DNA from: a virus
Direction: 5' to 3' (one strand)
DNA: 29,410 nt
Virus record (IMG/VR): IMGVR_UViG_3300029286_003709
Span: 1-29,410 of that record
The position numbers were made by a program, and so were the translations under genes. Below are positions 1-29,410 of this stretch, in pieces. Each line of letters starts with the position of its first letter. Within the stretch, counting starts at the first letter, position 1. The notes beneath the pieces are model-generated. The model saw nothing but the letters and a program-made list of their open reading frames with translations, had not been told where the DNA came from and ran no database searches.

Positions 1-786
1 CTAAAAATTGCGAATCAGCAACTCGTGGCGAGGCTTGACGCGGGTATCTGAGTCAGATCGGCCATTGGCCGCAGAATAGGTTGTTGTGACCCGCTTCTGA
101 GTGAACCCCTGGAATAACTTGCGGATTTCAGGGACATCGTTCATCGATAGGATAAACTTGCCTGCCAGATTCGACAATGACGCCCGGAGGCGGATAAAGT
201 CGCATGGCTTAAAACTGGTCGCGTAACCGGACACGCCAAAATATGGCGGATCGATGTAAAAGAACGTGCCGGGCCGGTCATAGCGCCGGATGCATTCGCA
301 GCCATCCAGATTTTCCATGGTTACCGCCTGCAGGCGAAAGTGAACATCAAGCAATGTATCTTCCAGCGTCGAAAGCACGAGGTTTGACGCCCTGGTTGTG
401 CCGGTTCCGAAATGACGGTTGACGGTCAGGCCGCCAAAAGACAGACGCTGGAGATAATAATACCGAACCGCGCGCTGGATATCGGTCAGCGTCGCCGGGA
501 TTTTGAGCTTTTCCAGTTCGAACATTTTCCGCGAGATGATCGCAAATTTATAGAACCGCAGGAATTCTTCCAGGTGGTTTTGAATCACGCGCCAGAACGT
601 GATCAGCTCGGAATCAAAATCATTGATAACCTCCTGCCTGGACTTTTTTTTAGCGAACAGGACCCAACCGGCACCGACGAACGGCTCGCAATAACAGACG
701 TGCTTGGGAATAAGCGGAACGATTTGATCAACCAGGCGGGATTTGCCACCATGATAATTTAAAGGACTTCTCACGTTTAACCTCAT
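1..786 (-). CDS. D12-class DNA adenine methyltransferase (Dam-like), copy 1
   Basis: This enzyme transfers a methyl group from S-adenosylmethionine to the N6 of adenine in DNA. The 261-residue length suits the D12 (Dam/DpnM) family. Visible motifs are YHGGKS near residue 11, the AdoMet-binding EPFVGAG at 34-40 and the catalytic DPPYFG near 180. The stop codon occupies bases 1-3, so the gene is complete. The ATG at 786 has no ribosome site. A GTG at 774, preceded by GAGG at a good distance, is an equally good start. It is the last visible gene of the leftward early operon. A phage would use it to mark its DNA against host restriction or to control promoters. The recognition site cannot be read from the sequence. 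A second D12 gene lies at 2104-2976. Confidence 0.93.
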   Translation of the reverse strand: MRLNVRSPLNYHGGKSRLVDQIVPLIPKHVCYCEPFVGAGWVLFAKKKSRQEVINDFDSELITFWRVIQNHLEEFLRFYKFAIISRKMFELEKLKIPATLTDIQRAVRYYYLQRLSFGGLTVNRHFGTGTTRASNLVLSTLEDTLLDVHFRLQAVTMENLDGCECIRRYDRPGTFFYIDPPYFGVSGYATSFKPCDFIRLRASLSNLAGKFILSMNDVPEIRKLFQGFTQKRVTTTYSAANGRSDSDTRVKPRHELLIRNF

Positions 787-909
787 CGGATATTATGCCG
801 GGGTTCCGTGTGGCGCCATGCCGGAAGGTAGCCCTGGCAAGGTATTGGATGTTGATAGCATCCAGTGGCGGAGGAGGAAAAGTCCTTCGTTTGCTTTCCG
901 GTCTCTAAA

Positions 910-1293
910 TTATGCTGGCCTCCTTTCGAATAGGTCTTGGGCGGCTGGGGCGTTGACAAATTGTTTGCCTTCGCGCCGCCAGCCTTCGGCGAGGGCAACG
1001 CGTTGTACGGTTCTGGCGCGAATTGCCAGGCAACGAATCCGGGAGCGGATCGAATTGCGATAGTGATTGATATCCTCGGCAACGGCCGGGCGGTAGTAAC
1101 CATGGGCTGACGACACCACGCAGAACGGCAGATCGCCAACGTGTAACTCCAGGAACGCCTCCGTATCACGTCGGCAACGGTGTTCCAGGAGCGCGCTGAT
1201 CTGCTCGATCGTTATCGCGCGGCCCGGTCCACGGCGGTCTTCGAGATCACGACGGAGGATTTCCAGTTGCGCAGTGTCGCTTTCCATCATCAT
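910..1293 (-). CDS. Small early-operon protein, function unknown
   Basis: This 127-residue protein is charged and mostly helical by eye. I recognise no family with confidence. The start is taken as the ATG at 1293, which overlaps the stop of the PolX-like gene (ATGA), so the two are probably translationally coupled. An in-frame TTG at 1305 would only add four residues. The N-terminal third is rich in Glu, Asp and Arg (a likely helix). The middle contains an HRCRRDTEA segment and a Tyr-rich SAHGYYRP stretch. Small regulators of this kind are common between Mu-like gemA and the lysis region. The about 120 bases between this gene and the methyltransferase on its left hold no gene that I can support. 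Confidence 0.7.
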   Translation of the reverse strand: MMMESDTAQLEILRRDLEDRRGPGRAITIEQISALLEHRCRRDTEAFLELHVGDLPFCVVSSAHGYYRPAVAEDINHYRNSIRSRIRCLAIRARTVQRVALAEGWRREGKQFVNAPAAQDLFERRPA

Positions 1294-1820
1294 TTTCGTT
1301 TCCAAGGATCGGACCAGGGAATACCGATAAGATCGAACAGGTCGCGCTCTTCGCGGACGGGGATTTTTTTATGTTTGTATTCCCCATTCTTATATTCTGT
1401 TTTTGTGAGGTGGCCGTCCATGGAATGATAGCCGGCCCTACACCAACCGGCAGCGAGGACATCATGGGAATAGGCGGCGCTGCCGGTGCGGATGGCAAAG
1501 ATCAGGCCCCAGTTTTCCGGGCGGGCGATGAAGAGATCAAGGTTGATGCCGTCCGGGAGAAGGCGCTGGGTATATTTGCCGGTCGGTTTGCCCTTGACGG
1601 CAGGCCAGCGATCGACCATCGCGCAGAAGTCCGGATCCACTACGGTGTCACCGCCCTGGAACATGCCGGTCTCGTAGGTCTTGGGAATGCAGACGATCTC
1701 AATATCGCCGACCTCCGGCTTGCGCCGGCGGATGCTCCCGGCGATCTCGATCCGCTCGCAGAATGGCGCGAGTTCGGCTCGGATGCGCTCCGCGATTTCG
1801 GTTACCTGGTTAAGGTTCAT
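1290..1820 (-). CDS. Minimal PolX-family nucleotidyltransferase / DNA polymerase
   Basis: This is a 176-residue nucleotidyltransferase of the DNA polymerase beta (PolX) superfamily. The palm signature is clear: GSIRR at residues 28-32, the metal-binding pair at Asp39 and Glu41 in GDIEIV, and a third acidic residue at Asp95 in NLDLF. An RTGS motif follows near 110, where PolX enzymes bind the incoming nucleotide or primer. Compared with polymerase beta (335 residues) it lacks the N-terminal lyase domain, leaving palm and a short thumb. It overlaps the small gene upstream by 11 bases and is coupled to the one downstream. In a transposing phage, a gap-filling polymerase at transposition ends or during end repair would make sense, but that is inference. 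Confidence 0.82.
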   Translation of the reverse strand: MNLNQVTEIAERIRAELAPFCERIEIAGSIRRRKPEVGDIEIVCIPKTYETGMFQGGDTVVDPDFCAMVDRWPAVKGKPTGKYTQRLLPDGINLDLFIARPENWGLIFAIRTGSAAYSHDVLAAGWCRAGYHSMDGHLTKTEYKNGEYKHKKIPVREERDLFDLIGIPWSDPWKRK

Positions 1821-1983
1821 GGGGATTCCGGTTGTGCTGGGTCAGCAAATACCCGCCGCGTTTCGGCATTGCGAGCAAATCGCCATCAGGCGTATGCAGG
1901 TAAACATGGCCGCAACTCGCCTGCTGCTGGCGATGCCGGCGTTCAAGTTCTCGTTTTGACAACGGCTTCTTTCTTTTCTTCAT
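1810..1983 (-). CDS. Small basic protein, function unknown
   Basis: This is a 57-residue, strongly basic protein with an N-terminal KKRKKPLSKRELERR stretch, a likely nucleic-acid-binding or helical segment. The start at 1983 is chosen because GGAG precedes it at a normal distance. An upstream in-frame start at 2049 has no such support. The gene overlaps the PolX-like gene by 11 bases, and its start overlaps the stop of a tiny upstream frame, so the whole run is tightly packed. No family recognised. Confidence 0.55.
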   Translation of the reverse strand: MKKRKKPLSKRELERRHRQQQASCGHVYLHTPDGDLLAMPKRGGYLLTQHNRNPHEP

Positions 1984-2021
1984 GGCAATCTCCGCCAGGC
2001 TTCGTCCATGGCGCGTTGCAT

Positions 2022-2114
2022 TTAGATGCACCGTGCCGTGATGCTGCATTCAGTCAACAGCCGAACCAACCATTCCGGCGTACCAAGTTCCGCTTTTTGT
2101 TTTTCATTTTTCAT
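2022..2114 (-). CDS. Tiny ORF (30 aa), possibly interrupted by an in-frame stop
   Basis: This reading frame begins with an ATG at 2114 that overlaps the last codons of the upstream methyltransferase and has GAGG six bases before it. It encodes 30 residues starting MKNEKQKAELGTPEWLV and ends in TAA at 2022. In the same frame, directly after the stop, an ATG opens 13 more codons ending at 1980 and overlapping the next gene's start. The arrangement suggests either two coupled micro-ORFs or one 44-codon gene broken by a stop. It is too short for any family call. Confidence 0.35.
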   Translation of the reverse strand: MKNEKQKAELGTPEWLVRLLTECSITARCI

Positions 2115-2976
2115 TGGTTGCCTCTACGGCATTTGGCCGCTGAATTTGGGCGTTGGTCTTTAGTCGCTTTGTCAAAATGCACTCTGCAGTCTTTGCCTTG
2201 TTGCCCTTTTTTAATTGGCAGTTTTTTGTGACGACAACGGTCTCATAATTCCATGCGTCGCATGGGTAAAGCTCGCGGATTAGCGGCGAATCGTAATAGG
2301 TGCATACCACCGGCGCCGGCACGGCGTTGAGAAGGTGAGCCAGGAACACATGGTCAGCGCGGCCAAAGAAATGCGAATAGTACTGTTCGGTTCCATCATA
2401 GGGTGGGTCGCAAAAAAGGACGCAGTTCGTCTTCTGCCCGTATAACCTGACGACATCCTGATAATCCATATTCTCGATGCACGTCCCCCGAAAGAAATCT
2501 CCAATCTCATCCAGTTTCTTCAGCATGTTCTGGTAGCGCCGTACCTCCTTGACTGCCTGTCTGTCGCCAGTTGAGACGCTGAATCCGCCATTACGCGTTT
2601 TGCCTCCCCACGACAGCAGATGGCGGTACAACGTCGATCTGGCGCGTTCTACCGGGTCGGTGAGTAGTGCGAAGGAGAATCCACCGCGAAGATAAATGGC
2701 ATAGTCGTCAGTAAAAATGCGGCGACATACCGGAGTCCAAGTCAAGCGCTGCAACAAATCGGCGCGCATCGCGAAATCCGCCATGCACCGGAATAGGTTT
2801 ACCAAATCCGCACTCGCGTCATTGTACACCCTCTTTTGAAATCCTGCATTCAAGGTCACGGCTGCTGAGCCGCCAAACACGTCAACCAACGTGTCGGCAC
2901 CTGTCGCGTGGAGGCGTATGGCAATCTCGCGCGCCATGCGGTGCTTACCTCCAATGTATGGCATCAGACTGATCAT
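2104..2976 (-). CDS. D12-class DNA adenine methyltransferase, copy 2
   Basis: This is a 290-residue AdoMet-dependent N6-adenine DNA methyltransferase. It has PYIGGKHR near the N-terminus, the cofactor-binding VDVFGGS about 30 residues later and the catalytic CDPPYDG near 195. The ATG at 2976 gives the conserved MISLMPYIGGK start. A GTG five codons upstream is possible, and neither has a strong ribosome site. It differs enough from the copy at 1-786 (different spacing and flanking residues) to suggest separate acquisition rather than recent duplication. It lies between gemA and the PolX-like gene in the early operon. The two enzymes could have different specificities. Confidence 0.93.
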   Translation of the reverse strand: MISLMPYIGGKHRMAREIAIRLHATGADTLVDVFGGSAAVTLNAGFQKRVYNDASADLVNLFRCMADFAMRADLLQRLTWTPVCRRIFTDDYAIYLRGGFSFALLTDPVERARSTLYRHLLSWGGKTRNGGFSVSTGDRQAVKEVRRYQNMLKKLDEIGDFFRGTCIENMDYQDVVRLYGQKTNCVLFCDPPYDGTEQYYSHFFGRADHVFLAHLLNAVPAPVVCTYYDSPLIRELYPCDAWNYETVVVTKNCQLKKGNKAKTAECILTKRLKTNAQIQRPNAVEATNEK

Positions 2977-2995
2977 GATTCGTATATCCACATAG

Positions 2996-3514
2996 TTAAA
3001 ACGGCATTGTGACTTCCTGTTTGTTAGCGGCTTTTATGGCATAGGCGAGGCGGTCTTTAAGGGCCTCGATAACACACCAGGCTTGGCCGCTGGTCAGGGC
3101 GGTCACGCCTATATCGGACTTTCCGGTGGCGTGGCAGACGATGCCGGCCAGGTAACCAGCATTGCATTTATCGTCCGGCAGCCACTCGCAGAGCTGATCC
3201 CAGAGCTGTTTGATCCGGTGATAATGCCGACTATTAATCCGGCCGTGTGGCCCCAGGCGATCACGCCAGTGGCGCTCCTCGCGGATATAACAGTTGTGTC
3301 CGATCGGATCCGGGACGTCGCCGCGCTCAACGCGTTCGAAGAGGACCGTTTCCAAGGCGGCCATGGCCTGGTCAAATCCTGGTTGAGTGAAATTGCGATC
3401 GGCAGCGGATCTCACACCGGCATGCGCATGCAGAATATCGCGGTAAGCCGGATCGCTCAGGTGCGCGGCGCGCGAGTATTCGTGGATGATTATTTTTTGG
3501 GTGCGGTTGAGCAT
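2996..3514 (-). CDS. gemA: GemA-like regulatory protein (Mu gp16 / DUF1018 family)
   Basis: This 172-residue protein matches the Mu gp16 (GemA) family pattern. The N-terminal part is MLNRTQKIIIHEYSRAA, and the C-terminal half contains the family-typical LTSGQAWCVIEALK. In Mu, GemA modulates host gene expression and DNA supercoiling. The start is placed at 3514 rather than 3589, because the 25 upstream codons read through a dispersed repeat tract (3531-3557) and the conserved region begins at MLNRTQ. Gam lies directly upstream, as in Mu-type early operons. Confidence 0.83.
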   Translation of the reverse strand: MLNRTQKIIIHEYSRAAHLSDPAYRDILHAHAGVRSAADRNFTQPGFDQAMAALETVLFERVERGDVPDPIGHNCYIREERHWRDRLGPHGRINSRHYHRIKQLWDQLCEWLPDDKCNAGYLAGIVCHATGKSDIGVTALTSGQAWCVIEALKDRLAYAIKAANKQEVTMPF

Positions 3515-3530
3515 GGCGGAATCCTGTTTT

Positions 3531-3557
3531 GTCGGACTGATCGGACGGATCGGACAT
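3531..3557. repeat. Family A repeat tract (units like GGATCGGAC)
   Basis: Nine-base units of the type GGACNGATC are repeated with small changes between gam and gemA. The same family recurs at least thirteen more times in the window. Confidence 0.75.
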
Positions 3558-3560
3558 ATT

Positions 3561-4070
3561 TTAATCGGTTGCAGCACGGGCCTGGTCAATCAGGGTTTTA
3601 TCCACCTTATAGACGGCCGTGTCGCCGGATACGATCTTGGCGCCGGGTATCTTTTCCCCGACTTCGAGCCGCTTTCGAATGGCGGTTTTAATCGTTTGGA
3701 ACGCCAGTTCGAAACAGTCCTCGATCTTGTTTTCAACCAGGTAGCGTTCCAGGCGGACCTGGTTTTCGATCACCAGTTCGCTGACGGCCTGGAGGCCAAA
3801 GGATCCCATGCTGGTTTTGACCTTGCGCGGATCCGCGAACAGGTCTTTATGCTGTTCGATAAACCGCGCCAGCATGTCGCAACCGGCGGCCAGGAGCGCG
3901 TGTTCGTCGTGCGTTTCGGTCTCGTGCTCGGCCTTGAGTTTTGCAATCCGGTTTTCAAAGGAGGCGTCTTTTTTAGCGAGTGTGATCGTCAATAAGGCGA
4001 CGTCGTCAAAGACACGCCGGGCCTGATCGAGGTTATGAATATCCATCCTTAAATCGGCGACTCGTTCCAT
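3561..4070 (-). CDS. gam: Gam-like host-nuclease inhibitor
   Basis: This is a 169-residue homologue of Mu Gam, which binds double-stranded DNA ends as a dimer, blocks exonucleases and is structurally related to eukaryotic and bacterial Ku. Seen in the sequence: a long N-terminal coiled-coil-like helix (residues about 10-55, rich in Lys/Glu/Ala), the central SMGSFGLQ turn that corresponds to the family's GSFG-type beta segment, and a C-terminal Lys-rich part. The length agrees with Mu Gam (about 174). A strong ribosome site (AAGGAG) precedes the ATG. It sits between the HNH gene and gemA. It probably protects phage DNA during transposition. Confidence 0.9.
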   Translation of the reverse strand: MERVADLRMDIHNLDQARRVFDDVALLTITLAKKDASFENRIAKLKAEHETETHDEHALLAAGCDMLARFIEQHKDLFADPRKVKTSMGSFGLQAVSELVIENQVRLERYLVENKIEDCFELAFQTIKTAIRKRLEVGEKIPGAKIVSGDTAVYKVDKTLIDQARAATD

Positions 4071-4075
4071 GGTGA

Positions 4076-4444
4076 TTACTCCTTTTTTCTGCTTTTTTTG
4101 ATCAGTTGAAGCAGGTTGGTTACGGCATTTGTCCAGTTCTTACCGTCATGTCCGTGCCACCAGTGGCAGCCGGTTCCGTTGGTCCGGCACAGGCAGGCCA
4201 TATTATTTGTATCGTGCGATCTTTCGGGATAAGGCTTTTGCGGATAGACATGGTGGACTTCGACGTCATTTGTCTCGCCGCACCAAGCGCAGGGCGCTAA
4301 CGGGATGCCCCACCTGGTCATTTCGCCAATTTGCGTTACATGATGGGGGGCGCGATTGGTCGGTTGCGGCGCAACCGTCGCCGCGCACAGCGCGCCTCCC
4401 ACACAGAGCGCCAGTAATAACGCAAGCAGATAATTTTTAATCAT
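4076..4444 (-). CDS. Exported HNH-type nuclease-like protein
   Basis: This 122-residue protein combines a secretion signal with an HNH fold. Residues 1-23 are a typical signal peptide: Lys3, then a Leu/Ala-rich core and ALCA before the mature part. The remainder carries CAWCG, then VEVHHVYP, then a CLC...GCHWWHGH block, which is the Cys-His-His-Asn layout of HNH endonucleases with structural zinc ligands. The start at 4444 is well supported by AAGGAG. The longer frame to 4609 has no ribosome site and would bury the signal. HNH proteins of phages are normally cytoplasmic, so export is unusual. An internal Met before the HNH part could give a cytoplasmic form, but it has only a weak site. Confidence 0.78.
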   Translation of the reverse strand: MIKNYLLALLLALCVGGALCAATVAPQPTNRAPHHVTQIGEMTRWGIPLAPCAWCGETNDVEVHHVYPQKPYPERSHDTNNMACLCRTNGTGCHWWHGHDGKNWTNAVTNLLQLIKKSRKKE

Positions 4445-4452
4445 GAATCTCC

Positions 4453-4812
4453 TTATGCCGGCACGGCCACGGCGTCGGCGCGGTTGTAAACGGACGGATC
4501 GGCCACGGCGCCGGTGCGCCGTAAATGCGCCACATCGATGGCAGGTACCGGCAAGCCGAAGCGTTGCATTTCGCGGGCCTGGTAAGCCAGGCTGGGCATC
4601 TGGTCGCAAAACATTTTTGCGTGTGCCAGGGCGATCATAAAGCGATCAAAGGCCACGTCCCGGACCGGATCGGCGAACTGCAGATTGGGATAGAGCTTAT
4701 CGAACTGTTCGCGCAACAGCACGGCCCGATTCTGGATGTTCTGCGCCAGTTGCTCTATTTGAACTGAGGCGGCGCGGATGGCGGCATCATTGATGGTGGT
4801 TTGTTTTGGCAT
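4453..4812 (-). CDS. Early-operon protein, function unknown
   Basis: This is a 119-residue soluble protein, mainly helical by eye, with no signal peptide, no membrane segment and no recognised motif. An AAGGAA site precedes the ATG at 4812. It lies between the Mu B-like ATPase and the HNH gene with short spacing, so it is part of the same transcript. The middle contains an FADPVRDVAFDRFMIALAHA segment and the last 25 residues are Ala/Val/Pro-rich and may be flexible. A role in transposition or regulation is possible only by position. Confidence 0.72.
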   Translation of the reverse strand: MPKQTTINDAAIRAASVQIEQLAQNIQNRAVLLREQFDKLYPNLQFADPVRDVAFDRFMIALAHAKMFCDQMPSLAYQAREMQRFGLPVPAIDVAHLRRTGAVADPSVYNRADAVAVPA

Positions 4813-4880
4813 GGGAATTTTCCTTTATTAAAACGGCCCCATATTTGCACGACAGGATTCACATAAGCGGTGGTCGCGCC

Positions 4881-5960
4881 CTACTCATACAGTTGTTTCC
4901 GGCCTTTCAATTCCTCCACTATTTCGCGGGCGGTGGCGATGATGACCTCGTCGGTCAGGTCGCGTCTCTTGGACTTCGCGCGGGTCCATGACTCGTTCAG
5001 GATGTCATCCACGAGGCCAAAATGGCCAAGTTGTTCACGCTGGGCGAGGCTGTGCAGAAGCCGCACGGCCTCTTTGCCTGGCTTGTAATACCGGGCCATC
5101 AGCGCGGCCACGTCGTCCTCGACCACGTCCTCGACCGGGTCAATGGTAAGCACCTCGTTGCGCATGCGGCCGAGGAGCTGGCCGACATTGTATCCGGCGC
5201 GCCGACGGAACCGGGCCAGCTCGTTGAGCATGTCGCTATTGGTTGCGATCAGGACAACGCCGCGCTCGCCATCGGCGAAGATATCCGTGCGCAGGTAATC
5301 CCAGAAATCGCGGGCCGAGGCATCCACCCAGGACCAGACCAAGTGCGCTTCATCCACGATAACCAGGTCACAGGCTTCGAGGGCCTGCTTTATCCGGATG
5401 CGCTTCTCGCGGAGCTTAACGCTATAGGGGATTCCTAACTGCTCGGCCAGGGTCCAGATGAAGTCGCCGGCGCCGTGGCGCGTGCCGCCGGAAAGCCGTG
5501 TATAGACCGTGCGCCCGGTATTATTCCGCTCCGTGTATTCCATGGCCGCGCGCGTTTTGCCTAACTGCTCCGGCGACCGGATCACCTGAATTCGGCGGAT
5601 GATCCGGACCTTCTCAAACACGGTCCAGAGCGTCTTGGCCAGGCGTGTTTCAACGAACTGGCGCAGGCCGCCATAGAGTTCCTTCTGGCCCAGGCGCCAG
5701 AAGAATTTGTCAACCCGTTCCGCCAGGGCGGAATAGTCGCCGTTGTATGAATGGTTGAAACACTGGCTCAGCACGCCTGCCGGGATATTCGTCTGGTGTC
5801 CCAGGGCGGAAATACCGAGGTGGTGTTTGCAGGCGTAGGCGTGCAGAGCGAGGAACTGTTTGACAACGTCATCTTCCTCGCCCGCGAATATTCTACGGAT
5901 ATCGTCCTGGGTCCGCTCCTTGAGCGGGATCCCTACCAAACTGTTTTTTTCGTCTTTCAT
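4881..5960 (-). CDS. Mu B-like AAA+ transposition ATPase
   Basis: This 359-residue ATPase is the partner of the transposase. Mu B binds target DNA, forms ATP-dependent filaments and delivers targets to Mu A. Seen here: an N-terminal helix-turn-helix-like region (about 40-90), a P-loop at 129-136 that reads SPEQLGKT and so lacks the usual first Gly, and Walker B LVIVDEAH at 199-206. A sensor-type LIATNSD follows about 35 residues on, then an Arg-rich stretch and a helical C-terminal domain. It is somewhat longer than Mu B (312). The ribosome site AAGGAGG is strong. It directly follows the transposase gene, as in Mu. Confidence 0.92.
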   Translation of the reverse strand: MKDEKNSLVGIPLKERTQDDIRRIFAGEEDDVVKQFLALHAYACKHHLGISALGHQTNIPAGVLSQCFNHSYNGDYSALAERVDKFFWRLGQKELYGGLRQFVETRLAKTLWTVFEKVRIIRRIQVIRSPEQLGKTRAAMEYTERNNTGRTVYTRLSGGTRHGAGDFIWTLAEQLGIPYSVKLREKRIRIKQALEACDLVIVDEAHLVWSWVDASARDFWDYLRTDIFADGERGVVLIATNSDMLNELARFRRRAGYNVGQLLGRMRNEVLTIDPVEDVVEDDVAALMARYYKPGKEAVRLLHSLAQREQLGHFGLVDDILNESWTRAKSKRRDLTDEVIIATAREIVEELKGRKQLYE

Positions 5961-6007
5961 GGGTCCTCCTTTTTAACGTTGTGCGACCATGCCCGACCTT
6001 CTACAGA

Positions 6008-8302
6008 TCAGAAATCCAACGGGCCTCCTTTCTTTTCTGGTGCTGTGTTTAGAACGGCGAGTTGTTCCGCCATGTCTTCGCCGCGGGCGAGGAGGCCGCG
6101 GCTTCGCGCGCGCGCTACGGCAGGGCGCGCGCGTGAATTTGACAGATTTGACGGATCCGACGGATTAGCCGACAAATCAAACCGCGCATCGCGGGTGCGC
6201 TGGCGCGCGGAAAATGCCGCGATGGCGGCGGTCTGGCGATCGGCGCGGGCGGTAAGAGCGGGGTTGCTGATCTGGGTGACCATAGGAGCAGACGGACCGC
6301 CCGGAGGGCGGCCCCTACCTGCGGAAAGGATGGGATTCGCCAGGATGCGCGTCATATCAACCACCGCCTGGCTGCCGGAGGCCAGGACCTCGGCCATAAG
6401 CTCCTCGTATTTATTGCGTTTACCGGCCTCGATCCCACGCTTGACTTCGATCAGATCGCCTTCCTGGCCGGCCTTGGGCATGCGCCAGGCATCGACACAG
6501 CGGCCAAGTTCGTGCACATAGGCCACACGCGGGCACTCCGGGAGTTGGAATGCCGTGACCTTCCGGCCGGCAAACTCCTGGACGCCGGCGTCAAAGCGGC
6601 CGTAGCCGAAATTGTTGAGCGTGAATCCGTTTTTGCCAACGGGGACCAGGTAACCGCGATGAAAGAAAAGAGGCAATAATTTTTCGTCGAGCGTTTTAAT
6701 TTCGGTCCGGCCACCGCCGGACAGGTGTACGGCATATTCGTTGGGGCTCATGTGCCGGTAGCGGATTGTGGTCTCCACGTCGGCGCCAGGCGCCAAGTGG
6801 CCACTTAACGCCGTTTGCGTTGACGTGGCGGGATCAACCATTTCCGGCAGAGCACTATGCGGCGTGTCATTATAGAGTTCCATCGCGGTTGCGACTCCGG
6901 CTTGCCACTGCGCGGGTGTCAGACGAATCTGCACCCGGCCGGCCTTGGCCTCGGCAAGGAGGGCGGCCTTGATTGTCTCGTGGTTGGCCGGCGCGGTATC
7001 GCGCTCGTCTCCGCCGACCTGTAAAACGTGGTCCCAGTTGCCCGGCTGGTTGTGCAGTGAACGCATGGCGCGCTCGATCACGCCCTTGCCGGCGGCGTGT
7101 CCGCTGGCCTGGTCGGCGAATGCGCCGGCATGGCGCTTGCCGCCATCCATCGACGTGCGGCAGACCTTGACGTCCAGGGACGTAAGCAGTTCTTCGAGTT
7201 GATCGTCACAGGCAACCGCGCCGCGCTCGAACCGGATCTCCGCCGGGATCCCGCCGGCGGGATTGGCAAAAGCCAGGCCGAGCAAGGCCTTGACCTGGTC
7301 GCCAACAATCCGCGTTTCCGTGGTGATCACCGCGATCCACTGCCGAGTGGATACCCTCATAACGGCATAGGCAAACGGACGGATGAAGCGCTCATGCGAC
7401 CAATTGAGTCCGTAGAAATCCTGTGTCACGTCATCGAGTTGCCACTCCTCATTATAACCCATGTTCGAATAGTCGCGCTGGATGTCAGGGGAATGCTTCT
7501 GCCGGAAAGCCGCCACGCCATATTTGCCGAGCGTCGCGGTAAAATGTTCCGGATCGCGTTCGGTCAGGCGGCGTAGCAAGGTGGCATAGGATACGTCCGG
7601 GACGTCTCCAGGATATTCCTTTTTCGCGGCGGCAATCCCCTTACGGAGATCGGCGCGGGGGTTCTTTATTGACCAGGCGTGGACGATATTAAGATAGACC
7701 TCCGGGATGTCCTTGCGTTTGCGCCCGCGCGTACCTTTCCAGGACGGCACAAGTGACATCAATCCGCCTGGCATACTGCTGTTCCAAGCAGTATGCCAGG
7801 CACGAAGCGTACCGGGCGAGAAACCGGCAAGGGTTACGACCTGGTTGTGTTTGCGGAGTTTATTTTTCGCCAGGCGCTCACCTATATGTATAGTGCGGCT
7901 TTTAGGGTTGGCCCTGTAGGCGGCGCAGACCTGTTCAGCCGCGACGGATTCCGGCAACCGGCCGCGCAGCTCTATATACAGGCGGACGGCCTCAGCCCGG
8001 AGATCCGCCAGAGCCAGGTCGTCGGGCGCCGGCGAACGGGAGTGATCCGGCGGATGGGACAGATCGGACGGATTAGTCCGGTCGGCAGCCAGGCCGGGGT
8101 GACAGCTCGCGTGATATAATTTGATCGGCCTGCCGCGCTCCTGGGGCTGGTACCGGATCAGGGCCGGATCCGTGCCGGAGAGTTCCCGGCGGGCGTGGCG
8201 GTGTGTGCAGTTCAGGCGAGCGGCAATTTGCCAGATGGGCAACCATTCTTGGCTGTCGTCCGTCGTCTGCCGTCTGTCGTCAGTCATTGGTTCAGGAGCC
8301 AT
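6008..8302 (-). CDS. Mu A-like DDE transposase
   Basis: This 764-residue protein carries out phage integration and replicative transposition (Mu A is 663). It has an N-terminal winged-helix region (residues 19-45, EWLPIWQIAARL), a second DNA-binding region (about 95-250) and a retroviral-integrase-like core. The first acidic residue is Asp290/291 in WQLDD and the last is Glu410 in GVIERAM. The middle position reads RFERG (Glu359) where DNG/DRG is expected. A Mu-type beta-barrel and tail follow. Repeat tracts have entered the gene at both ends: residues 6-17 (family B), 74-90 (family A) and near residues 707-722 (family A). The ATG at 8302 has AAGGAG. The C-terminus probably contacts the B ATPase. 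Confidence 0.95.
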   Translation of the reverse strand: MAPEPMTDDRRQTTDDSQEWLPIWQIAARLNCTHRHARRELSGTDPALIRYQPQERGRPIKLYHASCHPGLAADRTNPSDLSHPPDHSRSPAPDDLALADLRAEAVRLYIELRGRLPESVAAEQVCAAYRANPKSRTIHIGERLAKNKLRKHNQVVTLAGFSPGTLRAWHTAWNSSMPGGLMSLVPSWKGTRGRKRKDIPEVYLNIVHAWSIKNPRADLRKGIAAAKKEYPGDVPDVSYATLLRRLTERDPEHFTATLGKYGVAAFRQKHSPDIQRDYSNMGYNEEWQLDDVTQDFYGLNWSHERFIRPFAYAVMRVSTRQWIAVITTETRIVGDQVKALLGLAFANPAGGIPAEIRFERGAVACDDQLEELLTSLDVKVCRTSMDGGKRHAGAFADQASGHAAGKGVIERAMRSLHNQPGNWDHVLQVGGDERDTAPANHETIKAALLAEAKAGRVQIRLTPAQWQAGVATAMELYNDTPHSALPEMVDPATSTQTALSGHLAPGADVETTIRYRHMSPNEYAVHLSGGGRTEIKTLDEKLLPLFFHRGYLVPVGKNGFTLNNFGYGRFDAGVQEFAGRKVTAFQLPECPRVAYVHELGRCVDAWRMPKAGQEGDLIEVKRGIEAGKRNKYEELMAEVLASGSQAVVDMTRILANPILSAGRGRPPGGPSAPMVTQISNPALTARADRQTAAIAAFSARQRTRDARFDLSANPSDPSNLSNSRARPAVARARSRGLLARGEDMAEQLAVLNTAPEKKGGPLDF
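6141..6170. repeat. Family A repeat tract inside the transposase C-terminus
   Basis: Units like GACGGATCC are repeated in frame and encode a Ser/Asp/Pro/Asn-rich insert near the end of the transposase. Just downstream in the gene (about 6294-6325) another GC-rich palindromic insert encodes GRPPGGPSAP. Confidence 0.7.
8043..8086. repeat. Family A repeat tract inside the transposase N-terminus
   Basis: Nine-base units (GGACNGATC type) lie in frame and encode the linker NPSDLSHPPDHS between the first DNA-binding region and the next domain of the transposase. Confidence 0.7.
8255..8285. repeat. Family B repeat tract (GTCGTCT/GTCGTCC) at the transposase start
   Basis: Seven-base units of the GTCGTCT type are repeated and translated on the minus strand as DDRRQTTDD, directly after the transposase start. 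The same family recurs at 22176-22207 and 22481-22548. Confidence 0.7.
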
Positions 8303-8648
8303 GGATTCTCCTTAATTCGTTGTATTTTTGTTCAACCTTTTTCCAGTATTTGAGAGTGGATGCCTTCTTGTTCCCGTGCGGCCCGCCGTTCCAGATCCGG
8401 GCGTAGATTTCTGGTGTGGCATTGCGGGGCACGTGCATGGCCAGATAAAGCCGGCAGATGCGGATGGCCGCGAAGTGATCGAACGCGTCCGCGTGCGTAT
8501 AGGTGGTGCCGTAGTATTGGTTGACATCCGCCACCACGCCAGCGTGGATCTGCAAGACGCCCAGGGCGCGCCCGCCGTCGCCAACGGCGCCGGCGTAACC
8601 ACCGGACTCGACAAGCATCATGGCGCTAATTAATAGTGACGTGAGCAT
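8292..8648 (-). CDS. Lysozyme-like / lytic transglycosylase domain protein
   Basis: This 118-residue protein has the goose-lysozyme/SLT layout. The likely catalytic Glu is in MLVESGG (residue 14), followed by the GDGGRALGVLQIH strand-turn that shapes the sugar-binding cleft. Such enzymes cut the glycan strands of peptidoglycan. There is no clear signal peptide, since the catalytic segment starts almost at once. The gene overlaps the transposase start by 11 bases, placing a cell-wall enzyme at the head of the transposition genes instead of in a late lysis cassette. A few early phage proteins of this type serve DNA entry, but its role here is open. Confidence 0.8.
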   Translation of the reverse strand: MLTSLLISAMMLVESGGYAGAVGDGGRALGVLQIHAGVVADVNQYYGTTYTHADAFDHFAAIRICRLYLAMHVPRNATPEIYARIWNGGPHGNKKASTLKYWKKVEQKYNELRRIHGS

Positions 8649-8714
8649 GGTTAACCTGTTATCTTTCCTATGTCGTTCTGTTGCTGGTTTTTCAACAATG
8701 TCAAGGAGTCCATT

Positions 8715-9188
8715 ATGAAAACATGGCGCGACTGGTTAAACTTCATCGCGGTCGAACTAAAACGTTTTGAACCGTTCCAGAATTTGGTTGTCTTTGTTCC
8801 AGAAAAGTCCCCGTATGAGACCGCAAAAACGATTTACGAACGCTTGTTACAAGAGAATGAAAATGGTGTTGAAATTGCTCTTTTTCAATTTGAAGACACG
8901 GGTCAATGGGATTTGAACTCAATGACGGACCGTGAACGTTATTTGATATTTGAACGGTTCCTGTTTGCATTTGAGTTTTTAACGGCCCTGACTACCGAGT
9001 ATGAGCGCGGCGGCCAGATCGTTCCTGATCCTGACCCCAACACGCCGCCAAAATTAATCAAGCGATGGCTGCTCTGCGGAATTTGGGATGCTGTGGGCAA
9101 ACGGAACTGGATGAACAATCAGTTCCTGCACCACGAGATCGAGATGTACGAGCAAACTTCTTTGAAAAAGCCTGCCGATTCCGTGTGA
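8715..9188 (+). CDS. Plus-strand cargo gene, function unknown (157 aa)
   Basis: This gene runs opposite to the surrounding early operon. The start at 8715 has AAGGAG at a good distance. The longer frame from 8670 lacks a site. The 157-residue product is acidic and aromatic-rich (WRDWLNF near the start, FERFLFAFEFL in the middle), soluble and without a signal peptide. Codon use is more AT-rich than in the adjoining transposase, suggesting separate acquisition. Its last 131 bases overlap the end of the convergent gene 9058-9324. It could be expressed in the lysogen, as for phage-borne accessory genes, but no function is recognised. Confidence 0.78.
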   Translation: MKTWRDWLNFIAVELKRFEPFQNLVVFVPEKSPYETAKTIYERLLQENENGVEIALFQFEDTGQWDLNSMTDRERYLIFERFLFAFEFLTALTTEYERGGQIVPDPDPNTPPKLIKRWLLCGIWDAVGKRNWMNNQFLHHEIEMYEQTSLKKPADSV

Positions 9189-9324
9189 TTCTTTCCTGCA
9201 ATTTTGTAAATTTCGGATTGACCGGCTTTAATTTGCCATAGCGTGTCTTTTCCTTGATCCGGTATTGCTCCGCTTCAAACAGCGACCGCATTGATTCCGA
9301 GAGGACTTGTTTCGATTTCTTCAT
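9058..9324 (-). CDS. Small early protein of the MKK-K-LS-SM-LFEA type
   Basis: This is an 88-residue frame starting at 9324 behind an AGGAGA site. Its N-terminus (LSESMRSLFEAEQ) resembles that of 10410-10676 (LSKSMQRLFEAQQ), so the two are paralogues. The second half is Arg/Ser-rich, lies antisense to the cargo gene 8715-9188 and looks like chance translation. The original C-terminus may have been replaced when the plus-strand gene arrived. The N-terminal half is well supported, the C-terminal half is not. Confidence 0.55.
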   Translation of the reverse strand: MKKSKQVLSESMRSLFEAEQYRIKEKTRYGKLKPVNPKFTKLQERITRNRQAFSKKFARTSRSRGAGTDCSSSSVCPQHPKFRRAAIA

Positions 9325-9399
9325 GACTTTTCGTCTCCTGGGTTGGGGTTTATTTGCCTTTATGGTGTGCCACTGCCCGAATCGAATTATTTTTTGCTT

Positions 9400-9882
9400 T
9401 TACTCATTATTGCTCCTTCTTTTGCCCGACCTGGTTACGGTAAATAGTTGGAATTTGACCGCGCCGCCAATACGATGGCCTTTAATAACGGCGCCGCGCG
9501 GCTGGCGCATGCCCTCTGCGCGGTATTGCATAAAATTGGCGTCATTGGCGAGCAGATCGCCGCCATTGAGCCATTGTTCGCGCCCGCTCGCGCGATCCCA
9601 ACGCCAGAGAACGCGCTGGCGGATACGCACGGTTTTAAGACAGGCCGCAGAGGCTGAAGCATGGCTCCTCCTTTTTGAAAATATGATTTTGCGAAAATCC
9701 GGGACTGAAAGCTTGAAAACCGCCGCCAGCTTGCGCTCCAGAAGCGGCATCGGCTTGCGCCCGCTGGCGTAAAGGCGTATGTTCTGGCGCGTGCATTTCA
9801 GGGCGCAGGCGAGATTGCTGACGCTCCATTCGTGTGCCTGGCAGAGGCGGGCTAATTTCGGGTTTGATATTCGGCGTGACAT
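9400..9882 (-). CDS. Helix-turn-helix protein, possibly a fusion of two frames
   Basis: This is a 160-residue frame. Residues 1-60 form a Cro/XRE-like helix-turn-helix (WSVSNLACALKCTRQNIRLYASG), typical of a small phage regulator. The ATG at 9882 has AGGA upstream. At codon 70 the DNA reads as a strong ribosome site (AAAGGAGG) followed by an ATG in a different frame (9662), yet that frame gives an implausible protein while the original frame continues sensibly (RQRVLWRWDRASGREQWL). This suggests a former second gene whose start has been frame-fused to the HTH gene. It is divergent from 9898 with 15 bases between. Confidence 0.68.
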   Translation of the reverse strand: MSRRISNPKLARLCQAHEWSVSNLACALKCTRQNIRLYASGRKPMPLLERKLAAVFKLSVPDFRKIIFSKRRSHASASAACLKTVRIRQRVLWRWDRASGREQWLNGGDLLANDANFMQYRAEGMRQPRGAVIKGHRIGGAVKFQLFTVTRSGKRRSNNE

Positions 9883-9897
9883 TGTTATCCTGTTCGT
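9864..9897 (+). promoter_or_regulatory. Candidate promoter giving a leaderless transcript of 9898-10365
   Basis: TTGATA (9864-9869) and TATCCT (9886-9891) are separated by 16 bases. The predicted start of transcription coincides with the ATG at 9898, which has no ribosome site. Confidence 0.4.
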
Positions 9898-10365
9898 ATG
9901 AATCCCGAAGAGTTCAATCCGGTCGACTGGAAAGAGATTGAAATATTTATTTGCGACATGATGGCTAATTTGCCTCCCTATAAGGCGCCGGATATTTGCG
10001 GGTACAATGGGGATGAGAAGCGGAAGGAATTGGATCAGTACCAGGAATTATCCGATCGTCATTCGTTTGAAACCGAGAAGGTCTTGCGCAAATTTTTAAC
10101 GAACGGATGTACATGGCCGCGCTCGAAGGGGATCGTTTATTATTTCGTCCGGCGACGGCTCGATTTTGCGCGAGATGTGGCAAGTCTGTTTCACGCAATG
10201 CAGGGTACGTGCGTCTCAGTATGGCTACATAATGACTATACTCGGATTGGAGACATTGCGCTCGCCGTTGCAGTTGATTTTTGGATTTCCATAGACGGCG
10301 AATTTTGGTCAACATTCCGCGCACGTTACGCAGCACCCGACGGCTGGAATCAGTATTCGTCTTAA
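9898..10365 (+). CDS. Plus-strand cargo gene, function unknown (155 aa)
   Basis: This is an acidic, soluble 155-residue protein with many aromatic residues (NPVDWKEIEIFICDMM near the start, AVDFWISIDGEFW near the end) and no signal peptide or known motif. It has no ribosome site, but a promoter-like pair places the transcript start on its ATG. It is more AT-rich than the late genes and opposite to the early operon. It ends seven bases before a minus-strand ATG (10372) that carries a very good ribosome site but opens a frame without convincing coding character. The gene therefore seems to have displaced the body of an older leftward gene. Confidence 0.72.
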   Translation: MNPEEFNPVDWKEIEIFICDMMANLPPYKAPDICGYNGDEKRKELDQYQELSDRHSFETEKVLRKFLTNGCTWPRSKGIVYYFVRRRLDFARDVASLFHAMQGTCVSVWLHNDYTRIGDIALAVAVDFWISIDGEFWSTFRARYAAPDGWNQYSS

Positions 10366-10409
10366 TTTTCATCGCCCGCCCTCCTTTGTAATTTTGTTAC
10401 CGCCCGTTC

Positions 10410-10676
10410 TCATGCCCCGCTCCCTTCGATGGGTGGACTGCTTTGCTCCGTCAGGTGAATTACGCCGCTCTCGATCCGCGCCATGATCGGCTTGGTCATT
10501 GCGCGCGCATAGGTGACTCGATTTCCGATTTTAGTGCGACGCTCGGGACCGGGATGCTTTAAATACATGTGCGCATTCTCCGGATGGGTTGCGCGCATAC
10601 GGTCAAGATCCTGCTGGGCTTCGAAAAGGCGCTGCATTGATTTGGAGAGAACTACCGGCTTTTTGTTTTTCTTCAT
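10410..10676 (-). CDS. Small early protein of the MKK-K-LS-SM-LFEA type
   Basis: This 88-residue basic protein has the start at 10676 placed behind AAAGGAGGGCGG. The N-terminus (MKKNKKPVVLSKSMQRLFEA) is shared with 9058-9324, and the C-terminal tail (PPIEGSGA) recurs after a stop codon behind 11480-11665. It is likely helical and DNA- or RNA-associated by charge only. Together with the adjacent excisionase-like gene it forms a unit that has been partly duplicated 1 kb to the right. Confidence 0.68.
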   Translation of the reverse strand: MKKNKKPVVLSKSMQRLFEAQQDLDRMRATHPENAHMYLKHPGPERRTKIGNRVTYARAMTKPIMARIESGVIHLTEQSSPPIEGSGA

Positions 10677-10703
10677 GACCCCGCCCTCCTTTGTTATGTT
10701 GCC

Positions 10704-10793
10704 CGCCGCCGTTGTCTCACGCCGGCACATCTTCATTCATGAACTCCACTATTTTCCGCGTGTTTAGCCGATACGATGGTCTCCGGCCTCCTA
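10704..10793. repeat. 90-bp direct repeat, copy 1
   Basis: This covers the 3' end of the excisionase-like gene. Comparison with 11701-11790 shows 87 of 90 bases identical at an offset of 997 bases. Confidence 0.92.
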
Positions 10794-10938
10794 TGTTTTT
10801 TACTGGCAAGAATCCCATCCCAATCAGGTATCGCACATGTTTTTCAACGCATCGCATCAGCTGCGCCGCCTCGTCCGTCCGCAGCCATTCATGCTTCAGC
10901 AATTCGGCGTCGGAAGAAGCACCCGTCGCACCACTCAT
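10717..10938 (-). CDS. Excisionase/MerR-like DNA-binding protein
   Basis: This is a 73-residue protein with the layout of small winged-helix (excisionase-type) binders: WLRTDEAAQLMRCVEKHVRYLIGMGFLP forms the helix-turn-helix, and GGRRPSYRLNTRKIVEFM forms the wing and final helix. The start at 10938 is chosen for the GGAAGGGGG site. The longer frame from 10983 has none. It probably helps control early transcription or the transposition complex. A truncated second copy lies at 11714-11812. Confidence 0.78.
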   Translation of the reverse strand: MSGATGASSDAELLKHEWLRTDEAAQLMRCVEKHVRYLIGMGFLPVKNIGGRRPSYRLNTRKIVEFMNEDVPA

Positions 10939-11021
10939 GACACGCCCCCTTCCATCGGTTTTCGCTTGTGCCTGGTTTTTCATCGGTTAAACTGGCTGCC
11001 AGTTAAAAAGGAGGTGTGCCA

Positions 11022-11429
11022 ATGACCCTAATACGATCATTAGAAGGAATGCTGCGAGACCTGCAAAAAGCCATATCCAACTCGTTAGCCACAGGGATCG
11101 TATTATTGTTTTTAGGTATGTTGTGGCGGTTTTTTGTTCCTGTGCTTGCCACAGTGTCTGAATTGTCTGATAAAAAGTTTCTCGTGCAAGTAATAGCGGC
11201 ACTATCGATAATATTATTATTAAGTATTTCATGGGCATTCATCCTCCGTTCGCGTCTTCGCACGGCGTTAAAAACCTCCTATGGTTTCGATCCGCTTTAT
11301 GGCTGCCTGATCGATCTTAAAACCAATCGCAAGCTCTGCCCAAAATGCCGCCATCCGCTGATGGATATGAGCGGCCTCTTCAAATGCGCCGCTTGCGGCG
11401 CCGGCTGCCTTAAACTTGGTCAGCCTTGA
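11022..11429 (+). CDS. Plus-strand membrane protein with C-terminal zinc ribbon
   Basis: This 135-residue protein has two hydrophobic helices (about residues 25-48 and 55-77) followed by a soluble tail with CPKC...CAAC, a four-cysteine zinc ribbon. The strong site AAGGAGGTG precedes the ATG at 11022. It is AT-richer than the late genes, lies opposite to the early operon and sits exactly between the two copies of a duplicated region. Small phage membrane proteins expressed from a prophage often exclude superinfecting phages or alter the envelope. That role is a guess here. Confidence 0.8.
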   Translation: MTLIRSLEGMLRDLQKAISNSLATGIVLLFLGMLWRFFVPVLATVSELSDKKFLVQVIAALSIILLLSISWAFILRSRLRTALKTSYGFDPLYGCLIDLKTNRKLCPKCRHPLMDMSGLFKCAACGAGCLKLGQP

Positions 11430-11479
11430 TCTCATGCCCTGCTCCCTTCGATCGGTTGGTTGCCTTGCTCTGCCCCGAA

Positions 11480-11665
11480 CTACGCTATACGGCGTCGTAA
11501 CAAGTTCGATAGCTGGATTGCGAAACCCTGGCAGTCATCTAAAAACTGTCTTGCCTCAATCATGGTTTTTATGTTTTCCCGCTGGATGTCCGCCAGCCGC
11601 ATCTCATCTCTAAATCGCCCTTCCATCTCCGTTGCCCGACCTGTTGTTTTCCGCGTTACCTTCAT
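11480..11665 (-). CDS. Small helical protein with a premature-stop-like end
   Basis: This is a 61-residue charged, helical protein behind an AGGAGG site. It ends with TAG at 11480, but the same frame runs on for 15 codons to 11432 and ends PIEGSRA, matching the tail of 10410-10676 (PIEGSGA). Either the gene was shortened by the TAG, or its old 3' end survives from the duplicated unit. Function unknown. Confidence 0.6.
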   Translation of the reverse strand: MKVTRKTTGRATEMEGRFRDEMRLADIQRENIKTMIEARQFLDDCQGFAIQLSNLLRRRIA

Positions 11666-11700
11666 GACAATCCTCCTCTATTATTTTGTTTGCTATCCGC

Positions 11701-11790
11701 CGCCGCCGTTGTCTCACGCCGTCACATCTTCATTCATGAACTCCACTATTTTCCGCGTGCTTAACCGATACGATGGTCTCCGGCCTCCTA
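11701..11790. repeat. 90-bp direct repeat, copy 2
   Basis: This differs from 10704-10793 at three positions. Looser similarity extends left over the ribosome-site region of the neighbouring small genes. Confidence 0.92.
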
Positions 11791-11812
11791 TTTTTTTTGC
11801 CGTTCGCCGCAT
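11714..11812 (-). pseudogene. Truncated copy of the excisionase-like gene
   Basis: This is a 32-codon frame carrying only the wing and last helix (GGRRPSYRLSTRKIVEFM) of the protein encoded at 10717-10938. The helix-turn-helix part is missing. It starts with a chance ATG just after the stop of the gene to its right. It is a remnant produced by the duplication, though a short peptide could still be made. Confidence 0.75.
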
Positions 11813-11815
11813 TTG

Positions 11816-12157
11816 CTACTCCACTGGATGTTTCTCTTCGAATTCCACCACGCTCTGCCACGTTATCCCTATAGATGGTCTTTTGCTTCCGGGCGTCCGA
11901 AAATCCACTGCAATCAAACAGCCGGTATCAATCAGGCGCCTCACATGTTTTACGCTGCGGCTCCAACGTTTAGCGACTTCGTCAAGCCGCATATATTTTC
12001 TACCTGACAGGCCAGGATAGAAACGCGCGCATTTTGTTTCCGGTGCCTGCAATATAATATTTTGCGGTCCCGCCCAACGGCGTTTCCTTTCATCAAGACT
12101 TAATCTTTCTGGCTCTGGGTGGTCGGCCAGTTTTTGATTGCGGACGGCACGACTCAT
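11816..12157 (-). CDS. Excisionase-like helix-turn-helix regulator
   Basis: This 113-residue protein has a basic N-terminal half (Lys/Arg-rich ERKRRWAGPQN) and a C-terminal excisionase-type domain: YMRLDEVAKRWSRSVKHVRRLIDTGCL as helix-turn-helix, then TPGSKRPSIGITWQSVVEFEE as wing and closing helix. The start at 12157 lies behind GGGAGG. A GTG at 12175 is possible. Its gene overlaps the 3' end of the RHR gene by 65 bases. It is the second gene of the leftward operon, so it is probably an early regulator comparable in place to Mu ner or an excisionase. Confidence 0.77.
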   Translation of the reverse strand: MSRAVRNQKLADHPEPERLSLDERKRRWAGPQNIILQAPETKCARFYPGLSGRKYMRLDEVAKRWSRSVKHVRRLIDTGCLIAVDFRTPGSKRPSIGITWQSVVEFEEKHPVE

Positions 12158-12389
12158 TTCTTGATGCCCTCCCACTTTTTTTGGCGGCTTGCGTCGCCAT
12201 ATAAATACTACCTCGTAATTCTTTGGCCAAAAAAAACCTCACTGCCTCTCTGACCAAGTAGGCCATAGACGCTGTTTTTTGCTCGGCGATTTTGCGTAAT
12301 TCCCTGAATTGACAAGGAGATAGATAGATTGTGAGTTGTCCGGGCGGGGTCCCGGTCTTTCTGGCTTTGGAGACTCCTTTTCTTTTCAT
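12093..12389 (-). CDS. Ribbon-helix-helix (CopG/Arc-type) regulator
   Basis: This is the first gene of the leftward early operon. Residues 15-60 fit a ribbon-helix-helix fold: a short strand (QLTIYLS), helix 1 (PCQFRELRKIAEQK) and helix 2 (SMAYLVREAVRFFLAKEL). RHR proteins bind DNA as dimers and usually repress their own promoter. The C-terminal 30 residues are basic and overlap the next gene, and may be poorly conserved. The ATG has no upstream ribosome site and coincides with the predicted transcript start (leaderless). A palindrome in its promoter is a fitting operator. Confidence 0.77.
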   Translation of the reverse strand: MKRKGVSKARKTGTPPGQLTIYLSPCQFRELRKIAEQKTASMAYLVREAVRFFLAKELRGSIYMATQAAKKSGRASRNESCRPQSKTGRPPRARKIKS

Positions 12390-12394
12390 GGCAC

Positions 12395-12427
12395 TAATAT
12401 ATACTATGTAGTAATTTTGTCAACAAC
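12395..12427 (-). promoter_or_regulatory. Leftward early promoter with palindromic operator in the spacer
   Basis: On the minus strand TTGACA is followed after 16 bases by TATATT, near consensus. The spacer contains the perfect palindrome TACTACATAGTA (12402-12413). A related sequence, TACGAGGTAGTA, occurs on the minus strand near 12206-12217 inside the RHR gene. The transcript start would fall on the A of the RHR start codon at 12389. Confidence 0.65.
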
Positions 12428-12457
12428 TTTCTTTAACTTTCTTTTGCGTTGATTTCT

Positions 12458-12466
12458 TGTTAGTAT
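12458..12466 (+). promoter_or_regulatory. Extended -10 promoter of the repressor gene
   Basis: TGTTAGTAT matches the extended -10 form (TG-N-TATAAT-like). No good -35 is visible. It lies 24 bases before the repressor ATG at 12490, which has GGGAGGGG six bases upstream. Confidence 0.45.
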
Positions 12467-12489
12467 TTTGTCAAAGGGAGGGGCAATGT

Positions 12490-13119
12490 ATGCGCGTGGA
12501 AATTTTACACGATAAAATCGAGCGGGTCATTGCAAAGCGCGATATGACTTATAAGGAAGTTGCGAACGAGATTGGCGTTGCTCAACCAGTTATCTCCCGA
12601 GTGATGAATAAAAAACAGAGCTGGGTATATCCCGATGTTGCCGATAAGATTTCTCGCTGGCTGGCGAAGAATGGCGAACCGCTGGAAAAATCGGTGGTTA
12701 GCATGATAGCCTCAAACTTCAAGGAAATCTATGTCTTTGGGTTGGCTCGCGCCGCCACTATGCCTAATCCTCCGGTCGGCGATATTCCGCCAAGTGTCCA
12801 TGAAACCGATCTGCCATCCATCGTATGGGCGACGACAAATAGTCATAAACATCTGGCAGGTTTCAAGGTCGATGGCGCCTCGATGGAACCCACCCTCAAA
12901 GCCGGTTGGACTGTTGTCTGCGATTGTTTTCCCACGGATTTCCATAATGGCGATATTGTCGTCGCAAAGTTCGATGATAAGGCAGTCCTCAAGAGGTACC
13001 GTCGAGTAGGAGACATGATTTCTCTTACCAGCGAAAATCCATCCGGTGAATCGTTCGACGTCCACGCGGCAAAAATTGATTGGATGCTGAAGGTGGTAGG
13101 ATTCCAGGGGGGTATATGA
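12490..13119 (+). CDS. S24-type phage repressor (LexA/CI-like)
   Basis: This is a 209-residue repressor. Residues 10-60 form a helix-turn-helix (MTYKEVANEIGVAQPVISRVM), and residues 125-209 form the S24 peptidase/dimerisation domain with Ser131 in VDGASMEPTL and Lys168 in AVLKRY. The 37-residue Ser-Lys spacing equals that of LexA. An Ala-Gly or Cys-Gly cleavage pair is not obvious between the domains (LARAATM is the nearest candidate), so induction by self-cleavage is uncertain. It is divergent from the leftward early operon and should hold it off in the lysogen. Its stop overlaps the start of the next gene. Confidence 0.93.
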   Translation: MRVEILHDKIERVIAKRDMTYKEVANEIGVAQPVISRVMNKKQSWVYPDVADKISRWLAKNGEPLEKSVVSMIASNFKEIYVFGLARAATMPNPPVGDIPPSVHETDLPSIVWATTNSHKHLAGFKVDGASMEPTLKAGWTVVCDCFPTDFHNGDIVVAKFDDKAVLKRYRRVGDMISLTSENPSGESFDVHAAKIDWMLKVVGFQGGI

Positions 13120-13730
13120 CATTAGCCAAGCTATCTCGCCTTTGCGTTATTTTTTCGCTCCTGCTTATGGCCGGGATCGCCCTATCCCAGAGCGAATCCG
13201 AATATCAGCAAGTTACTCTAAAATCGGGGCAAAAGCTTATTGGCAAAATCAAGTTTGTTGGGAATGGCGCAATAATCACGATGACAAACGGGATAACAAA
13301 AACCTTGCCGTCATCACAGATTGACACATGGGATCCCGTTAAATTAGGCGCGGATAATAAAGGCGGCATCACGATTGAAAAAGTGAACCTCTTCCCGGAT
13401 AAATATATTGGTCAAAAATTTGTGTTTTGTAAGTGCGAGGTGCATTGCAATCTTGAGCCGTTCGGCAATACGGATTACTTCCTTCTGCCTGTCACAAAAG
13501 ATGGGTTTTACGTTGTTACTGTTCCGTCTGATAATCGCATCGTGTTCGCCGTTCGCCGCGCAATGGCCGAGAAAATGGCCGATGATTTAAAGGGTGGCTA
13601 TAATTGGCCGAACTGCACAATTTCTTGCGTTATCACAAAAATGGGCGATTATTATTTTGCCGTCGTCGATCGCCTTGACATCTACAATCGAGGCGGCACC
13701 ATCGGCACCACCTATATCACTGAAAAATAA
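13116..13730 (+). CDS. Exported protein coupled to the repressor, function unknown
   Basis: This is a 204-residue protein with a clear signal peptide (residues 1-25: Lys5, then VIFSLLLMAGIALSQ). The ATG shares bases with the repressor stop (ATGA), so it is made whenever the repressor is. The mature part begins with a short beta-rich module (VTLKSGQKLIGKIKFVGNGAIITM), like small SH3-type or carboxypeptidase-regulatory-like modules often seen in PVC-group secreted proteins. A longer region with an FCKCEVHC cysteine cluster and an oligosaccharide-binding-like strand pattern follows. This is a strong candidate for lysogenic conversion. The biochemical role is unknown. Confidence 0.85.
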   Translation: MTLAKLSRLCVIFSLLLMAGIALSQSESEYQQVTLKSGQKLIGKIKFVGNGAIITMTNGITKTLPSSQIDTWDPVKLGADNKGGITIEKVNLFPDKYIGQKFVFCKCEVHCNLEPFGNTDYFLLPVTKDGFYVVTVPSDNRIVFAVRRAMAEKMADDLKGGYNWPNCTISCVITKMGDYYFAVVDRLDIYNRGGTIGTTYITEK

Positions 13731-14005
13731 TTTGCGATTGTTCCACACTGTTCGTCCTCTGTTTTCCGTCCTCCGTCCCACGCTCCGCACGATCTCCCGT
13801 CTGTCAAGTCCCCCACATGAATTTATTTTTCTAAAATCTGTCTGCCTCTATTCCGTAAAATCGCATTCCGATCAATTCTACCAGCGTCCAAACCCGCTTT
13901 TTGCCGCCAAAACAGTCTGAAAAGATTTAGGGACTGGTGTGGACAGGTGTGCTCACGCCTTTTTCCGCCCCGCGCTATTCTTGTCTCACTTAAAGGCAAG
14001 GTGTG

Positions 14006-14031
14006 TCCTCCGTCGATAGGACTGCGGAGGA
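14006..14031. repeat. Inverted repeat, 7-bp stem
   Basis: TCCTCCG pairs with CGGAGGA across a 12-base loop. It is part of a pair with 14051-14091. No T-run follows, so a classic terminator is not indicated. Confidence 0.6.
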
Positions 14032-14050
14032 TGAACCTCCATCAGAAAGT

Positions 14051-14091
14051 CCTGCCCTCCGTGGCGTCGAGGTAGCGCTGCGGAGGGCAGG
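14051..14091. repeat. Inverted repeat, 11-bp perfect stem
   Basis: CCTGCCCTCCG pairs perfectly with CGGAGGGCAGG across a 19-base loop, 33 bases before the first late gene. It could be a dispersed REP-like element or a transcription-control hairpin. Confidence 0.75.
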
Positions 14092-14124
14092 CGATGGAAG
14101 GTGAAAACGAAAGGGAGGCGAGTC

Positions 14125-14478
14125 ATGGAACGGGAACAGGCAATTCAGGAAATCAGCGCGAGGCTGGAGGCGGAATCTGAGCGGTTTTTGCAGGCAGGGC
14201 CGCCTTACGACGAGACTGTGTGGAAGTATTTTCTGCTCGCGATTCGCGGATGTGCAGGTCTTCAAGGCGCGCTATCCGGCGCTCGAGAGTTCGGCACGTA
14301 TCCACGAGCAGATCGAGCCGAGCAAGCGGACCAAACACATCCTTCAAAAGCTCCCGGTGATCGCGCCGTTGGCGTTGATCCAACTCCTTGTACTGCTCCA
14401 GGCACTTCTGAAATTCGCGAAATAACGATTCAAATTCCGAACTCATGCTGGAAAATTAACATAACCGCCCGGCCATGA
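14125..14478 (+). CDS. First late gene, probably frameshifted
   Basis: The ATG at 14125 has a strong site (AAGGGAGG). The first 40 codons read as a convincing protein (EREQAIQEISARLEAESERF, then YDETVWKYFLLAIRG). After about 14248 this frame becomes Pro/Thr/Arg-rich and unconvincing. The +1 frame instead continues well (VFKARYPALESSARIHEQIE, then PLALIQLLVLLQALLKFA) and stops at 14425. One sequence change or a programmed shift would give a 100-residue protein with a C-terminal membrane helix. Small membrane proteins here could belong to lysis, but no family is recognised. The opposite strand also holds an open frame (14153-14446) that looks like a coiled coil. Confidence 0.5.
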   Translation: MEREQAIQEISARLEAESERFLQAGPPYDETVWKYFLLAIRGCAGLQGALSGAREFGTYPRADRAEQADQTHPSKAPGDRAVGVDPTPCTAPGTSEIREITIQIPNSCWKINITARP

Positions 14479-15407
14479 ACAGCTCAAAAAACATATCGAA
14501 GGCTGGTCCCGTCTTCGCCCAAGGGGCTACGCCGGGCAGGCCGGCGGCGGTCAAACGTCTGTTTTGTTGGTCGGGAGGTGGATTGCCTGGTCTCGATATC
14601 CACACCGGGATCTGGCGCGCGCTGACCGAGCTGGAGATTTTTCCGACCGCCAACGCGGGAACTTCCGCCGGCGCGATCATGGCGGCGTTCTGTTCCGCCG
14701 GCATAGCGCAATCCGGTATCGAGCGCATGCTCCGTAGCCTTTCGGATTCCGATGTCCGCGCCGAACGGTTCGCCTGGAAAATACGCGCGCCCTGGATTGA
14801 TTGGTTCCTGGAGAACGCGCCGATCCGTAAAATACTGGAAGCTAAATTACCGGATCGGTTTTACCACCTGGAAAAACCGCTCTCCGTTGTCGCCACGCGC
14901 GTGCGCGATGGCCGCCAAACGATCTTTTCCGGCGACCCATGCGCTACCACGTCGCCCCGTTGCGTGGCGCTAAATGCTCAACTCTCCACGTGCCTCACGG
15001 ACGCCGTCCTGGCCTCGATGTCGATTTCCGGCGTCTTTCCGCACGTCAATATCCTCGGCGAGGATTATGCCGATGGCGGCGTGCGCGCGAATTTGCCGTT
15101 GCCTACCAACTGGCGCAATTACGACGAGATTTATTTACTGATCGCCAGCCGGCCGGTGGAATACACCAACAAGCATGGCATCCTGGCGTGCCTCATGCTC
15201 AACCTGGATTGGTACGCGCTTGACCAGATCGAGGATACCGTCGCGCTCCTGGCGGCCGAGTATAAAAAGTTGCGCGGCCCGCGCGTCCACATCGTCTGGC
15301 CCGCGATCGGCCGCGACGCCGGGGCGCTTCGATTTCGCCATGAACTTATCGACCAGGCGTACCAGCAGACGCTGCAGCAATTCAAAGGGATCCGGAATGC
15401 GACATGA
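14475..15407 (+). CDS. Patatin-like phospholipase
   Basis: This 310-residue protein has all patatin landmarks: an oxyanion loop SGGGLPG (33-39), the nucleophile elbow GTSAG with Ser64, the SMSISGVFP motif (181-189) and the catalytic Asp200 in ADGG. Patatins release fatty acids from phospholipids with a Ser-Asp dyad. There is no signal peptide. Residues 14-22 (FAQGATPG) come from a short dispersed repeat also found at 18419. The gene lies at the head of the late operon, where lysis genes may sit, so membrane damage at the end of infection is the simplest reading. An effector role toward the host or competing phages is also possible. Confidence 0.9.
   Translation: MNSSKNISKAGPVFAQGATPGRPAAVKRLFCWSGGGLPGLDIHTGIWRALTELEIFPTANAGTSAGAIMAAFCSAGIAQSGIERMLRSLSDSDVRAERFAWKIRAPWIDWFLENAPIRKILEAKLPDRFYHLEKPLSVVATRVRDGRQTIFSGDPCATTSPRCVALNAQLSTCLTDAVLASMSISGVFPHVNILGEDYADGGVRANLPLPTNWRNYDEIYLLIASRPVEYTNKHGILACLMLNLDWYALDQIEDTVALLAAEYKKLRGPRVHIVWPAIGRDAGALRFRHELIDQAYQQTLQQFKGIRNAT
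14513..14532. repeat. 20-bp dispersed repeat, copy 1
   Basis: Identical over 20 bases to 18419-18438 and read in the same frame in both genes (FAQGAT). Confidence 0.8.
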
Positions 15408-15756
15408 CAAAAAAAATCTGCTCGATGCCATCCGCGTGATTGTGAACGCGGCGGAGGATATTGCCGATCACTGGGACAAGGAGCAGTACCGGGAAATCAG
15501 CCGGGACGTCGTTTGTTTTGTGGATCGCCGCGTCGGCCGCCAAGCGGCCACTTGCCCCGGAGCGGGGCGACGTGGGAAATTCCCCCGCAAGTCTTTTTTA
15601 CCGCCAATGACCCGCGAGAAAATTCTGACCGCGATTCTGCTCGTCACGCGGACCGGCATCGAGATCGTCCAGGATTACCAGGGCGGCGATTATCCGGGCA
15701 TGGCGAAAGACATCGTTAAATTGGCCAAACGAATCACGGCGGCAACGCAGGGTTAA
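15397..15756 (+). CDS. Tandemly duplicated small helical protein
   Basis: This 119-residue protein is built from two similar halves. Residues 7-45 (LLDAIRVIVNAAEDIADHW...) align with residues 75-112 (ILTAILLVTRTGIEIVQDY...), both ending in a D-V/I-V-x-x-x-x-R-type helix. Between them a Gly/Arg/Pro-rich insert (about 46-70) is encoded by GC-rich sequence that looks like a dispersed repeat. The gene overlaps the patatin gene by 11 bases. There is no signal peptide. Function unknown. The halves may form a helical dimer. Confidence 0.75.
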   Translation: MRHDKKNLLDAIRVIVNAAEDIADHWDKEQYREISRDVVCFVDRRVGRQAATCPGAGRRGKFPRKSFLPPMTREKILTAILLVTRTGIEIVQDYQGGDYPGMAKDIVKLAKRITAATQG

Positions 15757-15772
15757 TCACGGAGGTGTTGAA

Positions 15773-16798
15773 ATGAACGCGCACGAATTAGTCGTCAAGG
15801 GATTAAAAAAGATCATCGCGTCGGATAAAACTACGGATGAGTTTCGCAAGACCTGCCAGGAGCTTCTGGCCTTGCTCCAGGGGGAAGATTCGGCGCCGAC
15901 GCCCGTGCCTGAGCCGACGCCCGATCCGGATCCCGCGCAATATGCGCTTGGAGTAAAGCTTATCGGGTGGGCGGCTCCATGGAAAATCTGCTCCATTACC
16001 GTCCTGGATGATGGCACGGTCATCATCGGTATTTGCAATAATGAAAGCCGAACGGACTCCAAGTTAATCAGGCTTACAGATGGCAAGGAGCTGTATTCCG
16101 GCAATGACGAAACCATCGGCGAGGGTGTGCCTTCGGCGGATGGAAGCAAGGTCTACTTTGCCGGGGAATGCGGAAACCTGCTCGCCCTTGACCGCGCAAC
16201 GGACGCGGTCGCCGTGGGGCCGGCCCTGAAATACTCTTCCTGCGTCGCGTTGGTTCGCGGCGCGGCCTACGCGTTCAACAATCCCCGTAATGCCGGCATC
16301 GAAATGGTCAACTGCGCCACCGGCAATGTTGACCGGATAATCCCGGCCGGCGAGGGAATCCCGGTGCAGGTTGTCGACGGCATCACGTTCTGGATTGCCT
16401 TGGCCGGCGTCGGGCTGCTTTGTTCTGACGGCTCGCAGATTGCGCTGCCCAACTGCCAAGGCGTGGTCAATTTTGGCGGCGAGATCATCTCATCCTCCGG
16501 CAACAAGCTCGTGCGGATCCGGAACGGTGCGGCCGTGGGAATTGCATCCTTACCCTGCGAAAAAATCATGCGGCTTTGTGTATGGGATGATCATCTTTTC
16601 GTGGCCGGGGCATGCCCCGATTCGCTATGGGTGGCCGGCGCCGACCTGGCATTTACGGCGTTGGCCAGTTTCGGGGATTCGGTCGAGGTGGGCGGCAGTG
16701 TTTTCCGGACCTTCGTCTCCGGGTGCGGGGCCGTTTGTTATTTCGGGTGCGCGCAAAACGGGAACGCGGGGGAACTTTACGAAGTTTTAAAAATATGA
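15773..16798 (+). CDS. Beta-propeller-like protein with helical anchor
   Basis: This 341-residue protein has three parts. Residues 1-40 are a helical region (HELVVKGLKKII). Residues 41-56 are a Pro/Asp/Glu linker (PTPVPEPTPDPDP). Residues 60-341 are a chain of beta-strand repeats with Gly-Asp turns (DGTVIIG, DGSKVYFAG, GNLLALDRAT, DDHLFVAG) typical of a propeller. It has no signal peptide. A GGAGG ribosome site precedes it. Propellers bind proteins or sugars, so a virion decoration or host-binding role is possible. It has no Mu counterpart. The 110 bases after it carry a family A repeat. Confidence 0.82.
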   Translation: MNAHELVVKGLKKIIASDKTTDEFRKTCQELLALLQGEDSAPTPVPEPTPDPDPAQYALGVKLIGWAAPWKICSITVLDDGTVIIGICNNESRTDSKLIRLTDGKELYSGNDETIGEGVPSADGSKVYFAGECGNLLALDRATDAVAVGPALKYSSCVALVRGAAYAFNNPRNAGIEMVNCATGNVDRIIPAGEGIPVQVVDGITFWIALAGVGLLCSDGSQIALPNCQGVVNFGGEIISSSGNKLVRIRNGAAVGIASLPCEKIMRLCVWDDHLFVAGACPDSLWVAGADLAFTALASFGDSVEVGGSVFRTFVSGCGAVCYFGCAQNGNAGELYEVLKI

Positions 16799-16875
16799 CG
16801 CGGCGGACGCAATGAATCACACACAACCTGTTGCGAAATAAAAGGATTATCACGCGCCGCCGCGCCCACTTTAAA

Positions 16876-16906
16876 GATCGGACTGATCCGACAGATCGGA
16901 CGGATA
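16876..16906. repeat. Family A repeat tract
   Basis: GATCGGACT-type units lie directly before the start of the 16911 gene. Confidence 0.75.
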
Positions 16907-16910
16907 ATGC

Positions 16911-17207
16911 ATGCATGCCGCAATTAAAACCCTGGAAGATACGCTCCTGATCCGCCGCCTGCAGGCGCGCCAGTTGGGCCTGCCCAGCGTGGGCCTGGAA
17001 CACTCGAAATGGAATGACGAGCGCCTGGCGGCCATCCACGAGGATATTGCCAGCCTGGAGCGGGGGCTGCGGCTGCTGGAAGCAGCCAGAGATCAGAAGT
17101 CAGAGGTCAGCGGTCAGCAGAAGTCTTGCGGCTGTGCCGCTCCGACAATCATAAATCAAAAATCGCAAATCGCAAATTCTCATGAAGGAGCGTCATGTTC
17201 GATTTGA
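16911..17207 (+). CDS. Small protein with a repeat-derived C-terminal tail
   Basis: This 98-residue protein has a helical first 60 residues (LEDTLLIRRLQARQ, then HEDIASLERGLRLLEAA) that resemble a small phage coiled-coil protein. The remaining residues (SEVSGQQKSCGCAAP..., NQKSQIANS) are simply the translation of two different short-repeat tracts and an intervening GC-rich unit. The gene therefore seems to have lost its original stop. It overlaps the next gene by 13 bases. Confidence 0.65.
   Translation: MHAAIKTLEDTLLIRRLQARQLGLPSVGLEHSKWNDERLAAIHEDIASLERGLRLLEAARDQKSEVSGQQKSCGCAAPTIINQKSQIANSHEGASCSI
17089..17124. repeat. Family C repeat tract (CAGAGGT/CAGCGGT)
   Basis: AGAGGTC-type seven-base units, translated in frame as part of the 16911 gene. 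The same family is at 18712-18735. Confidence 0.75.
17153..17179. repeat. Family D repeat tract (AAATCGC/AAATCAA)
   Basis: Seven- to eight-base AT-rich units, translated as NQKSQIANS. The same family is at 20724-20752. Confidence 0.75.
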
Positions 17208-17620
17208 GTACGGTTGCCGTCACGGTTTCGATCTCGTCCGCAATCCAATACGGGTTTTATTTATTCCTGCGCCGGCCGCTTGATCGGGTGGACAAACTGG
17301 AGACAAAAATATCAGAGACGATTGACGGGAAAATATCCAGTTTGGAAGCCGGTCAGAAATCGGAGGGCGAGAAACGCAAAGTCATTTATGAGCGCATGGA
17401 AAAGATCGAACTGAACTACCGGCAAAATACGGACTGCATCCGGATACACCAGGATATCGTCAGGATGCACGAGCAATCCTTGGATTCGGTTGTACGAATC
17501 GAACGCGTCTCCACCGAGGCAAAAACACTGGTTAAACGAATGGATGAAATCGCGGTCGAGCAAATATCGCTTGGAAAGGACATGGCGGATTTATCCGCCA
17601 GGATGGAGGAGCGGAAATGA
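17195..17620 (+). CDS. Mu gp25-like membrane-anchored coiled-coil protein
   Basis: This 141-residue protein has an N-terminal membrane helix (about residues 5-26, VAVTVSISSAIQYGFYLFL) and a long heptad-rich coiled coil (DKLETKISETID onward to MADLSARMEERK). Size, topology and position before the gp26/gp27-like genes agree with Mu gp25 (DUF2730-type). An AAGGAG site precedes the ATG. Its role in Mu is not well defined. The stop overlaps the next start. Confidence 0.72.
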   Translation: MFDLSTVAVTVSISSAIQYGFYLFLRRPLDRVDKLETKISETIDGKISSLEAGQKSEGEKRKVIYERMEKIELNYRQNTDCIRIHQDIVRMHEQSLDSVVRIERVSTEAKTLVKRMDEIAVEQISLGKDMADLSARMEERK

Positions 17621-17952
17621 AGACTCCGGAAGAATTGGCCAACCAGCGCGAGATCGACCAGGACATTCTCTACTACGTGCGCCAGATGCAGACCATGGCG
17701 CAGATCCTGCCGGGCAGCATCCATTCCTTTTTGACCATAACCCGCCGCCGGCGCATGACGATGAAGGATGTCCAGGACCGCATCGATTATTTAGTGAGCG
17801 CCAGATACCTGCAGGAGGAAAAGGAATGGGGCGGCCTGCCCGGCGTAGCCTCTGAGGCGCAGACGGGGGAATACGGGCACTACCGGATCACGGCCACTGG
17901 CATGGATGTATTGGATGGCGCGATCCCGCCGCGGGGATGGAAAAGCACGTAG
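17617..17952 (+). CDS. Mu gp26-like winged-helix protein
   Basis: This 111-residue protein has a winged-helix pattern: ILYYVRQM, then MTMKDVQDRIDYLVSARYLQEE as recognition region, then a GHYRITATGMDVLDG wing that ends like many DNA-binding replication or packaging regulators. The start overlaps the previous stop (ATGA). The position between gp25-like and gp27-like genes matches Mu gp26. A DNA-binding role in packaging is possible but not shown. Confidence 0.72.
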   Translation: MKTPEELANQREIDQDILYYVRQMQTMAQILPGSIHSFLTITRRRRMTMKDVQDRIDYLVSARYLQEEKEWGGLPGVASEAQTGEYGHYRITATGMDVLDGAIPPRGWKST

Positions 17953-18020
17953 ATAAAAGCCCGGCGTCGTCAAGGCACTATGCCGCGGCGATTTTGCCAG
18001 GCAAAATCGGAGGTCTTAAA

Positions 18021-18566
18021 ATGCAGACGATTGGTAAAATGGAAGACGGGCGGATGATCGTGGTGGTGACGGATGGCGAGGCCGGCATATTGGAGCTGGT
18101 CAGAAAAATGATTGACGCGCGATTTGCCGATGTGGTGATTGCGGCCACGGCGTCGCCGACATTGCTTCCGGCCGCTAAACTATTAAAACCGGCGAAGATC
18201 GCGGCGCGTAGCGCCCCTCCCACAAAAGCGAAGGCGAAAAAGCAAAAGAGGCTGTGCGCCTGGTGCGGCAAGCCTATGCCGGCGAACGCGTCGCCGTTGG
18301 CCAAGACGCACAAGGGCGAATGCAACAAACTTTATATTCGGAAGACGCAGCGGGAAAGCTGGAGAAAAAAACATGGGGTTAAAAAGCCTCGTTTGAATCT
18401 TGAGGAACCGGCCCCCTGCTTCGCCCAAGGGGCTACGCAGGGCACAGCGCGGGCGCTTTCCGTTAATCCGGCGGATCCGCTGTTGACGGATGCGGAACGG
18501 GAAGCGGCGAAGGCGGCGCGGCTGAAGGTGATCGCGGCCTCGGCTCAGAAGCACGCGGACGATTAA
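18021..18566 (+). CDS. Zinc-finger protein in the packaging cluster
   Basis: This is a 181-residue basic protein. The start at 18021 is supported by GGAGG, while the longer frame to 17937 overlaps the previous gene without support. Residues 1-45 form a small alpha/beta region. A Lys/Ala-rich linker leads to a zinc-binding segment CAWCGKPM...THKGECNKLY, which has the C-C...H-C spacing of a treble-clef finger. Residues about 133-142 are encoded by the 20-bp dispersed repeat (FAQGATQG). Position before the small terminase suggests a DNA-packaging or DNA-binding job, as an inference from context. Confidence 0.75.
   Translation: MQTIGKMEDGRMIVVVTDGEAGILELVRKMIDARFADVVIAATASPTLLPAAKLLKPAKIAARSAPPTKAKAKKQKRLCAWCGKPMPANASPLAKTHKGECNKLYIRKTQRESWRKKHGVKKPRLNLEEPAPCFAQGATQGTARALSVNPADPLLTDAEREAAKAARLKVIAASAQKHADD
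18419..18438. repeat. 20-bp dispersed repeat, copy 2
   Basis: Identical to 14513-14532 and in the same reading frame. Confidence 0.8.
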
Positions 18567-18568
18567 AC

Positions 18569-18598
18569 ATCGGACGGATCTGACGGATTGGACGGATT
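18569..18598. repeat. Family A repeat tract
   Basis: GGACGGATC-type units fill nearly the whole gap before the small terminase gene. Confidence 0.75.
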
Positions 18599-18603
18599 TT
18601 GCA

Positions 18604-19200
18604 ATGTCAAAAGCCAGCATATTGCGGCAGCTTTCGGACGAGGATCTCGAGGCGGTGCACCACCTGATCCGGCGCGATGCCTATGCCGATCTCGCGATCG
18701 CCAAGCAAACAGAGGTCAGAGGTCAGAGGTCAGATAAAATATTCAGCCTCGGGCCGACGGACAAGGCCAGAGAAATGACGATCGCGCGCTACCGGCAGTC
18801 GCCGCAATACAAAAAATGGCTGACCGCCTGGGAAAACCGGGACGCCGAATTGCGCAAGGCCATCGAGACGCAAAAACAGCGTTTCGAACTGATTTCAACC
18901 CTGGTTCGAACCGGCGAAACCGATGGGTTCGAAACCGTTTCAAAATCACTCCAGGCCCGCCTGCTGACCCTGGCCGCTGAGGCCGACGATGCGACGCTCA
19001 AGGATGCGGCCAAAGGCAAGGGCTGGGTCTGCGAGATCCTGCGCCTGGCGCAGGCCGACGTGCGCGATAGTTACCGGCGCAAGGTGGAAGAGTTGAAGGC
19101 GGAAATCCAGCGGATGCTGACCGCGAAGCCTGGTGAACGCAAGGTGGACACCAAGGCCGTCATCGAAAAGGTCGATGAAATCATGGGGTTGAAAAAGTGA
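18604..19200 (+). CDS. Mu gp27-like small terminase / DUF3486 protein
   Basis: This is a 198-residue, almost wholly helical and highly charged protein. The N-terminus (SILRQLSDEDLEAVHHLIRR) is a putative helix-turn-helix, followed by coiled-coil stretches (WENRDAELRKAIETQKQRFELI). This fits the Mu gp27 / DUF3486 family, regarded as the small terminase that recognises packaging sites. Residues 37-45 (TEVRGQRSD) are a family C repeat insertion. The stop overlaps the GTG of the large terminase gene (GTGA), so the two subunits are coupled. Confidence 0.8.
   Translation: MSKASILRQLSDEDLEAVHHLIRRDAYADLAIAKQTEVRGQRSDKIFSLGPTDKAREMTIARYRQSPQYKKWLTAWENRDAELRKAIETQKQRFELISTLVRTGETDGFETVSKSLQARLLTLAAEADDATLKDAAKGKGWVCEILRLAQADVRDSYRRKVEELKAEIQRMLTAKPGERKVDTKAVIEKVDEIMGLKK
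18712..18735. repeat. Family C repeat tract inside the small terminase
   Basis: Three near-identical AGAGGTC units in frame. Confidence 0.75.
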
Positions 19201-20720
19201 GCGTACTCGAACAGATGGATAGGGTTGACCGGAAATATTTCCTCGATTATCAAGTCGCGGATATTACGGACGAAGCGCGCCTGCGCATCATCGAAAAATC
19301 CATTCGCATCGGCATAACCTTCGGGCGCGCCATGCGCGCGGTGCGCCGGCGCATGCTGGGCCTGGGGAATTACCTGCACACCTCCGTGAATGAACGCGTG
19401 GCTATGAGTTTTGCGCGCGACTGTAAAACGTTCTGCAAAATATATGATGTGGTTGGGGCTTCGGATATCAAAGAGTCCGATGTCTGGAACGAAGCCGAGA
19501 ACCGGCGCGAGACGGCGCTGGAAATCGAATTTAAGCGGCAAAAGAATTCGATCAAAATATTTTCGTCTAATCCCGAAGCGATCCGCGGCGAGGGCGGCGA
19601 GGTCGGCATCGACGAACATTCTTCGCATAAGCGTCCGGACGATCTGCTCCAGGCCGCCGGCGGGCGCGCCATGTGGGGTTATCCGCTCACGATCTGGAGT
19701 TCGCACAAGGGCGTCAACAACGCGTTCAATCGTAAAATAAAAGAGGAACGCGCGCTTGGCGATAAATCCCGGTGGGCCATCAAGACCATCACTCTTTTCG
19801 ACGCGCTCGATCAGGGGCTCCTGGAAAAGATCAACGAGATCAGCGGAACCCATATGATCCGCGAGGAATTTCTGCTCGACACCAAGGCCATGGTGGGCGG
19901 CGAGGATGCGTTTGCCGAGGAATGCCTTTGCCAGCCGCGCGCCAGCGGTAACCAGGCAATCAAGTGGCAGTATATCGATGCCGCCAAACGCAGTTATTAT
20001 CTGCTTCGCAAACACCTGGAAGGCGACGAGGCGTTTGACATTGCCAATTGGATCGCGCCGCTGGTCCTTCCGTTGCGCGCCATGAAAAAATGCGCTCTCG
20101 GGTATGACGTGGCGCGCACGGGACATCTTTCGGCGGTGCCGATTATCGGGAATGACGGCACTGCCTGGAAATTACTGGCGCTCCTCACCATGCATAACCG
20201 CGCGTTCCGTCAGCAGACGGCAGCTGTTGCCGCGATTATGCGAGCGGTTCCCAATATGATTGGCGGCGGCGATGCCACCGGATTAGGCATGCAGACCTGC
20301 GAGGATCTGACCAAGCTTTTTGGCTTCTATCGCTTCGTCGGCATCAATTTCTCATCCGCCAAGCGCGAGCTCGGCACGCAGATGGTCAAGGTCTTCGAGG
20401 ATGGCCGGATACAGCTGCCCGATGCGCGCGAACATGAGGACATCCAATTCGACCTGGCCGCCATTCAGACCGATGCGCCGACAATCGGCGTGGCGCGTTT
20501 TATAGAGACCGCAAATCCGGTTAACAAAATGAGCCACTGCGATATTGCCTGGGGACTCGGCATGGCGTTGACGGTGGGCAAAGACCACGGCCCCTTCGCC
20601 TGGACAAGTATATCCGGATCCCAACTTGCCCGTGGAAGTTTCGGCGACGCAGGGACGGCCGGAGGATCCCGGGAATTGCGTAACCGCCACTTTAATAATC
20701 GTCAATGCGCCCTGGTCTAA
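19197..20720 (+). CDS. Mu gp28-like terminase large subunit
   Basis: This 507-residue DNA-packaging motor has an N-terminal ATPase with the EKSIRIGIT segment (33-41), which in Mu gp28-type terminases occupies the place of the Walker A loop, and Walker B GIDEH with Asp139-Glu140. A C-terminal RNase-H-like nuclease follows with Asp304 in GYDVARTGH and a second acidic site, Asp359, in GGGDATG. Its length is close to Mu gp28 (551). It starts with GTG overlapping the small subunit stop. The last residues (RQCALV) are encoded by a 16-bp sequence that recurs in the portal gene, so the natural C-terminus may have been altered. Confidence 0.93.
   Translation: MSVLEQMDRVDRKYFLDYQVADITDEARLRIIEKSIRIGITFGRAMRAVRRRMLGLGNYLHTSVNERVAMSFARDCKTFCKIYDVVGASDIKESDVWNEAENRRETALEIEFKRQKNSIKIFSSNPEAIRGEGGEVGIDEHSSHKRPDDLLQAAGGRAMWGYPLTIWSSHKGVNNAFNRKIKEERALGDKSRWAIKTITLFDALDQGLLEKINEISGTHMIREEFLLDTKAMVGGEDAFAEECLCQPRASGNQAIKWQYIDAAKRSYYLLRKHLEGDEAFDIANWIAPLVLPLRAMKKCALGYDVARTGHLSAVPIIGNDGTAWKLLALLTMHNRAFRQQTAAVAAIMRAVPNMIGGGDATGLGMQTCEDLTKLFGFYRFVGINFSSAKRELGTQMVKVFEDGRIQLPDAREHEDIQFDLAAIQTDAPTIGVARFIETANPVNKMSHCDIAWGLGMALTVGKDHGPFAWTSISGSQLARGSFGDAGTAGGSRELRNRHFNNRQCALV
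20702..20717. repeat. 16-bp direct repeat, copy 1 (terminase end)
   Basis: CAATGCGCCCTGGTCT, identical to 20891-20906 in the portal gene. Here it forms the last codons of the terminase gene. Confidence 0.85.
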
Positions 20721-20722
20721 TC

Positions 20723-22456
20723 ATGCAATCGAAAATCAAAAATCGAAAATCCGGTCCGTCTGGTTCCGCGCCGACCGTCGGCGCGGAAAGGGTCCGCGCC
20801 TACATCCGCTCCCGCTTCAATCCCATCCGGTCCCTGACCCCGGAATTGCTCTCCCAATATCTCGACGCCTTCAAAACCGGCTACCTGCGCCAATGCGCCC
20901 TGGTCTGGGATGCGATCGAGGAACGCGATGATACCCTTGCCGGCGTCATCGCCAAACGCAAGGCCGCCGCCGCGCGACATGGCTGGGAAATTGTCACCCT
21001 GGATTCCGTCCCCGAGGCCCAGAAGACCGAGGCCGAAACCCACAAGGAAGCCCTCGAAAACTTTTACAACAACCTTACCGTCGTTTCCGCCATTGACGAA
21101 AACGAGCGCGGGGAGGTTTCGCTTCTGCTCCGGCAAATGATGGATGCCGTCGGCAAGAAATATGCCGTGCATGAGATCATCTGGCGTCCGACGGATCAGT
21201 CCGATCCGTCCGATCGGTCTGATGCCACCGGCGCTCGCCGGGCGGGACTCACCGCCGAACTCCGCTTCGTGCCCCTCTGGTTCTTTGAGCACATCACCGG
21301 CCGCCTGCGGTACCTGCAAACCGAAGGCGCGCTTGAAGGCGTCGACATGGCGGATGACGCCTGGCTGGTTTCCGTCGCCCAGGGACTTATGCCGGCCTGC
21401 TCCGTGGCCTACATCTACAAAACCATGTCGCTCAAGGACTGGGTGATTTACAACGAGCGCCATGGTATGCCGGGGATCCACGGCAAGACCGATGCCGCCC
21501 AGGATTCCGACGAATGGAATGCCCTGGTTACGGCCGTCCAGAATTTCGCCGCTGACTGGGCGCTTGTCACCAACTCCGGCGCCACAATCGAGAAGGTTGA
21601 TATGGCCACCACCGGCCAGCTCCCTTATCCGCCCCTGGTCGAGCGCATGGACCGCGCCATGGCCGCCCTCTGGCGTGGCGCGGATCTCTCCACCATCAGC
21701 GGCGTCAAATCCGATGCAGGCCAGGGCGCCAGTCTCCAGGGCGATGAATCCGAGATCCTCGAACAAGACGATGCCCAGTGGCTTTCCGAGACGTTATCAC
21801 GTCAGCTCGATAAACGCGTCATCGAATATGTTTTTGGCGAGGGAACAAAACCTCTGGCCTACATCAAAATAAAAACTTCGCAGAAAAAGAACATCGCCCA
21901 GGAGCTCCTGGTGGATACCTTCCTGCGCGATTCCGGCGCGCCGCTTGGCGTTGATAGCGTCCTCGAACGCTACGGCCGCCCCACGCCCGACGCCGATGAC
22001 CAATTGCTTGTTTCACCCATGCTTCCAGCCGGCGGCGCGCAAAACCCGGCCGTCCCGCTTCGTCTCGGGACGGCAACTCCTGCGCAGGCGGCCCACCTGT
22101 CCGGCCAAGGCCGGACGCCCGCCGGCCTTGTTTCAAATTCGGCGGATCGGTCCGATCTGTCTGATCAGTCCGGGCCGTCGTCTGGCGTCAGTCGTCCGGC
22201 GTCCGTCAGCGAGGCCGTCGCCGCCACGCTGGGCGTGCGCTCCGAATGGCTGGCCCCATTCTTTGCCCAGCTCGAGGCCAAGGCCCAGGACAAAACCCTG
22301 ACCGATGCCGAACTCTTGGCCGCCATTGAAAACATGGCCAAGTCGCTCCCGGAGCTGCTGACTGAAAGCCACGTCCAGGATGTAGCCGCTGTTGTCCAGA
22401 AAACTTTAACCGCCGGTCTCGTTTCCGGCCTTACAACCCAAAACAAAGGAAATTAA
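20723..22456 (+). CDS. Mu gp29-like portal protein (DUF935 family)
   Basis: This 577-residue protein forms the ring through which DNA enters the head. Family features are visible: RFNPIRSLTPELLSQYLDAF near residue 30, the LVWDAIEERDDTLAG segment, WFFEHITGRLRYL, and GMPGIHGKTD in the core. The start is uncertain: ATG 20723 comes two bases after the terminase stop, while ATG 20705 overlaps the terminase end. Neither has a ribosome site. Repeats have entered at the N-terminus (family D, 20724-20752), around 21186-21222 (TDQSDPSDRSD) and near the C-terminus (families A and B, 22142-22207), where the protein tolerates length changes. Confidence 0.92.
   Translation: MQSKIKNRKSGPSGSAPTVGAERVRAYIRSRFNPIRSLTPELLSQYLDAFKTGYLRQCALVWDAIEERDDTLAGVIAKRKAAAARHGWEIVTLDSVPEAQKTEAETHKEALENFYNNLTVVSAIDENERGEVSLLLRQMMDAVGKKYAVHEIIWRPTDQSDPSDRSDATGARRAGLTAELRFVPLWFFEHITGRLRYLQTEGALEGVDMADDAWLVSVAQGLMPACSVAYIYKTMSLKDWVIYNERHGMPGIHGKTDAAQDSDEWNALVTAVQNFAADWALVTNSGATIEKVDMATTGQLPYPPLVERMDRAMAALWRGADLSTISGVKSDAGQGASLQGDESEILEQDDAQWLSETLSRQLDKRVIEYVFGEGTKPLAYIKIKTSQKKNIAQELLVDTFLRDSGAPLGVDSVLERYGRPTPDADDQLLVSPMLPAGGAQNPAVPLRLGTATPAQAAHLSGQGRTPAGLVSNSADRSDLSDQSGPSSGVSRPASVSEAVAATLGVRSEWLAPFFAQLEAKAQDKTLTDAELLAAIENMAKSLPELLTESHVQDVAAVVQKTLTAGLVSGLTTQNKGN
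20724..20752. repeat. Family D repeat tract at the portal start
   Basis: AAAATCGAAAATC-type units are translated as part of the portal N-terminus (SKIKNRKS). Confidence 0.7.
20891..20906. repeat. 16-bp direct repeat, copy 2 (portal)
   Basis: Here the sequence encodes the conserved RQCALVW region of the portal. This is probably the original of 20702-20717. Confidence 0.85.
21186..21222. repeat. Family A repeat tract inside the portal gene
   Basis: CCGATCCGT-type units encode TDQSDPSDRSD in frame. Confidence 0.8.
22142..22207. repeat. Adjoining family A and family B tracts near the portal C-terminus
   Basis: Bases 22142-22172 are TCCGATCTG-type units and 22176-22207 are GTCGTCTGGC-type units. 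Together they encode a Ser/Asp/Val-rich linker before the last helices. Confidence 0.8.
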
Positions 22457-22460
22457 AACC

Positions 22461-22931
22461 ATGAAAAAATCATCTTTCACCGTCCGTCGTCTGTCGTCCG
22501 TCGTCTGTCTTCTCCTGCTGTCGTCTGGCGTCTGTCGTCCGTCGTCGGCCGCATCCTTCGCGGGCTCCGACACCTTCGTCGTCACTAATGCCGCGACCGC
22601 CGTCATCCTGGGAACCAATGCGCCGACTTCCGGCGGGGCGGCTGTTGCCTGGCATCCCGCCGGCATCCTGGCCAACTTCCGCGATTCACCCACCGGCGCG
22701 GTCCTGGTCGTCCAGCATATCCGCGCCGGCGTGGTCAACCGCAACGTGAATGCGACCAACACGATCGCCGTGACCAATACGCTCTACACCACCAACGCCA
22801 CCGGCGCCGTCAGCGCCATCGTCTGGGATCCAACCGGAGTTTATACCGTCAATCCGACCAACGACTCGCTGCGGATCACGACCAGCAGCACGAATGCTGA
22901 GATTATTTTAAACAAGGAAATCCAGCGATAA
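22461..22931 (+). CDS. Exported protein in the head operon, signal peptide made of repeats
   Basis: This 156-residue protein starts at 22461 behind AAAGGA. Residues 1-31 act as a signal peptide: MKKSS, then a Val/Leu/Ser core (LSSVVCLLLLSSGV), then SAAS-type cleavage. The DNA of residues 7-30 is a family B tract (GTCGTCT/GTCGTCC units). The mature part is beta-rich and Thr/Asn-rich with no enzyme motif (VTNAATAVILGTNAP, then VTNTLYTTNATG). It sits between portal and protease genes, where Mu has F and G. It may be a surface or adhesin-like protein. Whether it enters virions is unknown. Confidence 0.8.
   Translation: MKKSSFTVRRLSSVVCLLLLSSGVCRPSSAASFAGSDTFVVTNAATAVILGTNAPTSGGAAVAWHPAGILANFRDSPTGAVLVVQHIRAGVVNRNVNATNTIAVTNTLYTTNATGAVSAIVWDPTGVYTVNPTNDSLRITTSSTNAEIILNKEIQR
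22481..22548. repeat. Family B repeat tract encoding a signal peptide
   Basis: About nine seven-base units (GTCGTCT, GTCGTCC and variants) lie in frame and encode the hydrophobic core of the signal peptide of the 22461 gene. Confidence 0.85.
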
Positions 22932-22939
22932 TTCTGTAA

Positions 22940-23030
22940 CCGTTGAACCGTGAACCTCAAAACTGTGAACCAAATATAATCGAGGCCCCCATGCCAACGA
23001 AGAACGAAGAACAAAGAACGACGAACGCTA
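22940..23030. repeat. Two adjoining repeat tracts (GTGAACC and AAGAACG types)
   Basis: Bases 22940-22973 contain GTTGAACC/GTGAACC units. Bases 22996-23030 contain AAGAACG/CGAAGAAC units, the second being translated as KNEEQRTTN at the start of the protease. Confidence 0.7.
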
Positions 23031-24178
23031 TCGAAAATCTCGACTGCCTGTCGAATGAATTTTCGCTGGAGAAGGACTGGCTCCGGATTCCCTACGGGGA
23101 ACATCCTCTTGCCCGCCGCATCCAGCGTCTCACGCGCCAGTCGGCCGAGACAATGGTCGCGAATTTTAAGAGTTTCAGCGGGCGCCTGGGCCGTTTCTTT
23201 GGCGGCAATCCAATCTATATCGGTCACCCCGACGATCCCACCCTGGCAAATCAGTTTCCCGACAAAAAAGCCTACGGCTGGATCATGGATATGGAAGCCC
23301 GTGAAGACGGTTTGTATCTCAAGCCGAAGTGGAGCGCCGCCGGCGAGGAGCTCCTGGCCAATGCCCACTACAAATGGTTCAGCCCCTACTGGGGTTGCCG
23401 CCCCATCCCCGCTTCCGGATCCGGTTTAGTGGAGCCTGTCCGCCTGGTCTCTCTTGGCCTTACCAACAGCCCCAATATCCAGGGCCTTCTGCCCCTGGCA
23501 AATGAAGATATATCGGATCAGCCTGATCCGTCCGATCCGTCCAATCCGTCCGCAATAAACAACGCAACGAAAGGAGTATCGAAACCCATGAAGGAAGCCC
23601 TCATCAAACTGCTCAACCTGGCCAATGAGGCCACGGATGAGCAAATTTTATCCGCCATAGCCCAAAAGGCGACGGCGGACCAGGCCGCCGTCACGGCCCT
23701 GGCCAATGCCAAGGCCGCTACAACCGCCCTGGAAACCACGCTGGCCAACGAGAAAACCGCGCGGGCCGCCAAGGAAACTGAGCTGACTCTGCAAATCAGC
23801 AATCAGCAATCCGAAATCAGTGCGCAAAAGAAAGCGCGCATCGAGCTCGTTTTAGCCAACGCGCTGGCCGCCGGCAAGATCACGCCCGCCCAGAAGTCCC
23901 AATGGGCCGCCGATTTGGAAAAGGATCTCGACGGAAAACTCGTCGAGCTCTCCAACGCCAAGCCGGTCATGAACACGGACTCCAAAACAAAAAACCTCGG
24001 CGCCCGGAATTCGAACACCGTCGCCAACCGCGACGCGTCCACCCGGCGCGACAAGGTCTTCATGCTCGTCAATGAGCGCATCACCAAAACCGGCGAAGAC
24101 TACGAGTCCGCCTTCGCCAACATCAGAAAGGAGAACTCCGCTCTCTTCGACGAGATGCAACAGCCTGGTAAAAAATAA
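22991..24178 (+). CDS. Mu I-like head protease with C-terminal scaffold domain
   Basis: This 395-residue protein matches Mu gp32 (I). The protease part contains NPIYIGHPDD (His79) and HYKWFSPYWG (Ser131), the expected catalytic pair of Mu-type prohead proteases. A repeat-derived linker (residues 173-190, SDQPDPSDPSNPS) leads to a helical, coiled-coil scaffold (Ala/Thr/Glu-rich, 200-310). Protein I is made with the scaffold and removes it from proheads after assembly. The start at 22991 has GAGG, while the longer frame to 22943 is repeat-derived. A separate start for the scaffold alone lies at 23588. The gene is followed by decoration and capsid genes. Confidence 0.9.
   Translation: MPTKNEEQRTTNAIENLDCLSNEFSLEKDWLRIPYGEHPLARRIQRLTRQSAETMVANFKSFSGRLGRFFGGNPIYIGHPDDPTLANQFPDKKAYGWIMDMEAREDGLYLKPKWSAAGEELLANAHYKWFSPYWGCRPIPASGSGLVEPVRLVSLGLTNSPNIQGLLPLANEDISDQPDPSDPSNPSAINNATKGVSKPMKEALIKLLNLANEATDEQILSAIAQKATADQAAVTALANAKAATTALETTLANEKTARAAKETELTLQISNQQSEISAQKKARIELVLANALAAGKITPAQKSQWAADLEKDLDGKLVELSNAKPVMNTDSKTKNLGARNSNTVANRDASTRRDKVFMLVNERITKTGEDYESAFANIRKENSALFDEMQQPGKK
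23512..23552. repeat. Family A repeat tract in the protease-scaffold linker
   Basis: TCCGATCCG-type units encode the inter-domain linker, ending 36 bases before the scaffold's own start codon. Confidence 0.8.
23588..24178 (+). CDS. Nested scaffold protein (Mu Z-like), in frame within I
   Basis: The ATG at 23588 is in the reading frame of the protease gene and has its own ribosome site (AAAGGAG, 11 bases upstream). The 196-residue product would be the scaffold part alone: an N-terminal MKEALIKLLNLANEATDEQ helix, a long coiled coil and a charged C-terminus. Mu has exactly this design (Z nested in I). More scaffold than protease is needed per prohead, which a second start would provide. The start site is seen in the sequence. 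The analogy to Z is known biology. Confidence 0.72.
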   Translation: MKEALIKLLNLANEATDEQILSAIAQKATADQAAVTALANAKAATTALETTLANEKTARAAKETELTLQISNQQSEISAQKKARIELVLANALAAGKITPAQKSQWAADLEKDLDGKLVELSNAKPVMNTDSKTKNLGARNSNTVANRDASTRRDKVFMLVNERITKTGEDYESAFANIRKENSALFDEMQQPGKK

Positions 24179-24183
24179 AGTCG

Positions 24184-24255
24184 GCAATCCGTCTGACTTG
24201 CCCTGCATAGCTCCCGGAACGACGCAGGGTCTGTCCAATCCGTCCGATCAGTCCC
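24184..24255. repeat. Degenerate repeats between protease and decoration genes
   Basis: CAATCCGTC-type family A units at 24184-24200 and 24231-24255 flank a GC-rich segment. No gene fits in this 104-base gap. Confidence 0.6.
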
Positions 24256-24282
24256 ATAACCATTAACCGAAAGGTAAAAGCT

Positions 24283-24759
24283 ATGTTCCGTTATCTCATT
24301 CATAAACTGGCAAAGGCGCTCGCGTGCCGTGGCCTCGTCTGCCTTAGCAATATCGCCGAAGGCGTCCACGGCGATGGCTGCATCACCAAGAAGGTTGATG
24401 CCGTCCAGGCCCTGCGCCATGCACTTGTGATGTTCGGCTCCGATGCCGATCACGTCGCCGTGACGACCGCCGATACGGATATCCCGCTGGGGGTCTGCGA
24501 CGACGAAGCCGCCGCGATCGAGGATAATATCAATGTCCAGGTCCTCGGTCAGAAGTCCGGCACGATTCTGGTCCGCGCCCATGCCGCGATCGGTATTGGC
24601 GCCTTTGTCGTTCCCGCCGCCGCCGGCCGCGCCCAGACCATTGTCGGCCTGTCCAGCGTCACGACCTATATCGTCGGCATTGCCCTGAATGCCGCCTCGA
24701 ACCAGGACGACCTGGTCGAAATCGCCCACTGCGTTCCCGTCCAGCGCGTGATCGCCTGA
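24283..24759 (+). CDS. Head decoration-like protein (DUF2190-like)
   Basis: This 158-residue protein precedes the major capsid gene. Its core reads TDIPLGVCDDEAAAIEDNINVQVLG, then TILVRAHAAIGIG, then TYIVGIALNAASNQDDLVEIAHCVPV. That is the small beta-barrel pattern found in capsid-stabilising proteins of the DUF2190/decoration type. A ribosome site (GAAAGG) precedes the ATG. It should trim or stabilise the capsid surface. Assignment rests on position and pattern. Confidence 0.78.
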   Translation: MFRYLIHKLAKALACRGLVCLSNIAEGVHGDGCITKKVDAVQALRHALVMFGSDADHVAVTTADTDIPLGVCDDEAAAIEDNINVQVLGQKSGTILVRAHAAIGIGAFVVPAAAGRAQTIVGLSSVTTYIVGIALNAASNQDDLVEIAHCVPVQRVIA

Positions 24760-24766
24760 TAAACAT

Positions 24767-24804
24767 CTGTCGGATCAGTCAGATCCGTCCGATAAGTCAG
24801 ATCC
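24767..24804. repeat. Family A repeat tract
   Basis: TCGGATCAGTCAGATCC-type units fill the gap before the major capsid gene. Confidence 0.75.
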
Positions 24805-24834
24805 ATTAAACCTCAAAAAGAAAGAAAGGCAACC

Positions 24835-25818
24835 ATGAAACATGTGTTAGTATCAAACGCCGCTATTGGCTTCCGCCGCGATGACGGCAATCTCGCCCCT
24901 GGCGAAATCGTCCTGGCCAACGAGGCCCGCTTCACCGAGCAGTATTACTCGGAACCCCTGACGGCCTTCGGCGTCGGTTTCCGGGATCCTGCCGCCACCG
25001 AAGTCGAACTTGAATTCGTCGCGCCGCGCGTGCCCACCGGCCGCCGCTTTGAGTTCAAGAAATCCACCAACGCCGAGGAGTTTTATTCGGAGACCGACGA
25101 CATCCGCTCCATCGGTGCGGATTTCAAGCGGGTGGAATACACCGGCACGTCGGTCAACGAGAAGACCCATAACAAGGGCCTGACCATGCGCGTGGATCTC
25201 GACCAGGTGATTGACCAGCCCAACTGGCGCGAACTGAATACCGGCCGCCTGATCCGCCGGATCTGGCGCAATGACCTGCGCCGCGCCGTTACGGTGCTCG
25301 CCGCCGCCGCCAACAACACGGCCAAGACGTGGGACACCACGGCGCTCAAGGATCCTGACCAGGATGTCCTGACGGACCTCGTCGCCGGCGCCGATGTTAG
25401 CGGCATTCGGCCCAACCGCCTGCTCTTCGGCGAAACCGCCTGGATGAAGCGCCTGCTCGCCCTGCGGGCCCAGAACCTCAACGGCCAGGGCAACAGCGCC
25501 ACCATGACGCCCGCCGAACTGGCTGCCTGGCTCGGCGTGGATGAACTGCGCGTCTCCAAGGCGCGCTATGCCAGCTCCGCGACGGCGAAGACCCAGGTTG
25601 TCGCCAACCTGGTTCTGATGTTCTACGCCGAATCCGGCCAGAGCCCAGACGAAGCCTCCAACATCAAACGCTTCGTGAGCGCCGTTGAAGGCGGCGGGTT
25701 CCTGCGCGTGTACGAGCAGCAGATCTCCGCCAAGTTGGTGGATATCACCGTTGAGCATTACAGTAACATCGTCATCACCAGCAGCGGCAACAGCATCCGC
25801 AAGCTGACGATCAGCTAA
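24835..25818 (+). CDS. Major capsid protein (Mu T-like position)
   Basis: This is a 327-residue protein directly after the protease and decoration genes, the place of the major head protein in Mu-type phages. It fits the HK97-type layout: an N-terminal arm (about 1-60), a long spine-helix region (RLIRRIWRNDLRRAVTVLAAAANN, about 140-163), a P/A-domain with RPNRLLFGETAWMKRLLAL, and a C-terminal beta region (RVYEQQISAKLVDITVEHYSNIVI) that closes subunit contacts. There is no signal peptide. An AAAGG site lies before the ATG. A stem-loop follows the stop. Confidence is high for the role and moderate for the family. Confidence 0.88.
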   Translation: MKHVLVSNAAIGFRRDDGNLAPGEIVLANEARFTEQYYSEPLTAFGVGFRDPAATEVELEFVAPRVPTGRRFEFKKSTNAEEFYSETDDIRSIGADFKRVEYTGTSVNEKTHNKGLTMRVDLDQVIDQPNWRELNTGRLIRRIWRNDLRRAVTVLAAAANNTAKTWDTTALKDPDQDVLTDLVAGADVSGIRPNRLLFGETAWMKRLLALRAQNLNGQGNSATMTPAELAAWLGVDELRVSKARYASSATAKTQVVANLVLMFYAESGQSPDEASNIKRFVSAVEGGGFLRVYEQQISAKLVDITVEHYSNIVITSSGNSIRKLTIS

Positions 25819-25837
25819 GGAAACACGTGGAGCGTTG

Positions 25838-25879
25838 AGCGTAGAGCGTAAAGCGCAAATGCGCCTGGCGCTCTACGCT
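25838..25879. terminator. Stem-loop after the major capsid gene
   Basis: An 11-bp perfect stem (AGCGTAGAGCG with CGCTCTACGCT) has a 20-base loop that itself holds GCGC-AAAT-GCGC. The left arm belongs to an AGCGT-type repeat tract (25830-25852). No T-run follows, so it may act as mRNA 3'-end protection or a weak terminator. Confidence 0.5.
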
Positions 25880-25894
25880 TTGCTCCCGATAAAA

Positions 25895-25920
25895 TATGTC
25901 CGATCCGTCTGATCCATCCA
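25895..25920. repeat. Family A repeat tract
   Basis: TCCGATCCGTCTGATCC units lie upstream of the exported repeat protein. An in-frame ATG within it (25896) is not considered a start. Confidence 0.7.
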
Positions 25921-25946
25921 AAACATCAACAGAAAGGCAATGTCAT

Positions 25947-26951
25947 ATGTATCAAAAATTCTTAGCGGTCCTCAGCCTCCTGGCGCTCTTCGCCTGGTGT
26001 TCGCCCGCCTGGGCGGCCGGCGGCGGCGCCGACTACGGGCGCGGTCCGGAGACCGACCCGGTTGCCTTGGCCGCCGGCGCGATCGGCGATACCCAAGTTG
26101 GTTATAACATCAACGCGGCCAAACTGACCACCAACAGTACTCCGCCCAGGTTGAACCTTGTTAACGGCACGAATTTGCCGATCTCGGTGACAAAGCAAAC
26201 CGGCGCGGTGACGGCGACTGCCGTTGTCACGCCACAAACTCCGAGTGCGGTGACTCCGACGATCACTGTTACGGCTCAACGGCCAGGCGCGCAGACGCCT
26301 ACGATTACAGTGACCCCGCAGGCGCCCGCAACGGTGACGCCTACGATCACGGTGACAAAGGAAACAGGCGCAGTAACAGCAAGCGGTGCGAACAATCTGG
26401 TGACGCCTACAGCGACAATTACGCCGCAAGCACCCGGAGCGGTCACGCCGACCATAACGGTTACGCCGCAGACTCCCGGAGTGCAGACGCCAACGATCAC
26501 GGTGACGTTGTATGCTACAACGATCTATGATTCGACAGGTGCGGCCTGTACTAATGCTACTGGCGAGATTGCGGCAGTGGTAACAGGGGTGACGGCGACC
26601 TGTTCTGCATTACCTGACTTTGCCACAAACTCTACGGCATCGAGTTCTACGTTGCCAGTGTTTATGACTAACGCCACTTGCGCTATTTCGCCGGATTTAG
26701 CGAGCAACTCTGTGGTTGCGGTGTCTGTTATTGGCGGTGGGGCTGTTATGACGAACTCAACAGCTGTGTGTTCGACTCTACCAGACTTCGCCACCAACGC
26801 AACAGCAGTCAGCTCTGCGTTGCTCGATTACCCGACCAATGCCACGGCGACCTGTTCAACTTTGCCGGATTTTGCGACAAATGCGACGGCGGCAATAACG
26901 GTTATTGGCGGCGGTTTGGTGATGACCAACGCGATTGCGACAAATCCTTAA
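25947..26951 (+). CDS. Exported repeat protein, Thr/Pro-rich, in the head operon
   Basis: This 334-residue protein has a strong signal peptide (FLAVLSLLALFAWCSPAWA, cleavage about residue 23). The mature part holds two repeat arrays. The first (about 75-190) has six units of about 14 residues with the core TPTITVTPQAPGAV. The second (about 215-325) has units like TCSTLPDFATNA, interleaved twice with VIGGG-VMTN. Such arrays suggest an elongated, possibly surface-exposed fibre. It lies between major capsid and gp36-like genes. Codon use in the arrays is more even than in the capsid gene. Tail fibre, adhesin or envelope protein are all possible. Confidence 0.82.
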   Translation: MYQKFLAVLSLLALFAWCSPAWAAGGGADYGRGPETDPVALAAGAIGDTQVGYNINAAKLTTNSTPPRLNLVNGTNLPISVTKQTGAVTATAVVTPQTPSAVTPTITVTAQRPGAQTPTITVTPQAPATVTPTITVTKETGAVTASGANNLVTPTATITPQAPGAVTPTITVTPQTPGVQTPTITVTLYATTIYDSTGAACTNATGEIAAVVTGVTATCSALPDFATNSTASSSTLPVFMTNATCAISPDLASNSVVAVSVIGGGAVMTNSTAVCSTLPDFATNATAVSSALLDYPTNATATCSTLPDFATNATAAITVIGGGLVMTNAIATNP

Positions 26952-26967
26952 AACATTCTCATCCTTT

Positions 26968-26989
26968 CCCTCTCCCCCTCGGGAGAGGG
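26968..26989. repeat. Hairpin element of the common CCCTCTCCC-GGGAGAGGG type
   Basis: A 9-bp perfect stem with a 4-base loop, followed by CCGGGGTGAGGGG. This element is widespread between genes in many unrelated bacteria. Here it lies between two phage head genes, 25 bases before the gp36-like start, and may reduce readthrough. Confidence 0.8.
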
Positions 26990-27013
26990 CCGGGGTGAGG
27001 GGATGCTGAGAAT

Positions 27014-27466
27014 ATGTCCTGGGTTTCCATAACGATCGCCGATCTGAAGGACGCCAAGGTCTCCGCCCTGGTCGAGGCCTGCCGCACGGCCGCGCTGGGC
27101 GCCGGCCAGGCGGACCCGGTCCCGAATATCATCGCCAATGTCGCCACCCGGATCCGCGCGGAGATCTCCGGATGTGCCGGCAATGTCCTGGATGTGGATA
27201 CCGCCAAAATCCCGGCCGACCTGAAGGGCTTGGCCTGCCGGATGATTATGCGCGAGGCTATGAGTCGGTTGCAGCAGCCGCTCACCGAGGACGAGCGCGA
27301 GGAACAGCGCAACGACTTGCGCTACCTGGAACGCATCGCCAAGTGCGAGATCCCGGTCGCCAGCACGGATACCCCGGCCGTCTCGGAAGTCCAGCACGGC
27401 CTGGCTATCCAGCAGGCCAGCACCCCAACCCGCAACGCAACCAGGGAAAAATTGGCGGGACTATGA
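27014..27466 (+). CDS. Mu gp36-like head-tail connector protein (DUF1320 type)
   Basis: This 150-residue, mainly helical protein has the gp36-like order: a short N-terminal region, then ADPVPNIIANVATRIRAEISGC, then a middle IPADLKGLACRMIMREAMSRL helix, and an EDEREEQRNDLRYLERIAKCEIPV helix with charged ends. The family joins head and tail in Mu-type phages. Its position after the capsid gene and before F-like and G-like genes agrees. The ribosome site is weak. The stop overlaps the next start (ATGA). Confidence 0.82.
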   Translation: MSWVSITIADLKDAKVSALVEACRTAALGAGQADPVPNIIANVATRIRAEISGCAGNVLDVDTAKIPADLKGLACRMIMREAMSRLQQPLTEDEREEQRNDLRYLERIAKCEIPVASTDTPAVSEVQHGLAIQQASTPTRNATREKLAGL

Positions 27467-27936
27467 AAACAGGTAAAAAAAATCGGCGATCCGTCCGATC
27501 GGTCAGATCCGTCCGATTCGCCGGGGCGGTCCTCTTCGCTTTTCTGTTTTCCGTTTCCTGTTTCGCCCTCGAGCCCGCGTCGCTCTCCATCATCAGCCTC
27601 CGCGAAGAGGCTGTGGCCAATGCCTCTGAAGCCGATTTCTACAGCGGCGCGCCGCTCCTGTTGACCAATTGCATCGCCTATTCCGGCTCGACCACCAACA
27701 GCGCGCCGCAAAACCTGAGCAATCTGACCGTCGTCATCAAACTGGGCGTGGTGACCAATAACATCGCCTATACCGGCACAGTCGCCAACGCCACCAGCGG
27801 GACCTGGTGGGTGCGCATCGCTTCCGTCCCCAGCAACTGGGAATCGCCTAAGCTTTTCCTGCAACTCACGAATTCGACCGGCGATTGCCGGTTCGGGTAC
27901 CCGTTCAAAAATTTAAAGGTGAAAACACCCTTGTGA
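27463..27936 (+). CDS. Exported beta-rich protein in the head operon
   Basis: This 157-residue protein is translationally coupled to the gp36-like gene. The signal peptide has an unusual basic start (KKNRRSVRSVRSVR) coded by a family A tract (27486-27520), then the core GAVLFAFLFSVSCFA. The mature part is beta-rich. Its second half (NLTVVIKLGVV, then GTVANATSGTWWVRIASVPSNW, then YPFKNLKVKTPL) resembles small beta-sandwich modules of phage baseplate or fibre proteins. It may be a fibre-like or surface protein. Whether the signal really directs export or anchors it in the membrane is open. Confidence 0.8.
   Translation: MKTGKKNRRSVRSVRSVRFAGAVLFAFLFSVSCFALEPASLSIISLREEAVANASEADFYSGAPLLLTNCIAYSGSTTNSAPQNLSNLTVVIKLGVVTNNIAYTGTVANATSGTWWVRIASVPSNWESPKLFLQLTNSTGDCRFGYPFKNLKVKTPL
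27486..27520. repeat. Family A repeat tract encoding the basic part of a signal peptide
   Basis: CCGTCCGATCGGTCAGATCC-type units are read in a frame that gives RSVRSVRSVR at the N-terminus of the 27463 gene. Confidence 0.8.
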
Positions 27937-27962
27937 TCGGACTGATCCGTCGAATCCGTCCG
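27934..27962. repeat. Family A repeat tract
   Basis: GATCGGACTGATCCGTC units lie between the 27463 gene and the F-like gene. Confidence 0.7.
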
Positions 27963-27988
27963 GCCAAGGCCGGATCGCGGAAACAAAA

Positions 27989-28864
27989 ATGCCCTTAAAC
28001 CTCACAGCCCAGCCTAACCCGAGCGCCGTTGCGCACCTGGCGGCGAAGACGCCCGTCGCCTCGATCCTGCGCTCGGCTGAATGGGCCTATGTGCCCGTCG
28101 CCCTGAGCGAGCGCGCCCAGCGCTCCGCCGGCGTGGAATCCGTGCGCTTCCTTCAAACCGTCCAGGATAAAGTCATGAAAGTTGTCTCCCTCCAGCGCGA
28201 ACGCCTGGCTAACGGCAAAGAGGCATTCGTGACCCGCGATAGTTTTATCGCTGACCTGCGCCAGGTTGCCCGTGAGGAGGGCATAGGTGGCCCTGGGCCG
28301 GGTCTGTCCTCCGAAGGCCGGCCCACGGCAGGCGCTCTTACCGATGTGCAGTCCTCGGCCCGCCTGGGGCTGATTTACGATATGCAGAGAGAACAAGCCC
28401 TGGGCTTCGCCTCCTGGAAGATCGGCCAGGACCGCGATGTCCTCGATGCCTTCCCGGCCCAGGAGTTGATCCGCGTCGAATCCCGCCGCATGCACCGCGA
28501 CTGGCAATCCCGCTGGATCGCCGCCGGAGGTGAGCTTGTGTCCGGTGGACCGGCCATTGCCGGCGGCCGCATGATCGCCCTCAAGACCGATCCTATCTGG
28601 GAAAACATCTCCATTTTCGGCACACCCTGGCCGCCATTCGATTGGGGTTCTGGCATGGGTTTGCGCGATGTCTCCCGCAAGGAGGCCATGCAATTGGGCC
28701 TGCTCGAGCCGACCGATCGTATCGAGCCATCTGAAGCCGGCTTTAATTCCGGCCTGGCCGCCGGCGTGGACGTCGCCAATATCGCCGAGCCATTTATCGC
28801 CGCTCTGAAAAAGATATTCGGTGCGAAAATTCAAATTCAGGGGAATAAGTTAGCCTGGGCGTGA
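27989..28864 (+). CDS. Mu F-like head morphogenesis protein
   Basis: This 291-residue protein has the minor-head (F / SPP1 gp7-like) pattern. The N-terminal helical part contains ASILRSAEWAYVPVAL. The central SARLGLIYDMQREQALGFASW segment precedes the hallmark MHRDWQSRWIAAGG. The C-terminal GRMIALKTDPIWENISIFGTPWPPFDWGSGMG is highly typical for the family. It acts in head assembly and, in relatives, in DNA ejection. In Mu the F gene lies directly after the portal gene. Here it follows the gp36-like gene, so the F-G pair has moved. A repeat-like Gly/Pro insert sits at about residues 98-112. Confidence 0.88.
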   Translation: MPLNLTAQPNPSAVAHLAAKTPVASILRSAEWAYVPVALSERAQRSAGVESVRFLQTVQDKVMKVVSLQRERLANGKEAFVTRDSFIADLRQVAREEGIGGPGPGLSSEGRPTAGALTDVQSSARLGLIYDMQREQALGFASWKIGQDRDVLDAFPAQELIRVESRRMHRDWQSRWIAAGGELVSGGPAIAGGRMIALKTDPIWENISIFGTPWPPFDWGSGMGLRDVSRKEAMQLGLLEPTDRIEPSEAGFNSGLAAGVDVANIAEPFIAALKKIFGAKIQIQGNKLAWA

Positions 28865-28907
28865 TCCGCGTGATCGGTCGGATCCGACGGATCCGTCTGA
28901 TCGGTCC
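28861..28907. repeat. Family A repeat tract
   Basis: GATCGGTCGGATCCGACGGATCC-type units lie between the F-like and G-like genes. Confidence 0.75.
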
Positions 28908-28927
28908 ACAAAATCGCGTGAAACAAA

Positions 28928-29410
28928 ATGCTTACCATCAACATAACCGAGCCCGCAATGCCGGAGGAATTAAAGACCATCCCGAAATTCCTCGCGAACC
29001 CCAGGCCTCTCCTTGCCGCCGGCGGCCGTCAATTAGTCAGCGACCTGCAGGATCATTTTGCGGAACGCAACGACCAGCCCAACAAGAAGGGGTGGCCCAA
29101 GAAAAACTTCTGGGCCGGCATCCGCGGCGCCACCGCGCTGGCCGAGGTCTCCGATAATTCCGCCACCGTCTCCATTTCCGATCCGGCCATTAACCAGAAG
29201 GTTTATGGCGGAACTATTACGCCCAAGCGCGGGAAGATGTTGGCTATCCCGCTGATCGCCGATGCCTATGTCGCTGGGTCCCCCCGAACACTCCCGATAA
29301 ATTTCCTTCGCCTTATGGTGGCCCGTTCTGGCGGTGTCTATCTTGTGGAAAACGATTCAACGCGCGCGCCAAAGGGCAGAAATAAGCCCGGCATGTCGTT
29401 CGCCGGCCGT
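28928..29410 (+). CDS. Mu G-like virion morphogenesis protein (partial, runs off the window)
   Basis: The frame opens with ATG at 28928 and has no stop through the last base, giving 161 codons of a truncated gene. After the N-terminal INITEPAMPEELKTI, the core reads FWAGIRGATALAEV, VSISDPAINQKVYGG and TITPKRGKMLAIPLIADAYV. This matches the phage virion morphogenesis (gpG / tail completion) pattern, in which an FW-x-x-x-R-x-A segment and a YGG-T-I-x-P-K-x-x-K-x-L-x-I-P motif are typical. It follows the F-like gene, as in Mu. No ribosome site is visible. Confidence 0.82.
   Translation, partial: MLTINITEPAMPEELKTIPKFLANPRPLLAAGGRQLVSDLQDHFAERNDQPNKKGWPKKNFWAGIRGATALAEVSDNSATVSISDPAINQKVYGGTITPKRGKMLAIPLIADAYVAGSPRTLPINFLRLMVARSGGVYLVENDSTRAPKGRNKPGMSFAGR

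Follow-up and report, generated by a model that had tools for sequence, protein, structure and literature searches.

Dispersed heptamer repeats in predicted export signals of a Mu-like phage, with different repeat families in orthologous genes

Signal peptides change so rapidly in evolution that one can seldom trace where they came from. The STRR of cyanobacteria are heptanucleotide simple sequence repeats. Further heptamers are described in other bacteria, including GGGAATC in Xanthomonas (PMC4692102), four-unit heptamers in Geobacter metallireducens (PMC2700814), and TAACTGA in Beggiatoaceae, which within ORFs lies mostly near protein ends and gives the same reading in every frame (PMC4679880). 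The repeats analyzed here resemble these bacterial repeats in having 7-base units with few copies each, and in being dispersed, mostly intergenic, and sporadic between genomes. They differ in that many unit families coexist, enter phage structural genes, and lie in predicted export signals where the repeat family differs between orthologues.

Three other systems bear comparison. As here, the Rickettsia palindromic elements and the enterobacterial RU elements are dispersed repeats fused in frame into proteins, and some of the proteins that carry RU elements have a predicted signal peptide (PMC10969869, PMC2759123). However, those elements are 100–168 bp long and palindromic or MITE-like, whereas the present ones are direct tandem tracts of 20–70 bp, with no terminal inverted repeats noted in the individual flanks that were read. 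The tandem repeats of Borgs likewise sit on an extrachromosomal element, arise quickly, and add new protein segments; they give rise to disordered regions, and the host has virtually none of them (PMC9879509), whereas the present repeats are common in some host-type genomes and contribute linkers as well as hydrophobic signals. In phase-variable heptanucleotide contingency loci, too, heptamers lie close to the start of a gene whose product is exported (predicted in our case), but the units here are imperfect and no length variation was observed in the one other copy.

The window, meaning the whole stretch of DNA analyzed, is a 29,410 bp IMG/VR virus record. It contains a Mu-like head operon of terminase, portal, 22461 gene, protease I, cement-like protein, and capsid, with profile matches for the portal (Portal_Mu at 3e-55) and protease I (1.6e-27). 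The closest bacterial contig in a portal search was a Kiritimatiellaeota prophage from Lac Pavin, with a portal identity of 57%. An AAGGAA motif precedes the start at 22461 and the portal stop lies five bases upstream. The encoded protein has no matches in Pfam, PHROG, or the GenBank phage collection, and its AlphaFold model is poor (mean pLDDT 37, too low for a fold search). Read directly, the N-terminus comprises MKKSSFTVRR, LSSVVCLLLLSSGVC, and RPSSAASFA. It has the features of a putative type I Sec signal sequence, namely a basic n-region, an uncharged hydrophobic core of ~8–15 residues, and small residues at −3/−1. The features at this locus, with a related tract in the transposase gene, are as follows:

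22461–22931, plus strand: 156-aa gene with a predicted N-terminal Sec-type signal, between the Portal_Mu and Mu-like protease I genes
22481–22546, plus strand: interrupted heptamer array GTCGTCY coding for residues 7–29 (TRF; synonymous null)
22481–22513 and 22518–22546, plus strand: lag-7 segments inside the array (lag-7 segment scan)
22509–22520, plus strand: codons 17–20 (LLLL), spanning GTCTTCT, a variant unit, and CCTGCT, an interruption of 6 bases (22514–22519)
8255–8285, minus strand: GTCGTCY-family tract in the transposase gene, antisense to it

TRF resolves the array as 9.6 copies at period 7 (score 69; score 81 at period 14), with 76% matches and interruptions; its DNA codes for MKKSSFTVRRLSSVVCLLLLSSGVCRPSSAASFAG. 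Across codons 1–36, 56 of 101 base comparisons match at lag 7, whereas 20,000 synonymous recodings of the same codons average 34.7 and never exceed 54. GTCGTC occurs six times in this region compared with a mean of 0.61 in the recodings. The probability is about 5e-5 for both measures, and lag 7 is the lag that stands out. The degenerate GTCGTCY array exceeds what the protein sequence forces. Throughout the window, ten tracts reach a segment score of at least 12 at lag 7, four at lag 9, and one at lag 14, a harmonic of lag 7, with none at the remaining lags between 4 and 15. An earlier note on this DNA had described residues 7–30 as the literal translation of the tract. The array is indeed real and codes for residues 7–29, but it is interrupted, and LLLL (residues 17–20) derives largely from the interruption that comes right after GTCTTCT rather than from repeat units.

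Strand, not frame, sets the coding character of a 7-base tandem. As 7 is not divisible by 3, every frame is present within three units. Sense GTCGTCT reads VVCRLSS in all three frames and its antisense TTDDRRQ; GTCGTCC gives VVRRPSS and TTDDGRR, respectively. Hydrophobic sense translations are given by several units (VVCRLSS, HSAFCIL, LCVLCVSA). The suggestion that the repeat landed in the right frame is overturned on this basis. Likewise, a one-base shift destroys the hydrophobic core of the interrupted tract, whose other frames read RPSSVVRRLSSPAVVWRLSSVVG and SVVCRPSSVFSCCRLASVVRRR, but leaves a pure repeat with the same cyclic heptapeptide. The reported reading of DDRRQTTDD in the transposase is confirmed, and arises because that tract is antisense to the gene. 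In a pure GTCGTCY tract, each heptapeptide contains R (or RRP), which would suit a hydrophobic core poorly. The 22461 gene encodes a run of 15 uncharged residues (11–25) only because LLLL, brought in by the interruption, stands where the next arginine would be. The repeat gives the n-region and part of the core, and the strongest part of the core is not repeat. On sequence grounds, it is plausible that the tract makes up most of a putative Sec signal.

The 22461 gene has one orthologue in the collections searched, in the phage of IMG/VR 3300002172_000059 (L004), where it also lies directly upstream of the protease. The two have diverged: their mature parts share 64% identity, and 59 changes fall at third codon positions compared with 34 and 31 at the others. 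No further orthologues were found in the viral contigs searched or in 288 genomes of the Kiritimatiellota class, the latter search having been run without a positive control. The L039 phage carries portal, protease, and capsid genes, and a 22461 copy was not found in it. The signal of the L004 orthologue, MKLLNTLTPILLLCVLCVSAVQLFA, is coded by TTCTCTGCGTCCTCTGCGTCTCTGCGGTG, a dispersed repeat with a CTCTGCG core and 8/9-base spacing, whose 23-base form has 16 matches in genome G221. An unrelated viral ORF of 655 codons in L221 also has this CTCTGCG-core element as the core of its signal (MKRKIILILLCVLCVSAVNFPARA). The earlier note had named orthologues with the same signal in non-repetitive DNA as the finding that would point to chance; the comparison was run, and the sole orthologue draws its signal from another dispersed repeat. 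The repeat is real, dispersed, strand-specific in coding, and frame-independent.

The head operon carries three predicted signal-peptide genes in total (22461–22931, 25947–26951, and 27463–27936), all kept in the L004 phage. The other two are:

25947–26951, plus strand: predicted signal-peptide gene with the non-repetitive signal MYQKFLAVLSLLALFAWCSPAWA
27463–27936, plus strand: predicted signal-peptide gene with the signal MKTGKKNRRSVRSVRSVRFAGAVLFAFLFSVSCFA, repeat-built in both phages from different repeats

In the latter, the n-region RSVRSVRSVR is a GATCCGTCC nonamer tract (27487–27517), and the L004 orthologue uses TGAAATC and CTTTGTGC repeats. The 25947 signal is non-repetitive in the window and repeat-built in L004 (MKFSKINSLMAMLFWLFILAFSFQPSAFS, with a TCAGCCT heptamer tract); therefore, acquisition or replacement occurs in this group. 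A fourth pair, 33264 of the L004 phage and its counterpart in the L039 phage, has AATGCAG heptamers in one and CTCTTTGCG-type repeats in the other. The earlier idea that a tract became or replaced a signal thus stands for the group through the 25947 pair, but the ancestral 22461 signal is not inferable from one diverged orthologue. Elsewhere, an unrelated viral ORF (L264 5642) has a putative signal, MNTKLKKLFRSLMITSAFCILHSALPAKA, built of a CATTCTG heptamer.

Tracts are also found in non-exported proteins of the window:

20727–20751, plus strand: AATCGAA heptamer tract at the portal N-terminus, a position common to the L004 and L039 phages
21194–21223, plus strand: GATCAGTCC nonamer tract in a portal loop, where the L039 phage has ACGCTCA heptamers
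22145–22207, plus strand: tract of the GATCAGTCC nonamer and GTCGTCC-type heptamers, in the portal linker ahead of VSEAVAATLGVRSEWL (TRF; L004 comparison)
22996–23027, plus strand: AACGAAG heptamer tract at the protease N-terminus, with AAATCGC heptamers at the homologous position in L004

The L004 portal has AATGCAG heptamers near the linker matching 22145–22207. Six tracts coincide at homologous positions of phage orthologues where 1.3 are expected (p = 0.0014), one of the six having entered post hoc after being seen. Such coincidences are what few permissive sites would give; the portal N-terminal tracts, whose repeat families are similar, may possibly be ancestral. A dispersed nonamer family (GATCCGTCC / ATCGGACGG) recurs at 3532, 6137, 16875, 18569, 21194, 23525, 27487, and 28863; as 9 is divisible by 3, frame and strand determine whether it reads SDPSDPS or RSVRSVR.

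The assignment of the tract to a dispersed repeat is borne out in related bacteria. An exact 20-mer of the GTCGTCY family (family B) has 33 matches in one related Kiritimatiellota genome, and of the 288 class genomes only 8 contain the family (up to 41 matches; a control pattern gave none in all eight). Host statistics were compiled from ~0.73 Mb of G001 and 0.8 Mb of G047, with gene starts and signal calls from crude home-made methods rather than Prodigal or SignalP. At lag 7, 729 kb of G001 contain 86 tracts and the first 400 kb of G047 contain 26, and other lags have 0–8 apart from the harmonic 14; the tiles were taken mostly by contig and some for their family-B matches, so these densities and those below describe the tiles rather than genome averages. 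In G001, 48 of the 86 tracts are intergenic, compared with 12.8% of the DNA. Per 1000 windows of 105 bases, lag-7 windows number 22.8 in intergenic DNA, 23.1 in signal-peptide N-termini (6/260), 13.8 in other N-termini, 7.7–12.4 in C-termini, and 2.0–2.4 in gene bodies (19/8345), with other lags near 0. Host signal-peptide DNA holds heptamers at intergenic density, about tenfold that of gene bodies (Fisher p = 8e-5). The difference from other N-termini is not significant (p = 0.39), so that the tolerance extends to N-termini generally and is not proven to be particular to signals. Among the six signal-peptide cases are two pilin-type leaders and one in which the tract follows the cleavage site. 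Tract hydropathy is positive in signal-peptide N-termini, about −1.4 mid-gene, and about −2.1 at C-termini. In both genomes, family B inside genes is mostly antisense, and each has a signal from this family (G001 C50:15087, G047 C2:13541). With 7-base tandems at many loci of one genome and a preference for intergenic DNA and gene ends, the repeat is a dispersed STRR-like heptamer.

The N-terminus of an M16-type peptidase in G001 consists of three heptamer families in a row (RSSF, RRLSSVVCRL, FCILHFAFCI), and its counterpart in G047 has a different heptamer mix. Prepilin-like genes of G001 have AACGAAG/AACGACG tracts in the leader n-region. In two Kiritimatiellota genomes, the signals of M16-type peptidases (L171 18200–18290, L162 10457–10600) are mosaics of several heptamer families, with more stacked heptamers in the inter-domain linker, and three adjacent prepilin-like genes (L137 10329, 11871, 12594) have AACGAAG or AACGACG n-regions just before the processing site.

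How the signal came to be written in repeat DNA can be explained in more than one way. The resemblance could be coincidental, produced by chance or codon bias, given that signal peptides are low in complexity and that V, S, L, and R codons can yield GTC/CGT runs. This is very improbable in view of the synonymous null, the prominence of lag 7, the lack of a comparable host signal at other lags, and the recurrence of the GTCGTCY family elsewhere in the window and in relatives. A different possibility is that a dedicated process spreads the repeats, which are then retained as export-signal suppliers through signal shuffling. Repeat-built signals of three families occur in phage and host, and the CTCTGCG element is identical over ~33 bases in two unrelated viral ORFs (L004, L221). 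However, most repeat copies lie between genes or run antisense, signal-peptide N-termini have no significant excess over other N-termini, and the individual tract flanks that were read revealed no transposase, terminal repeat, or target duplication. We regard such a mobile module as unlikely.

It had also been proposed that slippage in unit number switches or tunes export. Tuning is rejected since 7 is not divisible by 3: a change of one or two units would shift the frame and turn the gene off, the array is imperfect, and the one other copy is identical. An on/off contingency locus operating by frameshift is possible in principle. The unit shifts the frame, the other two native frames stop 13 and 66 codons past the tract, and repeats close to N-termini are classically phase-variable (PMC4692102, citing Lin and Kussell). 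Nevertheless, the array is imperfect and interrupted rather than long and pure, and its sole other copy, from a separate dataset, is 100% identical over 10,972 bp; we hold a switch here to be quite improbable.

It is instead probable that the signal DNA of the 22461 gene was overwritten by a dispersed heptamer repeat widespread in some Kiritimatiellota genomes, that the protein is exported, and that a tolerance filter rather than a switch is at work. Repeats would spread or expand by copying or by an in-place process, land everywhere, and persist where their reading is harmless. Signal peptides would accept stop-free repeat DNA because they need only charge and hydrophobicity. In the 22461 gene, sense GTCGTCY would have provided an n-region with arginine and, in LSSVVC, a moderately hydrophobic segment, and the interruption, by taking out the next arginine, would have created the core at residues 11–25. 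Stop-free hydrophobic readings may thus serve as part or all of a signal, with mutation improving them, and the 22461 protein would then be Sec-exported and cleaved near residues 29–34. The present pattern of sites would mainly mirror this filter. The best explanation is that signal peptides are low-constraint DNA, overwritten repeatedly by short dispersed repeats, which are retained wherever they read as hydrophobic.

Dispersed heptamers, tolerance at protein ends, and fast signal evolution are each known separately. In the literature searched on bacterial heptamers and repeats in ORFs, we found no repeat-built signal peptides differing in family between orthologues, and the combination with family switching at the orthologue level appears to be new as far as these papers go. 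The pattern is real and general, and of more interest as turnover than as a lone oddity. More tentatively, short tandem repeats might be a standing supply of export signals, with stop-free, frame-independent units repeatedly replacing host and phage signals so that orthologues carry unrelated families; we consider this broader idea possible but doubtful. The findings explain why strand, not frame, decides the effect of a heptamer tract on a protein, and warn that an N-terminus of this kind in a metagenomic protein can result from reading through repeat DNA. In these genes, the source DNA of the signal is still legible and the sources differ between orthologues; the birth and replacement of export signals are therefore directly testable.
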